NCBI RefSeq assembly: GCF_900113415.1
Contig: NZ_FOPH01000003.1
Span: forward strand, 62,001-126,000
Length of the DNA stretch: 64,000 nucleotides
Source: Oribacterium sp. WCC10
GTDB lineage: Bacteria; Bacillota; Clostridia; Lachnospirales; Lachnospiraceae
Direction of reading: 5' to 3'
Positions within the stretch are counted from its first letter, which is position 1, and each line of letters starts with the position of its first letter. The position numbers were made by a program, and so were the translations under genes. Shown here piece by piece: positions 1 through 64,000 of this stretch. The notes below the pieces were generated by a model. The model did no database searches. It was not told the origin of the DNA and worked only from the letters and a program-made list of their open reading frames with translations.

Positions 1-1
1 A

Positions 2-523
2 CGCATACAGCAGAAGGTGGGCATAACAGCTATCTATGTAACCCATGATCAGTCTGAGGCCATGAGCATTTCCGACCAGATCATCATTATGAGCAAAGGA
101 AAAATGGAACAGGTGGGAACACCGAGGGAGATATATTATCACCCGGCATCAAGATTTGTCGCGGATTTCATCGGTGAAGCAAACTTCATACCGGCGGAAG
201 TGGAAAGCGTGGATGAAGAAAATGAAACCGCAGATATCAGTGTATTCGGAGAAAAGATAACCGTAAGAAACCATAACAGGATAAAACCTCACGAGGAAGC
301 CTCTCTGGTCATTCGACCTGAAAATGCAAAACTCAGCGATAAAGGAATCCTGAAGGGCGTGGTTTCACTGTCAACCTTCATGGGATCATACCAGTACTAT
401 CGCCTGAAAATCGGAGATATGGAAGTGCAGCTCTCGGACTACAATCCCGTAAACAGAAAGGTATATGAGGTAAACGAAGAAGCCTGCCTGGATTTCGACC
501 CGAAGGCGGTATATATTCTTTGA
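2..523 (+). CDS. ABC transporter ATP-binding protein, PotA-like, C-terminal part
   Basis: The gene is cut by the left edge; only the last 173 residues are present, in frame from base 2. The fragment opens with the end of the ATPase domain, including the switch histidine motif YVTHDQSEAM, then FVADFIGEANFIPAEV, which is typical of polyamine/iron-type importers. It ends in a TOBE-like beta domain of about 90 residues. Family knowledge: such subunits hydrolyse ATP at the inner face of the membrane to drive substrate-binding-protein-dependent uptake, most often of spermidine/putrescine, iron or aminoethylphosphonate. The substrate cannot be fixed from this fragment, and the permease genes would lie to the left. 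Confidence 0.85.
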   Translation, partial: RIQQKVGITAIYVTHDQSEAMSISDQIIIMSKGKMEQVGTPREIYYHPASRFVADFIGEANFIPAEVESVDEENETADISVFGEKITVRNHNRIKPHEEASLVIRPENAKLSDKGILKGVVSLSTFMGSYQYYRLKIGDMEVQLSDYNPVNRKVYEVNEEACLDFDPKAVYIL

Positions 524-591
524 TGATGCTCTATAAGTATTAGTTCTCCTATAAAAATGAGAGAAAACTATACAACAAGACTATCACATAT

Positions 592-760
592 AGGGATAAG
601 AAAATGCAAGGGATGGGTGACCAGGCTTGTGAGTTGAAAGAATATACTCGCAGACATGTACGATTCAATATGCACTTTTGTGCATATTGGGCGCACATGA
701 CAAGAGGATGTTCTTTCAATCTCGTGGGACGTCGCGCAACCTTGCATTTACTGTATCCCT
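592..760 (+). ncRNA. Rod-shaped structured RNA candidate (6S RNA-like)
   Basis: No convincing reading frame lies between 524 and 975, but nested long-range complementarity does. AGGGATA (592-598) pairs with TATCCCT (754-760). AATGCAAGG (603-611) pairs with CCTTGCATT (740-748). TTGAAAGAA (634-642) pairs with TTCTTTCAA (711-719). The apex is a perfect 9-bp hairpin, AATATGCAC/GTGCATATT (667-688), with a TTTT loop. The result is one long rod of about 170 nt with an internal bubble near 612-624/729-739, the architecture of 6S RNA, which binds sigma-A RNA polymerase. The 6S label is inference. A leader of the downstream aroF gene is the alternative; no T-rich terminator follows, and 761-975 holds nothing else I recognise. 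Confidence 0.45.
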
Positions 761-975
761 CATACAGGTTATATTTTCTATGCCCTATGATTACTTGATT
801 TTATGTCTCACAAGAACTATACTTCAGCTAATGCGGCTTTTATCTGCATTTTCTGCATTTATCAAAGTTTATGATACCTGGGAAATCGTCATGACCGGTA
901 AGCATCGGCATGAATTCAGATAGAAGTCCACGGGAAGGGTAGATATGAAGACCCTCGCATTGAAAGGAGTACACT

Positions 976-2025
976 ATGGGATTTGAATTCAGAGCAAAGC
1001 TTCCGTCCAGCGCGGAAATCAGAGAACAGATTCCTCTTTCAGCAGAGCTTGCCAAGATAAAGGCAGAACGCGACGAGGAAATCAAGGCCATATTCAGAGG
1101 AGACTCAAAGAAGTTTCTTCTTATCATCGGACCATGTTCGGCAGATCATCCGGATCCGGTACTTGAGTATTGCAACCGATTAAAAGAGATTGCAGATCAG
1201 GTCAAGGACAGTATCATGATCGTGCCGCGTATATACACAAACAAGCCACGTACAACAGGTCAGGGTTACAAGGGAATGCTTCATCAGCCGGACCCTGAAA
1301 AGGATGCCAATGTTTTAGGCGGTATCGCAGCCATCAGAAAGCTTCATATGGAAGTCCTTTCACAGACAGGAATGTCAACAGCTGATGAGATGCTGTATCC
1401 TGACAATCTCCGTTACCTCAGTGATATCATGAGCTATGTGGCTGTTGGCGCACGTTCTGTTGAGAACCAGCAGCACAGACTTGTGGCATCAGGTATAGAT
1501 GTTCCTACCGGAATGAAGAACCCGACTTCCGGAGACTTCGGAGTCATGCTTAATTCTATCTATGCAGGACAGCATGCACATGACTTTATTTTCCGCGAGT
1601 GGGAGGTTCAGTCCGATGGAAATCCTTACACACATGCGATTCTGAGAGGAGCACAGTCAAAGCATGGTCAGATCATGCCGAACTATCACTATGAGGATCT
1701 GAAGCTTCTTTACAACCTGTATACAAAGAAAGAGCTTTTGAATCCTGCGGTTGTGGTAGATACAAACCACTGTAATTCTGCAAAGAAGTATAAGGAACAG
1801 CTTCGTATCGCGAAGGAAGTCATGCATTCACGCAAGTACTCTGCAGAGCTTGCACGTTTTGTAAAGGGGCTTATGGTTGAGTCCTACATCGAGGAAGGCA
1901 GCTGTAAGGTAGAGGATCATATCTTCGGAAAGTCCATTACCGATGCATGTATAGGATGGGAAGATACCAAGAGACTCATTTCAGATGTATATGATTATAC
2001 TCAGATGACCAGGTTCGAAGACTGA
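976..2025 (+). CDS. aroF: 3-deoxy-7-phosphoheptulonate (DAHP) synthase, class I
   Basis: Catalyses condensation of phosphoenolpyruvate with erythrose 4-phosphate, the first step of the shikimate pathway to aromatic amino acids. The 349-residue length matches the AroF/G/H type. Motifs: GPCSADHPDP (about 52-61, with the metal-binding Cys), PRTTGQGYKG (91-100), GARSVENQQHR (about 158-168) and VDTNHCNS (about 261-268). Start: ATG at 976, behind GAAAGGAG. It stands alone, with a structured RNA upstream and a terminator downstream. Which aromatic amino acid inhibits it, and so whether aroF, aroG or aroH is the better symbol, cannot be told from sequence. Confidence 0.93.
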   Translation: MGFEFRAKLPSSAEIREQIPLSAELAKIKAERDEEIKAIFRGDSKKFLLIIGPCSADHPDPVLEYCNRLKEIADQVKDSIMIVPRIYTNKPRTTGQGYKGMLHQPDPEKDANVLGGIAAIRKLHMEVLSQTGMSTADEMLYPDNLRYLSDIMSYVAVGARSVENQQHRLVASGIDVPTGMKNPTSGDFGVMLNSIYAGQHAHDFIFREWEVQSDGNPYTHAILRGAQSKHGQIMPNYHYEDLKLLYNLYTKKELLNPAVVVDTNHCNSAKKYKEQLRIAKEVMHSRKYSAELARFVKGLMVESYIEEGSCKVEDHIFGKSITDACIGWEDTKRLISDVYDYTQMTRFED

Positions 2026-2040
2026 TAAAGACATAAGTAC

Positions 2041-2077
2041 CCCGGCCTAAATGCTTGCATTTAGACCGGGATTTTGT
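2041..2077 (+). terminator. Terminator after aroF
   Basis: Twelve-base arms CCCGGCCTAAAT and ATTTAGACCGGG (one mismatch) around a short loop, followed by ATTTTGT. Confidence 0.85.
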
Positions 2078-2116
2078 ATATACTAGATAAAGTTCGCGAA
2101 TCGAAATTATTTGTGG

Positions 2117-2146
2117 TTCATACCGGATTTCGGCGAATGGTAAAAT
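2117..2146 (+). promoter_or_regulatory. Possible tyrS promoter
   Basis: TTCATA (2117-2122), 18-bp spacer, TAAAAT (2141-2146), about 100 bases before tyrS. No T-box specifier or antiterminator sequence is visible in this leader. Confidence 0.4.
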
Positions 2147-2250
2147 ATGACATAGATTAATGCCATATATATCATAGAATCCGTAAGCTGCATGATTTGA
2201 AGATCAGCTGTGTCAGTTTTGGATTAATTTATATAAGGAGAAAAGATTCG

Positions 2251-3471
2251 ATGGGTGTATACGAAGAATTGGTAGCCAGAGGCCTGATCGCACAGGTCAC
2301 AAACGAGAAAGAAATCAAAGAGCTTGTTAACAACGGTAAGGCTACTTTCTATATTGGCTTTGATCCGACGGCTGATTCTCTGCATGTTGGACACTTTATG
2401 GCTCTGACACTTATGAAGCGTCTTCAGGAAGCCGGAAACAAGCCTATAGCTCTTGTTGGCGGCGGAACAGCTATGATAGGAGATCCTTCAGGACGTTCAG
2501 ATATGCGTACTATGATGACTATCGAGCAGATCGATCATAACTGTGAGTGCTTCAAGAAGCAGATGAGCCGTTTTATCGAGTTCGGTGAAGGAAAGGCTAT
2601 GCTGGTTAACAATGCTGACTGGCTCAGAAACCTTAACTTCCTCGATTTCATGAGAGATATCGGACCATGTTTTTCAGTAAATGATATGCTCCGTGCAAGA
2701 TGCTATGTTAACCGTATGGAGCAGGGGCTTACATTCCTTGAGTTCTCATACATGCTTATGCAGGGTTATGATTTCTACCGTCTTTTCAAGGATTACGGAT
2801 GTAATATGGAGTTCGGTGGTGATGACCAGTGGTCAAATATGCTTGCAGGAACAGAACTTATCCGTAAGAAGGAAGCAAAGGATGCACACGCGCTTACTAT
2901 CACACTTCTCACTAACAAAGAAGGAAAGAAGATGGGTAAGACAGCAAGCGGTGCGGTATGGCTTGATCCTGAGAAGACAACTCCGTATGATTTCTACCAG
3001 TACTGGAGAAATGTTGACGACGCTGACGTTATCAAGTGCCTTAAACTTCTTACATTCATTCCTCTTCCGGAGATTGAGGAGATGGCTAAGTGGGAAGGTG
3101 CAGAGCTTAACAAGGCTAAGGAGAGACTTGCTTACTCACTTACAGAACTTGTTCACGGAAAGGAAGAAGCTGATAAGGCTGATTCAGCTGCCAAGGCTAT
3201 ATTTGTAGGCGGCGGTGACAGTGAGAATATGCCTAAGTACACACTTAAGGCTGAGGATTACAGAGACGGCGCTATTGACATTTGCGGTATCCTTGCAGTT
3301 TCAGGTCTTGCAAAGTCAAGATCAGAGGCTCGTCAGAATGTTCAGCAGGGCGGCGTTCAGGTAGCAGGTGAGAAGGTTACAGATATCAAGACTTCATATA
3401 CTGCGGAAGATTTCAAGGACGGCGTTGTTGTACAGCGTGGAAAGAAAAACTTTGTAAAGATTTTCTCTTGA
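2251..3471 (+). CDS. tyrS: Tyrosyl-tRNA synthetase
   Basis: Charges tRNA-Tyr with tyrosine in the cytoplasm. The 406-residue product is typical of bacterial TyrRS. The class I signature is in DPTADSLHVGHFM (HVGH at 45-48); the second ATP motif is KKMGKT, the usual KFGKT/KMSKS variant, at about 229-234. YMLMQGYDF and GGDDQWSNM are the tyrosine-pocket segments. The last 70 residues form an S4 RNA-binding domain (SGLAKSRSEARQNVQQGGV). I chose ATG 2251 because AAGGAG sits at 2235-2240 and the family begins here; an in-frame upstream start at 2197 has no such site. It is flanked by terminators, so it is probably monocistronic. Confidence 0.96.
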   Translation: MGVYEELVARGLIAQVTNEKEIKELVNNGKATFYIGFDPTADSLHVGHFMALTLMKRLQEAGNKPIALVGGGTAMIGDPSGRSDMRTMMTIEQIDHNCECFKKQMSRFIEFGEGKAMLVNNADWLRNLNFLDFMRDIGPCFSVNDMLRARCYVNRMEQGLTFLEFSYMLMQGYDFYRLFKDYGCNMEFGGDDQWSNMLAGTELIRKKEAKDAHALTITLLTNKEGKKMGKTASGAVWLDPEKTTPYDFYQYWRNVDDADVIKCLKLLTFIPLPEIEEMAKWEGAELNKAKERLAYSLTELVHGKEEADKADSAAKAIFVGGGDSENMPKYTLKAEDYRDGAIDICGILAVSGLAKSRSEARQNVQQGGVQVAGEKVTDIKTSYTAEDFKDGVVVQRGKKNFVKIFS

Positions 3472-3521
3472 TTTCCTTTTTCTAAACAAAGCTTACTTAC
3501 TCTTAAATTTAGTTTACATAT

Positions 3522-3556
3522 AGGCGGATTGGGTTGTCTCAATCCGCCTTTTATTT
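3522..3556 (+). terminator. Terminator after tyrS
   Basis: Perfect arms AGGCGGATTG (3522-3531) and CAATCCGCCT (3540-3549), then TTTATTTT. Confidence 0.9.
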
Positions 3557-3646
3557 TATAATGTTTCTAGATAAAAAATTAAATTCATATCGATATCGAC
3601 TGTTTTTACTATTGACATGAAGATTAAGAAGGAGCTTTGAGTATTC

Positions 3647-4174
3647 ATGCACTTGAAGAAATTATTCCGATATATTGCTGTGACTGCAGGAGTGGTTACA
3701 ACACTGTGTTCGACATCATTTGCTCAGGCTGTTGTCAGGAACGTTGGTGTTGTTAAGCCTATCCAGATAGTGGTAGACAGTGATTATATACTTGCAAAAG
3801 TCAATGACCCTGTAAGCCGTAAGGATCAGCAGGCTTATATTGTTGCTGACAATGCAGCATTTCATCTGGTTTCCGATTCATATTCGGAGGCTGAGGTTAT
3901 TTTCTGTATTAATGAATTTGTTGATGGACAGGATGCCGGTGTATCAAACCGCGTTCTGAAGAAAACTGTATCCATGGGAGAAGAGCTTACTATGCTTCCG
4001 GCGGATACATTTGATGATGGTGTGGCAGACGGATCGGCCTACAAGATCACCGATCGGTGCTATGCAATCAAGGTCTACGGATCAGATAAGAAGAATTGTG
4101 ATATTTTCTATTTTGGACTTGTAGATGAGGATACCTACGATAAGATGGCGGAGACTTCCGCATCAGCCACGTAA
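3647..4174 (+). CDS. Secreted protein of unknown function
   Basis: I do not recognise this 175-residue protein. It has a clear signal peptide: basic start MHLKKLFRY, a hydrophobic core, and a probable cleavage after AQA at residue 28. That leaves about 147 mature residues rich in beta-prone segments and acidic residues, with two cysteines. AAGGAG lies about 11 bases before the ATG. A terminator follows, and a second secreted protein (a DUF5722 glycosidase-like protein) begins about 100 bases further on. Shared location and export suggest the two may act on the same extracellular material, but that is inference only. Confidence 0.75.
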   Translation: MHLKKLFRYIAVTAGVVTTLCSTSFAQAVVRNVGVVKPIQIVVDSDYILAKVNDPVSRKDQQAYIVADNAAFHLVSDSYSEAEVIFCINEFVDGQDAGVSNRVLKKTVSMGEELTMLPADTFDDGVADGSAYKITDRCYAIKVYGSDKKNCDIFYFGLVDEDTYDKMAETSASAT

Positions 4175-4204
4175 GTGAGGCAAACATTATTTAAGCAGTG
4201 AACA

Positions 4205-4249
4205 TAAAAACTATACATCAGGATTCCAGTCCTTATGTGTAGTTTTTTT
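4205..4249 (+). terminator. Terminator between the two secreted-protein genes
   Basis: Arms AAAACTATACAT and ATGTGTAGTTTT (one G-U pair) followed by a run of T at 4243-4249. Confidence 0.8.
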
Positions 4250-4277
4250 ATTATCAACTTATGAGAGGAAGGTATAA

Positions 4278-6065
4278 ATGACATTAAATATAAAAAACAG
4301 ATCTCTGAAAACATTGTGTGTTGCGGGGATCGTTCTTGCACTTTCGGGTTTTCCGGCTTATGCGGATGTTGCCGGAACAGGTGTTGATCCTTCGACATTT
4401 GTTTATCCCGGTGCCGGTTCTTCTGCCACTGTTTCACAGAATGCTTCAAGTGCAGGGGTTAGTTACAGGATTGATTATACAACTGAGGCTTCACTCAATG
4501 CATCGAATGTTGTATCGGGGTATGCAAAGGTCACTGAGGTTGCATTAAATCCTTATGATCCGACGAAGATCAATATCACTGTAGATGCAAGTGCACTTTT
4601 AGGACAGGTTCAGAACTTATATCTATTTGATATGAAACCTTATGAAATGGATCTTAACGGCAGAAGTGATTATCTTTCTGTCAGGGAGATCGGTAACGGA
4701 AAGATCACAGTAACTGTTGATCTCTTCAGGGAAGATGGAAGCAACAGAATATACGATGCTTTTGTTCTGGCGGTTCCACAGGGAGACGGATATTACATAG
4801 TTTCCAACCGTTGTTACATTTCCAACCCGGAAGCGATTGCGGCTGATCAGACGCCCGCACTTAATCTTGGTAAAAAAGGTCTGATGGTAGACCCCAATAT
4901 CCTTGATGATGCTATTGATTTAAATATTAAGCATGCATTTGTTGCAATCACAACGAGCCAGCTTTTCGGTCAGGGCATTAATTATACCTTTGAGGGCAAG
5001 ACATATTCCTTTGATTCAGGACTTGTAAATCAGCTCGACCAGGAGATCAATCGTCTCAGTTCCAGCGGTATTGCCGTTACTGCAGGTATCGTTAACGGAT
5101 GGAATGCACAGTATCCTGATCTGTACAGACCCGGCACTGCAGTTCAGTCTTCGGATGCTGCTCTGTACTACGGATTTAATGTTGAAACCGAAGATGGTTT
5201 TCAGATGGTTAAAGCGCTGGCTTCATTTCTTGCAAACAGGTATAACGGTCATAACAGCCATGGAAAGATCACAAACTGGGTTATAGGAAATGAAATAAAC
5301 AATCAGTACTGGAATTATGTTGGTAATTACAGTGTGGCTGATTATACAAGGATATTCCAGAGAACATTCAGGGTTTTCTATACAGCAATCAAGTCTGTTT
5401 CTGCCAATGACAATGTTATGTTCTCATTGGATTATTATTGGACTATACCAACAGAATCCGGAATAGTTACCAAGTACCCCGGAAAGGATGTTCTTGATAC
5501 TTTTGCATCTCTTGACGCTCAGGAAGGACGGACAAACTGGGCTCTGGCCATTCATCCTTATCCTTACCCGCTTACGGATCCTGTTTTCTGGGATGACGAG
5601 AGTTCAAACAAGGTCACTCAGGATGTGACTACTCCGGTTGTGAGTTATCTGAATCTTGGCGTTTTGACCAATTATATGCACAACGGCAATATGCTGGATA
5701 ACAACGGAGCTGTTCGCAATATTTTCATGACTGAGCAGGGATTCAGTTCTGTGAAGAATCTGTATAAGGATTCTACAACTGAACAGGCAGCGGCAGTAGC
5801 ATACGGACACTATATAGTTGAGAACAATCCGGATATTGATGCATATATGCTTTCACGCCAGCTTGATAATGAAGGTGAGACAAAGGATGGTCTGTATTTT
5901 GGACTTTCAACCACCGGTGCAGATGGCTCATTACAGGCCAAGCCGGCGAGAGAAGTTTTTAAGTATATAGATGATCCTGCACAGTCACTTCAGATTTCTG
6001 ATTTTGCAAAGAGCATCATCGGAATAAATGACTGGTCGGAGGTTATTCCGGGATTCCATCTGTAA
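4278..6065 (+). CDS. Secreted DUF5722 protein, glycoside-hydrolase-like
   Basis: A 595-residue exported protein whose signal peptide ends AYA at about residue 29. An N-terminal beta region (about 60-190) precedes a TIM-barrel-like part. Two glutamates fit a retaining clan GH-A pair: Asn-Glu in WVIGNEINNQ (Glu about 339, acid/base position) and FMTEQGFSS (Glu about 486, nucleophile position). Their spacing of about 147 residues is normal for that clan. AIHPYPYP and NGWNAQYPDLYRPG look like barrel-loop segments. The family is DUF5722 as I remember it; the substrate is unknown, though plant or bacterial polysaccharide is likely in a gut or rumen anaerobe. GAGGAAGG precedes the ATG. Confidence 0.8.
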   Translation: MTLNIKNRSLKTLCVAGIVLALSGFPAYADVAGTGVDPSTFVYPGAGSSATVSQNASSAGVSYRIDYTTEASLNASNVVSGYAKVTEVALNPYDPTKINITVDASALLGQVQNLYLFDMKPYEMDLNGRSDYLSVREIGNGKITVTVDLFREDGSNRIYDAFVLAVPQGDGYYIVSNRCYISNPEAIAADQTPALNLGKKGLMVDPNILDDAIDLNIKHAFVAITTSQLFGQGINYTFEGKTYSFDSGLVNQLDQEINRLSSSGIAVTAGIVNGWNAQYPDLYRPGTAVQSSDAALYYGFNVETEDGFQMVKALASFLANRYNGHNSHGKITNWVIGNEINNQYWNYVGNYSVADYTRIFQRTFRVFYTAIKSVSANDNVMFSLDYYWTIPTESGIVTKYPGKDVLDTFASLDAQEGRTNWALAIHPYPYPLTDPVFWDDESSNKVTQDVTTPVVSYLNLGVLTNYMHNGNMLDNNGAVRNIFMTEQGFSSVKNLYKDSTTEQAAAVAYGHYIVENNPDIDAYMLSRQLDNEGETKDGLYFGLSTTGADGSLQAKPAREVFKYIDDPAQSLQISDFAKSIIGINDWSEVIPGFHL

Positions 6066-6087
6066 AATTGTTTTAATCTTTTTTCTA

Positions 6088-6112
6088 AAAGGCAGCCGGA
6101 TGGCTGTCTTTT
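6088..6112 (+). terminator. Terminator after the DUF5722 gene
   Basis: AAGGCAGCC, short loop GGAT, GGCTGTCTTTT. Confidence 0.8.
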
Positions 6113-6139
6113 ATATTGGATTTTTTTGCCGAAGCGTCC

Positions 6140-6203
6140 CGTTTTAAAATGGACCCCTCCGGTTCATCCTGGATCAATCGGCGTCAGAACGGTTCCGGAG
6201 GGA
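6140..6203. repeat. Inverted-repeat region of unknown role
   Basis: GTCCCGTTTTAAAATGGAC (an imperfect palindrome) is followed by CCCTCCGG, about 30 bases of spacer, and CCGGAGGG. The TTTTAAAATGGAC core is shared with the long palindrome at 48150-48187. There is no T-run, so it is not an obvious terminator. The rest of 6113-6234 holds nothing else. Confidence 0.5.
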
Positions 6204-6234
6204 GAAATATAAAGCTATTATTGTAATACAAATG

Positions 6235-6263
6235 TTGTGACCGGAAAAAAATTGATTTATAAT
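6235..6263 (+). promoter_or_regulatory. Sigma-A-type promoter for the SPFH gene
   Basis: TTGTGA, exactly 17 bases, TATAAT. Predicted transcription start is near 6270, giving a leader of about 190 bases. Confidence 0.65.
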
Positions 6264-6322
6264 AAAAGATAACTAAAACAATTTTTTTAATATTTGAGGG
6301 GTGTGCAGAGTTTTTCTTGTAA

Positions 6323-6451
6323 CTAGGCATTTATCATCAGCTGTTCGAGGATGTGAGGAATGTTGTTCCATACATTTCTGAGGAGTTTAAAGATAATGAT
6401 TTTGAATCATTGATCATTGCTGGACATCAGGCTGATGTTCCCGGAGTATAG
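6323..6451 (+). pseudogene. Possible 3' remnant of a coding sequence in the SPFH leader
   Basis: A 42-codon open frame directly follows a TAA (6320-6322) and ends at TAG 6449-6451, overlapping the AGGAGG that serves the next gene. Its composition is protein-like (LFEDVRNVV, EEFKDNDFESL) and no ATG, GTG or TTG with a ribosome site starts it. It looks like the C-terminal end of a gene that lost its 5' part, leaving translational coupling to the SPFH gene intact. The parent family is unknown. A chance open frame is the alternative. Confidence 0.35.
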
Positions 6452-6462
6452 GAGGAAGTTAT

Positions 6463-7746
6463 ATGGGACTTTTGCAGGTTGGTAAAGCTGCTGTAAGCAC
6501 AGTACTTTCAGACCAGTGGCGTGAGTACTTCTACTGTGACTCACTGGATGAGAGAGTACTCATGAAGAAAGGTGCTCCACGTAGAGGAAAAAACAATTTT
6601 AATACCAAGGCAAGCGATAATGTTATCACAAACGGCTCCATCGTTGCTGTAAACGAAGGTCAGTGTATGATTATCGTTGATAACGGTGCCATCGTTGAAG
6701 TCAGTGCTGAGCCGGGTCAGTTCGTTTGGGATTCTTCATCAGAGCCTACTATCTTTTACGGCGGACTTAAGAAGGGTATCGTTGATTCATTCAATCAGTG
6801 GAAAAAGCGTGTGACATTTGCCGGTGATACAGCTACTGATCAGAGAGTGTATTTCTTTAATACCAAGGATATCTTCGGAAACAAGTACGGTACACAGAAT
6901 CCGATTCCTTTCCGTCTTATCGACAGGAATATCAATCTTGATGTTGAGTTTGGCATACGTTGCCATGGTGAGTACAGCTACAGAATCGCAGACCCTATCC
7001 TTTTCTACAAGAAGGTTTGTGGTAATGTTACTGATGAGTACACTCGTGACCGCATCGATTCACAGCTTAAGTCAGAGCTTCTTACAGCTCTTCAGCCTGC
7101 ATTTGCAGACATTTCAGCTAAGGGAATCAGATATTCAGAGCTTCCTGCACATTCTGATGACATCGCTGAAGCACTTAATACTCACCTCACAGAGACATGG
7201 GGCAAGCATTATGGAATCGAGATTGCTTCTTTCGGATTAAGCTCAGCAACTATTTCCGAAGAGGATGCTCAGAAGATCCAGACACTTCAGCTCAATGCTA
7301 CACTTCGCGATCCGGGTATGGGTGCTGCAACACTCACCGCTGCTCAGGCACAGGCAATGAAGGATGCTGCAAACAATACATCCACAGGTCCTATGATGGC
7401 ATTTGCCGGTATGAATATGGCAAATATGGCAGGCGGTATGAATGCCAATACTCTGTATGGTATGGCTCAGCAGAATCAGCAGGCTTCACAGATGCAGCAG
7501 CAGGCTCAGGCACCTCAGATGGCTCCTCAGGGAGTTGTAGGCGCTATGGGTACAAACGGTGCAGCGCCGGAACAGCCAAAGATGCAGGCCGGTGGATGGA
7601 CATGCGAGTGCGGAGCTTCCAACAACGGAAACTTCTGTACAAACTGCGGAAAGCCGAGACCAAAGCCGGCTACATGGTTCTGCCCACAGTGCGGAACTGA
7701 AAACGGCGGCAATTTCTGTACAAATTGCGGAACAAAGAGACCGTAA
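6463..7746 (+). CDS. SPFH (band 7-like) protein with two C-terminal zinc ribbons
   Basis: A 427-residue protein of the YdjI-like branch of the SPFH superfamily. The SPFH part spans about 1-275 (for example DERVLMKKGAPRRG, RLIDRNINLDVEFGIRCHGEYSYRI). A low-complexity Ala/Met/Gln linker (about 285-375) follows. Two rubredoxin-like zinc ribbons end the protein: CECGAS..FCTNCG and CPQCGTE..FCTNCG, eight cysteines in four pairs. Such proteins scaffold membrane microdomains and, in Bacillus, the YdjI homologue recruits a PspA-type stress protein. No signal peptide is seen. AGGAGG lies 7-12 bases before the ATG. No PspA-like partner is encoded nearby. Confidence 0.85.
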   Translation: MGLLQVGKAAVSTVLSDQWREYFYCDSLDERVLMKKGAPRRGKNNFNTKASDNVITNGSIVAVNEGQCMIIVDNGAIVEVSAEPGQFVWDSSSEPTIFYGGLKKGIVDSFNQWKKRVTFAGDTATDQRVYFFNTKDIFGNKYGTQNPIPFRLIDRNINLDVEFGIRCHGEYSYRIADPILFYKKVCGNVTDEYTRDRIDSQLKSELLTALQPAFADISAKGIRYSELPAHSDDIAEALNTHLTETWGKHYGIEIASFGLSSATISEEDAQKIQTLQLNATLRDPGMGAATLTAAQAQAMKDAANNTSTGPMMAFAGMNMANMAGGMNANTLYGMAQQNQQASQMQQQAQAPQMAPQGVVGAMGTNGAAPEQPKMQAGGWTCECGASNNGNFCTNCGKPRPKPATWFCPQCGTENGGNFCTNCGTKRP

Positions 7747-7760
7747 AATTATTGTGATAA

Positions 7761-7806
7761 AAAACTCCCGGAATGAAGTATAAAAGCTTCATCCCGGGAG
7801 TTTTGC
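7761..7806. terminator. Bidirectional terminator between SPFH gene and tRNA-Arg
   Basis: AAAACTCCCGG and CCGGGAGTTTT enclose a second pair, ATGAAG/CTTCAT. T-runs occur on both strands, so it can end the SPFH transcript and the leftward tRNA transcript. Confidence 0.85.
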
Positions 7807-7812
7807 AATGTA

Positions 7813-7885
7813 TGTTCCTAGACGGACTCGAACCGTCACTACAGGCGTCGGAGGCCTGCGCTCTATCCTGTTAAGCTATAGAAAC
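7813..7885 (-). tRNA. tRNA-Arg (anticodon CCG)
   Basis: The minus strand folds into a complete 73-nt cloverleaf. The acceptor GTTTCTA pairs with TAGGAAC and the discriminator base is A. The D stem is GCTT/GAGC, and the anticodon stem CAGGC/GCCTG has loop CTCCGAC, giving anticodon CCG (codon CGG). The T arm is GACGG TTCGAGT CCGTC. CCA is not encoded, so it must be added after transcription. Confidence 0.95.
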
Positions 7886-7910
7886 AGAAAAACATTTTTT
7901 CAACTTTTTG

Positions 7911-7939
7911 ATTATACGGCATCGTGAGCCAAAAAACAA
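7911..7939 (-). promoter_or_regulatory. Promoter of tRNA-Arg
   Basis: On the minus strand: TTGTTT (7934-7939), 17-bp spacer, TATAAT (7911-7916), about 25 bases before the tRNA 5' end. Confidence 0.7.
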
Positions 7940-8048
7940 GTTAATGCTTCTTTTGTGTGAAAATTGTTAGTGAGGTTGTGTGAACGGTAGTGTAACCCAC
8001 CCGATTAATGCGGATCAATAAAAGCGAAATTCTTCCGTGCTCAATGGA

Positions 8049-8077
8049 TTGAAATAAATTTCCACCCGTGATATGAT
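8049..8077 (+). promoter_or_regulatory. Promoter of the RpiR-family regulator
   Basis: TTGAAA (8049-8054), 17 bases, TATGAT (8072-8077). Between this and the tRNA promoter (7940-8048) I see nothing distinct. Confidence 0.65.
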
Positions 8078-8114
8078 AAACCAAGAGATATGAAAATTTG
8101 GCCTGTCGCATTAT

Positions 8115-8150
8115 GTACGGATGTAACGAGTGAGCATCCTTGTACAGCTC
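8115..8150 (+). other. Two overlapping alternative hairpins in the RpiR leader
   Basis: GGATG (8119-8123) can pair with CATCC (8136-8140), while GTGAGC (8131-8136) can pair with GCTCAC just downstream. The pairings overlap and so exclude each other. No terminator follows. It may be a degenerate copy of the GTGAG-type repeats seen from 11.6 kb onward. Confidence 0.35.
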
Positions 8151-8203
8151 ACTATTTGAATTTGTTCATTATTTTTTGTGAAACCTTTTGAGAGGAGAAA
8201 GAG

Positions 8204-9064
8204 ATGCAGGAGGATTACATAACCAAGATTCGTTCGGCATATAATCAATTTACAAAGGCAGAGAAGAAAGTTGCGGATTATATATTGGCTAATCCGAGGC
8301 AAGTACTGTTTATGTCTATTTCAGATCTTGCAGAGGCCTGTGATGTAGGTGATACATCTGTATTCAGATTTTGTAAGACCATGAACGTGAAGGGATATCA
8401 GGAATTCAAGATGATGCTTTCCCTGAGTATGCGTTCCAATGATTCAGGACTTAATGTCACAGAGGACAAGACCATTACCCTTGAAGATGACATAGCCGAG
8501 CTTGCAAAGAAAGTACTGTCTGAAAACATTTCTGCGATACAGGAAACATATTCGCTTATAGACGGTAAGCAGATGACTGAAGCCATGAATGCTCTTACCG
8601 ATGCCAAGCGTATAGTATTTTTCGGAGTAGGAACCTCGATGCTCACAGCTATGAAGGCTATGAATAAGTTTCTGCGTATAGAGCCTAAGGTTGTTTGTAA
8701 CATGGATGCGCATATGCAGCTTATCACTGCGGCTACATTGACAAGTAATGATGTTGCATTGATTTTCTCATATTCAGGTTCAACCAAGGATACTGTAGAA
8801 ATCGCCAAGTCGGCTAAAAAGGCAGGAGCCAGGACAATCGTCATAACCAGATTTACAAAGTCTCAGCTTACTCAGTATGCAGATATACTGTTACTTTGCG
8901 GTGCTAATGAAGGAACTCTTCAGAACGGTTCAACATCAGCAGAGATTTCACAGCTTTTCCTTGTGGATGTCATGTATAGTGAGTATTACCGCAGACATTA
9001 CAAGAAGTGTAAGCCTACCTGGGAAAGGACACGGGATGCAGTTCAGGACAAGAACTACACTTAA
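8204..9064 (+). CDS. MurR/RpiR-family transcriptional regulator
   Basis: A 286-residue sugar-phosphate-sensing regulator. The N-terminal HTH_6 domain covers about 1-77 (FTKAEKKVADYILANP, SISDLAEACDVGDTSVFRFCKTMNVKGYQEFK). A SIS sugar-isomerase-like domain covers about 115-260 (RIVFFGVGTSM, LIFSYSGSTKDTVEIAKSAKKAGA), the part that binds phosphosugars. The conserved SYSGST loop is intact. AGAGGAG precedes the ATG. No sugar-metabolism gene adjoins it, so its target is unknown; it is a single gene between its own promoter and a strong terminator. Confidence 0.9.
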   Translation: MQEDYITKIRSAYNQFTKAEKKVADYILANPRQVLFMSISDLAEACDVGDTSVFRFCKTMNVKGYQEFKMMLSLSMRSNDSGLNVTEDKTITLEDDIAELAKKVLSENISAIQETYSLIDGKQMTEAMNALTDAKRIVFFGVGTSMLTAMKAMNKFLRIEPKVVCNMDAHMQLITAATLTSNDVALIFSYSGSTKDTVEIAKSAKKAGARTIVITRFTKSQLTQYADILLLCGANEGTLQNGSTSAEISQLFLVDVMYSEYYRRHYKKCKPTWERTRDAVQDKNYT

Positions 9065-9144
9065 TTTGTGCGGACGCATTATCGTATAAGCTATTCTGTG
9101 TGTCTTTACGGATTTATGTAAAAAGGATAATGATTTCAACAATA

Positions 9145-9198
9145 AAGCAGATACCGTAGCGGCAATTTTTGATGGAATTGCCGCGGGTATCTGCTTTT
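9145..9198. terminator. Long terminator between convergent RpiR gene and uvrB
   Basis: Outer arms AAGCAGATACC/GGTATCTGCTT and inner arms GCGGCAATT/AATTGCCGC, with T-rich flanks on both strands. The remaining 9199-9366 holds only a small hairpin, CCGTGT/ACACGG (9220-9237). Confidence 0.85.
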
Positions 9199-9366
9199 GG
9201 ATTTGTTGTATGCTTTAGTCCGTGTCATTAAACACGGGAGCCATATATCAATTTTCGAATATTCATAACCGGAGTCATGTATACGGGTTCTCGTTTGCCG
9301 TTTTCTACGCGCTTTGTGCTTTCCTGTGAACCTGTCTATTTGAGTCAGAAATCATATAGATCTTCG

Positions 9367-11361
9367 TTAGCTGTCCTTCTCCATACTTTTCCGAATCTCT
9401 TCGATTCTGTCGCGGTACTTTGCAGCATCCTCAAAGTTAAGCTCCGTAGCTGCGGCACGCATTTTCTTTGTGAGTTCCCTGATAAGCCTGTCAAGTTCCT
9501 GATGAGTCATTGACTCGATATCCTTCTTGATTCCATGCTTATCATCAAGACTTGTGGCCTTGGAGATTGCTATGAGATCGGCAACAGCCTTCCTGATGGT
9601 GGTAGGAGTGATGTTGTGCTCCTTATTGTATTCCATCTGCACCTTTCGGCGGCGTTCTGTTTCTGTGATGGTTCGATTCATGGACTCGGTGATATTATCG
9701 GCATACATGATGACATGTCCTTCGGAATTTCTTGCGGCTCTGCCGACGGTCTGTATAAGTGATGTCTCGGAACGGAGGAAACCCTCTTTATCCGCATCAA
9801 GGATGGCAACAAGGGCTACTTCCGGGATATCAAGTCCTTCTCTCAAAAGGTTTATGCCCACCAGAACATCAAATTTATCAAGACGCATATCTCTGATGAT
9901 TGACGCACGCTCCAGAGTATCAATGTCTGAATGAAGGTATTTGACACGGATATCGGCATCCTTAAGGTATTTGGTCAGATCCTCGGCCATACGCTTAGTG
10001 AGAGTAGTGACAAGTATCTTGCTTTTTCTGGCAATCTCCTTGTGTATCTCAACGATAAGATCATCAATCTGTCCCTTTGTGGGGCGGACATCAATTTCCG
10101 GGTCAAGAAGACCTGTGGGTCTGATGATCTGTTCAGCCCGCAAAAGTTCATGTTCGGCCTCATACTCACCCGGAGTTGCGGAAACGAAAAGCATCTGGTC
10201 GACTTTTTGTTCAAACTCCTCAAAATTCAGCGGACGGTTATCAAGAGCGGAAGGAAGTCTGAAACCGAAATCAACAAGTGTTGTTTTACGGGACAGGTTA
10301 CCGTTATACATACCTCTGACCTGTGGAAGGGTAACATGAGACTCATCAATGATAATGAGATAATCGTCAGGGAAATAATCCATAAGGGTATATGGGGGTT
10401 CACCAGGCTGTGCAAAATTCAGGTGTCTCGTATAGTTTTCGATACCTGAGCAGAAACCGGTTTCCTTAAGCATCTCAACGTCATAGTTTGTTCTTTCGGA
10501 TATGCGCTGAGCTTCGATGAGTTTATCATTATCCTTGAAGTACTGAACTCGGTCTTCAAGTTCCTCCAGTATGTTGCCACATGCGAGATTGAGTTTTTCC
10601 TGTGGGATGACATAGGGACTTGCGGGGAAAATCATGATATGTTCCATCGTTGCATTGGCTTTCCCCGTAAGAGCATTGATGCGAGTGATCCTGTCGATTT
10701 CATCTCCGAAAAATTCTACACGATAAGCTTCTTCACCCTCGCTGGCAGGAAATACATCTACAACATCGCCCATGACACGGAAAGTTCCCCGCTTAAAGTC
10801 CATATCATTACGATTGTACTGAATGTTTATGAGCTGTCTTATGAACTGATCCCTGTCCTTTTGCATGCCGGGGCGAAGAGAGATAGCCATGTTGAGGTAT
10901 TCCGTAGGTGCACCCAACCCGTAAATGCATGAAACAGATGAAACCACTATAACATCGTCACGTTCTGAGAGCGAAGCCATGGCTGAGTTTCTGAGCTTAT
11001 CTATCTCATCGTTAATGTCGGAATCTTTTTCGATATATGTGTCTGTTGAAGGCACATAGGCCTCAGGCTGGTAGTAGTCGTAGTATGAAACGAAATACTC
11101 TACTGCATTTTCAGGAAAGAACTCTTTCATCTCTGAGTACAGCTGGGCTGCAAGCGTTTTGTTGTGGGAGATGATAAGAGTGGGCTTTTTAACAGCCTGT
11201 ATGACATTGGCCATGGTGAATGTTTTACCTGAACCTGTAACACCAAGAAGTGTTTCGAACTGATTTCCTTCTTTAAAACCTGCCACCAGAAGGTCGATGG
11301 CGTGCGGCTGGTCGCCGGTAGGCTGATAGTCTGAATGTAGTTTAAATTCGTGATGTTCCAT
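9367..11361 (-). CDS. uvrB: UvrABC excinuclease subunit B
   Basis: The damage-verification helicase of nucleotide excision repair; it is loaded by UvrA and then binds UvrC. Full length at 664 residues. Walker A GVTGSGKT is at 40-47. The beta-hairpin segment [25 protein letters not shown], which probes the DNA, is at about 89-113. Helicase motifs include IIIDESH, the AARNSEGHV region with the arginine finger, and [19 protein letters not shown]-terminal UVR domain (about 625-660) contacts UvrC. AAAAGGAT precedes the start. No uvrA or uvrC lies in the window. It is divergent from leuB across 335 bases. Confidence 0.97.
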
Positions 11362-11575
11362 AAATGTATCCTTTTTAATCAGTGTTTACCTAAAAAGCTT
11401 TGGATCAGTGGAAAGTTTGAGACATTATAAATCAACGTTGCCGGATGGCAGAATGCTGCCGGATCCTCATCAGAGTATATCACACATGCATTTTCGTATA
11501 TATAGCGTATAAGTTCAATGTTTTTATAGAATGACTTTCATTGAAAAGGTGATATCAGTCATAGCGTAAATATAT

Positions 11576-11606
11576 TTGTGCTATCGGAATGGAACTGTAA
11601 TATAAT
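11576..11606 (+). promoter_or_regulatory. Probable leuB promoter
   Basis: A perfect TATAAT (11601-11606) has TTGTGC 19 bp upstream, a slightly long spacer. The rest of 11362-11640 shows no further element I can name. Confidence 0.5.
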
Positions 11607-11640
11607 ATTTGTATAAGTTATGACGTGCTGTGCATCATAA

Positions 11641-11667
11641 GTGAGTGGCGGATACATTTTCACTCAC
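11641..11667 (+). repeat. Module A palindromic repeat, leuB leader
   Basis: Starts GTGAGTGGCGGATAC and ends TTTTCACTCAC, about 30 bases before the leuB start. It is a moderately degenerate copy of the family whose ideal arms are GTGAGTGNCAAA and TTTGACACTCAC around TACT. Confidence 0.75.
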
Positions 11668-11696
11668 ATCATTACGTATGATATGGAGGATATAGA

Positions 11697-12794
11697 ATGA
11701 ACGTGAAGATCACGACCATACCCGGAGATGGCATAGGACCGGAAATCGTCAGAGAAGCAGTTAAGGTTCTCAATAAAGTCGGCGAAGTATTCGGACATGA
11801 GTTTACATTTGAAGAGGTACTTATGGGTGGATGCTCCATAGATGCCTACGGTGTTCCGCTAACCGATGAAACAATTGAAAAGTGTAAGGCTGCTCAGGCT
11901 GTTCTCATGGGTTCCATCGGAGGAAAAGTAGGTCAGTCAAAGTGGTACGAGCTTCCCCCCGAAAAGAGACCGGAGGCAGGACTTCTGAAGCTTCGTAAGT
12001 CACTGGGTCTGTTCTGTAATCTCAGACCTGCACATTTGTATCCTGAACTTAAGAAAGCCTGCCCGCTTCGTGAGTCTATAGCAGAGCAGGGCTTTGATGT
12101 AATGATGGTAAGAGAGCTTACGGGTGGTCTGTATTTTGGTGCCAGAAAAACCGAGATTGTGGACGGAGAAGAGGTCGCCATCGACACACTTGAGTACCAC
12201 GACTATGAGATCAGACGTATAGCCAAAAAGGCATTTGAGATTGCCATGAAGCGCGGCAGGAAGCTTACTTCCGTGGATAAGGCCAATGTTCTGGATTCTT
12301 CCAGATTGTGGAGAAAGATTTTTGCAGAGGTTTCGGCTGATTACCCTGAAGTTCAGCTTGAGAATGCATTAGTGGATTCCACAGCCATGCAGCTTGTAAG
12401 AAATCCCGGACAGTTTGATGTGGTAGCTACCGAAAATATGTTCGGAGACATTCTTTCTGATGAAATGGCTGAGATTGCTGGTTCCCTCGGAATGCTTCCG
12501 TCGGCCTCTCTCCGTGAAGACAGCTTTGGACTCTATGAGCCTTCAGGTGGCTCTGCTCCCGATATTGCAGGGATGAATATCGCCAATCCTCTTGCGACTA
12601 TACTGAGTGCAGCCATGCTTCTGAGATATTCACTTAATCTTACAGATGAGGCAGATGCGATTGAAAATGCTGTTTCATCGGCACTTGCTCAGGGCTTCCG
12701 CACAGGTGATATCATGGATGAAGATGAAAACGGGCTTACAAGACTTCATACGGATGAGATGGGTGACAAGATAGCTGAACTTATCAGAAAATAA
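11697..12794 (+). CDS. leuB: 3-isopropylmalate dehydrogenase
   Basis: Oxidatively decarboxylates 3-isopropylmalate with NAD in leucine synthesis. The 365-residue product has the family start (TIPGDGIGPEIV), the substrate loop GLFCNLRPAHLYPEL with the conserved arginine, RELTGGLYFGARK, VDKANVLDSSRLWRK, and the metal/NAD segment ENMFGDILSDEMAEIAGSLGMLPSASL. GGAGG lies about 9 bases before the ATG. leuA, leuC and leuD are not nearby, so leuB is separated from the rest of the pathway. A serC gene follows after a 310-base gap, hinting at an amino-acid synthesis neighbourhood rather than a leu operon. Confidence 0.95.
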   Translation: MNVKITTIPGDGIGPEIVREAVKVLNKVGEVFGHEFTFEEVLMGGCSIDAYGVPLTDETIEKCKAAQAVLMGSIGGKVGQSKWYELPPEKRPEAGLLKLRKSLGLFCNLRPAHLYPELKKACPLRESIAEQGFDVMMVRELTGGLYFGARKTEIVDGEEVAIDTLEYHDYEIRRIAKKAFEIAMKRGRKLTSVDKANVLDSSRLWRKIFAEVSADYPEVQLENALVDSTAMQLVRNPGQFDVVATENMFGDILSDEMAEIAGSLGMLPSASLREDSFGLYEPSGGSAPDIAGMNIANPLATILSAAMLLRYSLNLTDEADAIENAVSSALAQGFRTGDIMDEDENGLTRLHTDEMGDKIAELIRK

Positions 12795-12999
12795 TAGGAT
12801 TTTCATAAGATCAGCACTGACCGAAGCAAAGATTGTTTGCGTAAATATACATAAAAATATTTTATATATACGATAAAGCATAATGGTGCTATAGTATGCA
12901 CATATCCGAAAGAAATCATTCAAGAAACATAATATAACCCATTGTTATATTGATTATATCGGATTCTTAAAATTTATGATGCTTCGAGACATATTTCAC

Positions 13000-13067
13000 A
13001 GGTGGGCTTCACATAACCTGTGTGTGCCACACATCATCAGTGAGTGGTAAATACTTTTGACACTCAC
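13000..13067 (+). repeat. Module A palindromic repeat with adjoining hairpin, serC leader
   Basis: CACAGG/CCTGTG pair across about 13001-13022. Then a near-ideal module A runs from 13040 to 13067, with arms GTGAGTGGTAAA and TTTGACACTCAC. It ends about 25 bases before the serC ribosome site. The gap 12795-12999 is A+T rich, with weak promoter-like boxes near 12950 only. Confidence 0.8.
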
Positions 13068-13104
13068 GTCATATCAATATATATATTCAAAGGAGTAATG
13101 GAAA

Positions 13105-14184
13105 ATGAGCAGAGTTTACAATTTCAGCGCCGGACCTGCAGTTTTACCTGAAGAGGTCTTGAGAACATGTGCAGCAGAGATGCTTGATTATAAGGGATCA
13201 GGCATGTCGGTTATGGAGATGTCCCATCGTTCCAAAGACTATCAGAACATTATAGATACAGCTGAAGCTGATTTTCGTGAGCTCCTTCAGGTTCCTGATA
13301 ACTATAGGGTTCTTTTCCTTCAGGGTGGCGGCAACACACAGTTTGCTATGGTACCCATGAACCTCATGAAAAACAGAGTTGCAGATTACATCGTTACAGG
13401 ACAGTGGGCAAAGAAAGCAGCCAAGGAAGCAGAGATGTATGGCAAGGTTAATGTCATCGCAAGTTCGGCAGACAAGACATTTTCATACATTCCGGATCTT
13501 ACGAATCTTCAGATCGATGATGATGCAGATTATGTTTATATTTGCCAGAACAATACAATCTACGGAACTACTATTAAGGAACTTCCTGATACCAAGGGAA
13601 AACCGCTGGTTTCAGATGTTTCATCAATGTTTTTGAGTGAGCCTATGGATGTTTCAAAGTATGGCGTGCTTTGGGGCGGTGTTCAGAAGAATGTGGGACC
13701 TGCAGGTGTTACCATCGTTGTTATCCGTGATGACCTCATCACAGAGGATGTTCTTCCGGGTACACCAACCATGCTTCGGTACAAGACTCATGCTGACAAT
13801 AAGTCACTTTACAATACACCTCCATGCTACAACATTTATGTATGCGGACTTGTATTTAAGTGGCTGAAGGAGATGGGCGGACTTTCTGTTATGAAGGAGA
13901 GAAATGAAGAGAAGGCAAAGATTCTCTATGATTTCCTCGACAGTTCAAAGATGTTTAAGGGAACAGTGGTTCCTAGGGACAGATCACTTATGAATGTTCC
14001 TTTCATTACAGGCAACGAAGAACTTGATAAGAAGTTCATCGCAGAGGCATCGGCAGCAGGCTTCAAGAACTTAAAGGGTCATCGTACAGTAGGCGGAATG
14101 AGAGCTTCCATCTACAATGCTATGCCTAAGGAAGGCGTTGAGAAGCTTGTTCAGTTCATGGATGATTTTGAGAAGAATAACTGA
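13105..14184 (+). CDS. serC: Phosphoserine aminotransferase
   Basis: A PLP enzyme converting 3-phosphohydroxypyruvate to phosphoserine (serine synthesis; also used for pyridoxal phosphate synthesis in some bacteria). The 359-residue length is standard. Features: YNFSAGPAVLPEEVL at the N-terminus, FLQGGGNTQFAMVPMN, and the PLP lysine in LWGGVQKNVGPAG (about residue 196). SLYNTPPCYNIYV and the C-terminal HRTVGGMRASIYNAMP are also present. AGGAG lies 9-13 bases before the ATG. The next gene is serA, the preceding enzyme of the pathway, so the two probably form one transcript interrupted only by a repeat. Confidence 0.96.
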   Translation: MSRVYNFSAGPAVLPEEVLRTCAAEMLDYKGSGMSVMEMSHRSKDYQNIIDTAEADFRELLQVPDNYRVLFLQGGGNTQFAMVPMNLMKNRVADYIVTGQWAKKAAKEAEMYGKVNVIASSADKTFSYIPDLTNLQIDDDADYVYICQNNTIYGTTIKELPDTKGKPLVSDVSSMFLSEPMDVSKYGVLWGGVQKNVGPAGVTIVVIRDDLITEDVLPGTPTMLRYKTHADNKSLYNTPPCYNIYVCGLVFKWLKEMGGLSVMKERNEEKAKILYDFLDSSKMFKGTVVPRDRSLMNVPFITGNEELDKKFIAEASAAGFKNLKGHRTVGGMRASIYNAMPKEGVEKLVQFMDDFEKNN

Positions 14185-14188
14185 TCCA

Positions 14189-14254
14189 GGGACATAAAGT
14201 GCCAAATCACGTGCAGGGCATCATTAGTGGGTGACAAATACTTTGGACATCTAC
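14189..14254 (+). repeat. Hybrid module B + module A repeat between serC and serA
   Basis: GGGACATAAAGTGCCAAATC begins a truncated, inverted module B half. CATCATTA then joins it to a degraded module A (GTGGGTGACAAATACTTTGG, ending CATCTAC). The copy stops just before the serA ribosome binding site. Confidence 0.65.
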
Positions 14255-14295
14255 ATCATAAGAAGGAGGCCGCGGAGATTTTTCCGCATTATAGT

Positions 14296-15465
14296 ATGAA
14301 AGATCGTGAAATTTTTTGCTTAAATAATATAAGCCGCGTGGGAACAACAAAGTTCCGTAAAGGCTATACACTTGTAGATACTATTGAGAATGCAGCAGGC
14401 GTGCTTGTCCGTTCTGCAGATATGAAGGAGATGGATTTCCCAAAGACTCTTCGTGCCATCGGACGTGCAGGTGCCGGAGTTAACAATATTCCTCTTGAAA
14501 AGTGTGCAGAGCAGGGCATAGTTGTATTCAATACACCGGGTGCCAATGCCAATGCCGTTAAGGAGCTGGTTATCGCCGGTCTCATGCTTGCAAGCCGTGA
14601 TGTTGTGGGCGGTGCAGCCTGGATAAAGGAAAATGCAGCTGACCCTGACATTGCCAAGAAGGCTGAAAAGGCCAAGAAGAATTTTGCAGGTACAGAGATC
14701 AAGGGGAAGAAGCTCGGTGTTATCGGACTTGGTGCTATCGGTGTTCTTGTTGCCAATGCGGCAGTTGAACTTGGAATGGATGTTTACGGATATGATCCGT
14801 ATCTTTCTGTTAATTCCGCATGGAAACTCAGTCAGAAGGTTCATCATGCGGCTGTAGTTGATGAGATTTATGAGAAATCAGATTATATCACTGTGCATGT
14901 TCCGGCACTTGATTCAACAAAGGGAATGATCAACAGAGATTCCATCAGCAGAATGAAGGACGGAGTTCATATTCTTAATTTCGCAAGAGACGTTCTTGTC
15001 AATGATGATGATATGGCAGCGGCATTGGCCAGGGGCAAAGTGAAAACCTACGTAACAGATTTCCCTAATACAAAGTCCGCCAATATGCAGGGAGCACTTG
15101 TACTTCCTCATCTTGGAGCTTCAACAGAGGAAGCCGAGGATAATTGTGCTGTTATGGCTGTGGAGCAGGTTCAGGACTATCTTGATAACGGTAATATCCA
15201 TAATTCAGTTAATTTCCCTGAGACGGATATGGGCGTTTGTCAGAGCGGCGGACGAATCGCTATACTTCACAGAAATATCCCTAACATGCTTGGACAGATC
15301 ACCAAGGCACTTGGTGATGCCGGAATAAACATTGACGGACTTCAGAATAAGTCAAAGGGGAATTACGCATATACCCTTATGGATATCGACCAGCATCTTA
15401 ATGAGGATGGTATGGAGAATCTTGGACATATCGACGGTATTCTCAGAGTTCGCAAAGTGAAATAA
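14296..15465 (+). CDS. serA: D-3-phosphoglycerate dehydrogenase with ACT domain
   Basis: First enzyme of the phosphorylated serine pathway. With ATG 14296 the product is 389 residues, the short SerA class. Substrate domain: FCLNNISRVG, GRAGAGVNNIP. NAD domain: GVIGLGAIGVLVANAA (GxGxxG), VTDFPN and LPHLGASTEEAEDNCA. An ACT regulatory domain ends the protein (about 315-389), where serine feedback is expected. The start is uncertain. AGGAGG at 14263-14268 is 27 bases before the ATG, with a GCGGA/TCCGC hairpin between, while an in-frame ATT (14277) sits at ideal distance. A GTG at 14227 lies inside a repeat and is unlikely. Confidence 0.93.
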   Translation: MKDREIFCLNNISRVGTTKFRKGYTLVDTIENAAGVLVRSADMKEMDFPKTLRAIGRAGAGVNNIPLEKCAEQGIVVFNTPGANANAVKELVIAGLMLASRDVVGGAAWIKENAADPDIAKKAEKAKKNFAGTEIKGKKLGVIGLGAIGVLVANAAVELGMDVYGYDPYLSVNSAWKLSQKVHHAAVVDEIYEKSDYITVHVPALDSTKGMINRDSISRMKDGVHILNFARDVLVNDDDMAAALARGKVKTYVTDFPNTKSANMQGALVLPHLGASTEEAEDNCAVMAVEQVQDYLDNGNIHNSVNFPETDMGVCQSGGRIAILHRNIPNMLGQITKALGDAGINIDGLQNKSKGNYAYTLMDIDQHLNEDGMENLGHIDGILRVRKVK

Positions 15466-15473
15466 ACTAATAT

Positions 15474-15604
15474 GATGTAAGGGCAAAAGACTCAAATCAC
15501 GTGCTTGCACGTTGATTTGAGTCTTTATGACCCGCCCGAACAAGAATAACGTAGTCATTTTGCACAGCAAAAGGACGTGAGTAACAAATGCTTTTGACAC
15601 TCAC
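15474..15604 (+). repeat. Composite repeat: module B followed by module A, after serA
   Basis: Module B (15474-15537) opens GATGTAAGGGCAAAAGACTC and closes TTTATGACCCGCCC. It forms a 13-bp hairpin, AAGACTCAAATCA/TGATTTGAGTCTT, over a CGTGCTTGCACG apex. After about 40 bases with TTTTGC/GCAAAA, module A (15577-15604) has arms GTGAGTAACAAA and TTTTGACACTCAC. Module B may act as the serA terminator, but only TCTTTAT follows the stem. Confidence 0.8.
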
Positions 15605-15626
15605 GTTCTTATATATTTCCTTATCA

Positions 15627-15705
15627 GGGGGCGGTTCTCGAAAAAGAATCGTCCCCGATGTTTTTGAACCGTCCGGATGGCATTTGTGCCATGCCATATG
15701 AAGCA
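15627..15705 (+). other. Two hairpins upstream of the pyrophosphatase gene
   Basis: GGGGGCGGTTCT pairs with AGAATCGTCCCC (15627-15656). A second hairpin pairs TCCGGATGG with CATCCGGA (about 15670-15712). No named riboswitch is recognised. From 15713 to 15882 there is only a TATACT (15778-15783) without a good -35. Confidence 0.5.
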
Positions 15706-15882
15706 TCCGGAAGACCAGTTTATCATCTTTTAATACATGCTCAGTCATTTAAAATGGGAATCTTTTCACAGGTCAGTTATACTAAAGGTGAAAAGAAATA
15801 TATTGAGTGTATGTTGATATTTCGATATTTATGAAGGACTTTAATAGCAGGTTTGCTATGCGATTCAAAGGAGGATCAGAAG

Positions 15883-17877
15883 ATGATGACATTTGATGTA
15901 TTAATGTATCTGGCTCCGGTTCTTGGCGTTTGTGCTCTGATTTTTGCAGGCTTTCAGTCCGGCCGAATCGTCGGTGCCGATGAAGGAAATGACCGGATGA
16001 AAGAAATCGCAGGCGCAATATCTGAAGGAGCGCATGCTTTTTTGCTTGCTGAGTATCGCATCCTGATTTTGTTTGTTGCTGTACTGTTTGTGCTTATCGG
16101 CGCAGGGATAGGTTCCTGGGTGACGGCGGTATGTTTTCTTGCCGGAGCATTTTTCTCGACGTTGGCGGGATATTTTGGCATGACCATAGCTACCAGGGCC
16201 AATGTTCGTACCGCCAATGCTGCTATGACTAAGGGCATGAGTTCTGCTCTTCAGATTGCATTTGCTGGTGGTTCAGTCATGGGAATGTGCGTGGCAGGTT
16301 TTGGTGTTCTGGGAGTATCGCTCATTTATATCATTACAAGGGATGTTTCGGTGCTTTCCGGATTTTCACTGGGGGCCAGTTCCATTGCGTTGTTTGCCCG
16401 TGTGGGAGGAGGTATCTATACTAAAGCCGCCGATGTTGGAGCTGATCTTGTGGGGAAGGTTGAAGCGGGTATACCCGAGGATGATCCGAGAAATCCTGCT
16501 GTTATTGCCGATAATGTAGGCGATAATGTAGGCGATGTTGCCGGTATGGGTGCTGATCTCTTCGAATCCTATGTGGGTGCACTTGTCTCTGCTCTTACTC
16601 TCGGAGTGGTGTCATATGTGGATGGGAATGGCGTTGTTTATCCGCTTATGATTGCAGGCTTTGGACTTGCGGCAGCCATCGTTGGCTCCCTGTTTGTGGG
16701 CGGCGGTGATGATACAAATCCTCATAAGGCATTGAATAAAGCGAGTTATATTGCGAGTGCCGTTGTTCTTGTTGTGGCAGTTCTTTTCAGTATTATTTCC
16801 TTTGGAAGTATTATGGCTGCAATACCGGTTATAGCAGGTCTCGTGGTAGGAGTTCTAATCGGTACGGTTACCGAATTCTATACATCTGGTGATTATCATC
16901 CTGTTAAGGAGATTGCGAAGGAGTCTGAGACAGGTGCCGGAACAAACATTATCTCCGGTCTTGCAGTTGGCATGAGATCCACAGCAGTCCCCATCCTTCT
17001 TATCTGTATTGGCATATTTATTGCATACAGTACCATGGGACTCTATGGGATAGCTCTTGCCGCAGTAGGCATGCTAAGCACAACTGGAGTGACAGTCGCT
17101 GTTGATGCCTATGGACCTATAGCGGATAATGCCGGCGGAATTGCCGAAATGTCCGGACTTGATGAATCTGTCCGTGAGATCAATGACAAGCTTGATGCAG
17201 TCGGAAACACAACTGCAGCCATGGGAAAAGGTTTTGCAATAGGTTCTGCCGCACTTACGGCGCTGGCTCTCTTTGTTTCCTATGCGGATTCTGTGAAGCT
17301 TGAAAGTATCAATATTCTCGATACAAGAGTTACCATAGGACTTCTGATAGGAGGGATGCTTCCGTTCATATTCAGTGCATTTACTATGAATTCCGTTTCA
17401 AAGGCAGCCTATTCAATGATTGAAGAGGTTCGACGCCAGTTCCATGAGGATCCCGGTATCATGGCGGGAACATCAAGACCGGACTATAAGTCATGTGTTG
17501 GTATATCGACTACAGCGGCTCTCAGAGAAATGATCATTCCTGGAATACTGGCTGTGGCGGCACCGCTTTTGACCGGAGTTTTACTCGGGGCGGAATCACT
17601 TGGAGGACTTCTTGCAGGATCTCTTGTATCAGGTGTCATGCTTGCGATATTCATGTCCAATTCAGGTGGTGCATGGGATAATGCAAAGAAATATATAGAA
17701 AACGGAAACAATGGAGGAAAAGGCTCTGAGGCCCATAAGGCTGCGGTTGTCGGAGATACGGTGGGTGATCCGTTTAAGGATACATCGGGACCATCCATAA
17801 ACATCCTTATCAAACTGATGACGGTCATTTCCCTGGTATTTGCACCATTGTTCCTGTCAATCGGCGGAGTTATATAA
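15883..17877 (+). CDS. hppA: Membrane-bound ion-pumping pyrophosphatase, K+-dependent type
   Basis: An integral membrane enzyme that couples pyrophosphate hydrolysis to Na+ or H+ export. 664 residues, with about 16 hydrophobic segments expected for the family. The signature [11 protein letters not shown] is at about 185, followed by DNVGDNVGD. Motif [10 protein letters not shown] at about 441 has Ala where K+-independent enzymes have Lys, which marks the K+-dependent class; Na+ versus H+ specificity is not decided here. The C-terminal [15 protein letters not shown] is the third acidic motif. I chose ATG 15883 since AAAGGAGG (15867-15874) lies 8 bases upstream; the hydrophobic N-terminus starts there. 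Confidence 0.95.
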
Positions 17878-17927
17878 TGTCTTATGATGTGAGAATTGAA
17901 GTCGATATCAGATCGATGTATTTCAAA

Positions 17928-17970
17928 AAGATCTTCCACTTTCGTATTTTGCGTAAGTGGAAGATTTAAT
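17928..17970 (+). terminator. Terminator after hppA
   Basis: TCTTCCACTT (17932-17941) pairs with AAGTGGAAGA (17955-17964), flanked by A-rich and T-rich runs. Confidence 0.75.
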
Positions 17971-18045
17971 TTATGATAAGATTTATACGGAAATCTTCCC
18001 CGGTGAAAGAAAGTTTCCGTTATTTCTTTAATTACGTTTAAGTTT

Positions 18046-18128
18046 GATGTAAGGTTCAAAAGTACAACACTATGATTTGTGTTAGTTTATGACCTTTATC
18101 ATCAAGGGTGTCAAATATCTTTGATGCT
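18046..18128 (+). repeat. Composite module B + degenerate module A, before the DUF1015 gene
   Basis: GATGTAAGGTTCAAAAGTAC opens and TTTATGACC closes the B part (18046-18094). ATCATCAA links it to a weak module A (GGGTGTCAAATATCTTTGA). The order matches the copy at 15474-15604. Confidence 0.65.
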
Positions 18129-18158
18129 TGTATCTGAATATTTGTCTGGAGGTAATAT

Positions 18159-19448
18159 ATGGCTACAGTTAAAGCTTTTAGGGCTCTCCGTCCGAACAGA
18201 GAGGTAGTGGGCAAAGTCGCCGCACTCCCGTATGATGTTTATTCAAGAGAGGAAGCAAGAGAGGCGGTTAAAGATAATCCTTTTTCTTTTCTTAATATCG
18301 ACAGGCCGGAGACACAGTTCCCTCCGGAGCAGGATATGTACAGCAGCGAGGTCTACGAAAAGGCAGATGCATTACTGAAGACCCGTATTGCAGATGGAAC
18401 TTATGTGAGAGATCCGGAGCCTTGTTACTACATATATGAACTGACTATGGACGGACGTTCGCAAACCGGAATAGCTGCATTAAGCTCGATAGATGATTAT
18501 CTCGATAATGTCTGCAAGAAGCACGAGAATACCGTGGAGGAGAAAGAACAGGACCGTATAAGACATGTGGATACCTGTTCGTGTCAGACAGGCCCGATAT
18601 TCCTTGCCTACCGTGAAAGAAAAGAGATTACAGTCATAGTTGAAAGAGAAAAAGAGAAGGAAGCACTGTATGATTTTATTTCCGATGACGGGATCAGACA
18701 CAGGGTATGGAAGATAGATGCCCCTGAAACTGTAGCTCTGCTTGAAAAAGAATTTTCTGCTGTTCCTTCAACATATATAGCGGATGGTCATCACCGTGCG
18801 GCAAGTGCCGTTAAGGTAGGACTTAAACGCCGCGAAGAGCATCCCGGTTACACCGGAAAAGAGGAGTTTAACTTCTTCCTGTCGGTTCTTTTTCCTGATA
18901 ATGAACTAAAGATTCTTGATTACAACAGGGTTGTAAAAGATCTGTACGGCCATGAGCCTGAGGAACTTATGCTCAGCATAGAAGAAAACTTTACAGTCTT
19001 TAATGTAAAGGAAGCATTTGTTCCGAAAGTGAAAGGAGAGATGCTTATGTATATCTCCGGTGAATGGTTCCTTATAAGGGCAAAAGATCAGGTGGTGGAC
19101 GAGAGAAAGGGAGATCCAGTCAGATCTCTTGATGTTTCGATTCTCCAGGATCTTGTTCTGTCGCCGTTACTTGGCATAAAAGATCCGAGAACCGACAAGC
19201 GGATTGAGTTTGTGGGTGGTATCAGAGGCATAAAGGAACTGGAAAGAAAGGTCAGCCAGTATACATATAGTCATGTGATGGACGGAACCATAGAGGAGAC
19301 CGGACCGGCTGTGGCATTTGTTATGCATCCAACAGGCATAGATGAACTTATAAATGTTGCGGATCATGAAATGCTTATGCCGCCTAAGTCCACATGGTTT
19401 GAGCCGAAGCTTCGTTCAGGTATATTCATTCATGAGTTTGAGAGATGA
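18159..19448 (+). CDS. DUF1015 family protein
   Basis: A 429-residue cytoplasmic protein of the DUF1015 family, whose activity is not established. Family hallmarks seen: the N-terminal FRALRPNREVVGKVAALPYDV, FLNIDRPE, a central ADGHHRAAS motif (about 209-217), and a C-terminal FVMHPTGIDELINVAD with MPPKSTWFEPKLRSG. The His-rich ADGHHR suggests catalysis or metal binding (inference). In many Clostridia this family sits beside serC/serA, as here with hppA between, so a role connected to serine metabolism is plausible. CTGGAGGT lies about 10 bases before the ATG. Confidence 0.9.
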   Translation: MATVKAFRALRPNREVVGKVAALPYDVYSREEAREAVKDNPFSFLNIDRPETQFPPEQDMYSSEVYEKADALLKTRIADGTYVRDPEPCYYIYELTMDGRSQTGIAALSSIDDYLDNVCKKHENTVEEKEQDRIRHVDTCSCQTGPIFLAYRERKEITVIVEREKEKEALYDFISDDGIRHRVWKIDAPETVALLEKEFSAVPSTYIADGHHRAASAVKVGLKRREEHPGYTGKEEFNFFLSVLFPDNELKILDYNRVVKDLYGHEPEELMLSIEENFTVFNVKEAFVPKVKGEMLMYISGEWFLIRAKDQVVDERKGDPVRSLDVSILQDLVLSPLLGIKDPRTDKRIEFVGGIRGIKELERKVSQYTYSHVMDGTIEETGPAVAFVMHPTGIDELINVADHEMLMPPKSTWFEPKLRSGIFIHEFER

Positions 19449-19450
19449 TG

Positions 19451-19590
19451 TTCAGCAGCACAACTGCCTTCGATTTTTAATCGAAGGAGCCACGCGGCTT
19501 TGAGCGCTTCAAAGGAATGTGTAAGGATTCCTGCTCTATGCACACGAATGTGTGCTGGCGCTAATCGGTGAGTCAAGAGACAAAAGCCTG
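19451..19590 (+). repeat. Longest copy of the composite repeat (module C plus partial A)
   Basis: Starts CAGCAGCACAACTGCCTTCG, contains the hairpin CTTCGATT/AATCGAAG, then TTTGAGCGCTTCAAAGGAAT and AAGGATTCCTGCTCTATG. Next comes the hairpin GCACACGAATGTGTGC, TGGCGCTAAT, and a half module A (GGTGAGTCAAGAGACAAAAG). Its first half matches 50460-50540 (inverted); its second half matches 54984-55035 (inverted) and 57243-57282. Confidence 0.75.
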
Positions 19591-19692
19591 TACATGATAA
19601 CACGTGTAGTAGAATTGACAACAAAACAGGTATTAGTCACACCCATTGATCCGCTTATCTTCGAATAATTAAAGCAGAAATGTTTTTTATTA

Positions 19693-19741
19693 AAACGGCT
19701 TGTTTTTCTTATTATTAAGATTGAACAGGTCGTTTTTTTAT
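19693..19741 (+). terminator. Terminator upstream of ftsH
   Basis: AAACGGCTTGTT pairs with AACAGGTCGTTT (two G-U pairs), followed by seven T. Confidence 0.75.
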
Positions 19742-19794
19742 ATATAGGATGGGGAAATGTCTTATCTGTGAACCTATGCTTCACTGTGGTTGTC

Positions 19795-19823
19795 TTGATT
19801 TTAGGCATTTCGTTCTTTATAAT
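19795..19823 (+). promoter_or_regulatory. ftsH promoter
   Basis: TTGATT (19795-19800), 17 bp, TATAAT (19818-19823), 57 bases before the ATG. Confidence 0.75.
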
Positions 19824-19879
19824 TGAATTACTGTTATGAGCAGTAGTATACCCTTACAGGGGTGAGGATGGAGATATAG

Positions 19880-22027
19880 ATGGACAACAATAACAACCAG
19901 GGTAATGACGGAAAGAGATTTAATCATTCCAGCCAGACATTTATTATTTTGATCATCGCTGCAGTTATCACTTTCTTTGTTTATACACTGATCAGAGGCT
20001 TCTTTGTATCCGGTGTTGCACAGGAAGTCAGCTACACCGAATTCATTTCCATGATCGATGGAAATAAAATTTCCAAGGTTGAGTGGGGAGATTCAGATAT
20101 TACTTTATATCTGAAGACAGATATGTCGGGCACATCGGGTTCTATGGATCAATCATCTCTGGATTCCTACAGTCAATACATGAATCAGGTCAACATGAGA
20201 TATTATGTTGTTCCCATCAATGCGGATGCGGAGAATCTTGTGGATCGTATGTTGAGACATGGCGTTGTGATATACAAGTCAAAGCCTGACAATTCGGGAT
20301 ATATCATGGAAGCCATGATAAGTATCGTTATTCCGTTTATCCTGGTTTTCATCATTATGAATATGACCATGCGCCGTATGGGAAGCGGTGGCGGTGGTAT
20401 CATGGGAGTCGGAAAGTCAACTGCCAAGATGTATATGCAGAAGGAAACCGGAGTTACATTTAAGGATGTTGCCGGCGAGGATGAAGCCAAGGAATCCCTT
20501 GTGGAGATAGTTGATTTCCTTCACAATCCCACGAAGTATACAGCTATAGGTGCCAAGCTTCCGAAGGGTGCACTTCTTGTAGGTCCTCCGGGAACCGGAA
20601 AAACACTTCTTGCCAAGGCTGTTGCCGGTGAAGCTCAGGTTCCGTTCTACAGTCTCTCCGGATCTGATTTCGTTGAGATGTTTGTAGGTGTCGGTGCAAG
20701 CCGTGTACGAGATCTTTTCAAGAATGCAACTCAGTCTGCACCTTGTATCATATTTATCGATGAGATAGATGCCATAGGTAAGACCAGAGATACACGGTAT
20801 GGCGGAAATGACGAACGAGAGCAGACACTTAACCAGCTTCTTTCCGAGATGGATGGTTTTGATGCTTCAAAGGGTATCATGGTCATGGGTGCCACCAACA
20901 GACCTGAGATTCTTGATCCGGCGCTTTTGAGACCCGGACGTTTTGACAGACGTATCGTGGTTGAAAAGCCGGATCTCAAGGGTCGTGTTAATATCTTAAA
21001 GGTTCATGCCAAGGATGTTCAGCTTGATGATTCGGTTGATTTCAATGAGATTGCTCTGGCTACATCAGGTGCAGTGGGTGCGGATCTTGCCAATATGATG
21101 AATGAAGCCGCGATTACAGCTGTTAAGCATGGACGCAAGAAGGTTTCACAGGCTGATTTATTTGAAGCTGTTGAAGTTGTTCTTGTCGGAAAGGAGAAGA
21201 AAGACCGTATTCTCTCACAGGAAGAACGCCGTATAGTATCCTATCACGAGGTTGGGCATGCTCTTGTTTCTGCTATTCAGAAGGATGCAGAGCCTGTGCA
21301 GAAGATCACTATAGTGCCCAGAACCATGGGAGCTCTTGGATATGTCATGCAGGTTCCCGAGGAGGAAAAGTATCTCAATACCAAGGCAGAACTTCATGCG
21401 ATGCTTGTAGGATATCTGGGTGGTCGTGCCGCAGAGGAGATTGTTTTTGATACTGTTACCACAGGTGCTTCCAATGATATCGAAAAGGCAACCAAGCTTG
21501 CCAGAGCCATGGTTACTCAGTATGGTATGACTGAAAAGTTCGGACTTATGGGACTTGCAACACAGGAGTCTATGTATCTCAATACAGGTCGTACAGTTAT
21601 GAACTGTGGTGATGATACTGCAACCCAGGTTGATATCGAAGTTATGCGTATACTTAAAGAGTGTTATGAGGAAGCAAAGGATATCCTTTCCAGAAACAGA
21701 TTTGCGCTTGATCGTATAGCTGAGTATCTTATAGAACGTGAGACTATCACAGGAAAAGAATTCCTTCATATTCTTCATGATGTTCAGAAGGAAGAAGATA
21801 TGAAGCTTCATCCTGAGAAGTATCAGAATGTAACAGAAGAAACGGACGGAGTAAGTGCAGATAAGAATATAACATCAGAGAGTCCTGCTTCAGATACAGG
21901 TGTTTCACAACAGGGATCGACAGTAAGTGCCGATGGACAGACAAATGATTCTGCTTCCGGTAAGACACCGTTTGAAGAGGTTAGAGCAAAGTATGCAGCT
22001 CAGGATGTTACAGAACAGGCTGAATGA
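19880..22027 (+). CDS. ftsH: ATP-dependent zinc metalloprotease FtsH
   Basis: A membrane-anchored AAA+ protease that extracts and degrades misfolded membrane proteins and short-lived regulators. 715 residues. Transmembrane segments are near 20-42 and 142-162, with an FtsH-ext domain between them on the outer face. Walker A GPPGTGKT is at 235-242 and Walker B CIIFIDEID at about 289-297. The second region of homology contains RPGRFDRRIVV. The zinc site HEVGH is at 456-460, with the third ligand expected in the GASNDIEKATKLAR region. The C-terminal tail (about 640-715) is acidic, Ser/Thr-rich and probably disordered. GGTGAGGATGGAG precedes the ATG. Confidence 0.97.
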   Translation: MDNNNNQGNDGKRFNHSSQTFIILIIAAVITFFVYTLIRGFFVSGVAQEVSYTEFISMIDGNKISKVEWGDSDITLYLKTDMSGTSGSMDQSSLDSYSQYMNQVNMRYYVVPINADAENLVDRMLRHGVVIYKSKPDNSGYIMEAMISIVIPFILVFIIMNMTMRRMGSGGGGIMGVGKSTAKMYMQKETGVTFKDVAGEDEAKESLVEIVDFLHNPTKYTAIGAKLPKGALLVGPPGTGKTLLAKAVAGEAQVPFYSLSGSDFVEMFVGVGASRVRDLFKNATQSAPCIIFIDEIDAIGKTRDTRYGGNDEREQTLNQLLSEMDGFDASKGIMVMGATNRPEILDPALLRPGRFDRRIVVEKPDLKGRVNILKVHAKDVQLDDSVDFNEIALATSGAVGADLANMMNEAAITAVKHGRKKVSQADLFEAVEVVLVGKEKKDRILSQEERRIVSYHEVGHALVSAIQKDAEPVQKITIVPRTMGALGYVMQVPEEEKYLNTKAELHAMLVGYLGGRAAEEIVFDTVTTGASNDIEKATKLARAMVTQYGMTEKFGLMGLATQESMYLNTGRTVMNCGDDTATQVDIEVMRILKECYEEAKDILSRNRFALDRIAEYLIERETITGKEFLHILHDVQKEEDMKLHPEKYQNVTEETDGVSADKNITSESPASDTGVSQQGSTVSADGQTNDSASGKTPFEEVRAKYAAQDVTEQAE

Positions 22028-22036
22028 TAATAAAAC

Positions 22037-22072
22037 TAAAAAGTGTCGGTTAACCCGACACTTTTTTCTTTT
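22037..22072. terminator. Terminator after ftsH, overlapping the 3' end of the minus-strand regulator gene
   Basis: AAAAAGTGTCGG, TTAA loop, CCGACACTTTTTT; symmetric, so usable from both sides. The last codons of the opposite gene (22050) lie inside it. Confidence 0.8.
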
Positions 22073-22316
22073 TGTCTCCATTGGGACAAAGCATAAATAC
22101 ATCCGTGGGAAGTATATTTAACCTTAGACATAACATTGCTATGGATTTTAGTGTGAGGGGTTTATCTGTTCTTAGCTTTTGAATCATACTGGATGATATC
22201 AGAAGTTTGTTGATAAGATCATATTGTGAGATTTTTTTCTTTTTCATAGTACGCCAGAATGGTGCATAAGAGATTATGTCTTCATAAGCTGATGGTTCTT
22301 CAAAATTAAAATTCAT
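22050..22316 (-). CDS. Small Cro/CI-type helix-turn-helix protein
   Basis: An 88-residue predicted DNA-binding protein. From about residue 23 it follows the compact Cro/HTH_26 pattern (KKKKISQYDLINKLLISSSM, LTLKSIAMLCLRLNILPTDV), a complete single helix-turn-helix. The C-terminus is basic (GDKKKKVSG). The start at 22316 has a weak AAGGT upstream; an internal ATG at 22250 would leave only the helix-turn-helix. It is convergent with ftsH and shares its terminator. The A+T-rich gap 22317-22462 toward the phosphoesterase gene could hold both promoters. Confidence 0.75.
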   Translation of the reverse strand: MNFNFEEPSAYEDIISYAPFWRTMKKKKISQYDLINKLLISSSMIQKLRTDKPLTLKSIAMLCLRLNILPTDVFMLCPNGDKKKKVSG

Positions 22317-22462
22317 GATTACTAAATTACCTTATAAAAAATAAATAAATGGATAGTGACAGATGCATTAGATTGTTGTTGAAATAGATATGTCGGAAAA
22401 TTATAGAAAAAAATATTATGATGAACTTAATGCATGGGGATTATTATATAGGGGTGGTATAG

Positions 22463-23395
22463 ATGTTTTCCATAGTGATAAATATAATAATTTTAGTTTG
22501 TTTATGTGGCATTCTGCTCATAACTATATCATTTCTGGAAATAAATAAACTGAATGTCTGCAGGTATGAAATTCGCTCAAATAAGTTAAAATCAGAGCAT
22601 AGATTTGTCTATATTTCTGATCTTCATGAAAAAGAGTTCGGTGAAGGTAATGAAGAACTGTTAAAAAAAATCGATGAACTCAATCCGGATTTTATACTTA
22701 TAGGCGGCGACCTTATAGTGTCACATAAAGTGCACAAATACAGAAAAAAAGTTTCTTTCGATGAAGTTGATACAGCTCTTCAGTTGCTTGACAAACTGAG
22801 GGCAAAGTATACAATTTACTTTTCATACGGTAATCATGAAAAGAGGCTTATGGAGAAAGCCGGTTTAGAAGATTGCACAGACGTGGTAAAATATGATAAA
22901 AATATACAGGATATTTATATACCTGCAGCTTTAAAGCTTAAAAGAGCACTTGATAATATAGTAGTTCTTGATGATGATGTAGTTTCATTTGAGGATTTTG
23001 ATATCACAGGCGTCACTTTACCTATGAGTTACTACAGACCGCTTCTGTTCAAAGAAAGAAAAGAACTGACAGAGGGGGATATCAGATCGCATGTGGGAGA
23101 AATGTCTCAGGAAAAGTTCCATATTACTATGATACATACACCTATGTACTATAAGGAAGTCATTGGTCATGGTGCAGATCTTGTTCTTTCCGGACATTAT
23201 CACGGAGGTACCATAAGACTTCCTCATTTCGGTGCGCTTATGACTCCGCAGTTTCAGTTTCTGGTGAAGGAATGTGCCGGAGAGTTCAGGTACGGTGACG
23301 GAACTTTGATTGTAAGCCGGGGTCTTGGTACTCATTCGATTAATATAAGGATCAATGATCTACCGGAGATAAGCTTTGTAACTATAAAACCGTAA
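22463..23395 (+). CDS. Membrane-anchored metallophosphoesterase (YkuE/YaeI-like)
   Basis: A 310-residue calcineurin-type phosphoesterase with an N-terminal membrane anchor (residues about 3-26). Di-metal site motifs are all present: YISDLHE (Asp, His), IGGDLI, YGNHEKR, HTPMYY and SGHYHGG. The residues after GHYHGG (IRLPHFGALMTPQ) match the YkuE branch, which acts on surface-exposed phospholipid or phosphodiester substrates. Its product ends 11 bases before scpA, with GGAAGG between, so it probably leads the scpA-scpB transcript. The ribosome site before this gene is weak (GGGGTGG). Confidence 0.88.
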   Translation: MFSIVINIIILVCLCGILLITISFLEINKLNVCRYEIRSNKLKSEHRFVYISDLHEKEFGEGNEELLKKIDELNPDFILIGGDLIVSHKVHKYRKKVSFDEVDTALQLLDKLRAKYTIYFSYGNHEKRLMEKAGLEDCTDVVKYDKNIQDIYIPAALKLKRALDNIVVLDDDVVSFEDFDITGVTLPMSYYRPLLFKERKELTEGDIRSHVGEMSQEKFHITMIHTPMYYKEVIGHGADLVLSGHYHGGTIRLPHFGALMTPQFQFLVKECAGEFRYGDGTLIVSRGLGTHSINIRINDLPEISFVTIKP

Positions 23396-23406
23396 GGAAG
23401 GATCAT

Positions 23407-24207
23407 ATGCCTGAAATTACATATAAACTTGAAAAATTTGAAGGTCCTCTGGATCTGCTGCTTCATCTTATCGAAAGGGATAAGATAGACATTTTTGATA
23501 TCCCTATAGTGCAGATCACGGCAGAGTATCTGGACTATGTCAGTCATATGGAAGAGGAAAATCTTGATATAGTATCTGATTTCCTTGTTATGGCGGCAAC
23601 ACTTCTTGAGATAAAGTCACGTATGCTTCTTCCTAAAGAAGTTGATGAGGAGACCGGTGAGGAAGTGGATCCCAGAGCGGAACTTGTCGAGAGACTTCTT
23701 GAATACAGAAAATATAAGCTTATGGGGCAGATTCTTCAGGAACGTGAGGACGATGCGGACAGATACTATTATAAGGGGCCTACCATACCTAAAGAGGTTG
23801 AAAAGTATGTGCCGCCGATAGATATGGATGAGCTTTTAAAGAAGGTTTCTCTTGAAAGTCTCAAAACTGTATTTGAAGACGTTATGAGACGTAAGGAAGA
23901 TTCTATAGATAAGGTTCGTTCGAAGTTTGGCGTTATTAAGAAAGAAAAAATATCTCTTGAGGGACGTATACGAGATGTTCTCAAGTATGTCCGCGGACAT
24001 CATAAGTTTTCATTCCGTCATATGATTAGAAAGAAAAAGGATAAGATGGATGTGGTTGTAAGCTTTCTTGCCATACTTGAGCTTATGAAGATGGGACGTA
24101 TCACTCTCGTACAGGAGATCCCGTTCGGAGATATGGATATCACGGAAGTTGATGATCCCAATCAGTCGGATGATGATCTTGACCTTACAAATCTGGAGGA
24201 CTTGTAA
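23407..24207 (+). CDS. scpA: Segregation and condensation protein A
   Basis: The kleisin subunit bridging the SMC ATPase heads in the bacterial condensin complex. 266 residues. The N-terminal FEGPLDLLLHLIERDKIDIFDIPI is the family hallmark, followed by DFLVMAATLLEIKSRMLLP. The C-terminal winged helix (about 195-250) includes VVSFLAILELMKMGRITLVQE. AAGGAAGG sits 5-12 bases before the ATG. scpB starts 3 bases after its stop, the usual clostridial pairing. Confidence 0.96.
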   Translation: MPEITYKLEKFEGPLDLLLHLIERDKIDIFDIPIVQITAEYLDYVSHMEEENLDIVSDFLVMAATLLEIKSRMLLPKEVDEETGEEVDPRAELVERLLEYRKYKLMGQILQEREDDADRYYYKGPTIPKEVEKYVPPIDMDELLKKVSLESLKTVFEDVMRRKEDSIDKVRSKFGVIKKEKISLEGRIRDVLKYVRGHHKFSFRHMIRKKKDKMDVVVSFLAILELMKMGRITLVQEIPFGDMDITEVDDPNQSDDDLDLTNLEDL

Positions 24208-24210
24208 TAA

Positions 24211-24984
24211 ATGAATAACAATGAACAGTTAAGATTGCCTATCGAAGATGATGAGCTTGATTCTATCGAAAAAAAGCTTGCCATGGAGATCGATAAAGAG
24301 TTCTCTGATGAGCTTACTATGGAAGAAAACACGATAGAGGCTCTATTGTTTGCCAAGGGCAATTCAGTCAGCCTGGAAGAGATAAAGACTGCACTTGATT
24401 GCGGAGAACGTCCGGCGAAAAAGGCGATTGAGCGACTTATGAAAAAGTATGAACAGCGTAACGGTGGTATCATTATTCAAATGGTGGCAAATCATTATCA
24501 GATGACTACCAACCCTGCATGCTTTGATGGTCTCATAAGAGTTGCCAAGCACCCGAAGAAGCCTGTGCTCACCGATATTATCATGGAGACATTGGCTATT
24601 ATTGCGTACAAGCAGCCTGTTACCAAGGCTGAAATAGAGCGTGTCAGAGGAGTTTCTTCGGATCATGCGGTAAATAAGCTTGTGGAATACGGACTTGCAT
24701 ATGAGGTTGGACGTCTCAATGCTCCCGGAAGACCTGCATTGTTTGCAACAACAGAAGAATTTCTTCGAAGATTCGGTATCAGTTCACTTGATAATCTTCC
24801 GGATCTTAATCCTGAAATGGAAGACGAGATCAAAAAGGAAGTCAATGAAGAAGTTATTGACATCATGGGTGCAGCTGAACAGAAGGAGTCTTCGGATGAA
24901 GAGACTCCGGAATCAGAGGTTTTCGAAGTGCCGGATGATTCTGGAAAAGAAAATGACACAGAAACATTATCTGAAAACGAATGA
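24211..24984 (+). CDS. scpB: Segregation and condensation protein B
   Basis: Forms a dimer that binds ScpA in the SMC complex. 257 residues with two winged-helix domains: the first around 30-105 (TIEALLFAKGNSVSLEEIKTAL), the second 110-190 (KPVLTDIIMETLAIIAYKQPVTKAEIERVRGV, then YGLAYEVGRLNAPGRPALFATT). The unusual part is a long acidic tail (about 200-257), rich in Glu, Asp and Ser. It is three bases from scpA and probably translationally coupled to it. Confidence 0.96.
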   Translation: MNNNEQLRLPIEDDELDSIEKKLAMEIDKEFSDELTMEENTIEALLFAKGNSVSLEEIKTALDCGERPAKKAIERLMKKYEQRNGGIIIQMVANHYQMTTNPACFDGLIRVAKHPKKPVLTDIIMETLAIIAYKQPVTKAEIERVRGVSSDHAVNKLVEYGLAYEVGRLNAPGRPALFATTEEFLRRFGISSLDNLPDLNPEMEDEIKKEVNEEVIDIMGAAEQKESSDEETPESEVFEVPDDSGKENDTETLSENE

Positions 24985-25031
24985 TGGATTAAATGAATAT
25001 ATGACATTTATATCATACTATGAGGAGAATT

Positions 25032-25469
25032 ATGGAAAAGACAATTAAGATTAAGTATCATTCACAGGAGATTGAGAAGCTTGAATATATTGCCGGAAAG
25101 AGCGACTGGATTGATCTGAGAGTTGCCGAGAATGTCACTCTCAAGAAGGGGGATTTCAAGCTTATCAGCATGGGAATATCCCTTCAGGTACCGGATGGTT
25201 ATGAGATGCTTCTTGCACCGAGAAGCTCTACTTTCAAGAATTTTGGACTTATTCAGACAAACTCGCTGGGAGTTATTGACGAGACTTACTGCGGAGATAA
25301 CGACATTATCCGTATGCCCGTATATGCTACAAGAGATACTGAGCTTCATGTTAATGACCGTATCTGCCAGTTCCGTATTATCGAGCATCAGCCACACATC
25401 GTATTCGATGAGGTTGAAACTCTTGGCAATGCAGACAGAGGTGGCTTCGGTTCAACCGGAAAGAACTGA
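25032..25469 (+). CDS. dut: dUTP diphosphatase
   Basis: Hydrolyses dUTP to dUMP, keeping uracil out of DNA and supplying dTMP synthesis. 145 residues, the trimeric dUTPase fold. Motif 1 is LKKGDFKLISMGI. Motif 2 is PRSSTFKNFGL (usual PRSG). Motif 3 is NSLGVIDETYCGDNDI, with the catalytic Asp. Motif 4 is VNDRICQFRI, and motif 5 RGGFGSTG is the C-terminal arm that closes the active site. ATG 25032 follows GAGGAGAATT. The next gene begins 25 bases later. Confidence 0.9.
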   Translation: MEKTIKIKYHSQEIEKLEYIAGKSDWIDLRVAENVTLKKGDFKLISMGISLQVPDGYEMLLAPRSSTFKNFGLIQTNSLGVIDETYCGDNDIIRMPVYATRDTELHVNDRICQFRIIEHQPHIVFDEVETLGNADRGGFGSTGKN

Positions 25470-25494
25470 TAGAATATCGGAAAGTGTCAAAATC

Positions 25495-26130
25495 ATGTTA
25501 AAATACATTATTGGAGAGAAATTACCCGGCAGAATTTTGGTGATACTTGCCTTGATGCTTTTTCTGACATCCTGTTCATCAAAAAAGATCAATGATTTGA
25601 GACTTAAGGGTATAGAGGAGCTTCAGAAAGCCAAGTATGAGGACGCTATTGAGAGTTTTAATGAAGCGATGGAGCTTAGTGACGGAAAAGTAGGTGAGCT
25701 TCAGCTTGATATTATGACTTATCGTGCAGAGGCGGAGTATATGACCGGCGATTATGAGGCGGCTCAGAAAACCATAGATACCCTGAGAGAGGTAGATGGT
25801 GACAAAGAGAATTATCGTAAGATTCAGTCTCAGCTTGATGCCAAGAAGCTTATTACTGAAGCAACGGAAGCATTGAACAATGGTGACTGTGATACTGCAA
25901 GGCAAAAACTTGATGAAGCATCTGCGCTTGGTATTAAAAATGACAGAGAGCTTAGATTCGACGAGATAGTATATCTTGAGAAGACCGCCCAATGGGAAGC
26001 TGCGTACAATGCTGTAAAGGAATATCTTGAGCAGTATCCGTCTGATAAAGAAGCGAAGCGTGAACTCAAGTTTCTTGAAACCCGTGTTGATGCGCTGGAG
26101 AGTAATGAGGCTTTGTCAAATTTACAATGA
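25495..26130 (+). CDS. TPR-repeat lipoprotein
   Basis: A 211-residue predicted lipoprotein. The signal peptide LVILALMLFLTSC has a lipobox cysteine at about residue 28. Tandem tetratricopeptide-like helices cover most of the rest (KGIEELQKAKYEDAIESFNEAMEL, EYMTGDYEAAQKTIDTLREV, AWEAAYNAVKEYLEQYPSD-type units). Such proteins bind partners at the outer face of the membrane; no partner is evident here. I chose the ATG at 25495 because the signal peptide begins there; the ribosome site is weak (GGAAAG), which suggests coupling to dut. Confidence 0.8.
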   Translation: MLKYIIGEKLPGRILVILALMLFLTSCSSKKINDLRLKGIEELQKAKYEDAIESFNEAMELSDGKVGELQLDIMTYRAEAEYMTGDYEAAQKTIDTLREVDGDKENYRKIQSQLDAKKLITEATEALNNGDCDTARQKLDEASALGIKNDRELRFDEIVYLEKTAQWEAAYNAVKEYLEQYPSDKEAKRELKFLETRVDALESNEALSNLQ

Positions 26131-26177
26131 TTAATTATAATCTGCTATCAGGTATATCTTTTATAAACTTTTTTACG

Positions 26178-26210
26178 GCCCGATGCTTGCAAGCATCGGG
26201 CTTTTTGATT
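26178..26210 (+). terminator. Terminator after the TPR lipoprotein gene
   Basis: A perfect 24-bp palindrome built on GCCCGATGCTTG (26178-26201), followed by TTTTT. Confidence 0.9.
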
Positions 26211-26252
26211 ATACTCGGAGAGAAAAATTTATATTCAGGCAGGAGGCCACTG

Positions 26253-27605
26253 ATGAAAGCTTACGTTGAGATGACAAAAGAAGAACTCCAGAAGGAGCTC
26301 GTGGGACTGAAGAAAGAGTACGAAAAGTACCAGGCTATGGAGATGACACTTGATATGAGCCGAGGCAAACCATGCAAAGAGCAGCTTGATCTCAGCATGG
26401 GACTTATGGATGCTCTTACCAGTGGAGCGGATATGTACTGCGATGACGGTACTGACTGTAGAAATTACGGTGTGCTCGGCGGCATTCAGGAAGCAAAGAT
26501 TCTTCTTTCTGATATGATGGAGAACAATCCCGACAATATCATCATATATGGAAACTCATCTCTGAACGTCATGTATGATTCCATCTCACGTTCCATGACT
26601 CACGGTGTTATGGGAAACACTCCATGGTCTAAGCTGGATAAAGTTAAGTGGCTCTGCCCGGTTCCGGGATATGACAGACATTTCGGAATCACAGAGTATT
26701 TCGGCATTGAGATGATCAACGTACCTATGACTCCTACAGGTCCTGATATGGATATGGTTGAGAAGCTTGTAAAGGAAGATGAGGCTATCAAGGGAATCTG
26801 GTGTGTTCCTAAGTATTCCAATCCTCAGGGCTACAGCTATAACGATGAAACAGTTCGTCGTTTTGCCAGACTTCAGCCTGCTGCAAAGGATTTCCGTATT
26901 TATTGGGACAATGCTTACGGTATTCATCATCTTTATGACAGGAATCAGGATTATCTTATTGAGATTCTTGCAGAGTGTAAGCGTGCCGGCAATCCTGACA
27001 TGGTTTATAAATTTGCATCAACTTCAAAGATAACATTCCCGGGTTCCGGAATCGCTGCTCTTGCTACATCATCAAACAACCTTGATGATATCAGAAGCCA
27101 GATGAAGCATCAGACTATCGGATATGATAAGGTTAATCAGCTTAGACATGTACGTTTCTTTGGAGACATTCACGGTATGGTTGAGCATATGCGTAAGCAT
27201 GCGGATATCATCAGACCTAAGTTCGAGATTGTCGAGGAAGTATTTGCCAAGAATCTTGACGGTCTCGGTATCGGTACATGGACGAAACCGAACGGTGGTT
27301 ATTTTATCAGCTTTGAGACTATGGATGGCTGTGCAAAGTCTGTTGTTGATCACTGTAAGAAGGCAGGAGTCAAGCTTACTGACGCAGGTGCTACATTCCC
27401 GTATCACAAGGATCCAAAGGACAGCAATATCCGTATTGCTCCTACATATCCTCCTGTGGATGATCTTAAGGTTGCTGCCAACCTCTTTACACTTTGTGTA
27501 AAGCTTGTATCAGTAGAGAAGCTTCTTTCTTCAAAGACCGGTGAGGATATCAAGAAGCTTGATGCTGAGAAGCCTGAAGAAGTAATTGTTGAAAAGAAGA
27601 AATAA
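26253..27605 (+). CDS. Aspartate aminotransferase, subgroup Ic (MocR-type fold family)
   Basis: A fold-type I PLP enzyme of 450 residues, transferring the amino group between aspartate and 2-oxoglutarate in characterised relatives. Family marks: TLDMSRGKPCKEQLDLSMG near the N-terminus, RNYGVLGGI, WCVPKYSNPQGYSYNDETV, and FRIYWDNAYG with the PLP-contacting Asp and Tyr. The Schiff-base lysine is in FASTSKITFPGSG (about residue 259). No helix-turn-helix domain is attached, so it is not a MocR regulator. AGGAGG (26241-26246) fixes ATG 26253. The gene lies alone between two terminators. Confidence 0.9.
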   Translation: MKAYVEMTKEELQKELVGLKKEYEKYQAMEMTLDMSRGKPCKEQLDLSMGLMDALTSGADMYCDDGTDCRNYGVLGGIQEAKILLSDMMENNPDNIIIYGNSSLNVMYDSISRSMTHGVMGNTPWSKLDKVKWLCPVPGYDRHFGITEYFGIEMINVPMTPTGPDMDMVEKLVKEDEAIKGIWCVPKYSNPQGYSYNDETVRRFARLQPAAKDFRIYWDNAYGIHHLYDRNQDYLIEILAECKRAGNPDMVYKFASTSKITFPGSGIAALATSSNNLDDIRSQMKHQTIGYDKVNQLRHVRFFGDIHGMVEHMRKHADIIRPKFEIVEEVFAKNLDGLGIGTWTKPNGGYFISFETMDGCAKSVVDHCKKAGVKLTDAGATFPYHKDPKDSNIRIAPTYPPVDDLKVAANLFTLCVKLVSVEKLLSSKTGEDIKKLDAEKPEEVIVEKKK

Positions 27606-27608
27606 ATG

Positions 27609-27643
27609 AAAAAGAGTGCTGCGGCTTGCAGCACTCTTTTTGT
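27609..27643. terminator. Terminator after the aminotransferase gene
   Basis: AAAAAGAGTGCTGC and GCAGCACTCTTTTT around GGCTT; symmetric. From 27644 to 27739 I see nothing. Confidence 0.9.
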
Positions 27644-27739
27644 ATCGTGATATTCAGTTAGGGTAATGTCGTTGAAAACAATCGATTAACTGAGAAGATA
27701 AAAGAAAAATGACATTGCCTTCATGTCGAAGCGGCTGTA

Positions 27740-28258
27740 TCAGCTTAGTAACTGTTTTACTATAAATGCATATATTTCCTGGTTTTTCTGACCCCATTTC
27801 GCACACATACGCTCAGCCGATTCCTTATCCGGGACATTGATATCAATGGCATAAAGTATAGAGTTTTCCTCTCTGACCTCGGCATGAACTATGTATTCGC
27901 CATTCTCAGTCTCAAAATAATCTGTATAGTTTGAAGATTCCTGTCTGAGCTGTACCTTGTTTTCCTTCAGGAAACGGTTCATGTCTTCTACGGCACCGGA
28001 GGAGATGTCATTGCCGAAAAGTTCTATGGTATTGGAACCCTCCTGAGTTATCTCGTATCTGGTTGACTTTTTGCTCTGGTGGGTCTTGATCAGACCTGCA
28101 TCATCAAGCTCTGATATGGCCTGCTGCAATGTGAAGTAGGTGGTGTATTCATAGTCGAGAAAGAAACCGCTGAGTTGATTATTGGTTAAAGGATAGTTTA
28201 CAGTCTTTAATAAGTAAAGAATCATCAATTTATAGAGAGTCAGTGGTTCTGTTATCAT
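27740..28258 (-). CDS. DUF4364 family winged-helix protein
   Basis: A 172-residue protein. The first 70 residues resemble a winged helix (LYKLMILYLLKTVNYPLTNNQLSGFFL, TLQQAISELDDAGLI, STRYEITQEG). The rest is an alpha/beta domain seen in the DUF4364 family of Clostridia, presumed to be transcriptional regulators. I chose the start at 28258, where AAAGGAAG lies upstream on the minus strand; a longer in-frame extension to 28405 has no ribosome site and odd composition. It is divergent from the DUF5717 operon, so it could regulate that operon (inference). Confidence 0.85.
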   Translation of the reverse strand: MITEPLTLYKLMILYLLKTVNYPLTNNQLSGFFLDYEYTTYFTLQQAISELDDAGLIKTHQSKKSTRYEITQEGSNTIELFGNDISSGAVEDMNRFLKENKVQLRQESSNYTDYFETENGEYIVHAEVREENSILYAIDINVPDKESAERMCAKWGQKNQEIYAFIVKQLLS

Positions 28259-28523
28259 GCTTAGGCTTCCTTTGCGTTTATTATATGTACATATATACCT
28301 GATAATATCGGTTGCTCTTTGTGAATCGTATATATATGCATATGTATTTTGAATATAATGTTTATAATGCTTGACTATCATAACAGGAAAATTTCTGTAT
28401 TTCAATCGACATAAGAGCAGAAGCCGCGCTAAATGGGGCCAATATCATATAAACATCTTTAATAAGAGCCCTTTCTGTGTTAAAATATGTCTTCATGGAG
28501 ATTTTTCCCGGAGAAAATATAGA

Positions 28524-31208
28524 ATGAAAGAACGTATAAATAAACTAGCAAGAGGGATAGTTGAGCTTGATAAACCGGAACTTAAACTTAGCGATGAGTC
28601 ATTTAAGGGTACGGTTAATGCAGGAGAGCTCGCTAAATTTGAACTCATACTTTATTCGGAAAATGGGATATTACTAAAGGGCCTTATATATTCGGACAAT
28701 CCTAATGTCACTGTACAAAAGGATGCATTTGGAGGCATCCGTTCACGCATTAAGTGTAATGTTGATACACGTAAGCTTAAGGACGGTGACAAGGTAGAGG
28801 GTCAGCTTTATATCGTGTCAAACGGAGGCGAAGTACAGCTTCCGTATTCTTTTGATGTCCGTTCATCATACAGGTCCGGTGAGATCATTTCAGGTATTCA
28901 TACCAAAGAGGATTATATAAATCTTTGTAATGATAATGAAGAGCTCGCACTTCGTGTTTTCGATTATTGTGATTTTCAGGATGCTGAATTCATGCAGGAT
29001 TCAAGACTCTTCACTATATATCAGGGACTGAAAAGCGGTCAGGACAGAAGCATTGCCCACAGACAGTTTCTTATTGCTTTACAGAATACTGCTGACAGAA
29101 AGACCGATACGTCAAAGGAAACATTACTTGAAGCTGCTAAGAAAACTGCAGCTTCTCCGAAGCTGCAGGATGTTTTTGCATTAAGTGTAGAAGATAAGCC
29201 GCTTATCGAAAAGGCTGCGGGAATCTGCATCAGAGAAGGCGCTACAGACAAGATGGCATTTGACATTTATCAGAGAGCCATTGAGATGGGATCAACCATC
29301 ACAAGATTGTATGAATACTACATTTATGCCATGCCTAAGGGCTGGGATGGTAAACTTCCAAGAGAGGTTTACCTGTATTTTGCGTACGAGAAGGTTATAG
29401 AGGAAAATATGAAGCTTCCTCTTTTCTACAATATACTTGTGAATTTTGATGACAAAGATGACATATATCAGCGTTTCGAGCATAAGATTCAAAGCTTTGC
29501 CATAGATAAGCTTCTGAGATCGGAATTCGACCAGCGACTTAGTGTCATTTATGACAGAATGATTCTTTCCGATATGATCGACGAAAGGATTGCATCGGTA
29601 CTTCCTGCCATATTGCGTTCCTACAGGATAACTACTGATGATAAGCGCATGAGTTTTGTTGTCATAAAGTATCGTGAACTTGACCGCGAGGAAGTATATG
29701 CTCTTAAGGATGGCGTGGCTTATGTGCCTGTATTCTTTGAGAACAGTGAGATACTTTTTCAGGATGTCTATGGAAACAGATATATCGATGTAAAGTATGA
29801 TATGACACGTATCATGCATAAAGAGAGTCTGGAAAAGAAGTGCTTTGAGATACTTCCAGAGCATGCCATGTTGAAACTGTCGAAGGCCAGATCCATAGCA
29901 AAGAGCGGCATAGACAGTATTAATCAGCTTAGACTTGTGGAACAGGTTGTAAACGATATGGATATATCAAGGCCATACCGTTTATTCCTTCAGCATGCAG
30001 TGCTTTCATATCATGATGATCATACCAGGGACTCTGATAAGAGTATCAGTGATATGGATATAGATTTCCTCAGAAGCCTTGATATCGTTTATCTTAGTCA
30101 CGAGGATATCGACAGTTTACTTCGGACTTATATAAAGCTTAATCTTTTCAAGGAAGCATACGAGATTGTTCTGGAGACAGGTGAACCGGATATCAAGCGC
30201 CAGTACCTTGAAAAACTTTGCCGTGCCATCATTGAAGATGAGAAGCATGGACGTTCCAAAGAAGTGATGATGCTTGCTCTTCAGATTTTTCAGATGGGAA
30301 CAAATGACAAGGATATCATCAGATTCCTTTTAAAGGAGTATAACGGTCTGTCCAGAGATATGCTTGCCATCTTAAGAAGAGGCAGGAAGACCGGCGTCGA
30401 TGCTTCTGATATGACAGAAAGACTTCTTGCCCAGATGATCTTCAGTTGGACAGAGGATGGACTCGATGAGGTTTACCACATTTACAGAGAGCAGCCTTCA
30501 CAGCAGAATATTCTGATCAGGGCTTATATTACCAAGCGTTGTATAGACTACTTTATATACGGTCAGAAGATTTCGGACGATGTATTTTCGGATGTGTTCG
30601 GGATCATTCGTGATGAGAGATACAAAGACAGAGTACCTATGATATACCTGCTTGCCATGTCAAAACATATGGCAGAAAACAAAAAGCTGACAGGAGAAGA
30701 AAAACTCATTCTTCAGGATGTCATGGACATTCTTATCCAAAAGAAGATGATTTTCCAGTATACAAGAACTCTCAGTGATGTTATACGTATACCTGATTTT
30801 GTCATGGACAAATATTATATCGAATATCATGGAGATAAGACCATTCGTCCGTCACTCTATATGAGGATACTACCGGATGAACATGATTTTGAAGAGGAAG
30901 AGATCAGCAGAGTATATCAGAACATTTATGTTCGACCGGTGACATTATTCACCAGGGAAAAGGCTGAGTATCAGATCTATGATGAGACTAAGGGCAATGA
31001 TATCGTTATGAGCGGAACAATTAAAGCTGATAACAGTATCCGTCTCAAGGGAGATACCTTTGATATCTTAAACGAAATGTCAGGCCTGCTTGGTCAGGAT
31101 AATGATAGAGAGCTTCGCGAAGTGATGCTTCGCTATGTGAGAAATGAGTCGGTCATTGAAGAACTTTTCACCAAAGAATTGACCGAAACGAAAGATAAGG
31201 AGCAATGA
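28524..31208 (+). CDS. DUF5717 family protein, large helical-repeat protein
   Basis: An 894-residue protein with no signal peptide or membrane segment. The N-terminal 25-125 region is beta-rich and Ig/OB-like (GTVNAGELAKFELILYS, VSNGGEVQLPYSFDV). The long centre (about 130-760) is alpha-helical, with repeat-like stretches resembling TPR/HEAT units. The C-terminal 780-870 is beta-rich again. I recognise it only as DUF5717, found in Lachnospiraceae. It is followed after 4 bases by an Hsp70-like DUF5716 ATPase and then a TPR protein, so all three likely work together. CCCGGAG lies upstream of the ATG. Confidence 0.8.
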   Translation: MKERINKLARGIVELDKPELKLSDESFKGTVNAGELAKFELILYSENGILLKGLIYSDNPNVTVQKDAFGGIRSRIKCNVDTRKLKDGDKVEGQLYIVSNGGEVQLPYSFDVRSSYRSGEIISGIHTKEDYINLCNDNEELALRVFDYCDFQDAEFMQDSRLFTIYQGLKSGQDRSIAHRQFLIALQNTADRKTDTSKETLLEAAKKTAASPKLQDVFALSVEDKPLIEKAAGICIREGATDKMAFDIYQRAIEMGSTITRLYEYYIYAMPKGWDGKLPREVYLYFAYEKVIEENMKLPLFYNILVNFDDKDDIYQRFEHKIQSFAIDKLLRSEFDQRLSVIYDRMILSDMIDERIASVLPAILRSYRITTDDKRMSFVVIKYRELDREEVYALKDGVAYVPVFFENSEILFQDVYGNRYIDVKYDMTRIMHKESLEKKCFEILPEHAMLKLSKARSIAKSGIDSINQLRLVEQVVNDMDISRPYRLFLQHAVLSYHDDHTRDSDKSISDMDIDFLRSLDIVYLSHEDIDSLLRTYIKLNLFKEAYEIVLETGEPDIKRQYLEKLCRAIIEDEKHGRSKEVMMLALQIFQMGTNDKDIIRFLLKEYNGLSRDMLAILRRGRKTGVDASDMTERLLAQMIFSWTEDGLDEVYHIYREQPSQQNILIRAYITKRCIDYFIYGQKISDDVFSDVFGIIRDERYKDRVPMIYLLAMSKHMAENKKLTGEEKLILQDVMDILIQKKMIFQYTRTLSDVIRIPDFVMDKYYIEYHGDKTIRPSLYMRILPDEHDFEEEEISRVYQNIYVRPVTLFTREKAEYQIYDETKGNDIVMSGTIKADNSIRLKGDTFDILNEMSGLLGQDNDRELREVMLRYVRNESVIEELFTKELTETKDKEQ

Positions 31209-31212
31209 TTAA

Positions 31213-32430
31213 GTGAATCGCTACATTGGAATTTCACTAAATGATGACTATACGTGCATCTGCATAAATGATAAAACGGTTTCAAGATTTCAACCGACTG
31301 TTATCGCAAAGGATAAAAAGGAAGATGAGTGGACCATAGGAGAAGATGCTTATAAGGCTACTCTTGCCGGTTCAGGCGTCATTGTTGATAAGCTGTTGAG
31401 CCTTCTTGAAAAGAACGGAACTGCGACGATTTCCAGAATAAAATACAATGCTGTGGATATTCTTGCACATTATTTTCATGAACTTCTCGGAAAAGACAGT
31501 GGCGGTTCAGAGGATGATATCGTTGCTGTATCCATTAGAAAGCCCGGTCGTGAGATTGTGAATAAGCTTAAGGAAGCACTTATCAGAGCGGGTGTACATG
31601 AAAACAATATTTACATAGTGAGCCATACCGAAAGTTTTGCCCACTTTGTTCTGGATCAGGACAGCAGTTTATATAACCGCATGGTTGGCATGTTCGAGCT
31701 CAACAATCAGTGCCTTTACTATTATGAGATGCATGTTTCGAGAGGAACCAGACGTTATGTTATGGTTGGGTCAGAGGCGGAAGAGGAAGCATTTAATCTC
31801 GATATCCTTAAGACTGCATCAGGTGGAAAGATCGCTGACAAGATATTGAGCACTGTTGCTGAAAGAGTCATGAGTAAAAATTCATATTCTTCAGTGTTTT
31901 TATCCGGAAGAGGTTTTCAGGATACAAACTTTGCAACAAACTTCATGAACTTCATCTGCAAGCGTCGCAGAGTGCTTATAGAGCCCGGTATGTTTGCCAT
32001 TGGAGCCGAGATATATGTCAAGAATATGGCTGATGGCAAGAATGACGAGTATATGATCTTATGTGACACCCGTTGCAATTCGGATGTTTCGGTTAAGGTA
32101 TTGGTTAATGAAAAGATTGAAACTCTTCCGATTGTCCGTGCCGGTGAGAGTTGGATGGATACGAGTGCAAGTTATGAGATGATACTTGATGATCAGGATT
32201 TTATTGATTTTCAGGTCACATCAATTACAAAGCCTCAGAGACCTTTGAGACTGCGTATGATGCTTGATACTTTTCCACAAAGAGAAAGCCGCACGACAAG
32301 GATACGTATGTCTACGGAGTTTGCTGATGCGGATACTCTTCGTGTAACAGTTAAGGATTTGGGCTTCGGAGATCTCTTCCCTGCCTCTGATAAGGAGATA
32401 GTTGAAGAGATAGATTTGTCGGAAAAATAA
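31213..32430 (+). CDS. DUF5716 family protein, Hsp70/actin-like ATPase
   Basis: 405 residues, start GTG 31213 behind AAGGAG. The first ~270 residues look like an Hsp70/actin (ASKHA) ATPase. A phosphate-1 hairpin YIGISLNDDYTCICI is at 4-18, a second strand-turn VGMFELNNQCLYYYEM at about 158-173, and an adenosine-type SSVFLSGRGF at 226-235. Residues 275-395 are beta-rich. Part of them (TFPQRESRTTRIRMS..DTLRVTVKD) aligns by eye with the substrate-binding beta domain of Hsp70. Classic phosphate-1 residues (DLGTT) are poorly conserved, so ATP hydrolysis is uncertain. The family is DUF5716; its function is not established to my knowledge. Confidence 0.75.
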   Translation: MNRYIGISLNDDYTCICINDKTVSRFQPTVIAKDKKEDEWTIGEDAYKATLAGSGVIVDKLLSLLEKNGTATISRIKYNAVDILAHYFHELLGKDSGGSEDDIVAVSIRKPGREIVNKLKEALIRAGVHENNIYIVSHTESFAHFVLDQDSSLYNRMVGMFELNNQCLYYYEMHVSRGTRRYVMVGSEAEEEAFNLDILKTASGGKIADKILSTVAERVMSKNSYSSVFLSGRGFQDTNFATNFMNFICKRRRVLIEPGMFAIGAEIYVKNMADGKNDEYMILCDTRCNSDVSVKVLVNEKIETLPIVRAGESWMDTSASYEMILDDQDFIDFQVTSITKPQRPLRLRMMLDTFPQRESRTTRIRMSTEFADADTLRVTVKDLGFGDLFPASDKEIVEEIDLSEK

Positions 32431-32446
32431 GTTATAGGATAAATTC

Positions 32447-33238
32447 ATGGGATTACTACTATGTAATAAGGGTGCAAGGCATCCGTTCTATTATGAGAAG
32501 CTTGATATAGATATATGGTCTATTCAGGAACTGAGCTATGTCATATACAGGTATCCGGTCATCATCCCTTCGGATTTTGTTGACCATAAACTTACGACGT
32601 GGATAAGAGATGAGTTGTCCATGGGCATTCTTGCCGCGAAGCTCGAACAGTTTATGGGAGCCGGGGATGACACTGATCAGGAGCGATTACTGCTTATGAT
32701 CCTGAGAGAGAGCAATTACTACACTCAGGTCGAGATTTCACGCTTTGAGTCAGAGTATAAAAAGCTAAGAAACATTGACAGACATGTATTTTTGAACATG
32801 TTGGGAGACACCTACTTCCGTATGGGAAGATACGGAAGGGCCATAGAGTCTTATGAGGAATCACTTCTTGCAGAAGTGGATACCGGAGTACAGATGAAGC
32901 TGGCCGGAACTTATGTGACAGTTATGCAGTTCCGTAAGGCGGCGGATCTTTATGAGGAAGTATATGTTACCACAGTTTCCCAGGAGCCGTTACGAAAGCT
33001 GTATTTCATAAGTAAATTAGAGCCGTCTGTCAATACTATCGAAAAGTATCTTGATACTATCGATGTAGAAACTCTTGCAGATTGGGAGCAAGAGTATGAT
33101 AATGTACAGGCAAAGGCTGAGCACGATGAACGTGCCATGGAAATATTTGATTTATATCAGAAAAGCCATTCGGAATTCCGTGAACATGCGAAGATCATGG
33201 TCTTAAAGTGGAAACGCGAATACAGGGCAAAAATCTGA
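32447..33238 (+). CDS. TPR-containing protein, third gene of the DUF5717/DUF5716 operon
   Basis: A 263-residue cytoplasmic protein. Its centre has clear tetratricopeptide units (LNMLGDTYFRMGRYGRAIESYEESLL, MKLAGTYVTVMQFRKAADLYEEVYV). The N-terminal part (FYYEKLDIDIWSIQELSYVIYRYP) looks lineage-specific, and the C-terminal 200-263 is helical and charged. It starts 16 bases after the DUF5716 stop with a weak ribosome site (AGGAT), suggesting translational coupling. TPR proteins often serve as Hsp70 partners, which fits its upstream neighbour, but direct binding is inference. Confidence 0.75.
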   Translation: MGLLLCNKGARHPFYYEKLDIDIWSIQELSYVIYRYPVIIPSDFVDHKLTTWIRDELSMGILAAKLEQFMGAGDDTDQERLLLMILRESNYYTQVEISRFESEYKKLRNIDRHVFLNMLGDTYFRMGRYGRAIESYEESLLAEVDTGVQMKLAGTYVTVMQFRKAADLYEEVYVTTVSQEPLRKLYFISKLEPSVNTIEKYLDTIDVETLADWEQEYDNVQAKAEHDERAMEIFDLYQKSHSEFREHAKIMVLKWKREYRAKI

Positions 33239-33330
33239 GAATCATAAAAGTAAGTGACATAAGTCGATATAGGAAGCCTTGCATTATGTTTAGGAGCCTA
33301 TATATCACATTACAGAAAGGTACAACATTT

Positions 33331-35970
33331 ATGAAGGAACTTGCAAAACAGTACAATCCGGAAGAGGTTGAGGACCGCATTTATGAAATGTGGATGAAAG
33401 GAAATCATTTTCATGCAGAGGTAAATGCCAATAAGAAGCCATTTACCATCATGATGCCACCTCCAAATGTCACAGGGCAGCTCCATATGGGACATGCTCT
33501 TGACAATACTCTTCAGGATTCTTTGATCCGTTGGAAGAGAATGCAGGGCTTTGAAGCTCTCTGGCAGCCGGGATGTGACCACGCCGCTATTGCCACAGAG
33601 GTTAAGGTTACTAATAAGCTTAAGGAGCAGGGCATTGACAAGCATGATCTCGGACGTGAAGGATTCCTTAAGGAAGCATGGAAATGGAAGGAAGAGTACG
33701 AGTCAAGAATCGTTAACCAGCTCCATAAGATGGGTTCTTCGGCAGATTGGGACAGACTTCGCTTCACTATGGATGAGGGATGTTCAAAGGCTGTAGAGAC
33801 TACCTTCATAAAGCTTTACAAGAAGGGATATATTTATAAGGGATCACGTATCATCAACTGGTGCCCTGTATGTCATACTTCACTTTCTGATGCTGAAGTT
33901 ATCCATGAGGAACAGGATGGTAACTTCTGGCACATTAACTATCCTATCGCAGGTCAGGAAGGCAGATTCATAGAGATTGCCACCACAAGACCTGAGACTA
34001 TGCTTGGAGATACTGCAGTCGCAGTAAATCCGGAGGATCCGAGATATAAGGATCTCATCGGAAAGACTGTTAAGCTTCCTCTTACTGACAGAGAGATTCC
34101 GATCGTTGGTGATGAGCATGCTGATATGGAGGTAGGTACAGGTGCTGTTAAGATCACTCCTGCACACGACCCTAACGATTTTGAGGTAGGAAAGAGACAT
34201 GATCTTCCTGAACTCAATATCATGAACGACGATGCGACTATTAACTGTCCAGGTTCAAAATATCATGGCATGGATCGTTACGAGGCACGTAAGCTCATGG
34301 TTCAGGATCTCAAGGATCTCGGACTTCTTGTAAAGATCGTTCCTACAAAGCATAATGTCGGTACTCATGACCGTTGCGGAACTACTGTAGAACCTATGAT
34401 CAAGCCACAGTGGTTCGTTAAGATGGCTGAGATGGCAAAGCCTGCTATCAAGGCAATAGAGACTGGAGACCTTCAGTTTGTTCCTGAAAACTATTCAAAG
34501 ACATATCTTCACTGGCTTGAGAATATCAAAGACTGGTGTATCTCAAGACAGCTTTGGTGGGGTCACAGAATCCCGGCTTACTACTGCGATGAATGTGGTG
34601 AGATGGTGGTTTCTTCAGAAGCTCCTGCTGTTTGTCCTAAGTGCGGCAAGACACATTTTACACAGGATCCTGATACTCTTGATACATGGTTCTCGAGTGC
34701 CCTTTGGCCGTTTGAGACATTAGGATGGCCTGAGGAGACTCCTGAGTATAAGTATTTCTATCCTACCAATGTGCTTGTAACAGGATACGATATCATTTTC
34801 TTCTGGGTAGTACGTATGGTATTCTCCGGTATTGAGCAGACAGGCAAGGTTCCTTTCGGTAAGGTGCTTATCCATGGCCTTGTAAGAGATGATAAGGGAC
34901 GTAAGATGAGTAAGTCTCTCGGAAACGGAATCGATCCGCTTGAGGTTATCAAGACTTACGGTGCAGATGCTCTTCGTATGACACTTCTTACAGGTAATGC
35001 TCCGGGAAATGATATGCGTTTCTACTGGTCAAGAGTAGAGGCATCACGTAACTTCATGAATAAGGTATGGAATGCTTCAAGATTTATCATGATGAATCTT
35101 GATAAGGCAGATATTCCTGAGAGTATGCCGGCAAACCTTTCAATGGCTGACCGCTGGATACTCAGCAAGGTTAATAACCTGGTTACTGATGTTACACGTA
35201 ATATGGAGGCATTTGACCTTGGTATCGCGCTTGATAAGGTTCAGAACTTTATCTGGGAGGAGTTCTGTGACTGGTACATTGAGATGGTTAAGCCTAGACT
35301 CTGGGATGAGAATGATGAGACAAAGGGCGCTGCTCTCTGGACACTTAAACATGTTCTCGTAACATCACTTAAGCTTCTTCATCCGTTCTGTCCATTCATC
35401 ACAGAGGAGATTTACGATACACTTACAGATGCTGCAACACCTCTTATGCGTGAAGACTGGCCTGTATACACAGAGTCACTTGATTTTGCATCGGATGAGG
35501 CAGAAATCGAGGCTATAAAGGAAGCTGTACGTGCTATCAGAAATGTTCGTACAGAGATGAATGTTGCTCCTTCAAGAAAGGCTCAGAATTATGTTGTTAC
35601 AACTAATGACAGAGTAAGAAAGACTTTTGAGCATAGTAAGGTATTCTTTGCAACACTTGCGTATGCTTCAGATGTCATCATTCAGGAGGATAAGTCAGGT
35701 ATCGCTGATGATGCGGTTTCAGTTGCCATTCCTGATGCTGTTATCTATATTCCGTTTGCAGATCTTGTAGATATCGAGAAGGAGAAGGAGAGACTTCTCA
35801 AGGAGAAGGCAAAGTGGGAAGCTGAGATCAAGCGTTCCGAGGGTATGCTCAATAACGAGAGATTTATCTCAAAGGCTCCGGAGGCTAAGGTCAAGGAAGA
35901 AAGAGATAAGCTTGAGAAGAACAAGCAGATGCTTAAGCAGGTTACTGATCGTTTAGAGTCACTTCATTGA
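33331..35970 (+). CDS. valS: Valyl-tRNA synthetase
   Basis: Charges tRNA-Val and edits misactivated threonine. 879 residues. Class I HIGH motif: PPPNVTGQLHMGHA (HMGH at 52-55). The editing domain covers about 150-340 (ATTRPETMLGDTAVAV, HDPNDFEVG). KMSKS appears exactly at about 525-529 (GRKMSKSLGNGIDP). The anticodon-binding domain follows, and a C-terminal coiled coil (about 810-879) is rich in Glu/Lys. ATG 33331 follows AGAAAGG; no T-box element is visible in the 92-base gap before it. A giant hairpin follows the gene. Confidence 0.97.
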   Translation: MKELAKQYNPEEVEDRIYEMWMKGNHFHAEVNANKKPFTIMMPPPNVTGQLHMGHALDNTLQDSLIRWKRMQGFEALWQPGCDHAAIATEVKVTNKLKEQGIDKHDLGREGFLKEAWKWKEEYESRIVNQLHKMGSSADWDRLRFTMDEGCSKAVETTFIKLYKKGYIYKGSRIINWCPVCHTSLSDAEVIHEEQDGNFWHINYPIAGQEGRFIEIATTRPETMLGDTAVAVNPEDPRYKDLIGKTVKLPLTDREIPIVGDEHADMEVGTGAVKITPAHDPNDFEVGKRHDLPELNIMNDDATINCPGSKYHGMDRYEARKLMVQDLKDLGLLVKIVPTKHNVGTHDRCGTTVEPMIKPQWFVKMAEMAKPAIKAIETGDLQFVPENYSKTYLHWLENIKDWCISRQLWWGHRIPAYYCDECGEMVVSSEAPAVCPKCGKTHFTQDPDTLDTWFSSALWPFETLGWPEETPEYKYFYPTNVLVTGYDIIFFWVVRMVFSGIEQTGKVPFGKVLIHGLVRDDKGRKMSKSLGNGIDPLEVIKTYGADALRMTLLTGNAPGNDMRFYWSRVEASRNFMNKVWNASRFIMMNLDKADIPESMPANLSMADRWILSKVNNLVTDVTRNMEAFDLGIALDKVQNFIWEEFCDWYIEMVKPRLWDENDETKGAALWTLKHVLVTSLKLLHPFCPFITEEIYDTLTDAATPLMREDWPVYTESLDFASDEAEIEAIKEAVRAIRNVRTEMNVAPSRKAQNYVVTTNDRVRKTFEHSKVFFATLAYASDVIIQEDKSGIADDAVSVAIPDAVIYIPFADLVDIEKEKERLLKEKAKWEAEIKRSEGMLNNERFISKAPEAKVKEERDKLEKNKQMLKQVTDRLESLH

Positions 35971-35993
35971 TAAACGTACGCCGGAGTCAGGAA

Positions 35994-36191
35994 GCATTCT
36001 TTTAATAACGAGGCGCCTCGGCGGAAAAATTAAAAATCGGACCACTAAGAGGCAGTAGACCCTCGTCAATGTCTGAGTTTTCTTTATGAAAACTCAGACT
36101 TGACGAGGGAGCTAAGGAAAATTGAACCGACTGCCTCTAAGGGGTCCGATTTTGATTTTTCAAGTCTCTGCTTTACGTTATAAAAGAATGC
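35994..36191. repeat. Giant imperfect hairpin between valS and rlmH
   Basis: Nearly 200 bases fold back on themselves. Three arm pairs nest in order. GCATTCTTTTAATAACG (35994-36010) pairs with CGTTATAAAAGAATGC (36176-36191). AAAATTAAAAATCGGACC plus AGAGGCAGT (to 36057) pairs with ACTGCCTCT and GGTCCGATTTTGATTTTT (from 36130). CCCTCGTCAA..GTCTGAGTTTTC pairs with GAAAACTCAGAC..TTGACGAGGG, with apex TTTATG (36083-36088). GAGGCGCCTC (36011-36020) is a small palindrome in one arm. There is no coding frame across it. It resembles a MITE-like or other hairpin element, or an unusually large bidirectional terminator. Confidence 0.8.
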
Positions 36192-36230
36192 CCCCGAACT
36201 CAGGCTGCATTCAACCCTTATTTAAAAGTT

Positions 36231-36710
36231 ATGAAGATTACACTAATTACAGTTGGAAAAATCAAGGAAAAATATCTGAAGGATGCAATAGCGGAATACT
36301 CTAAGAGGCTTTCTGCATATTACGATATTAATATTATAGAGCTTCAGGATGAGAAGACCCCTGATAAGGCACCGGTTTCCATAGAAGAGAAGATTAAGGA
36401 AACTGAGGGTAATCGCATTCTTCAGAAGATCAGTGACAGAGCCTATGTGATAGCTCTAGCAATTAATGGTGATATGCTGAGTTCTGAAGAGCTTGCGGAT
36501 AAAATGTCTGATCTTATGGTCAGGGGGAACTCAGATATAGTATTTGTTATAGGAGGTTCTCTTGGACTTTCGCCTGAGGTTTTGAGAAGGGCAAACTATA
36601 AGCTTAGTTTCAGCAGGATGACATTTCCGCATCAGCTTATGAGGGTAATACTGCTTGAGCAGGTATACAGAGCCTTCAAGATAAACAGTAATGAGCCGTA
36701 TCACAAGTGA
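36231..36710 (+). CDS. rlmH: 23S rRNA (pseudouridine-1915-N3)-methyltransferase
   Basis: Methylates pseudouridine 1915 in helix 69 of 23S rRNA with S-adenosylmethionine. 159 residues, the standard SPOUT length. The N-terminus [20 protein letters not shown] and the C-terminal knot [47 protein letters not shown] are diagnostic, with the SAM-binding GGSLG loop. No strong ribosome site is seen (AAAAGTT precedes the ATG). It lies directly after the giant hairpin. Confidence 0.96.
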
Positions 36711-36875
36711 CGGTGATTCACAAGTTTTAGTGATATTGTGCATATGAGTCGGGATACTGATATCAGGTATTCTTTTATCGATAGCAATAATCCCGTTGAA
36801 TAACCTTAAATCATCGATATCAAAATACTCAATATCATTAAAACAAATGCCGTTAAAAACTCAACGGAATAAAAT

Positions 36876-36912
36876 AGAGGCTTGAAGAATCATATCTTCA
36901 AACCTCTTTTTT
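36876..36912 (+). terminator. Terminator downstream of rlmH
   Basis: AGAGGCTTGAAGA and TCTTCAAACCTCT followed by TTTTT. From 36711 to 36875 and from 36913 to 37048 I see no gene. Confidence 0.85.
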
Positions 36913-37048
36913 ATATCTATATTCATACTAAAACAAAAAATAAATTAGCTTATATCCGAAATTCAATATGTGATCTTTATCACCCACAATAAAAATCATC
37001 GCCGGCTGCCGGCAGCACTATAAGTGCCATATATGGATAAAGTAAAAA

Positions 37049-37558
37049 TTAAACTACTGATTTGTGTACGATGCCGGAAATATAGTCCGGTACATCATCC
37101 TTAGGCATATCCAGTACGAGAGCCAGCTCATCATAAAGGATCCCCTCTGCCTGCTGCATGTAATGTGTGTCGGTAAGTGTAAGTTTCTTTCCCTGACTTA
37201 TACGCTCTTCCTTACGAACGTACAATGTCTTTATCACCCTCATAAGTTCGTCAGGGTCACAGCTTCGGATACACTCTTTGTAAGCATCCTCACGCTGCTT
37301 GTTGTTCTTGATATCAAGGATGCTGATGCCCGGAACAGTTTTGATAAATGCATCTGCTTCAGCTCTTGACATAATCTTTCTCATATTAATCTTGGCTGCA
37401 TCAACAGGAGCGTAGACGGAACCTGTTGGTTTGTCATATGGCTGCATCACATAGTACTCTTTGTTCTTTGAGACACCATCCATATTTAATGTTGTTGTGT
37501 CGATGATTTTGTGTATGCCTTTACATCCATAAACTACATAATCACCATTTTGAAACAT
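37049..37558 (-). CDS. CarD/CdnL-family RNA polymerase-binding regulator
   Basis: A 169-residue protein with the CarD pattern. The N-terminal RNA polymerase-interacting Tudor-like domain (about 1-60) contains FQNGDYVVYGCKGIHKI and YYVMQPYDKPTGSVYAPVD. A helical C-terminal domain follows (RKEERISQGKKLTLTDTHYMQQAEGILYDELALVL). In characterised bacteria CarD-type proteins stabilise the open promoter complex and adjust rRNA and stress transcription. AGGAGG sits 8 bases before the ATG on the minus strand. It is transcribed divergently from the gtrA-yfhO pair. Confidence 0.9.
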   Translation of the reverse strand: MFQNGDYVVYGCKGIHKIIDTTTLNMDGVSKNKEYYVMQPYDKPTGSVYAPVDAAKINMRKIMSRAEADAFIKTVPGISILDIKNNKQREDAYKECIRSCDPDELMRVIKTLYVRKEERISQGKKLTLTDTHYMQQAEGILYDELALVLDMPKDDVPDYISGIVHKSVV

Positions 37559-37748
37559 AAAACCTCCTTTTCAATTTATGGTCTAACGAGAAACAAATAT
37601 AGGGATCATAACTTTAATAAATCAGCGCAGAAAATTCATTAAGAAGAAAATTAAGGCAAGAAAAATAGCGCAATTCATACGAAATGAGCTATTAATACAG
37701 ATGTAAAAAAGTGTGATTGGATTTACGCAAAAAAAGTTTGATTACATC

Positions 37749-37779
37749 TTGACAATTGAACTTATAATCCATATATTAT
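37749..37779 (+). promoter_or_regulatory. Distal promoter candidate upstream of gtrA-like gene
   Basis: A perfect TTGACA (37749-37754) is followed by TATATT/TATTAT at 37772-37779. It lies in an A+T-rich stretch (37559-37800) with no gene. Confidence 0.45.
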
Positions 37780-37851
37780 ATATTTTACATTTTTTTGAAA
37801 AACTTTCAAAGTCAATTTTGCACAATTAACAATCAAAATTTCTGCGATTTC

Positions 37852-37880
37852 TTGATAAGAAATCGCCATTGGGCTATACT
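37852..37880 (+). promoter_or_regulatory. Proximal promoter of the gtrA-yfhO pair
   Basis: TTGATA (37852-37857), 17 bp, TATACT (37875-37880), 44 bases before the ATG. Confidence 0.6.
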
Positions 37881-37923
37881 TTACCGTGATTGCCTATATT
37901 TAAGATATAAGGATAATGAAATA

Positions 37924-38367
37924 ATGAAAATATACCCGGAGTCAGTCATGCAAAGATTAAAAGATTTATATATGAGTTACAGGCAGATCATCAATTATCT
38001 CATAGTTGGTGGTCTTACAACTGTTGTAAGTCTGTTTAGTTACTATATATGCGTTACCACTGTATTTGATCCCAAGTCACCTGTTCAATTACAGATTGCC
38101 AATGTTATCTCATGGGTGGCGGCAGTTACGTTTGCTTATTTCACAAACAGAAAGTATGTGTTTGAGAGTTCTGCCGAGAATCTTTATGCGGAAGCTGTGA
38201 GATTTTATGTATCCCGTGTCAGCACACTTCTTCTCGATATGGCGATTATGTTTATGACGGTTACTTTTATGGGTATGAATGATAAAGTCGCGAAGCTGCT
38301 TGTACAGGTCATAGTGACTATCACAAACTATATTTTCAGCAAATACCTGGTATTTGGCAGGAAGTAG
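37924..38367 (+). CDS. GtrA-family membrane protein
   Basis: 147 residues with four hydrophobic segments, beginning YRQIINYLIVGGLTTVVSLFSYYI, then VISWVAAVTFAYFTNRKYVF (the family hallmark NRKYVF), and ending TNYIFSKYLVFGRK. GtrA proteins are thought to flip undecaprenyl-phosphate-linked sugars across the membrane. The YfhO-type protein next door is the transferase that uses such donors, so the pair likely decorates cell-wall polymer. AAGGAT is 11 bases before ATG 37924; an internal ATG at 37948 (behind GGAG) is an alternative start. Confidence 0.85.
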   Translation: MKIYPESVMQRLKDLYMSYRQIINYLIVGGLTTVVSLFSYYICVTTVFDPKSPVQLQIANVISWVAAVTFAYFTNRKYVFESSAENLYAEAVRFYVSRVSTLLLDMAIMFMTVTFMGMNDKVAKLLVQVIVTITNYIFSKYLVFGRK

Positions 38368-38381
38368 TAAGGAGTTTTCTG

Positions 38382-41099
38382 ATGAAGTTTAGATATTTGA
38401 AACATGGCAAAAGCTATTTGATATCATTTCTTTTCCCGGTTGTGGCGATGCTGCTGATTTTTTTCTTCAAAGGAATATATCCCTTTGGCAGTGAGACATT
38501 TCTGCGTACCGATATGTATCATCAGTATGCGCCCTTTTCTTCTGAGTTTAACTATAAATTGCAGCATGCAGGCTCACTTCTTTATACATGGGATGTGGGG
38601 CTTGGTATAAACTTCACAGCTCTTTATGCATACTATCTTGCAAGTCCTTTAAACTGGCTTATGATTCTCTGCCCCAAGGGACTGATACTTGAATTTATGA
38701 CCTATGGGATAGTTCTGAAGATAGGACTCTGCGGAGTAAGCATGTGCTATTATCTCAGACATCATTTCCGAAAGACCGGCTATGGATGTGCTTTTTTTGC
38801 AGTATGCTATGCTATGTCAGGCTATATTTCCGCTTATAGCTGGAATCTGATGTGGCTTGATTGTATCATTCTTTTTCCGCTTATAATGCTTGGTCTCGAA
38901 AAGCTTGTTAAGGGAGAGAGTGGCATGATGTATGTGATCTCTCTTGGATTAAGCATTTTGTCCAATTACTATATCTCCATAATGATCTGTATCTTTATGG
39001 TTGTGTATTTCCTTTGCCTTAATATGACTGAAAGAGTGGAGGAACACGATATCATAGATTCATTGCTGGTCCGGATGGTAAGGTTCGGAATATATTCACT
39101 TATCGCAGGAGGTCTTGCGGCCGTAACTTTACTTCCCGAGATTTATGCACTTCAGCTTACTGCTTCCGGAGACATCAATTTTCCGCGCACTGTTCAGCAG
39201 TACTTTACTATCATCGACATGTTTGCAAGACAGATGCCGCTGGTGGAGACGGAGCAGGGGCTTGATCACTGGCCCAATATTTATGCCGGGTCCATGGTTT
39301 TCCTTCTGCTGCCGTTATACTACATGAATTCCAACATACGAATCAGAGAAAAGATCGTGAATGGAATCATGCTGTTGTTCTTCTTTTTGAGTTTCAGTGT
39401 GAATATTCTGAATTTCATATGGCATGGCTTTCATTATCCGAATTCACTTCCATGCCGTCAGAGTTTTGAATATATCTTCATTCTCATTGTGATGTGCTAT
39501 GAAGCATATCTGAAGCGTAAAGAGATATCTGTACGACAGGTGAATATATCTCTTGCCATAGCAATTCTATTTATTATAGTTTCCCAGAAACTGGTGACAG
39601 ATGATGCATTTAAGTGGTACACATTCTACGTGACACTTTTATTTATACTTTTATACTATTGTCTTCTCTATGCGGATAAGATGAGGAAGCTATCGCGAGA
39701 TATAGCAGTTATCGTGGTTGTATTCATTCTCTTTCTTGAACTCACTATCAATATGGCGGTCACATCGGTTACCACAACCTCCAGAGTTTCCTATACTTCG
39801 GATAATGCTGACGTCAGAAAGCTTGTGGCTGAAGTACGCGAAAAGGATGACAGCTTCTACAGATTCGAGAAGATGACCAGAAAGACCAAGGATGATGGTG
39901 CCTGGATGAATTACCCGAGTGTGTCATTGTTTTCATCCACAGCTTATGCGGAGTGTTCGGACTTTTTCAAGAAAATGGGTATGGAGGCATCAACCAATGC
40001 TTATTCCATAACAGGATCCACTCCCCTCATGAATATGCTGTTTTCCGTAAAATACGGCATTTATTCGCAGGAACCGACTGCTCCCGATGAAACAGCGCTT
40101 AATTACGTTAGTGAATCAGGGGACACTTCAATTTACCGGAACAGTTATGCATTACCGCTTGGATATATGTTTTCTGACGAGGAGATGCAGGAGTGGTACG
40201 CTGATCTTGGAACACCGGCACTGGCACAGAACAGTTTGTGCGAGGCTCTTAACGTTTCTCCCGTTATGCGGAATGTACTTGGTACATTTGAAGGGGATAA
40301 GTATGTCTTCACTGCCGGTATCGCGGGGGAGTATTATGCTTATGTAAATAATTCCGGCATTAAAGAGGTCACGGTAGATTACGGCTACAGAAACAAAAAG
40401 GTGAGCAATGTTGACAGAGGATTCTTTGTTGAACTCGGTTATCTGAATGCGGGCGAAAGTGTGACGCTGGTTAATGAGACAAACGGAAAGTCTATGGATG
40501 CCGACGTCTATTACTTTGATTATGCGGCATTAAAAGAAGTGTATGACAAGTTGAATGATGAAACCTGGAATCTTACCACATGGAAGGATACATACCTTGC
40601 CGGAGATATCACTACAAAGGAAGGTGGTTTCATGATGACGTCGATTCCTTATGATGAGGGATGGACAGTTTACGTAGACGGAGTGAAAACAAAACTCACC
40701 AAGGTAAAAGAGGCTTTTGCAGGTGTGAAGCTTTCAGCAGGATCCCACAAAGTTGAGATGAGGTATTTCCCACGGGGCCTGAAGGCGGGCATGATCATAA
40801 GTCTTTTAAGTCTGGCGACACTTTTCGTTATATCATGGTTTACAAAACGTTACGGATATATAGAAAGGATACTTCCGGAAAAACTGAGTGAAGATTATTA
40901 TCTTGATGAAGATATGGAAGATGAAGAAGAGTTCGCCAAGGATGATGAAGAATCCATAGAAACATTACAAAATGAAGATAAGAAGGATCATTCTGCTGAG
41001 ACTGAAGAGAGTAGTGTTGTAATGCCGGAAAAATTAAATGAGGACAGGGATTTCAGAGAAAAAAAGGACAGTGAAATCCCGGAATCTGAACTTCTGTAA
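38382..41099 (+). CDS. YfhO-family membrane glycosyltransferase-like protein
   Basis: A 905-residue polytopic protein. The N-terminal GIYPFGSETFLRTDMYHQYAPF is the YfhO signature, carrying the acidic residue used by GT-C transferases. About a dozen transmembrane segments follow up to about 460, then an extracellular domain (about 465-800) and a last transmembrane segment near 805-825. A strongly acidic cytoplasmic tail ends it. In Bacillus and Listeria relatives, YfhO-type proteins transfer sugars from a lipid carrier to teichoic acid, with a GtrA protein and a CsbB-like transferase. The first partner is adjacent; the CsbB-like one is not in the window. AAGGAG precedes the ATG. Confidence 0.88.
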   Translation: MKFRYLKHGKSYLISFLFPVVAMLLIFFFKGIYPFGSETFLRTDMYHQYAPFSSEFNYKLQHAGSLLYTWDVGLGINFTALYAYYLASPLNWLMILCPKGLILEFMTYGIVLKIGLCGVSMCYYLRHHFRKTGYGCAFFAVCYAMSGYISAYSWNLMWLDCIILFPLIMLGLEKLVKGESGMMYVISLGLSILSNYYISIMICIFMVVYFLCLNMTERVEEHDIIDSLLVRMVRFGIYSLIAGGLAAVTLLPEIYALQLTASGDINFPRTVQQYFTIIDMFARQMPLVETEQGLDHWPNIYAGSMVFLLLPLYYMNSNIRIREKIVNGIMLLFFFLSFSVNILNFIWHGFHYPNSLPCRQSFEYIFILIVMCYEAYLKRKEISVRQVNISLAIAILFIIVSQKLVTDDAFKWYTFYVTLLFILLYYCLLYADKMRKLSRDIAVIVVVFILFLELTINMAVTSVTTTSRVSYTSDNADVRKLVAEVREKDDSFYRFEKMTRKTKDDGAWMNYPSVSLFSSTAYAECSDFFKKMGMEASTNAYSITGSTPLMNMLFSVKYGIYSQEPTAPDETALNYVSESGDTSIYRNSYALPLGYMFSDEEMQEWYADLGTPALAQNSLCEALNVSPVMRNVLGTFEGDKYVFTAGIAGEYYAYVNNSGIKEVTVDYGYRNKKVSNVDRGFFVELGYLNAGESVTLVNETNGKSMDADVYYFDYAALKEVYDKLNDETWNLTTWKDTYLAGDITTKEGGFMMTSIPYDEGWTVYVDGVKTKLTKVKEAFAGVKLSAGSHKVEMRYFPRGLKAGMIISLLSLATLFVISWFTKRYGYIERILPEKLSEDYYLDEDMEDEEEFAKDDEESIETLQNEDKKDHSAETEESSVVMPEKLNEDRDFREKKDSEIPESELL

Positions 41100-41125
41100 T
41101 CCGGTAACATGAAAATTCAGTTTAA

Positions 41126-41241
41126 AGGGAAACGCTGATTTAAGTGTTTTCCCGGCCGGATTTTCGATGTGAAGCATAAACTTCCTTTAAAATCCGTACC
41201 CCGACGCAGGAGGTTCTTAGAAACACTGATATAATCAGTGT
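41126..41241 (+). repeat. Family D hairpin repeat, copy 1
   Basis: GGGAAACGCTGATTTAAGTG then TTTTCCC forms the first hairpin. GGCCGGATTTTCGATG, GAAGCAT and ACTTCCTTTAAAATCC follow. A further hairpin, ACACTGAT/ATCAGTGT (41223-41241), lies just after. The first 70 bases match 53582-53647, and the first 25 match 60359-60386. Confidence 0.75.
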
Positions 41242-41266
41242 CTCCAAAGATATTCATTTTATTTAT

Positions 41267-41308
41267 TTGACATTATACCCGGTCTGTTGTTATATACAGA
41301 CTGGGTAT
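41267..41308 (+). promoter_or_regulatory. argH promoter overlapping a 13-bp inverted repeat
   Basis: TTGACA (41267-41272), 17 bp, TTATAT (41290-41295). The dyad ATACCCGGTCTGT (41275-41287) / ACAGACTGGGTAT (41296-41308) flanks the -10 exactly. It may be an operator or, as RNA, a terminator of the upstream yfhO-like gene (ATATTTTATAT follows). Confidence 0.6.
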
Positions 41309-41351
41309 ATTTTATATCCGGAAGATTATTATGTATGACGGAGGGGATCAA

Positions 41352-42683
41352 ATGAAGCTTTGGGGCGGAAGATTTACAGAGGCAGAGGATGCATTAACAG
41401 AAGCGTTTAATGAGTCACTCAGCTTTGATAAACGCATGTATAAGCAGGATATCAGGGGATCTGTTGCACATGCAACCATGCTTGGTAAGCAGGGAATAAT
41501 TTCAAGTGAAGATTCTGAAAAAATCGTAAAAGGACTGGAGTCGATTCTTCAGGATATTGAAGACGGAAAACTTGAGATAGGCGGAGATGCAGAGGATATC
41601 CACAGTTTTGTTGAAGCGGAACTTACAGAACGTATAGGTGAAGCTGGTAAAAGGCTTCATACCGGCAGAAGTCGTAATGATCAGGTAGCACTTGATATGA
41701 AGATGTATACCCGTGACCACCTTGATGACACTATAACTGAAATTGAAAAGCTTATTGATACCTTTGAGAGAATTATAGATGAAAACCGCGATACTTATAT
41801 GCCGGGCTTCACTCATCTTCAGAAGGCCCAGCCTACTACCCTTGCACATCATATGGGAGCCTACAGGGAGATGTTCATGAGAGATCTCAGTCGTCTCGGA
41901 GATACAAGAGACCGTCTCAATGAGTGTCCTCTCGGTGCCGGTGCATTTGCGGGAACAACTTATCCGTTAGACAGAGACTTTACAGCCCGTGAGCTCGGCT
42001 TCCGTAAACCCACAAACAATTCTATGGATTCAGTATCTGACAGAGATTATCTTTTGGAGTATGTGTTTGATCTTTCAACTATCCAGATGCATCTGAGCCG
42101 TCTCAGCGAAGAAATCATCATCTGGAATTCCAACGAATATCAGTTTGTGAAGATTTCAGATGCATATTCAACAGGTTCAAGTATCATGCCTCAGAAGAAG
42201 AATCCGGATATTGCTGAACTTATCAGAGGCAAGACAGGGCGTGTTTACGGAGATCTCAACAGCCTTATGGTAGTTATGAAGGGTCTTCCTCTTGCTTACA
42301 ACAAGGATATGCAGGAGGATAAGGAATCTGCATTTGATGCCATGGATACAGTTAAGAATTCGGTTATTCTTATGAATGGTATGCTCAGCACTATGACATG
42401 GAACAGGGAACGTATGAATGAGTCTGCAAAGCTTGGTTTCACCAATGCTACAGATGTTGCGGATTATCTCGTGCGTAAAGGAGTTCCGTTCCGTACAGCA
42501 CACGGTATAGTAGGTGAACTTGTACTTCTCTGTGAGAAGAAAAAGTGTGCGCTTGATGATCTCACTCTCAGTGAATATCGTGAGATCTGTGACAAAATCG
42601 ATGAAGATATATATACAAGCATTTCTCTTGAATGCTGTGTGAAAAACAGAAGAACAAAGGGTGCTCCCGGAGAACTTCTTTGA
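41352..42683 (+). CDS. argH: Argininosuccinate lyase
   Basis: Splits argininosuccinate to arginine and fumarate, the last step of arginine synthesis. 443 residues. N-terminal MKLWGGRFTEAEDALTEAFN, the conserved TGRSRNDQVALD (about 105-116), and the fumarase/aspartase signature GSSIMPQKKNPD (about 275-286) with the catalytic serine loop. ATG 41352 follows GGAGGGGATC; the family starts with MKLWGGRF, so a slightly upstream ATG is rejected. argG follows 340 bases later, so argH precedes argG, the reverse of the common argG-argH order. Confidence 0.96.
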   Translation: MKLWGGRFTEAEDALTEAFNESLSFDKRMYKQDIRGSVAHATMLGKQGIISSEDSEKIVKGLESILQDIEDGKLEIGGDAEDIHSFVEAELTERIGEAGKRLHTGRSRNDQVALDMKMYTRDHLDDTITEIEKLIDTFERIIDENRDTYMPGFTHLQKAQPTTLAHHMGAYREMFMRDLSRLGDTRDRLNECPLGAGAFAGTTYPLDRDFTARELGFRKPTNNSMDSVSDRDYLLEYVFDLSTIQMHLSRLSEEIIIWNSNEYQFVKISDAYSTGSSIMPQKKNPDIAELIRGKTGRVYGDLNSLMVVMKGLPLAYNKDMQEDKESAFDAMDTVKNSVILMNGMLSTMTWNRERMNESAKLGFTNATDVADYLVRKGVPFRTAHGIVGELVLLCEKKKCALDDLTLSEYREICDKIDEDIYTSISLECCVKNRRTKGAPGELL

Positions 42684-42695
42684 TTGAATTATGAT

Positions 42696-42764
42696 GGCTC
42701 TGCAGTCGGATACAGATATCGGTTCGGTATCAAATACGGCAGCAGAGCCTTTTTTGACACTCAC
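42696..42764 (+). terminator. argH terminator abutting a half module A
   Basis: GGCTCTGC (42696-42703) pairs with GCAGAGCC (42742-42749), with six T after it; an inner GATAC/GTATC pair extends it. TTTTTGACACTCAC (42751-42764), one arm of module A, directly overlaps the T-run. Confidence 0.75.
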
Positions 42765-42806
42765 ATCGACAATGCCTTTGAGTTATATGAGATATAAATA
42801 CTGGCA

Positions 42807-42907
42807 TGTATAAATATACTCTAAATATGCATTATAGGTATTTATATACATTTCAAAATGACTAAATATGCATTTTTATACAAAAAGTCCTTGCATTTTT
42901 ATTCGAA
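42807..42907 (+). promoter_or_regulatory. Array of four ARG-box-like operators upstream of argG
   Basis: Four partly palindromic A+T-rich sites of the ArgR type are evenly spread: TGTATAAATATACT (42807), GTATTTATATACA (42838), TGCATTTTTATACA (42869) and TGCATTTTTATTCG (42892). Their spacing is 31, 31 and 23 bases. ArgR hexamers bind such boxes with arginine as co-repressor. Confidence 0.65.
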
Positions 42908-42919
42908 TGAGCGTATTAT
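42891..42919 (+). promoter_or_regulatory. argG promoter
   Basis: TTGCAT (42891-42896), 17 bp, TATTAT (42914-42919). The -35 lies inside the last ARG-box-like site, as expected for repression. Confidence 0.65.
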
Positions 42920-43022
42920 CCAAACAACAGATGAAGTAAATACTTTTTGAGAAATGCTTACCACATTTCACATTCAAAGCATTAGTCTTTGCAGATCAAG
43001 AAGTCTTGAAAAGGAGAAAATT

Positions 43023-44285
43023 ATGAGCAATCTTACACCAAAGAACGACACACAGGGCGAGAAGGTGGTTCTCGCATATTCAGGCGGACTCGACACAACA
43101 GCTATCGTACCATGGCTTAAGGAAACCTTTGGATATGAGGTTATCTGCTGCTGCGTAGACGTAGGACAGGGCAATGAGCTTGACGGACTGGCAGAGAGAG
43201 CAAAACTTTCAGGTGCTGCCAAGCTTTATATTGAGGATATTACAGATGATTTCTGCGACAATTATGTTGTTCCTTGTCTTCAGGCTGATGCAACATATGA
43301 GAATAAATATTTACTTGGAACATCTATGGCAAGACCGGCTATAGCAAAGAAGTTGGTAGAAATCGCCCGTAAGGAAGGAGCCAAGGCAATCTGTCACGGT
43401 GCTACCGGAAAGGGAAATGATCAGATTCGTTTTGAACTTTCCATCAAGGCACTTGCACCTGATCTTGATATTATTGCTCCATGGCGTATGACAGATATCT
43501 GGACATTCCAGTCCCGTGAGGATGAGTACGACTACATCAAGTCAAAGGGAATTCCACTTACATTCTCAGCTGACAATTCCTACAGCCGTGACAGAAACAT
43601 TGTTCATATCTCTCACGAGGGACTTGAGCTTGAGGATCCTTCACAGGAGCCGAATTATGACCACATGCTTGTTCTTTCAAACTCTCCTGAGAAGGCACCT
43701 GACAAGACAACAGATGTGGAGATCAAGTGGGAAGCAGGAGTTCCGGTAGAGCTTAACGGAAAGAAGATGTCAGTCAAGGATATCATCATTGAACTCAACA
43801 AGCTTGGCGGCGAGAATGGAATCGGTATCATTGATATCGTTGAGAACCGTGTTGTTGGTATGAAGAGCCGTGGTGTATATGAGACTCCGGGTTTGACTAT
43901 CCTTATGGAGGCACACAAGCAGATCGAGGAGCTCATACTTGACCGTCAGACCATGGAATTCAAGCAGATGGTAGACACCAAGTTCTCTCAGGTAGTATAT
44001 GAAGGCAAGTGGTTTGATCCGCTTCGTGAAGCTCTTGAAGCATTTGTTACATCAACACAGAAGTATGTTACCGGTGTTACAAAGATGAAACTCTATAAGG
44101 GCAATGTCATCAAGGCGGGAACAACATCACCTTATTCACTGTATAACGAGTCACTTGCTTCTTTCACAACAGGAGATCTCTACGATCATCACGATGCATC
44201 CGGTTTCATCACTCTTTTCGGACTTCCTGAGAAGGTACGTGCCATGAAGATGCTTGAGGTCAAGAATCTCGAAAACAATAAGTGA
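43023..44285 (+). CDS. argG: Argininosuccinate synthase
   Basis: ATP-dependent joining of citrulline and aspartate to argininosuccinate. 420 residues. The ATP pyrophosphatase P-loop AYSGGLDTT is at 18-26. GATGKGNDQIRFE and SADNSYSRDRN are substrate-binding segments. The C-terminal TGDLYDHHDASGFITLFGLPEKVRAM follows the family. ATG 43023 follows AAAAGGAGAAAATT. Expression is probably under the ArgR-like boxes upstream. The 3' flank (44286-44400) is structured: ACCGA/TCGGT, GCTTTTTCG/CGAAAAAG and GCTCTTCGG/CCGGAGAGC. Confidence 0.96.
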   Translation: MSNLTPKNDTQGEKVVLAYSGGLDTTAIVPWLKETFGYEVICCCVDVGQGNELDGLAERAKLSGAAKLYIEDITDDFCDNYVVPCLQADATYENKYLLGTSMARPAIAKKLVEIARKEGAKAICHGATGKGNDQIRFELSIKALAPDLDIIAPWRMTDIWTFQSREDEYDYIKSKGIPLTFSADNSYSRDRNIVHISHEGLELEDPSQEPNYDHMLVLSNSPEKAPDKTTDVEIKWEAGVPVELNGKKMSVKDIIIELNKLGGENGIGIIDIVENRVVGMKSRGVYETPGLTILMEAHKQIEELILDRQTMEFKQMVDTKFSQVVYEGKWFDPLREALEAFVTSTQKYVTGVTKMKLYKGNVIKAGTTSPYSLYNESLASFTTGDLYDHHDASGFITLFGLPEKVRAMKMLEVKNLENNK

Positions 44286-44436
44286 TACCGAAAAATCGGT
44301 AAGAGCTTTTTCGAATCAGCGGAAATCCAACGATCCGAAAAAGTTTGCTCATAGAATGAGGCTCTTCGGCGCGGTAAACCGGAGAGCTTCATACTTATAC
44401 TGAGATATCAGTCGATAAAAGCGGATATGCATAAAA

Positions 44437-44483
44437 TGAATATTAATTCAATTATGGTATGAATAATTATTATTCTATATACT
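44437..44483 (+). promoter_or_regulatory. ARG-box-like sites and -10 upstream of argJ
   Basis: TGAATATTAATTCA (44437-44450) fits the classic ARG box TGAAT-N4-ATTCA exactly. GAATAATTATTATTC (44461-44475) is a perfect 15-bp palindrome. TATACT (44478-44483) is a likely -10. Confidence 0.65.
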
Positions 44484-44539
44484 AATAGTAGTGCCGGTTT
44501 CGGCATTAACGTTTATTACTTTAGTTATGCGCATCAACG

Positions 44540-44566
44540 GTGAGGGCAGATACCTTTGGCACTCAC
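44540..44566 (+). repeat. Module A palindromic repeat, argJ leader
   Basis: GTGAGGGCAGATAC then CTTTGGCACTCAC; arms pair over 9-10 bases. It ends 25 bases before the argJ ribosome site. Confidence 0.75.
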
Positions 44567-44597
44567 ATCTATGAATCGAATCATAAAGAGGCAGGTT

Positions 44598-45833
44598 ATG
44601 GGAATGATTTCAATTAATGGCGGAGTTTGTGCCGCTTCCGGTTTTATGGCAGCTTCTACTGCTGCCGGAATAAGAAAAAAAGGTCGCGAGGATATGGCTC
44701 TTATATTTTCCAAGGAGCCATGCAATGTGGCCGGTACCTTTACATCTAATGTGGTTAAAGCTGCTCCTGTTCAGTGGGACAGAAATATAGTAGACAAAGG
44801 AATCGGAGTTCATGCAGTGGTCATCAATTCCGGTATAGCCAATGCCTGCACCGGCAAAGAAGGCATGGATGCATGCAAAGCCGAGGCCCTCGCAACAAGT
44901 GAGCAGTTTGGCGGAGCATTTACAGAAGAGTCAGTACTCGTTGCTTCAACAGGTGTTATCGGAGTACAGCTTCCGGTTGACAGGATGAAGGATGCGATCA
45001 CAGAGATGGTTCCGAAGCTTGAAGCAAGCGAAGCCAATGCAACACTTGCTAGTAAGGCAATCATGACCACAGATACAGTCAACAAGGAATTTGCCGTAGA
45101 GTTCGAACTTGATGGCAAAAAGGTACATCTCGGTGGTATGACCAAGGGTTCAGGTATGATACACCCAAGGATGTGTACCATGCTTTGCTTCCTGACAACG
45201 GATGTTGCGATTTCAAAGAAATTACTCCAGAAGGCATTAAGCGACGATATCGTTGATACATACAATATGATATCTGTTGACGGAGATACTTCCACAAATG
45301 ATACATGTGTCATCCTTTCAAACGGTACCGCGGGTAATGCTGAGATAACCGAGGAAAATGAAGACTATAAGACCTTCTGTCAGGCGCTTCATCAGGTAAA
45401 CAGCACACTTGCCACGAGGATGGCTGCAGACGGAGAGGGGGCTTCACATCTTTTCACTGTTAAGGTTGTGAGTGCAAAGGATAAGGATGAGGCAAGAACT
45501 ATTGCGAGATCTGTAGTTTCTTCAACTCTTACAAAGACTGCAATATACGGAAGAGATGCCAACTGGGGACGTATCCTTTGTGCCATGGGTTACAGTGGTG
45601 CAGCGTTTGATCCTGAAAAGGTCAACCTCTATTTTGTTAATGATATCGGCAAGATTGAAGTTTACAGACAGGGTGTTCCTCTTGAATTTGATGAGGATTT
45701 TGCATCAGAGATATTGAGCTACAAAGAAGTTACAGCACTCATCGAGATGAATGAGGGTTCAGAAACTGCCACAGCATGGGGCTGTGATCTCACACACGAG
45801 TATGTAGACATTAATGCCGAGTATCGTTCGTAA
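44598..45833 (+). CDS. argJ: Bifunctional ornithine acetyltransferase / N-acetylglutamate synthase
   Basis: Recycles the acetyl group from acetylornithine to glutamate, and in bifunctional forms also uses acetyl-CoA. 411 residues. The self-cleavage site is TKGSGMIHPRMCTMLCF, with Thr about 194 as the nucleophile of the beta chain. The alpha-chain motif VVINSGIANACTG and C-terminal GRDANWGRILCAMGYSG are conserved. ATG 44598 (MGMISINGGV) follows GAGGCAGG; a start at 44556 would run back into the repeat and lacks a site. Because argJ recycles acetyl groups, no separate argE would be needed. argC is not in the window. Confidence 0.95.
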   Translation: MGMISINGGVCAASGFMAASTAAGIRKKGREDMALIFSKEPCNVAGTFTSNVVKAAPVQWDRNIVDKGIGVHAVVINSGIANACTGKEGMDACKAEALATSEQFGGAFTEESVLVASTGVIGVQLPVDRMKDAITEMVPKLEASEANATLASKAIMTTDTVNKEFAVEFELDGKKVHLGGMTKGSGMIHPRMCTMLCFLTTDVAISKKLLQKALSDDIVDTYNMISVDGDTSTNDTCVILSNGTAGNAEITEENEDYKTFCQALHQVNSTLATRMAADGEGASHLFTVKVVSAKDKDEARTIARSVVSSTLTKTAIYGRDANWGRILCAMGYSGAAFDPEKVNLYFVNDIGKIEVYRQGVPLEFDEDFASEILSYKEVTALIEMNEGSETATAWGCDLTHEYVDINAEYRS

Positions 45834-45852
45834 TCTGCATTACGTTTCATTT

Positions 45853-45866
45853 GTGAGTGCCAAAAG
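45853..45866 (+). repeat. Half module A between argJ and argB
   Basis: GTGAGTGCCAAAAG, one arm only, directly before the argB ribosome site. Confidence 0.55.
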
Positions 45867-45888
45867 ATAGAAGCAAGGGAGTATTAGC

Positions 45889-46773
45889 ATGGATATAGAA
45901 CAGGTGATAATGGATAAAGCCGCTACACTGGTGGAGGCGCTTCCATATATTCAGAAGTTTCAGGATAAGGTTGTTATCGTAAAGTATGGTGGTTCTGCCA
46001 TGACTGACGAGCATTTGAAGATGCAGGTAATGCAGGATGTTTCACTGCTTAAACTTGTCGGACTTAAGCCGATCCTTGTTCATGGAGGCGGCAAGGATAT
46101 ATCCAAATGGATCGGGAAGGTGGGCATGGAGCCCAAATTCATCAATGGTCTTCGTGTCACTGATGAAAACACCATGGAAATCGTTGAGATGGTACTCAAC
46201 AAGGTCAATAAATCACTTGTACAGCTGATCAATAATCTTGGCGGCAAGGCGGTAGGTATCTCCGGTAAAGACGGAAATCTGCTTAAGTGCGTAAAGAAGT
46301 ACAGCGGTGGACAGGATATTGGTTACGTAGGTGAGGTTGTAAAAGTAGATACTACCATCATCAATGATCTTTTGGAAAGGAACTTCATTCCAGTTATCTG
46401 TCCTGTAGGTTTTGATGATCACGGTCAGAGCTACAATGTCAATGCAGATGATGCTGCCTGTGCCATAGCGGCAGCCATGCATGCGGAGAAGCTTGCTTAT
46501 CTTACCGATGTTGAAGGTGTTTATAAGGATTTTGAGGATAAGGATTCTCTTATTCACACACTTGATCTTGATGAAGCACAGAAGATGATTGAATCCGGAA
46601 TCCTTGGAGGAGGAATGCTTCCAAAGCTTCAGAACTGTATCGATGCAATGAAGAAAGGTGTTAATCAGGTTCATATCCTTGACGGAAGAGTTGCTCACTG
46701 CCTGCTTCTTGAGATTTTTACAAATCAGGGAATCGGAACCATGATCGAGAAGTCTATAGATAAGCATTTTTGA
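45889..46773 (+). CDS. argB: Acetylglutamate kinase
   Basis: Phosphorylates N-acetylglutamate, the second step of arginine synthesis and often the feedback-controlled one. 294 residues. [16 protein letters not shown] (ATP lysine) is at about 27-42, [18 protein letters not shown] (substrate loop) at about 64-81, and a C-terminal [32 protein letters not shown]. The extended N-terminal helix ([21 protein letters not shown]) is typical of the hexameric, arginine-inhibited class. It lies between argJ and argD with gaps of about 55 and 107 bases, each holding a repeat. Confidence 0.96.
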
Positions 46774-46810
46774 TGAGTCTATATAAGTAATGCTATCAAG
46801 ACAGTCAAGA

Positions 46811-46855
46811 ATGATGCGCGGCACATACACATCCGTGTGCAATGTGTTGCTGATG
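46811..46855 (+). repeat. Module C hairpin core between argB and argD (inverted)
   Basis: GCACATACACATCCGTGTGC, followed by AATGTGTTGCTG. In reverse complement this is CAGCAACACATTGCACACGG, matching the segment at 57243-57267. Confidence 0.6.
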
Positions 46856-46880
46856 TTGGATAAATCGGGGGAAGCGACTA

Positions 46881-48119
46881 ATGAAATTTATGGATGATTC
46901 TATTGTGAAAGGGAACATTGTCAATGACCGTCTCTTAAATGAAGGAGAAAAGGTATTTTATAAGACCTACAACAGATTTCCTGTGGTTTTTGACCATGCT
47001 GAAGGCGTATACATTTATGATGTAGGAGATAAGAAATATCTTGATTTTGGTGCAGGTATTTCTGTTTGCGGATTGGGTTACGGCAATGATCTTGTTAACT
47101 ATGCATTGAAATCTCAGATAGAAAAGGGGCTTTTACATACATCCAATCTGTTCTACAACGAGCCTGCCATAGAAGCTGCGGAAAAGCTTACGACCATGAC
47201 AGGTATGGATAAGGTATTCTTTACCAATTCCGGCACTGAAGCCATAGAGGGTGCTCTTAAGATAGCACGTCGGTATAATTTCAATAAAGGCAAGAAGAAT
47301 TCAGAGATCATAGCCATGCAGGGATCATTCCACGGAAGAAGTATGGGAGCCCTCAGTGTTACTGGAAAGGATCATTATCGTGAGCCTTTTGAACCTCTTG
47401 TAGGTGGCGTGAAGTTTGCCACATACAATGATCTGGATTCGGTAAAGGCGCTTGTTAATGAAAACACCGGTGCTATCATCCTTGAAACTTTCCAGGGCGA
47501 GGGCGGAATATATCCTGCAACAGAAGAGTTCCTGAAGGGGGTAAGACAGATCTGCGATGATAATGATCTCATCCTTATATTTGATGAGATTCAGTGCGGT
47601 ATGGGACGTACCGGTTATCTTTTTGCATGGCAGGAGTATGATGTAAAGCCTGATGTTATGACAGTGGCAAAGGCTCTTGGCAATGGTGTTCCTATAGGAG
47701 CATTTCTCGCATCGGGTAAGGCAAGTGATGCCATGAAGCCGGGAGATCACGGCTCGACCTATGGAGGAAATCCGTTGGTTTGCGCAGTGGCTTCAGCTGT
47801 TCTTGATGTGTTTAAAGAGGCTGATATTCCCGGACATGCGAAGACCATGGGAGAATATCTTTGGAAGGCACTTGATGAGATAAAGGAAAAGTATCCTGAG
47901 AAGATCGTGGATCACAGAGGTAAAGGTCTTATTCAGGGACTGGAATTTGCTCCGGACGTTAAGATTTCTGATGTGGTAAGCAAGGCACTTCTTGATAAGA
48001 AACTTATATTGATTTCTGCAGAGCACAACACTATCCGTTTTGTTCCGCCTCTTGTTATAGAGCGTGAGCATGTGGCAGAGATGAAGGAAAAGTTTATGGA
48101 AGTTCTTGATGAAATTTGA
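46881..48119 (+). CDS. argD: Acetylornithine aminotransferase
   Basis: A class III PLP transaminase making N-acetylornithine from the semialdehyde. 412 residues. FTNSGTEAIEGALKIARRY (phosphate loop), SFHGRSMGALSVTG, LIFDEIQCGMGRTGYLFAWQ (PLP Asp) and the Schiff-base lysine in TVAKALGNGVPIGAF (about residue 264). GGGGGAAG lies upstream of the ATG; a second ATG nine bases on is possible. It is the last gene of the arg cluster, ending in a perfect palindromic terminator. Confidence 0.95.
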   Translation: MKFMDDSIVKGNIVNDRLLNEGEKVFYKTYNRFPVVFDHAEGVYIYDVGDKKYLDFGAGISVCGLGYGNDLVNYALKSQIEKGLLHTSNLFYNEPAIEAAEKLTTMTGMDKVFFTNSGTEAIEGALKIARRYNFNKGKKNSEIIAMQGSFHGRSMGALSVTGKDHYREPFEPLVGGVKFATYNDLDSVKALVNENTGAIILETFQGEGGIYPATEEFLKGVRQICDDNDLILIFDEIQCGMGRTGYLFAWQEYDVKPDVMTVAKALGNGVPIGAFLASGKASDAMKPGDHGSTYGGNPLVCAVASAVLDVFKEADIPGHAKTMGEYLWKALDEIKEKYPEKIVDHRGKGLIQGLEFAPDVKISDVVSKALLDKKLILISAEHNTIRFVPPLVIEREHVAEMKEKFMEVLDEI

Positions 48120-48149
48120 TAAACCGGAGATTGTTTTTTTCTGATTCGT

Positions 48150-48187
48150 ACCAAAGGGCGTCCATTTTAAAATGGACGCCCTTTGGT
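48150..48187. terminator. Perfect 38-bp palindrome between convergent argD and coaBC
   Basis: Each half is 19 bases (ACCAAAGGGCGTCCATTTT and its exact complement) with no loop-forming spacer. T-rich sequence follows on the plus strand (GCTTTTC). The TTTTAAAATGGAC core recurs at 6151-6158 and around. Confidence 0.8.
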
Positions 48188-48221
48188 GCTTTTCAAAAAT
48201 AATTCATGGGCAGGGTTAAAC

Positions 48222-49448
48222 TTATACTAATTGTTCACTGCCGTTTTCATCTTTTTTTAATTTCAGTATTTCGTCCAAAAGCCGGTTTGCGGCATCCCAC
48301 TTTGACATAAGAGGAAGTTCGGTTTCGGAATCCTTTGATATAAGTGTCAGTACATTGGTGTCACCCTGAAACCCTGCGCCGTCAACCTTTACATTGTTTG
48401 CTGCGATAAGATCAAGATTTTTCTTTTCCAGCTTTTTTCGTGAATTCTCAAGCATATTCTCAGTTTCCATGGAGAAACCACAGAGGAACTGACCTTCTTT
48501 CTTATGTTCACCAAGATATTTGAGTATATCTTTTGTTCTTTCAAGAGGAAGGCTCAGATCAGAGCCGTCATCCTTTTTCTTGATTTTATTGTCTGAGATT
48601 GTGGCAGGTCTGTAATCCGCTACGGCTGCAGCTTTTATGATGATATCCGATTCGCTCTGTCGTCCGGTTATCTCACGGTACATGTCTTCAGCACTTCTGA
48701 TATTTACGATATTGACACCGGCAGGGGCAGAAAGTTCCACAGGACCGCTTACGAGAGTTACCTCGGCACCGCGGCATGCGGCAGCGGAAGCAATGCTGTA
48801 TCCCATCTTTCCGGAGGAACGATTTGTGATGAAGCGAACAGGGTCAAGATCCTCGCAGGTAGGTCCTGCACTTACAAGAAGCTTTAGTCCTGTCATGTCC
48901 TTTTCGTGGGCACAGGAATTAACGACCATGTCAACTATGGTTTCAGGACTTGCAAGCTTTCCTGAACCGTTATATCCGCATGCAAGATGACCGCTTTCGG
49001 GTTCTATCATAGTGAATCCATAATGTTTAAGCTTAGTGATGTTGTCCTGTACTATAGGGTTCTCCCACATATGTGTATTCATGGCGGGAGCTATAAGTTT
49101 TGGGCAACGGCAGGCAAGGAGAGTGGTTGAAAGCATATCATCAGCTATGCCGTTTGCGAGTTTTCCTATGATATTGGCAGTTGCCGGAGCGATGATAACA
49201 CAATCCGCCTTATCCGCAAGAGCTATATGTTCAACCTCAAAAGGGTGATTTCTGTCAAATGTATCTGTAGTCACTTTATTGTGGCTTAGAGCTTCAAAGG
49301 TGTTCGGTGTAATGAAGTTTAATGCATGCTCTGTCATGATGACATCAACATTGGCATGAAGTTTTACAAGTCGGGAGCAAATGTCTGCAGCTTTGTAAGC
49401 GGCTATGCCACCTGTTACTCCCAGTAATATATTCTTTCCTTTTAGCAT
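48222..49448 (-). CDS. coaBC: Bifunctional phosphopantothenoylcysteine decarboxylase / phosphopantothenate-cysteine ligase
   Basis: Carries out two consecutive steps of coenzyme A synthesis. The N-terminal flavin-dependent decarboxylase (about 1-180) shows GVTGGIAAYKAADICSRL, the active-site PAMNTHMWENP and HLACGYNGSGKL. The C-terminal CTP-dependent ligase has VSAGPTCEDLDPVRFITNRSSGKMGYSIA and IKAAAVADYRP. I chose the second methionine (49448, MLKGKNI) because GGAG lies 8-11 bases before it; the first (49460) has no site, and 408 residues is the normal length. It follows coaX on the same strand. Confidence 0.95.
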   Translation of the reverse strand: MLKGKNILLGVTGGIAAYKAADICSRLVKLHANVDVIMTEHALNFITPNTFEALSHNKVTTDTFDRNHPFEVEHIALADKADCVIIAPATANIIGKLANGIADDMLSTTLLACRCPKLIAPAMNTHMWENPIVQDNITKLKHYGFTMIEPESGHLACGYNGSGKLASPETIVDMVVNSCAHEKDMTGLKLLVSAGPTCEDLDPVRFITNRSSGKMGYSIASAAACRGAEVTLVSGPVELSAPAGVNIVNIRSAEDMYREITGRQSESDIIIKAAAVADYRPATISDNKIKKKDDGSDLSLPLERTKDILKYLGEHKKEGQFLCGFSMETENMLENSRKKLEKKNLDLIAANNVKVDGAGFQGDTNVLTLISKDSETELPLMSKWDAANRLLDEILKLKKDENGSEQLV

Positions 49449-49551
49449 TTTGTTCTCCATTTATGTAAAAATCTTATGTAAGTCACGAAAGAATCGTCAC
49501 GGATTCGCCAAACTGAATCGTTGTGTTAAAATACCGTGTTATTTGTGTTCT

Positions 49552-49613
49552 GGCGGGTCATAAAGTACCAAATAAACGTGCAAGCACATGATTTGTACTT
49601 TTGACCCTTACAT
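49552..49613 (-). repeat. Module B repeat between coaX and coaBC
   Basis: On the plus strand it opens GGCGGGTCATAAAGTACC and closes TTTTGACCCTTACATC, around ACGTGCAAGCAC. On the minus (transcribed) strand it is in the same orientation as the module after serA at 15474. Confidence 0.8.
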
Positions 49614-49633
49614 CATCATAATATTCAAACTGT

Positions 49634-50410
49634 TCAACTGTTTGACTTTTTATAAAGGATCTCAAGTCCGTTCAGCAGAAGGTCAGGTTCGAAATGTGCC
49701 TGATGCTTCATCCATGGAAGTACAAGTTTGCTGAGACCGCCTGTAAGTACCAGCGGAAGTTCATCAGCTGAAAGACCCATTTCTTCAGCCACACGCTGGT
49801 GAATACCATCTATCATTGCCGCAGTGCCAATGACTACACCATTAATCATACATGAAACTGTATCATCGCCCAAAAGTTTTTCCGGTGCGTCTGCCATGAG
49901 TTCAGGGAGCTGAGCTGTCTTTTCGGCTTCTGCATCAAGGCTGAGCTGTACTCCCGGTGAAATCATTCCACCGATAAAGTATCCTTCAGAGTCAAGAGTT
50001 GACATAGTGGTGCAGGTGCCCAGGTCGTAGATCATAAGCGGTGAGCCGTATTTTTCTCTTGCGGCAAGCATATCAACCATCCTGTCCATTCCAAGTAAGG
50101 ACATATCGTAGTTCCTGACAGGAATATCTACATTGTTTTTGTTTGCTATAATCGGCTTTTTGCCTGTGAGACGTTTGATGGCCGATACCAGTATGGGATT
50201 AATATCCGGGACAACGGAGGAAATGATGGCTCCGTCGATGGCATTGCTGGAAATTGAATTTTCATAAAATATGGTTTTAAGTTCATTCATGAAGCTGAGC
50301 TGATCCCATTTACGTCTTGTCTCTGCTCTGTCCTGAAAAAGCTTAACTCCGTTTTCAAAAAGTCCGATAACGATGTTTGAATTGCCAACATCTATCAAAA
50401 GTATTTTCAT
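49634..50410 (-). CDS. coaX: Type III pantothenate kinase
   Basis: Phosphorylates pantothenate, the committed step to CoA; type III enzymes are not feedback-inhibited by CoA and need a monovalent cation. 258 residues, ASKHA fold. LLIDVGNSNIVIGLFENG is the phosphate-1 loop. The pantothenate-binding GMDRMVDMLAAREKYG and the catalytic region MIYDLGTCTTMSTLDSEGYFIGGMISPG are complete, and LVLTGGLSKLV is the adenosine motif. It lies between panT and coaBC on the minus strand, a compact CoA supply cluster. Confidence 0.95.
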   Translation of the reverse strand: MKILLIDVGNSNIVIGLFENGVKLFQDRAETRRKWDQLSFMNELKTIFYENSISSNAIDGAIISSVVPDINPILVSAIKRLTGKKPIIANKNNVDIPVRNYDMSLLGMDRMVDMLAAREKYGSPLMIYDLGTCTTMSTLDSEGYFIGGMISPGVQLSLDAEAEKTAQLPELMADAPEKLLGDDTVSCMINGVVIGTAAMIDGIHQRVAEEMGLSADELPLVLTGGLSKLVLPWMKHQAHFEPDLLLNGLEILYKKSNS

Positions 50411-50432
50411 ATTAAAACCGTTTTATAGTGTG

Positions 50433-50540
50433 CAGCACGCACCATTTTGTGTTATGAGACGGGAATTGGTTCGTATTCCTTTGAACCACTCAAAACCGTT
50501 TGATTCTTCAATCAAAAATCAAAGGCAACAGTGCTGCTGA
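50433..50540 (-). repeat. Module C upstream half, between panT and coaX
   Basis: Read on the minus strand it has CAGCAGCACTGTTGCCTTTG, a GATTTTTGATTGAAG hairpin half, then GGTTTTGAGTGGTTCAAAGG. This matches the first half of the 19451-19590 element. It ends near GTGCGTGCTGCACAC, close to the coaX start. Confidence 0.7.
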
Positions 50541-50567
50541 TATCTGCAATAAATATTTAAATAAGAA

Positions 50568-50606
50568 AATGCCGGTCAAAACATAGTGTCTGACCGGCAT
50601 TATATA
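50568..50606 (-). terminator. Terminator after panT
   Basis: AATGCCGGTCA and TGACCGGCATT around a 12-base loop. Confidence 0.8.
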
Positions 50607-50611
50607 TTATA

Positions 50612-51292
50612 TTACTTTGTTACTATACGAGCTTTGATAAGCGCTGTCACAATAACAGGAACTATAACAGCAGCCACAAGCATCTCAGGAACACCGTTTG
50701 TAAATACAATACCGAGTATAACACCGAGAACCTTATCAACAGGGATGCCGTTTGCTGTAGCATAAGCATTCTTGAAGATGACAAAGATTGAACCCATGAC
50801 AAGGCTTGTATTGGTTAAAGCACCAAGTGCACCGCAGGCTGCAAGTAAAACAAAACGTACCGCATCATTCATCTTAGGAAGTACTTTCTTGACTGCCATG
50901 TAAAGAAGAAATGGTGTAACGCCTACAAGCATACGTGGTACAAAACAGATAAACAAAGCCCATGGTGAACCGTGTGAAAGACCCGGAACAGGAACTGTAG
51001 GTGTAAATGCAAAGGATAAGATACTCGGAGTCATGATGTTCTTAAAGAGACTTGTTGCTCCGAAAAGAAATCCGAGAAATGCACCTTTCTTTGGTCCGAG
51101 GACGATAGCACCTATGATAACCGGTACATGTAAAATGGTAGCTTTGATAAGTGGCAGATCGATGATTCCAAATGGGGTAAATGCCATGATCAGAACTATA
51201 GCTGTAAACATAGCCATGATCGAAAGGTCACGTACCTGGCTTGACACACCGATGCCGGATGCTGAAGTGGTTGTTGAAACATTATTATTCAT
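50612..51292 (-). CDS. panT: ECF transporter substrate-binding (S) component, probably pantothenate-specific
   Basis: A 226-residue membrane protein with about six hydrophobic segments. RDLSIMAMFTAIVLIMAF and the GAIVLGPKKGAFLGFLFGATSLFKN segment fit S components of energy-coupling-factor importers, including the small-residue-rich helix I used to dock on the EcfT protein. Direct neighbourhood with coaX and coaBC points to pantothenate. The shared EcfA/EcfT module is not in the window. AGGAGG precedes the start on the minus strand. The symbol rests on context. Confidence 0.85.
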   Translation of the reverse strand: MNNNVSTTTSASGIGVSSQVRDLSIMAMFTAIVLIMAFTPFGIIDLPLIKATILHVPVIIGAIVLGPKKGAFLGFLFGATSLFKNIMTPSILSFAFTPTVPVPGLSHGSPWALFICFVPRMLVGVTPFLLYMAVKKVLPKMNDAVRFVLLAACGALGALTNTSLVMGSIFVIFKNAYATANGIPVDKVLGVILGIVFTNGVPEMLVAAVIVPVIVTALIKARIVTK

Positions 51293-51379
51293 ATTTTCCT
51301 CCTGCTGCGGTCTTTGTCTTACGAGGCCTTCTCTATACGACTATCGTACAGAGTCCTCTGCGAAGTATCGCGCAGCTTC

Positions 51380-51408
51380 ATTATGTCATTTGTTGTCTTT
51401 GTATGCAA
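51380..51408 (-). promoter_or_regulatory. Promoter of the panT transcript
   Basis: Minus strand TTGCAT, 17 bp, CATAAT. The leader (about 51293-51373) contains a CTCTGTACGA/TCGTATAGAG hairpin. From 51409 to 51643 there is nothing else but A+T-rich sequence. Confidence 0.6.
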
Positions 51409-51643
51409 TATCCCTAATGATTTTTTTAGAATACAAATGAAGAGTTAATAAAATGTTTATATTGAGAAAATATGATGGAGGTTGTCTGAACTCATGCTTA
51501 ATCAGTTGATTTAATGTATTAATACTGTGATACATCTGTGACATTATGGGTGATATATTTACTGTCGGAACAAAAATTCCTAAAAAATTAAGAAATATTG
51601 TAATTTCAAAGTATACTTGTATGTTATTATGGAGGGGCAATCG

Positions 51644-51865
51644 ATGAATGTAAGAGAAATTAGAAATCCGGTCAGATTTTTCTCAATCGTTGATAGATGT
51701 AAGGGAGATATAGAACTCATATCCGGAGCAGGTGATTGTATCAACTTAAGGAGTAAGGTTACTCAGATGTATACACTTGCAAGGATATTTAATCATGGAT
51801 ATGTCAGAGATCTGGAGCTTTCGATATCGGATCCTTCAGACAGAGAGCTGTTTAAGGCTTTGTGA
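51644..51865 (+). CDS. HPr/Crh-like small protein without the catalytic histidine
   Basis: A 73-residue protein that follows the HPr fold pattern by eye. The region around residues 34-44 (INLRSKVTQMY) matches the HPr Ser-46 segment (VNLKSIMGVM), keeping the serine (Ser 37 here). Where HPr has the phosphocarrier histidine (IHARP), this protein reads EIRNPV, so His is missing. Bacillus Crh has the same combination and is a regulatory partner in catabolite repression, not a sugar phosphocarrier. ATG 51644 follows GGAGGGG. A terminator and a diguanylate cyclase gene follow. Confidence 0.7.
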   Translation: MNVREIRNPVRFFSIVDRCKGDIELISGAGDCINLRSKVTQMYTLARIFNHGYVRDLELSISDPSDRELFKAL

Positions 51866-51957
51866 TGTGATGCATCCCGGCGCGCGAACATCCGGGTTAA
51901 GGTATCAGTATCAATGGTATGTTCTTTTGAAACTCAAATCATATATATAGTATTTTG

Positions 51958-51987
51958 GCCCATTCATTTTTTGAATGGGCATTTTTT
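51958..51987 (+). terminator. Terminator directly before the GGDEF gene's ribosome site
   Basis: GCCCATTCA pairs with TGAATGGGC, then six T (51982-51987). The AGGAG used by the next gene begins on the very next base (51988). Confidence 0.85.
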
Positions 51988-51999
51988 AGGAGATAGTTT

Positions 52000-53127
52000 T
52001 TGTTTATCGATATACTGAAATTCATAATTCATATAATAAAGTATGCCAATGTCTGGTGTTTACTGGCTATTATTGACTCAATATTTGTGATTATGAGTAC
52101 AAAAGAAAATCATATAGTGAACAGAGCCGTGAAAACTGCAGTATACAGAACAGGAGGTCTGATCATATTTGCTTCCATAGCGGATATGATCGGCTACTAT
52201 TTTTATGGTTTGAGTGATTTCAGATACCTTGTTTTTCTAGTATATACTGTGATTTACACAGTCCCAATGCTGGTTCCGATAGTTTACAGTGATTCAGTTG
52301 AATCAGGTTTTTTGAAAACAAGACACGGACATATTGTACTTCTGATTGTTTTTATGTATGTCGTCAGCATGTTTATAAATCTGTTTATACCTGTATATTT
52401 CACTATTGATGAAGGCTGCAAATATGTACAGGGTCAGTTCTGGTATCTCAGGTCAATGATTATGGCATTGATATATTTTGCTGCATTTGCCGAGATCATC
52501 AGGAAAAAATATATTTTATCCATGGGGGAGATAAAGACAGTAAACCATGTGATCATTCTTTTTATAGTGGGTGTTATATATACCGATATTTTTTATTCGG
52601 GGCAGATCATAGAGATGATCATGGCGGCAGGATTCTCATTTATCACAAGTATGTTCAATAACCTGGAGATGAAAACAGATCCTGTAACGGGCCTTGCCAA
52701 TCGTGTTCTTTATACCAAGGATGCGTTTAAATACGAGAATGCAGGTTCACTGGTTGTGGTAAGCATCGATGTAAATGATCTTAAAAAAATCAATGACAGA
52801 CTTGGCCATGCCGTGGGGGATGCATATTTAAGAGCCAGTGCACTGACATACAACAAGTATCTCAGGAAATACGGAAAGATTTACAGAATAGGTGGCGATG
52901 AATTTGTGTTCCTCGGAGAGAATCATGATGCAGTAAAAGAAGTAATGGAAAAGCTTGATGGTATGAAAAAAACAGACGAGGAGTTTGGAAACTTTGACCT
53001 GTCGGCGGCTTATGGGATTCTGGTGAAGAAATCTGATGAATCTGTTTTTGATGCTGTCAACAAAGCGGATATACTGATGTACCGGTGTAAGCGGAGAATG
53101 AAGAAAGATACTATAGGAAAACAATGA
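52000..53127 (+). CDS. Membrane-bound diguanylate cyclase (GGDEF)
   Basis: Predicted to make the second messenger cyclic di-GMP. 375 residues. Six or so transmembrane segments in 1-220 form an uncharacterised sensor. The GGDEF domain covers about 225-370, with DPVTGLANR, SIDVNDLKKINDRLGHAVGD and the active-site RIGGDEF (GGDEF at 298-302). No RxxD inhibitory site stands five residues before it (YGKI instead), so product inhibition may be absent. Start TTG 52000 has AGGAG at 51988-51992. No EAL domain or PilZ receptor gene is nearby. Confidence 0.88.
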   Translation: MFIDILKFIIHIIKYANVWCLLAIIDSIFVIMSTKENHIVNRAVKTAVYRTGGLIIFASIADMIGYYFYGLSDFRYLVFLVYTVIYTVPMLVPIVYSDSVESGFLKTRHGHIVLLIVFMYVVSMFINLFIPVYFTIDEGCKYVQGQFWYLRSMIMALIYFAAFAEIIRKKYILSMGEIKTVNHVIILFIVGVIYTDIFYSGQIIEMIMAAGFSFITSMFNNLEMKTDPVTGLANRVLYTKDAFKYENAGSLVVVSIDVNDLKKINDRLGHAVGDAYLRASALTYNKYLRKYGKIYRIGGDEFVFLGENHDAVKEVMEKLDGMKKTDEEFGNFDLSAAYGILVKKSDESVFDAVNKADILMYRCKRRMKKDTIGKQ

Positions 53128-53214
53128 TTTCATCGTTATTTACACTTATAACTTTTTGTGATTTATGCATGAATTTATTTCATGGATTTTGTGCAATTAA
53201 TTTTAAGTTTATTG

Positions 53215-53243
53215 TTTACATTTTTGATAATTGAATATATCAT
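53215..53243 (+). promoter_or_regulatory. Promoter of the riboflavin operon
   Basis: TTTACA (53215-53220), 17 bp, TATCAT (53238-53243), about 60 bases before the riboswitch. Confidence 0.6.
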
Positions 53244-53303
53244 ACTGATAACAAAAAGAAATTTTCTCACAGAATTCAATCTGAGAGTATGATTTCATAT
53301 ATA

Positions 53304-53410
53304 GATCTTCAGGGAAGGTGAAATTCCTTATCGGCGGTATAGCCCGCGAGCCTTTTGGCATGATCCGGTTTGATTCCGGGGCCGACAGTAAAGTCTGGAT
53401 GAAAGAAGAT
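53304..53410 (+). promoter_or_regulatory. FMN riboswitch (RFN element)
   Basis: The conserved core is clear: ATCTTCAGGG start, AGGTGAAATTCC, GGCGGTATAGCCCGCGAGCC, GATCCGGTTTGATTCCGG, GCCGACAGTAAAGTCTGGAT, and the closing GAAAGAAGAT. It binds flavin mononucleotide and switches off the downstream rib genes. Confidence 0.97.
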
Positions 53411-53455
53411 GTGTGACAGATCGATGATTCGATTTTTTGCTTTTGTATGAAGCTG

Positions 53456-53490
53456 AACCCTGAAACATTATGTTTCAGGGTTTTTATTTT
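53456..53490 (+). terminator. Riboswitch-controlled terminator
   Basis: AACCCTGAAACAT and TGTTTCAGGGTT with TTTATTTT tail, 46 bases after the aptamer. It is the likely FMN-stabilised off state. Confidence 0.9.
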
Positions 53491-53581
53491 GCTTTATCGG
53501 TTAAAACATAAATCAGTAAAAAGTATCGAAACAGATACTGTCAGTATTATTTTCTATCCGGTGTCTTTCAAGGATATTTAG

Positions 53582-53647
53582 TAAACGCTGATTAAAGCGT
53601 TTCTCTGACCGGATTTTCGATGCGAAGCATCAATTTCCTTAGAATTT
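53582..53647 (+). repeat. Family D hairpin repeat, copy 2, just before ribD
   Basis: TAAACGCTGATTAAAGCGTT, CCGGATTTTCGATGCGAAGC and TTTCCTTAGAATTT. It shares about 60 bases with 41126-41195 and sits between the riboswitch terminator and the ribD ribosome site. Confidence 0.75.
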
Positions 53648-53676
53648 TTCTTTCTCTTGATCGGAGAGGAGTCCAC

Positions 53677-54954
53677 TTGGATGAACAACAATATATGAGA
53701 CGAGCCATAGCACTTGCAAGACTTGGTGAAGGATGGTGCCATCCGAATCCACTGGTAGGTGCTGTGATTGTGAAGAACGGAAGCATTATAGGCGAAGGGT
53801 ATCATGAAAGATACGGAGAACCTCATGCTGAGCGAAATGCTCTTGGTAATCTCAGCGAATCGGCGGAGGGAGCCACTATTTATGTCACGTTGGAACCCTG
53901 CTGTCATCACGGAAAGCAGCCTCCATGCACTGAGGCCATCATTTCACATGGCATAGGAAAAGTGGTTATAGGCTCCCGGGATCCTAATCCTTTGGTTGCA
54001 GGAAAAGGTGTATCAATCCTTAGATCACATGGAATCGAGGTTGTGGAGGATTTTCTTAGAGAGGAATGCGATGAATTAAATCCTGTATTCTTCCATTACA
54101 TAACAGAGAAAACTCCTTATGTGAAAATGAAATATGCCATGACCATGGATGGAAAGATAGCCACCAAAACCGGTGAGTCCAAATGGATTACGGGAGAACC
54201 GGCAAGAGAACGTGTTCATAAAATGCGTCATGCTTCAATGGGTATCATGGCGGGTATAGGCACGGTGCTTACTGATGATCCGCTGTTAAACTGCAGGATT
54301 CCAAACGGAAAATCACCCGTAAGGATAATCTGTGACAGTAATCTAAGGATACCAATGAGTTCTCAGATCATTAATACAGTAAAGCAATACAGAACTATTC
54401 TGGTTTGTGCACAGAAGGAAATGGCATATGGTGATGTGAAAGATACAAAGTACAGTTCACTAAAAGACAGTACATACGGTGATGTACAGGATATAAAGTA
54501 CGATTCACAAAATGGCTATATGCAGAATGATAAAGCACTTTCCGATAAGAAAAATCTGCAAGAGCCGAGTGTTGATCAGCTTTACAGCAAGATCAGGGAG
54601 CTTATCAATACGGGAGTCGAGATCATCAATTGTCCGGCGGAGGGTGATGGTAACAGGGTTGACTTAAAGAAACTTATGATGCTTCTCGGTGAAAAGGGCA
54701 TAGACAGCATACTTCTCGAAGGAGGAGCCACGTTAAATGAAGAGGCATTAAAAACAGGCATAGTAAATGAAATAAATGTTTTCATGGCACCAAAGATTTT
54801 CGGTGGAAATGCGAAATCTCCTGTTGGAGGTGAGGGAGTGATGCATCCTGATGAGGCATACAGATTCATCCTTAAAAACATTGAACATACAGGTGAAGAT
54901 GTACTTTTGAGGTATATCAGAGATGATGTCAGGCAGGTGCCTTGTAGACTGTGA
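53677..54954 (+). CDS. ribD: Bifunctional riboflavin deaminase/reductase RibD with an unusual insertion
   Basis: Deaminates and reduces the pyrimidine intermediates of riboflavin synthesis. The deaminase domain has PHAERNAL and EPCCHHGKQPPC (zinc ligands); the reductase has MTMDGKIATKTGESKWITG and LLEGGATLNEEAL. Start TTG 53677 follows GGAGAGGAG by 5 bases; the family begins at DEQQYM. It is long (425 residues versus about 360-380). The excess is a roughly 50-residue insertion after TILVCAQKEM containing two 16-residue imperfect repeats (YGDVKDTKYSS and YGDVQDIKYDS), 48 bases apart in DNA. Confidence 0.94.
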   Translation: MDEQQYMRRAIALARLGEGWCHPNPLVGAVIVKNGSIIGEGYHERYGEPHAERNALGNLSESAEGATIYVTLEPCCHHGKQPPCTEAIISHGIGKVVIGSRDPNPLVAGKGVSILRSHGIEVVEDFLREECDELNPVFFHYITEKTPYVKMKYAMTMDGKIATKTGESKWITGEPARERVHKMRHASMGIMAGIGTVLTDDPLLNCRIPNGKSPVRIICDSNLRIPMSSQIINTVKQYRTILVCAQKEMAYGDVKDTKYSSLKDSTYGDVQDIKYDSQNGYMQNDKALSDKKNLQEPSVDQLYSKIRELINTGVEIINCPAEGDGNRVDLKKLMMLLGEKGIDSILLEGGATLNEEALKTGIVNEINVFMAPKIFGGNAKSPVGGEGVMHPDEAYRFILKNIEHTGEDVLLRYIRDDVRQVPCRL

Positions 54955-54955
54955 C

Positions 54956-55035
54956 GTGAGTATCAATAGTATTTGCCACTCACTGATTAGCGCCAACGCA
55001 CACATTCGTGTGCATAGAGCAGGAATCCTTACATC
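54956..55035 (-). repeat. Composite repeat (module A plus module C core) between ribD and ribE
   Basis: Module A occupies 54956-54983 (GTGAGTATCAATAG, ending TTTGCCACTCAC). GATTAGCGCCAAC links it to the hairpin GCACACATTCGTGTGC (54998-55013), then ATAGAGCAGGAATCC. Read on the minus strand it runs in the same order as 19520-19580. It begins 2 bases after the ribD stop. Confidence 0.85.
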
Positions 55036-55098
55036 AGTTCGGGATGATTGAGTTGTACCGGATGTGATGAAGTAAAAATGGGAGGAAACAAGAAAAGA

Positions 55099-55800
55099 AT
55101 GTTTACCGGAATAGTTGAAGAAAAAGGAACTATCAGGGAATTAAGGTTAAATGGAAGTTCCGGTAAGATCCGCATTGCCTGTCGAAAAGTCCTGGAGGAT
55201 ACCAAAAAAGGAGACAGTATAGCGGTAAACGGGATATGTCTGACCGTCACTGAATTGTATGAAGATGCATTCACCGCAGATGTCATGGCGGAGACTGTAC
55301 GAAGAAGTTCACTGTCTGAAGCAGGACTTAACGACCCTGTGAATCTTGAGCGGGCAATGGCGATGAACGGCAGATTCGGAGGACATATAGTTTCGGGACA
55401 TATAGACGGAACAGGGCATATCAGGGAGATAAAAAAAGAAGAAAATGCAGTATGGTTTACTATTGAGGCCCCTCAACGGATACTTCGTTATGTGATAGAA
55501 AAGGGATCCATTGCGATAGACGGTATTAGTCTTACGGTGGCCTATGTTGACAAACATGTTTTCAAAGTCTCGGTAATTCCGCATACCATCAGGGAGACAA
55601 CATTGGCAGCAAAGAAACCGGGAGATAAGGTGAATCTTGAAAATGATGTTTTAGCGAAGTATGTGGCTAAGTTTCTCCGTACAGAAAGATCTTTTACGGG
55701 GAGTGAAGATAGTGCGGATCAAGATATTGAACCATCAGTCATGAAATCCCCGGATGAAGGCGGGATAACGATGGAATTTCTTGAAAGATATGGTTTTTAA
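55099..55800 (+). CDS. ribE: Riboflavin synthase, alpha subunit
   Basis: Dismutates two 6,7-dimethyl-8-ribityllumazine molecules to riboflavin. Two similar lumazine-binding halves: MFTGIVEEKGTIREL with AVNGICLTVTEL, and HIVSGHIDGTGHIREI with AIDGISLTVAYV. ATG 55099 is the family start, with GGAGG 14 bases upstream. The protein is 233 residues, about 20 longer than usual because of a polar tail after FLRTERS. It is second in the rib operon. Confidence 0.95.
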   Translation: MFTGIVEEKGTIRELRLNGSSGKIRIACRKVLEDTKKGDSIAVNGICLTVTELYEDAFTADVMAETVRRSSLSEAGLNDPVNLERAMAMNGRFGGHIVSGHIDGTGHIREIKKEENAVWFTIEAPQRILRYVIEKGSIAIDGISLTVAYVDKHVFKVSVIPHTIRETTLAAKKPGDKVNLENDVLAKYVAKFLRTERSFTGSEDSADQDIEPSVMKSPDEGGITMEFLERYGF

Positions 55801-55938
55801 GGGAGCCGGTCAGATAGACATCTCAAGCAACAGATAAACGGATGAATACATATATTTACAGCCAGTTAGATTGTCTTTTGTATGTCAGAAATTAACAGCA
55901 AAAAAACTTTGTTTATAGATGAGAGGAGAAATATAGAG

Positions 55939-57174
55939 ATGGAACACAGATATTCGAGTATAGAGAAGGCTTTGGAGGATCTTCGTAACGGAAAGATAAT
56001 ACTCTGTTCTGATGACCCGGACAGAGAGAATGAATGCGATATGATCTGTGCGGCTGAGTTTGCCACACAGGAAAATATCAATTTTATGGCGAGTCACGCA
56101 AAGGGGCTTATCTGTACACCGATGAGTCAGCAGATCGCCAACAGACTTATGCTGGCACCCATGGTTTCGGAAAATACAGACAATCATGAAACGGCATTTA
56201 CAGTATCGGTGGATCATATAGACACAACAACCGGAATATCAGCGGTGGAAAGAGGCCTCACAATGCGTGAGCTTGCATCAGGCAGCTCCAAAAGTACTGA
56301 TTTCAGAAGACCGGGTCATGTTTTTCCGCTAACAGCAAGACATGGCGGTGTACTTGTCAGAAACGGTCATACAGAGGCTACAGTTGATCTACTGAGACTG
56401 GCAGGACTTACAGAGTGCGGAGTCTGCTGTGAAATAATGGCAGAAGACGGTACCATGATGAAAAATGAAGATCTCTGGGCGATGGCAGATGAGTATGAAC
56501 TTACATTTATCACGATAAAAGATCTGCAAACCTACATTCGAATCAATGAGAAACATGTTGTAAAAGAGGCAACAGCAAAGCTTCCGACGAAATACGGTGA
56601 GTTTCAGATGTATGGATATATAAATGACATCACAGGTGAGCATCACGTGGCTCTTGTAAAGGGTGATATCGCTGATGGCGAAAATGTATTATGCAGAGTT
56701 CATTCAGAATGTCTGACAGGGGATACCTTCGGTTCACTCAGATGTGACTGCGGTCTTCAGCTTGAAAAATCCATGCAGATGATAAATGAGGAGGGTAGAG
56801 GTATCTTACTGTACATGCGTCAGGAAGGTCGTGGTATAGGTCTTATCAACAAGATAAAAGCCTATGCACTTCAGGAAGAGGGGTACGATACGGTTGAGGC
56901 CAATGTAAAGCTCGGTTTTGCTCCCGATATGCGTGAGTACTGGGTGGGTGCGCAGATACTGAGAGATCTGGGCGTGAAGTCTCTTAGACTTCTCACCAAC
57001 AATCCCGACAAGGTTTATTCACTGAAGGATTTCGGATTAACGATAAGCGAAAGAGTTCCCATAGAGATACCTGCTCAAATCTATGACAGACGCTATCTCA
57101 GAACGAAGATGACTAAGATGGGGCATATATTCAAGGCGATAGATTTGACTGAAGGTTCACAGGAACCGGCGTAA
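55939..57174 (+). CDS. ribBA: Bifunctional DHBP synthase / GTP cyclohydrolase II
   Basis: Supplies both precursors of riboflavin. The N-terminal dihydroxybutanone phosphate synthase (about 1-200) has [13 protein letters not shown] (usual DDEDRENEGD, so Gly is replaced by Cys), [28 protein letters not shown] and CCEIM. The C-terminal cyclohydrolase has [23 protein letters not shown] (zinc cysteines) and RQEGRGIGL. 411 residues is standard. ATG 55939 follows GAGAGGAG. A hundred or so bases of plain sequence separate it from ribE. Confidence 0.95.
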
Positions 57175-57242
57175 GATGTAGTATCCTATGACGTTGGTGC
57201 AGGATAGTTACAGAAATAATGAAAATCCAAATTAACATGATG

Positions 57243-57309
57243 CAGCACATTGCACACGAATGTGTGCGTTGGAGCTGATTAGTGAGTGGCAAATACTTTT
57301 TACACTCAT
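57243..57309 (+). repeat. Composite repeat (module C core plus module A) between ribBA and ribH
   Basis: CAGCACATT, hairpin GCACACGAATGTGTGC (57252-57267), GTTGGAGCTGATTA, then module A (57282-57309: GTGAGTGGCAAATACTTTTT, ending ACACTCAT). It is oriented opposite to the ribD-ribE copy. Confidence 0.85.
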
Positions 57310-57344
57310 GTGATTTATATATTACTGATTAAGGAGAAAAGAAA

Positions 57345-57818
57345 ATGAAGGAAATCAATGTTTTAGAGGGAAAGCTTGTTGCCAGAGAAGGTATGAAGGT
57401 AGGAATCGTAGCTGCAAGATTCAATGAAATCATAGTAAATAAACTTCTGGGTGGAGCAGTTGACGGACTCGTACGTCACGGAGTTGAAAGTGAAAATATC
57501 ACTGCTGCATGGGTTCCTGGAGCATTTGAAATACCCGCAGTTGTAAAGAAAATGGCTAAGAGCGACAAGTATGATGCCATCATTGCCCTTGGAGCTGTTA
57601 TCCGCGGACAGACAAGTCACTATGACTATGTTTGCAATGAAGTTTCAAAGGGAATCGCTCAGGTATCTCTTGAGACAGGTAAGCCTGTAATGTTCGGTAT
57701 CCTCACAACGGATAATATTGAGCAGGCAATATCAAGAGCCGGCAGCAAGGCAGGAAATAAGGGCTATGATTGTGCCGTCGGTGCCATTGAAATGGTTAAT
57801 GTCATGGAGCAGCTTTGA
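57345..57818 (+). CDS. ribH: 6,7-dimethyl-8-ribityllumazine synthase
   Basis: Joins the two rib branches into lumazine, the substrate of ribE, and normally assembles into pentamers or 60-mer shells. 157 residues, the standard length. [36 protein letters not shown] and [21 protein letters not shown] (catalytic His) are all present. AAGGAG lies 7-12 bases before the ATG. Last gene of the operon; a partial repeat and a terminator follow. Confidence 0.96.
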
Positions 57819-57833
57819 TTTATATTTGAAGAC

Positions 57834-57855
57834 GTGAGTGTCAAAAGTGTTTGCC
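57834..57855 (+). repeat. Partial module A after ribH
   Basis: GTGAGTGTCAAAAGTG then TTTGCC; the right arm is lost after a few bases. Confidence 0.6.
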
Positions 57856-57916
57856 GGGACTGTGAAATTTTTTTCGGTAAAATGCCATATAGGATTTGAT
57901 GTGAGGATTCGCGTGA

Positions 57917-57951
57917 AAGGGACCGGTTTTGATTCCGGTCCCTTACGTTTT
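57917..57951 (+). terminator. Terminator after ribH
   Basis: AAGGGACCGG (57917-57926) and CCGGTCCCTT (57935-57944), then ACGTTTTA. It overlaps the 3' end of the convergent protease gene. Confidence 0.75.
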
Positions 57952-60115
57952 ATGACTTTCTTATGATGGTTTTCTTTGTGTCGCTGTCATCTTCTGGCTC
58001 TGCAGGAGCTTCAAACACAGCTTTACTGCCGTCCCATGTAAAGTTTACAAATTCTGTATTATAGGTTCTGTCCAGCATATCAGTGATTGTATAGCGCATT
58101 CTGTATTTTCCTTTAGGAAGTACAGTATCCTGAACATCGAGGCTATAGTCTATAGTCACAGGATCATTGTATCGCATGTCACCGATCTTCTTCAGATAAT
58201 CACTGTATATAGGGGTACATATTTCCATCTGTGCTCCCAAAAGATCTGCCATGGAATAAGCATTTCTATCCGAAAGACCTGATGAAGAATCATAACCGTC
58301 CCAGATTCCTGCCAGCTGATAACGCACTATATGTTCTTCCAATGTATCTGCTTCAGGTTCATCTTCAATAGTATTTGTCAGACCTTCAGGGTACTCTGCC
58401 AGGATTCTGAGTTTCATCAGTCTTTCACTATTGATCTCCGGAACACGTACTGTCGCCTGCATGAGAACAGTATTACCCTGAATATCCTTAGTGGCCACAT
58501 GAAGGAATTTATCATCTATTGCAGGCCATTTTCCCGTGAAATCTGCAGTATATGTAAGAATGTTGTCGGTATAACCCAAAAACTTCAGATCTTCACTTTG
58601 ACCGAGATCGTGCCACTCCTGATACTGCTCATCAAAACTCTGGATTTCGTAGCATATCGAGCCTCCGCTATCCACGCCTGAATAGATGTGAATAAGCTGT
58701 TGGCTGTTATCTTCGGAATTCTCAGTTTCAAACTTCACCGTATAAAGTTCCGGCTTAAGCTGAGGTATCTCCCCTGAAATTTCACAAGCCCATTCCGGGG
58801 CATCCCATTTCAGACTTACAGCATCGAGGAAAGCCATCTGCCATGGATTCTTACAGGTTCTGGCAAAACGATCCAGCTTATCTGTGGTGCCGTTGTAGGT
58901 GATAAATGCAGATAAACCGTGAGAATACGGATGATAGGAACCGCGGACACAGGTCACTACAGCATCGTCAACTGCATTTTCGAGTTTCAAAACGGTCTCC
59001 TTTGATATGCCGCCATTTCGTCCTCTCCGTGCCAGATCATACAGATCCCACATATCACGATCTTTATATCTGTCGGTTTTGCTTACAGCGCTAAGATATT
59101 GTCCGAAAGCAACAGGGTCAGGAATCAGTGCAATTACTTCTTTCATATATGCTTCAAAAGCTTCTGCTACAGGAGCTATCTTTTTAAGGTCTATAGTAGA
59201 GAAGGTAAGACCTTTCAGACTGCCGTCATCTGCCATTTCAGCGTACATGATCTGAGTAGCATTACATATATTAGATCCAAGCCTAGGTGCTTCGCACTCC
59301 GGCTCATCATAAAGTGACTGGAGCCACTCTGCGTAATTGCTGCCGTATCCCGGAAGTACTTCTTCTGATGCTATCAGATAGTCTGCATAGGACTGAATCG
59401 CCTGTGCTGTCTCAAGTGAAGCCATAAGGCAGGCGTCCGTCATGACTAAATCAAAATGTAAACCGGCGTCCTTCAAGGCTCTTTCAAGACCTTCCAGACT
59501 CATGATGGATTTGTCATGCAGTTCGTCCACTATCAGACCGGAGGAGCTTCCGCCGCCATGATCCCAGATAATGAGCAGATGCTTCTTTGCAGGGTAGTTC
59601 TCAGCGCCCCAGGTGATAAAGTCAGATAATGTGGTATATTTCGCCATGGAGGCATTGTCCAGTTCATCCTTAAGGACAAATCCCTCATCACCATAGCTCC
59701 AGCGTTGTAATTTGTCTGTGGCAATGTCTATGCCGATTCGTTCCTTGGTATCCCATTTTTTGGTTCCGCCGGTTTGAATCAGGACATTGACTTTGTCGTC
59801 CGGAATGGTGCTTTTAATCATTTCAAGGTTGGTGGTTGCCATTCCACCTGCAGATTCCAGATCAGTTCCGCAAAGATAGATCATTACATCCCACTCAGCC
59901 GTCAACTTGTAAAGTTCGTTGGCTGAAGCCTTTTTTTCATCATGCACTTTTGCCGTCACTTCAGCTTTGGCTACTGTTTTGGTTTCTGCCTTGGTTTCTT
60001 CCGTCTGTGTTGTTTCTTCTTTTTTCTCATTATCTGCATAAGCAAAAAACAGCGTAATGCTGCTTATGATACACAGTACCAAAATGAGACATAAGATTTT
60101 AGAAAGCCTTTTCAT
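57950..60115 (-). CDS. Secreted clostripain-family (C11) cysteine peptidase
   Basis: A 721-residue exported peptidase. The signal peptide ends near AYA (residue 27), followed by a low-complexity Glu/Thr/Lys segment (30-65). The C11 domain starts AEWDVMIYLCGTDLESAGG. The catalytic pair is His 186 in IIWDHGGGSSSG and Cys 229 in VMTDACLMAS. A long C-terminal beta-rich part (about 430-700) has no assigned role. C11 enzymes usually cleave after Arg or Lys, mature by self-cleavage and need Ca2+. The start codon overlaps the stop of a 30-codon upstream gene (TAAATG). Confidence 0.9.
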   Translation of the reverse strand: MKRLSKILCLILVLCIISSITLFFAYADNEKKEETTQTEETKAETKTVAKAEVTAKVHDEKKASANELYKLTAEWDVMIYLCGTDLESAGGMATTNLEMIKSTIPDDKVNVLIQTGGTKKWDTKERIGIDIATDKLQRWSYGDEGFVLKDELDNASMAKYTTLSDFITWGAENYPAKKHLLIIWDHGGGSSSGLIVDELHDKSIMSLEGLERALKDAGLHFDLVMTDACLMASLETAQAIQSYADYLIASEEVLPGYGSNYAEWLQSLYDEPECEAPRLGSNICNATQIMYAEMADDGSLKGLTFSTIDLKKIAPVAEAFEAYMKEVIALIPDPVAFGQYLSAVSKTDRYKDRDMWDLYDLARRGRNGGISKETVLKLENAVDDAVVTCVRGSYHPYSHGLSAFITYNGTTDKLDRFARTCKNPWQMAFLDAVSLKWDAPEWACEISGEIPQLKPELYTVKFETENSEDNSQQLIHIYSGVDSGGSICYEIQSFDEQYQEWHDLGQSEDLKFLGYTDNILTYTADFTGKWPAIDDKFLHVATKDIQGNTVLMQATVRVPEINSERLMKLRILAEYPEGLTNTIEDEPEADTLEEHIVRYQLAGIWDGYDSSSGLSDRNAYSMADLLGAQMEICTPIYSDYLKKIGDMRYNDPVTIDYSLDVQDTVLPKGKYRMRYTITDMLDRTYNTEFVNFTWDGSKAVFEAPAEPEDDSDTKKTIIRKS

Positions 60116-60208
60116 TTACGCTCCTTTCCTGTGAATTTTGTTTAAATGCTTAATTTCTTCAGGGATGGCTGCCACCATAGCTTTAGGTCCAAATGATGTG
60201 ATTTTCAT
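60116..60208 (-). CDS. 30-codon leader gene directly upstream of the C11 protease
   Basis: A short frame too small for routine calling. ATG at 60208, AGGAGG 12 bases upstream (60221-60226), and a TAA that touches the protease ATG (TAAATG). The predicted 30-residue peptide begins MKITSFGPKA and ends NKIHRKGA. It is basic overall, helix-prone, and has no signal sequence. It may be a leader peptide that couples and controls protease translation, or a small peptide in its own right. I do not recognise the peptide. Confidence 0.5.
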   Translation of the reverse strand: MKITSFGPKAMVAAIPEEIKHLNKIHRKGA

Positions 60209-60358
60209 GGTTGTTTTGTCCCTCCTAAAAATGCGCATGTTAAAAAATATCATTCCGCGTGAAAAGGTGTCATACTTAGCCTTTTCAACAACAGCCTATT
60301 TAGTTTTATATCGGCAGGAACAGGTAAATGGATTAGAAAATGTTTGATGATGTTTATA

Positions 60359-60388
60359 GGGAAACGCTGATTAAAGCGTTTTCCTGGT
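60359..60388 (+). repeat. Family D hairpin repeat, copy 3 (short)
   Basis: GGGAAACGCTGATTAAAGCG then TTTTCC; only the first hairpin is kept. From 60227 to 60358 I see no gene. Confidence 0.7.
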
Positions 60389-60469
60389 CGTCATAATAAT
60401 AAAGTCATTATATCGATGTGCTTTTCTGTCGAAAAATCATTAATGATGATTATTTACGAAAGGAGCACT

Positions 60470-62272
60470 ATGAAAAAACTGATTTCTTTAGCATTGGTAA
60501 TGGCTTTGGGTGCAGGTCTTGTTTCCTGTGATGCAGCTCTTGATACTCCACTTGCAGAATCTAAGGCAGAGACCATTGAAACAACGGAATCTTCGGCGTC
60601 GGAAGAGAAGAACAGTGAGGGAAAACACGAAATCACAAGTGAATCCTATCCGCTCTATATGAACAACGATCCCATGGGAATGGATCTGAAGCTTTATTTC
60701 CTTGATGGAGTGAAGGATCTTCCATATATTGAGTCTGAAGATATTCATTTCCTGATTAATGATGCCGTTCTTGGCGATGAGGAAGCGGGCATAAGCTTTT
60801 CTATGGAAAAGGATGGTTCCATCGTGACTTACACCCGTCATAACAAGGATGAGAATGCTTTTGATAATGACATTCCTTTAACATTTGATTTTGATAAAAA
60901 AACCATCGATTTCATGGACTTTGATTTGTTTTGCAAGAGTCCGAAAAGCTCTACATTGCTGGATATGACATCAATGAATGTTTTTAACGAGAAGGGAGAA
61001 CCGGCTGTATTTAAAAAGGTAGACAGAGGGTCACTGGACCGTTACGGTGACAGTCTGGTACTTTCGCTGGGGGATTATGGCATAGATATGATAATGCAGG
61101 ATGGTCTCTATCTTGTGCCGCTTCAGACTGTTAATGATTTTCTTATCGCTGCCCCATGTGGTGCAAACCTCTTTTTCAACGGAAAAAGTCTGATTTTAAC
61201 AGCCAAAGTAAGCGAATGTGAAGATCTTTACTATGCGGGAGAAACCGGTGAGAGAAGTGATGCCCTTATAGAATATGGATATAACGAGCTGTGTCTCATG
61301 CTGGACTATCTGTATGGTCTTAAGGAGCCTCATGAAATCAAACACTTTGCTGAACTTTTCCATGAAAATGGACTTGAACCGGTATTAAAGATGACTGATA
61401 CCGAAAATGCAGACAGGGCAATATATCGTATGATAAATGATTACCTCGATGATGGGCATTCTCAGTTCACAGGCTATTCTTATTTAAGTGGTAAATCAGA
61501 TTATAAGCCACCTAAGGGAGCTTCTGAGTTCAGATGGGGTAATCATTATGAAAGATATTTAAAGGCTCGTGAGAAGTTTTATCCTGACGGAATACCCGGA
61601 TATGAGGAGGTGGGTAACACCGCATATATCACATTCGATCAATTCTATATGGATGATACGGACGGAGAAGCTTATTATAAAGTAGAGGATCCTAAGGATT
61701 TCTCTGACGAAAATACCATTGAGCTTATCATGAAAGCACACTCCATGATCACCAGGGAGAACAGCCCTATCGAAAATGTAGTTATCGATTTAAGCTGTAA
61801 TCTGGGCGGTGTAGCCGATACAGCTGTATTCACTCTTGGCTGGTTCCTTGGAGAGGCTTCCATCGGTATGAAGAATACTATGACCGGTGCGATGTGCAGT
61901 TCCACATATCGCTGCGATGTAAACCGTGATCGTGAGTTCGATGAGAAGGATGAACTTGGAGACAGGAGATTGTTCTGTCTGACATCTCCGGTAAGTTTTT
62001 CTTGCGGAAATCTGGTTCCTTGTATCTTTAAGGAATCCAATAGGGTTACTCTTCTGGGAAGAACATCAGGCGGCGGAAGTTGCGTTGTTGAACCTGTTTC
62101 ATCAGCATGGGGAACATCATTCCAGCTGTCGGGAATCAGACGTATTTCTTTCGTAATGAACGGTGCGTTCTATGACGTTGACCGTGGTGCTGAACCGGAT
62201 TACTCAATCAGTACACCGGAACAGTATTATGATCGTAAAGCCCTGACAGAATACATTAATTCTATTTATTAA
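60470..62272 (+). CDS. S41-family peptidase lipoprotein
   Basis: A 600-residue surface lipoprotein. The lipobox is GLVSC (Cys 20), followed by a Ser/Glu-rich linker. The C-terminal third resembles the tail-specific protease (S41) core: VVIDLSCNLGGVADTAVFTLGWFLG, then LTSPVSFSCGNLVPCIF with the likely catalytic serine near 510, and LLGRTSGGGSC. No PDZ domain is apparent. Residues about 50-400 are unassigned. AAAGGAG lies just before ATG 60470. It starts the protease-rich group of three co-directional genes at the right end. Confidence 0.85.
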   Translation: MKKLISLALVMALGAGLVSCDAALDTPLAESKAETIETTESSASEEKNSEGKHEITSESYPLYMNNDPMGMDLKLYFLDGVKDLPYIESEDIHFLINDAVLGDEEAGISFSMEKDGSIVTYTRHNKDENAFDNDIPLTFDFDKKTIDFMDFDLFCKSPKSSTLLDMTSMNVFNEKGEPAVFKKVDRGSLDRYGDSLVLSLGDYGIDMIMQDGLYLVPLQTVNDFLIAAPCGANLFFNGKSLILTAKVSECEDLYYAGETGERSDALIEYGYNELCLMLDYLYGLKEPHEIKHFAELFHENGLEPVLKMTDTENADRAIYRMINDYLDDGHSQFTGYSYLSGKSDYKPPKGASEFRWGNHYERYLKAREKFYPDGIPGYEEVGNTAYITFDQFYMDDTDGEAYYKVEDPKDFSDENTIELIMKAHSMITRENSPIENVVIDLSCNLGGVADTAVFTLGWFLGEASIGMKNTMTGAMCSSTYRCDVNRDREFDEKDELGDRRLFCLTSPVSFSCGNLVPCIFKESNRVTLLGRTSGGGSCVVEPVSSAWGTSFQLSGIRRISFVMNGAFYDVDRGAEPDYSISTPEQYYDRKALTEYINSIY

Positions 62273-62294
62273 AATTCAGTATGGAGGATTTGAA

Positions 62295-62639
62295 ATGGAA
62301 GATCAGAGTAATTTTAATTTATTGGTATCATTTATCATATATCTTCTTTTAGTTATAGCAATGTGGAAGATCTTTGTTAAAGCCGGTGAGGCAGGCTGGA
62401 AGAGTCTGATTCCGATCGTTGACTTTTATTACCTTTTCAAAATTGCCATGGGAAATGGATGGCTCTTTCTGCTGATGCTTATTCCGATTATAAATGTTGT
62501 GATAATATATATAATGTTTTGGAAACTGGCAAAGTCCTTTGGGTTTGGCGTAGGTATGCGCATACTTACGATGCTTATTCCGAATCTGGGTACGTTGATT
62601 ATCGGCTTCGGAGGATCACAGTATATCGGCCCGCAGTAG
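62295..62639 (+). CDS. DUF5684 small membrane protein
   Basis: 114 residues with three or four hydrophobic segments: FIIYLLLVIAMWKIFVKAGEAGWKSLIPIVDFYYLFKIA, LLMLIPIINVVIIYIMFWKLAKSFGFG and TMLIPNLGTLIIGFG. The AGEAGWKSLIPIVDFYYL part is the hallmark of the DUF5684 family, whose function is unknown; it is often found near signal peptidases or secreted proteins. GGAGG lies 9 bases upstream, and only 22 bases separate it from the S41 gene, so they probably share a transcript. Confidence 0.85.
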   Translation: MEDQSNFNLLVSFIIYLLLVIAMWKIFVKAGEAGWKSLIPIVDFYYLFKIAMGNGWLFLLMLIPIINVVIIYIMFWKLAKSFGFGVGMRILTMLIPNLGTLIIGFGGSQYIGPQ

Positions 62640-62717
62640 GTTACGTGCGTTTGTTTTCTTAGGGAATGAACTTCTGATACATGGCGACATATCTTAACAG
62701 AGGGAAAGGTTTTATAA

Positions 62718-63701
62718 ATGCAGACAAATATCAGAGAGATAAAAGTTACAGAAATCGGCGATATCCATATTGGACAGACAGAAGATACAAAGGCCGCTAC
62801 AGGCTGCACTGTATTTATAAGTGAAAAAGGTATGTCTGCCGGACTTGATGTAAGAGGCGGCGGACCGGCTTCAAGAGAAAGTGAGCTATTGAAGCCTCTC
62901 GCTTCAACACAGATTGTTCATGGAGTCGTGCTTGCAGGCGGAAGTGCCTATGGCCTTAGTGCGGCAACCGGAGTGATGAAGTATCTGGAAGAGAAAGGTA
63001 TAGGTTTTGATACCGGAGTTGCAAAGGTCCCTCTTGTTGTACAGTCTGATTTGTTCGACCTTACTGTTGGAGATCCAAGGGTAAGGCCGGACGAGAGGAT
63101 GGGATATGAGGCTGCCAGACTTGCTATGGAAGCACCGAATTACCGTGATGGTAACTTAGGAGCAGGGTGCGGAGCTTCGGTAGGAAAGATAGCCGGAATG
63201 GAAACCTGCATGAAGACCGGTATAGGAAGCTATGCGGTTCAGATAGACGAATTAAAGATAGGTGCAGTTGTTGCGCTCAATGCATTAGGCGACGTATTTG
63301 AATATAAATCCGGTAAAAAGATAGCAGGTCTTTTGACTGAAAACAAAAAGAGCTTCAGAGATACAGTGGAATATATGTCACATAAGAGTGATGTAGTTGA
63401 CAACAGATTTACAGGCAATACAACATTGGGAGTTGTGATAACCAATGCAGCATTTGATAAATCTCATCTATGCAAAATAGCGGGAATGGCTCATGACGGA
63501 TATGCAAGGTCTATACGACCGGTACATACAAGTGCTGATGGTGACAGCATTTATGCGGTTTCTGTAGGTGATGTCAGAGCCGATCATGATCTCGTCGGGA
63601 TTTGGGCAGCTGAAGTTATAAGTGCCGCCATTGAACGCGCAGTGTACAGTGCAGAGAGTGCCTATGGCTATCCTTCCGCAAGTTCTATGAAGGAACTATA
63701 A
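62718..63701 (+). CDS. P1-family (DmpA/NylC-like) N-terminal-nucleophile peptidase
   Basis: A 327-residue hydrolase of the L-aminopeptidase/D-esterase family. It matures by self-cleavage in front of the nucleophile, here probably Thr about 235 in FTGNTTLGVVITNA, as in the nylon-oligomer hydrolase NylC. GLDVRGGGPASRES and VLAGGSAYGLSAATGVMKYLEEKG are family hallmarks, and GNLGAGCGASVGK follows. Known members hydrolyse beta-peptides, D-amino-acid amides or nylon oligomers; the natural substrate here is unknown. AGGGAAAGG precedes the ATG. No signal peptide is present. Confidence 0.9.
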   Translation: MQTNIREIKVTEIGDIHIGQTEDTKAATGCTVFISEKGMSAGLDVRGGGPASRESELLKPLASTQIVHGVVLAGGSAYGLSAATGVMKYLEEKGIGFDTGVAKVPLVVQSDLFDLTVGDPRVRPDERMGYEAARLAMEAPNYRDGNLGAGCGASVGKIAGMETCMKTGIGSYAVQIDELKIGAVVALNALGDVFEYKSGKKIAGLLTENKKSFRDTVEYMSHKSDVVDNRFTGNTTLGVVITNAAFDKSHLCKIAGMAHDGYARSIRPVHTSADGDSIYAVSVGDVRADHDLVGIWAAEVISAAIERAVYSAESAYGYPSASSMKEL

Positions 63702-64000
63702 TACTTAATTGAAATGAATGTTTATGATTTTAAAAACATCTATCGTTATATAAGTCATACAATAAAAAGTCTGCAATAACTGTAACCTTTTATATAACAG
63801 TAAATTTGCAATGTTAAACGCTCATTTGAGCATTAACTGTTGCAATTAAGCATTTAACATTTCAATTAACGACCTATCACTATGCGTCATTATCTTTTCG
63901 TTAAACAAGAGTTTAGCGCAATAATATAAACAATTAAATGTTGTTCCGTTCCTAAAATGAAATAGTTAACGAGACTTTTTGGAAATATTATACCACAAAA
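63702..64000. other. A+T-rich non-coding end with recurring GCAAT and TTAAC motifs
   Basis: No gene is visible. GCAAT recurs near 63773, 63808, 63842 and 63918. GTTAA or TTAAC recurs at least six times, and GCTCATTTGAGC (63820-63831) forms a hairpin nested in GTTAA..TTAAC. ACTGT and ACAGT also form a dyad (about 63778-63802). This may be the control region of a gene beyond the edge. Confidence 0.5.

Follow-up and report, generated by a model that had tools for sequence, protein, structure and literature searches.

A conserved three-gene unit of Lachnospiraceae encoding a predicted degenerate Hsp70 (DUF5716), apparently the core of a larger chaperone operon

Among the literature searched, the closest published relatives of the system described here are the HSP70/GrpE systems of the GAP1-N2 type (Kaur et al., 2020, eLife 9:e52696, PMC7159879). 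As described there, the theme comprises, in Firmicutes and Actinobacteria, an HSP70, a GrpE, a β-sandwich (FNIII) protein fused to DnaJ or TPR and, in a subset, a second HSP70. A further point of comparison is Ssz1, an Hsp70 relative in the eukaryotic ribosome-associated complex, the β domain of which can hold a pseudo substrate, as stated in the title of PDB entry 6sr6. In the full-text literature searched, which covers papers outside subscription journals, the name DUF5717 is absent, DUF5716 is named only in a computational study of curcuma derivatives, and neither a bacterial pseudo-Hsp70 nor a Lachnospiraceae HSP70-VWA protein was found.

The locus lies in a stretch of 64 000 nucleotides (the window) of Oribacterium sp. 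WCC10, a member of the Lachnospiraceae. Three genes, A, B and C, follow each other on the forward strand with gaps of 4 bases (A–B) and 16 bases (B–C); the ORF list gave the same coordinates and spacing as the original prediction, and also the divergent DUF4364 gene reported there. The features are as follows.

27740..28258, − strand: DUF4364 winged-helix gene, a neighbour (ORF list, Pfam)
28524..31208, + strand: gene A, DUF5717, 894 aa (ORF list, Pfam, AlphaFold)
28572..28865, + strand: Ig domain of DUF5717, PapD/ASH/MSP-like, residues 17–114 (VIA, Foldseek)
28872..30806, + strand: helical solenoid of DUF5717, residues 117–761, with a β domain inserted at 366–430 (model secondary structure)
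31213..32430, + strand: gene B, DUF5716, 405 aa, GTG start, putative pseudo-Hsp70 (ORF list, Pfam, model, Foldseek, VIA)
31213..32052, + strand: nucleotide-domain part of B, about residues 1–280, lacking the catalytic residues and most of lobe IIB (VIA, residue alignments)
32053..32415, + strand: β substrate-binding-like domain of B, about residues 281–401, no α lid (model; VIA alignments extend to residue 403)
32263..32382, + strand: signature L..P.RP..TTR...D.GFGE.FP of B at the end of the β domain, residues 351–390 (alignments)
32447..33238, + strand: gene C, TPR protein, 263 aa (ORF list, outgroup homology)

Gene A matches DUF5717_N (4.7e-128) and DUF5717 (2.2e-61) in Pfam, and its open frame can be extended to 28371 by means of an in-frame TTG. 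Gene B matches DUF5716_C (7e-84, residues 104–402), and the DUF4364 gene matches its family at 3.8e-53. Several TPR models fall on one stretch of gene C, each below Pfam's cut-offs, and an NCBIfam scan of the window's proteins returned nothing useful. Gene C is homologous to a TPR protein of ∼387 aa that ends the operon in other families of the order (here the outgroup): a model built from the Lachnospiraceae proteins, run on 12 extended outgroup loci, finds it in 11 (E 5e-22 to 4e-35), one of these being L106, where it is a 123-aa fragment; none was found in L110.

The AlphaFold model of DUF5717 (pLDDT 82.6, pTM 0.64) consists of an N-terminal Ig-like domain, a solenoid with a β insert, a C-terminal β domain and a long helix. 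The Ig domain aligns with 7n6g_4C with a VIA Z score of 12.5 (r.m.s.d. 2.2, 98 residues); its other VIA matches include the HYDIN, CEP192, VAP-A and PapD types (Z about 10 to 12.5), and Foldseek adds 3qbt and 2e6j. The likeness to the ASH/PapD domains (HYDIN, CEP192, OCRL, PapD) is confined to these about 98 residues, which in DUF5717 are joined to a bacterial helical solenoid. The solenoid resembles PPR/TPR-type solenoids weakly in Foldseek (E above 0.001), and the VIA comparison bears on the Ig domain, with the solenoid and other parts barely covered. Of the Ig/OB-like N-terminus and long solenoid expected from the sequence, the Ig part and the solenoid are thus seen in the model; an OB fold does not appear among the VIA matches listed, all of which are Ig-like, and is not supported. 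The window protein is a short form, with 204 + 98 residues fewer than the Hungatella homologue (L130).

The unit is nearly universal in its family. DUF5716_C was found in 293 of the 299 Lachnospiraceae genomes sampled. DUF5717 and DUF5716 are adjacent on one strand at 62 of 64 loci, DUF5716 and the TPR gene likewise at 62 of 64, and all three genes lie together at 60 of 64, made up of 20/20 loci sampled broadly across the family (including L105, where DUF5716 was placed between A and C by its PF18980 match and not by ORF picking) and 40/44 named loci. The four misses are a contig that ends at DUF5716 (L122), broken frames (L159) and two loci at which the TPR gene was not found (L146 and L157). 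Given this prevalence and retained gene order, the presence of the unit is not due to chance. pN is far below pS in each of the three genes; for DUF5716 compared with Oribacterium it is 0.09 against a near-saturated pS of 0.72–0.74, which points to strong purifying selection on the unit. Beyond the family, there are 72 matches within the same order, and a solenoid model run over 341 class genomes gave strong matches in 13 Lachnospiraceae genomes and four weak ones (E 2e-5 to 1e-3); leaving the weak matches aside, we read the system as restricted to the order. A search of 249 phylum genomes for HSP70-VWA is uninformative on spread beyond the order, since its threshold (E 1e-150) was too strict and the sample held no positive genome.

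DUF5716 is an Hsp70 by its predicted fold. Its model (pLDDT 87.6) matches 4ani_C in Foldseek (E 1.3e-17) and DnaK (7kru_A) in VIA with a Z score of 22.2 over 375 aligned residues (r.m.s.d. 5.2); residues 2–403 align with DnaK 2–504, which covers the nucleotide domain and the β substrate domain, as had been proposed. The alignment with 7rax takes in only 278 of its 393 residues, and the α-helical lid is missing, the chain stopping four residues past the last β strand. Neither of the outcomes named beforehand as contrary, models without an ASKHA fold or genes that are usually separated, is found for Lachnospiraceae. At the sequence level the window protein has no match to PF00012 at E up to 10, and the best hit of a PDB sequence search has an E of just 0.12. 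The link is supplied by the outgroup: its DUF5716 (L069) matches both PF18980 (1.5e-26) and PF00012 (1.4e-17), and a profile of the Lachnospiraceae proteins matches outgroup DUF5716 at E 7.8e-38 and the outgroup Hsp70s HSP70a/b at E 1.3e-13. In the alignments of Lachnospiraceae proteins (18 and 34 rows; the structure alignments took in 33 of the 44 named loci), Arg357, Asp382, Gly384, Phe385 and Gly386 of the signature are invariant, and the same pattern is the consensus of the 12-row outgroup alignment. The β domain of the window protein (conservation 0.64 and 0.73) is not clearly more conserved than the rest of DUF5716 (0.65–0.73), and conservation therefore lends no separate support to peptide holding by this domain.

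The site for ATP hydrolysis seems to have been lost. Among 64 residue rows of Lachnospiraceae type, which include close relatives, fragments (L122 from residue 108) and one locus of another family (L085), Lys70, Glu171, Thr11 and Thr199 are each retained in 0/64 and Asp201 in 1/64. In outgroup DUF5716 the counts are 0/12 for Lys70, Thr199 and Asp201, 2/12 for Glu171 and 5/12 for Thr11. Lys70 and Thr199 are therefore missing in 76/76, Glu171 in 74/76 and Asp201 in 75/76 (L105, with DUF5716 missed by ORF picking, L159, with broken frames, and L067 and L078, cut at the stretch end, being left out). The phosphate-1 loop that had been called weak is indeed defective, and 'weak' is too mild a word for it; the glycine-rich phosphate-2 loop is degenerate as well. 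A lysine conserved in the clade of the window, K60, lies two alignment positions off the Lys70 column, which is not so in L087. The stretch corresponding to lobe IIB has 60–78 residues in Lachnospiraceae versus 133–152 in outgroup DUF5716 and 143 in DnaK; in the window protein the phosphate-2 and adenosine motifs are 70 residues apart, compared with 143 in the DnaK of the same genome. Asp8 and Asp194 are retained in most Lachnospiraceae (54/64 and 50/64; Ser and Glu in the window), and binding of nucleotide or Mg without hydrolysis is accordingly possible.

The outgroup operon indicates where such a protein may have come from. In addition to the three genes of the unit (its TPR gene being the homologue of gene C) it encodes three Hsp70s and a second, elongated GrpE. 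The ten positions Asp8, Thr11, Lys70, Glu171, Asp194, Gly196–198, Thr199 and Asp201 are intact in HSP70a (18/18), HSP70b (12/12) and HSP70c (10/10, with the split ORFs of L106 left out). HSP70c is fused to a VWA domain, which Pfam identifies in L107, the other HSP70c proteins matching its full-length model. Of the three Hsp70 models, that of HSP70b gives the top score to 12/12 outgroup DUF5716 proteins and, weakly (median 15 bits), to 64/64 of the Lachnospiraceae proteins, and the HSP70b gene adjoins DUF5716 in 12/12 extended loci; by these scores HSP70b is the closest paralogue of DUF5716. The Lachnospiraceae operons have neither active Hsp70s nor a GrpE. Among operon-bearing genomes chosen for the comparison and not at random, 13/14 outgroup genomes carry two GrpE genes, and 3/3 Lachnospiraceae, as well as the genome of the window, carry one; the single DnaK and GrpE of the latter share another locus. 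In a tree of 72 of the 117 rows (25/64 of Lachnospiraceae type, 12/18 HSP70a), in which long branches leave some outgroup placements unsure, the Lachnospiraceae DUF5716 proteins form one clade (100/100) with that of G596 as sister (100/98). Since the G596 operon keeps every Hsp70 and GrpE gene (its HSP70c and TPR frames each being split in two), the tree supports a derived reduction in Lachnospiraceae. Further Hsp70s in three similarly chosen Lachnospiraceae genomes (G447, G222 and G451), counted among the matches listed, score 266–334 bits against the DnaK of the window's genome and at most 235 against the operon classes, for which true members exceed 1000 bits; being nearer to DnaK, they are not the lost operon genes. 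The parts of the operon are not always linked, as HSP70a adjoins DUF5717 in just 5 of 18 further genomes (20 stretches) of outgroup family f126 (L182, L186, L194, L197 and L201), GrpE and DUF5716 also being present in four of the five; the fetched stretches of the other 13, several of which end at contig ends, contain DUF5717 and no operon Hsp70 gene. HSP70c labels in L182, L194 and L196 (173–305 bits) are no evidence, as DnaK itself reaches 301 and the L194 hit is a piece at a stretch end.

The unit appears to be the core that survives of a larger chaperone machine with several Hsp70s, which is still present in relatives. DUF5716 would have arisen as a degenerate tandem copy of HSP70b inside the operon of a dedicated Hsp70 machine; in Lachnospiraceae the intact Hsp70s and GrpE of the operon would then have been lost, DUF5716 would have lost most of its lobe IIB, and DUF5717, DUF5716 and the TPR protein would have been retained as a tightly packed unit. 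An ATP-gated machine is not supported; we propose a nucleotide-independent scaffold that would work with no cycle of ATP hydrolysis. In the proposed complex DUF5717 would serve as the elongated scaffold, DUF5716 would dock on it through the rigid shell of its nucleotide domain and might use its β domain to hold a peptide segment from a partner or client in the manner of Ssz1, and the TPR protein would offer a second peptide-docking surface. Ssz1 is not known to hydrolyse ATP. DUF5716 resembles it (5mb9, 6sr6 and 4gni; Z 21.7–22.1) as closely as it does DnaK; Ssz1, however, is paired with a J protein, while the bacterial DUF5716 has no J protein among the operon matches listed and is nearest to HSP70b of its own operon. 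With respect to DnaK/Hsp70 (PF00012), the two-domain likeness (Z 22) is one of homology through the outgroup proteins, and the differences are the missing catalytic residues, most of lobe IIB and the lid. We consider this reading as a whole, from degenerate HSP70b copy through reduced operon to Ssz1-like scaffold, to be probable. Its stronger form, in which a dead Hsp70 has outlived the three Hsp70s and GrpE of its own operon and serves almost throughout the Lachnospiraceae as the permanent core of a scaffold and the bacterial counterpart of Ssz1, has in our view about an even chance. If true, it would offer a concrete example of a pseudoenzyme that persists after its enzymes have gone, it would make testable a core unit carried by almost every genome sampled in a major family of abundant gut bacteria, and it would tie two DUF families to the only described bacterial HSP70–GrpE–GTPase systems found in the literature searched.

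The best-surviving alternative, which we regard as unlikely, is that the unit brings the housekeeping DnaK to clients, with DUF5716 as an Hsp110-like or RAC-like partner. It would agree with the pairing of DUF5716 with intact Hsp70s in the outgroup operon, the retention of DnaK and GrpE elsewhere in the window's genome and a structural likeness that reaches Sse1 as well as Ssz1, but no J domain is among the matches listed for the scanned operon proteins, the helical lid is missing from the model and lobe IIB is mostly gone in Lachnospiraceae. An active ATP-gated chaperone or assembly machine, in which DUF5716 would cycle ATP through non-canonical residues and so move DUF5717, is improbable: the two-domain fold and the retained Asp8 and Asp194 speak for it, and against it stand the residue losses counted above, the degenerate phosphate-2 loop and the disappearance of most of lobe IIB and of the operon's GrpE. 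The original suggestion of a dedicated chaperone or ATP-gated machine is supported as to an origin in a chaperone system and not supported as to the gating.

A conflict or defence system like the GAP1-N2 GTPase systems is slightly less probable still. The composition of that theme, as described by Kaur et al. (2020), resembles that of the operon, and in one genome (G773) GrpE and DUF5716 adjoin, convergently, genes for GAP1-N2/GAP1-M and DO-GTPase2, the only DO-GTPase2 gene beside DUF5716 in the neighbourhoods searched. The HSP70 and GrpE neighbourhood is, however, that of the outgroup operon, with its three intact Hsp70s, one VWA-fused, and not that of the window's unit, which is near-universal, has no intact Hsp70 or GrpE gene and includes a DUF5716 that keeps a β substrate-like domain and looks ATPase-dead. 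As for the FNIII-repeat protein of the theme, DUF5717 has an Ig-like PapD/ASH domain joined to a solenoid, and no fn3 family is among the Pfam matches listed for it. PF20013 (GAP1-N2) matched 2 of 19 genomes chosen among operon-bearing ones and was not found in that of the window or in 16 of the 18 others; the f126 stretches, searched at E 1e-5, showed no relative of the GAP1/GTPase proteins encoded at L178 and L179. A PADLOC search at E 0.001 found no defence family for the products of genes A, B and C. In the outgroup, HSP70b (8.7e-11) and HSP70c (4.4e-7) each hit part of PDC-M61B, and the TPR protein hits parts of PrimPol and PDC-M71B (4e-6); we take these hits to reflect common Hsp70 and repeat domains. 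Presence in 293/299 genomes is also unlike a patchy defence system, which we consider unlikely here. That the unit is a functionless remnant of an Hsp70 machine since lost, as the loss of catalytic residues, lobe IIB and partner genes might suggest, is very improbable given its prevalence, the order retained at 60/64 loci and the low pN relative to pS in all three genes, a sign of purifying selection that largely refutes it unless saturation of pS has produced the signal spuriously.

The DUF4364 gene, proposed as a possible regulator, is rejected in a dedicated role: the family occurs in 130 of 148 class genomes sampled and lies near the operon at 2/20 of the broad family loci versus 39/44 of the loci chosen for their close relationship to the window, a clade-specific adjacency, and the gene is probably not part of the system. 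In some genomes the operon also encodes a probably membrane-bound coiled-coil protein that has hydrophobic segments; in other Lachnospiraceae it lies 3′ of gene C, and the genome of the window has no credible match (best 15 bits). One genome of another family (G749) carries an operon of the Lachnospiraceae type; its listing gives 86% completeness and 5% contamination, so that either transfer or mis-binning is possible.

The window carries a conserved three-gene unit encoding DUF5717 (894 residues), DUF5716 (405 residues) and a TPR protein (gene C, 263 residues), with 4 bases between the first two genes and 16 bases between the second and third. It is flanked by a divergent DUF4364 gene and, downstream, by a valyl-tRNA synthetase gene.

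27740-28258, divergent from the DUF5717 operon: DUF4364 gene (ORF and Pfam)
28524-31208, + strand: DUF5717 (ORF and Pfam)
31213-32430, + strand: DUF5716 (ORF and Pfam)
32447-33238, + strand: TPR protein, gene C (ORF)

PF18980 (DUF5716_C) is present in 293 of 299 sampled genomes of the window's family, Lachnospiraceae; a phylum-wide sample of 299 genomes gave four matches, all from this family. Of 196 genomes of the order, 94 carry PF18984 (DUF5717_N), 22 from the family and 72 from others, and a model of the DUF5717 solenoid gave 13 strong matches in 341 genomes of the class, all within the family, with four weak matches elsewhere. Among 64 loci (20 broad Lachnospiraceae loci and 44 named loci), DUF5717 adjoins DUF5716 in 62, DUF5716 adjoins the TPR gene in 62 and all three stand together in 60. 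In 33 of the 44 named loci the DUF5716 and TPR genes share a 4-base overlap. Oribacterium is nearest among the named loci (84% identity in DUF5716), and comparison with it gives pN values of 0.09 (DUF5716), 0.12 (TPR protein) and 0.18 (DUF5717); the pS values, 0.71–0.77, are close to saturation. Judged from these sequence comparisons, the unit is being kept up, with no decay.

The predicted structure of DUF5716 (pLDDT 87.6, pTM 0.86) adopts an Hsp70 fold consisting of a nucleotide domain and a beta substrate domain; the helical lid is absent. It matches DnaK with a Foldseek E value of 1.3e-17 and a VIA Z score of 22.2 (375 residues, r.m.s.d. 5.2), and Ssz1 of the ribosome-associated complex ties with DnaK as a structural match. 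The DUF5717 model (pLDDT 82.6, pTM 0.64) begins with an Ig-like domain (residues 17–114) that matches HYDIN, CEP192, VAP-A and PapD-type domains with Z scores of about 10 to 12.5, followed by helical repeats, an inserted beta domain (residues 366–430), a second run of repeats and, at the C terminus, a beta domain and a helix. The window's DUF5717 lacks stretches of 204 and 98 residues that are present in the Hungatella protein (L130); those of Oribacterium and locus L121 are equally short (893–895 residues). DUF5717 of the Oribacterium lineage is shorter by about 300 residues, and the remainder of the unit is intact.

The unit descends from a multi-Hsp70 operon. Other families of the order (the outgroup) have such an operon, in which three Hsp70 classes, HSP70a, HSP70b and HSP70c, accompany the homologues of the three genes.

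Proteins of the outgroup operon in gene order
DUF5717 Ig part and DUF5717 solenoid: sometimes one fused gene
HSP70a: about 559 residues
GrpE-domain protein: mostly 560–650 residues
DUF5716: 457–538 residues
HSP70b: about 546 residues
HSP70c: about 692 residues; VWA domain in locus L107
TPR protein: about 387 residues; homologue of gene C

HSP70a was found in 18, GrpE in 17 and DUF5716 in 14 of the 19 outgroup loci first fetched, several absences being cuts at stretch or contig ends. The 12 extended loci contain HSP70b in all cases, and HSP70c and the TPR protein in 11 each (one split in each case). A coiled-coil protein with hydrophobic segments follows the TPR protein in four of these 12 loci and comes after gene C in 13 of the 20 broad Lachnospiraceae loci. 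Among 18 additional genomes from one outgroup family (f126), only five have HSP70a beside a DUF5717 gene; in the other 13 the fetched stretches (L182–L201), some of them cut at contig ends, have DUF5717 genes without the operon's Hsp70 genes. The protein at L107:7495-9573 is an Hsp70–VWA fusion with an intact ATPase residue set.

We lean towards a scaffold role for the three-gene unit. DUF5717, DUF5716 and the TPR protein would form one complex, in which DUF5716, as a pseudo-Hsp70, would not cycle but keep a peptide bound in its beta domain. The end of this domain bears the strongest sequence signature, L..P.RP..TTR...D.GFGE.FP, which the outgroup consensus and Lachnospiraceae have in common; average conservation did not single out the DUF5716 beta domain. 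That the unit instead serves DnaK as a co-chaperone seems doubtful.

The window's genome encodes one DnaK, adjoined by its single GrpE gene, and one partial Hsp70 match in a 342-residue frame that we take to be MreB. Three other Lachnospiraceae genomes also have one GrpE gene each, and 13 of 14 outgroup genomes have two. Extra Hsp70s found in three Lachnospiraceae genomes are nearer to DnaK than to the operon's HSP70 classes.

That DUF5716 is an active ATPase is very improbable. Residues were compared by aligning 117 Hsp70-family proteins, with DnaK of the window's genome as reference and positions numbered as in E. coli DnaK. All catalytic residues tested are kept in HSP70a (18/18), HSP70b (12/12) and HSP70c (10/10). 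Thr11, Lys70, Glu171 and Thr199 are gone from all 64 Lachnospiraceae-type DUF5716 rows; Asp8 is kept in 54 and Asp194 in 50, these positions being Ser and Glu, respectively, in the window's protein. Most of lobe IIB, which has a role in GrpE binding in Hsp70s, is missing as well: the stretch that holds this lobe, between the phosphate-2 loop and the adenosine motif, measures 60–78 residues in Lachnospiraceae, compared with 133–152 in outgroup DUF5716 and 143 in DnaK. The lineage missing most of this lobe is also the one without the operon's GrpE. Since Lys70, Thr199 and Asp201 are already absent from outgroup DUF5716 (0/12 each) and the lobe stretch is full length there, the catalytic residues were lost first.

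Of three Hsp70 models, HSP70b scored best against outgroup DUF5716 in 12 of 12 cases (median 226 bits versus 25 for HSP70a and 20 for HSP70c) and against Lachnospiraceae DUF5716 in 64 of 64 (median 15 bits, the others below zero). As HSP70b is also the gene directly after DUF5716 in all 12 extended outgroup loci, DUF5716 is most simply its tandem duplicate. In a 72-row tree, Lachnospiraceae-type DUF5716 forms one clade (support 100/100), whose sister (support 100/98) is DUF5716 of a genome outside the family (G596). The operon of that genome retains the Hsp70 and GrpE genes, with its HSP70c and TPR frames split, so that reduction in Lachnospiraceae is the simpler direction. Two caveats apply: a number of outgroup branches are long, and a genome of another family (G749) has a Lachnospiraceae-type copy.

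Searches of the open-access literature by name returned nothing on DUF5717 and a single mention of DUF5716; by the system's features, Kaur et al. (2020; PMC7159879) alone was relevant. As described there, about 14% of GAP1-N2 GTPase systems carry HSP70 and GrpE, with an FNIII protein that is as a rule a fusion to DnaJ or TPR, and some of these systems also have a second protein with an HSP70 domain; neither DUF5716 nor DnaK is mentioned in the main text. GAP1-N2 was not found in the window's genome and occurs in two of 19 operon-bearing genomes (G773 and G675). We therefore treat these systems, as described in that text, as the closest published relatives and do not class the three-gene unit among them. 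In G773 (L178, 4309-6892), GAP1-N2/GAP1-M and DO-GTPase2 genes adjoin the GrpE and DUF5716 genes and are convergent with them; in G675 the GAP1-N2 lies at a locus of its own, where the GAP1-N2 and GTPase matches are weak and a tubulin-like gene is also present. A type III restriction–modification pair lies further along L178.

A PLP aminotransferase gene, called CobD/HisC-like from two members, occurs within the fetched stretch, adjoining the operon or close to it, at L069:9568-10713 and in 18 further loci (10 of the 20 broad family loci and nine of the 20 in outgroup batch L066–L085). The window also contains an FMN riboswitch (RF00050, 104 bits) at 53301-53414 on the + strand.
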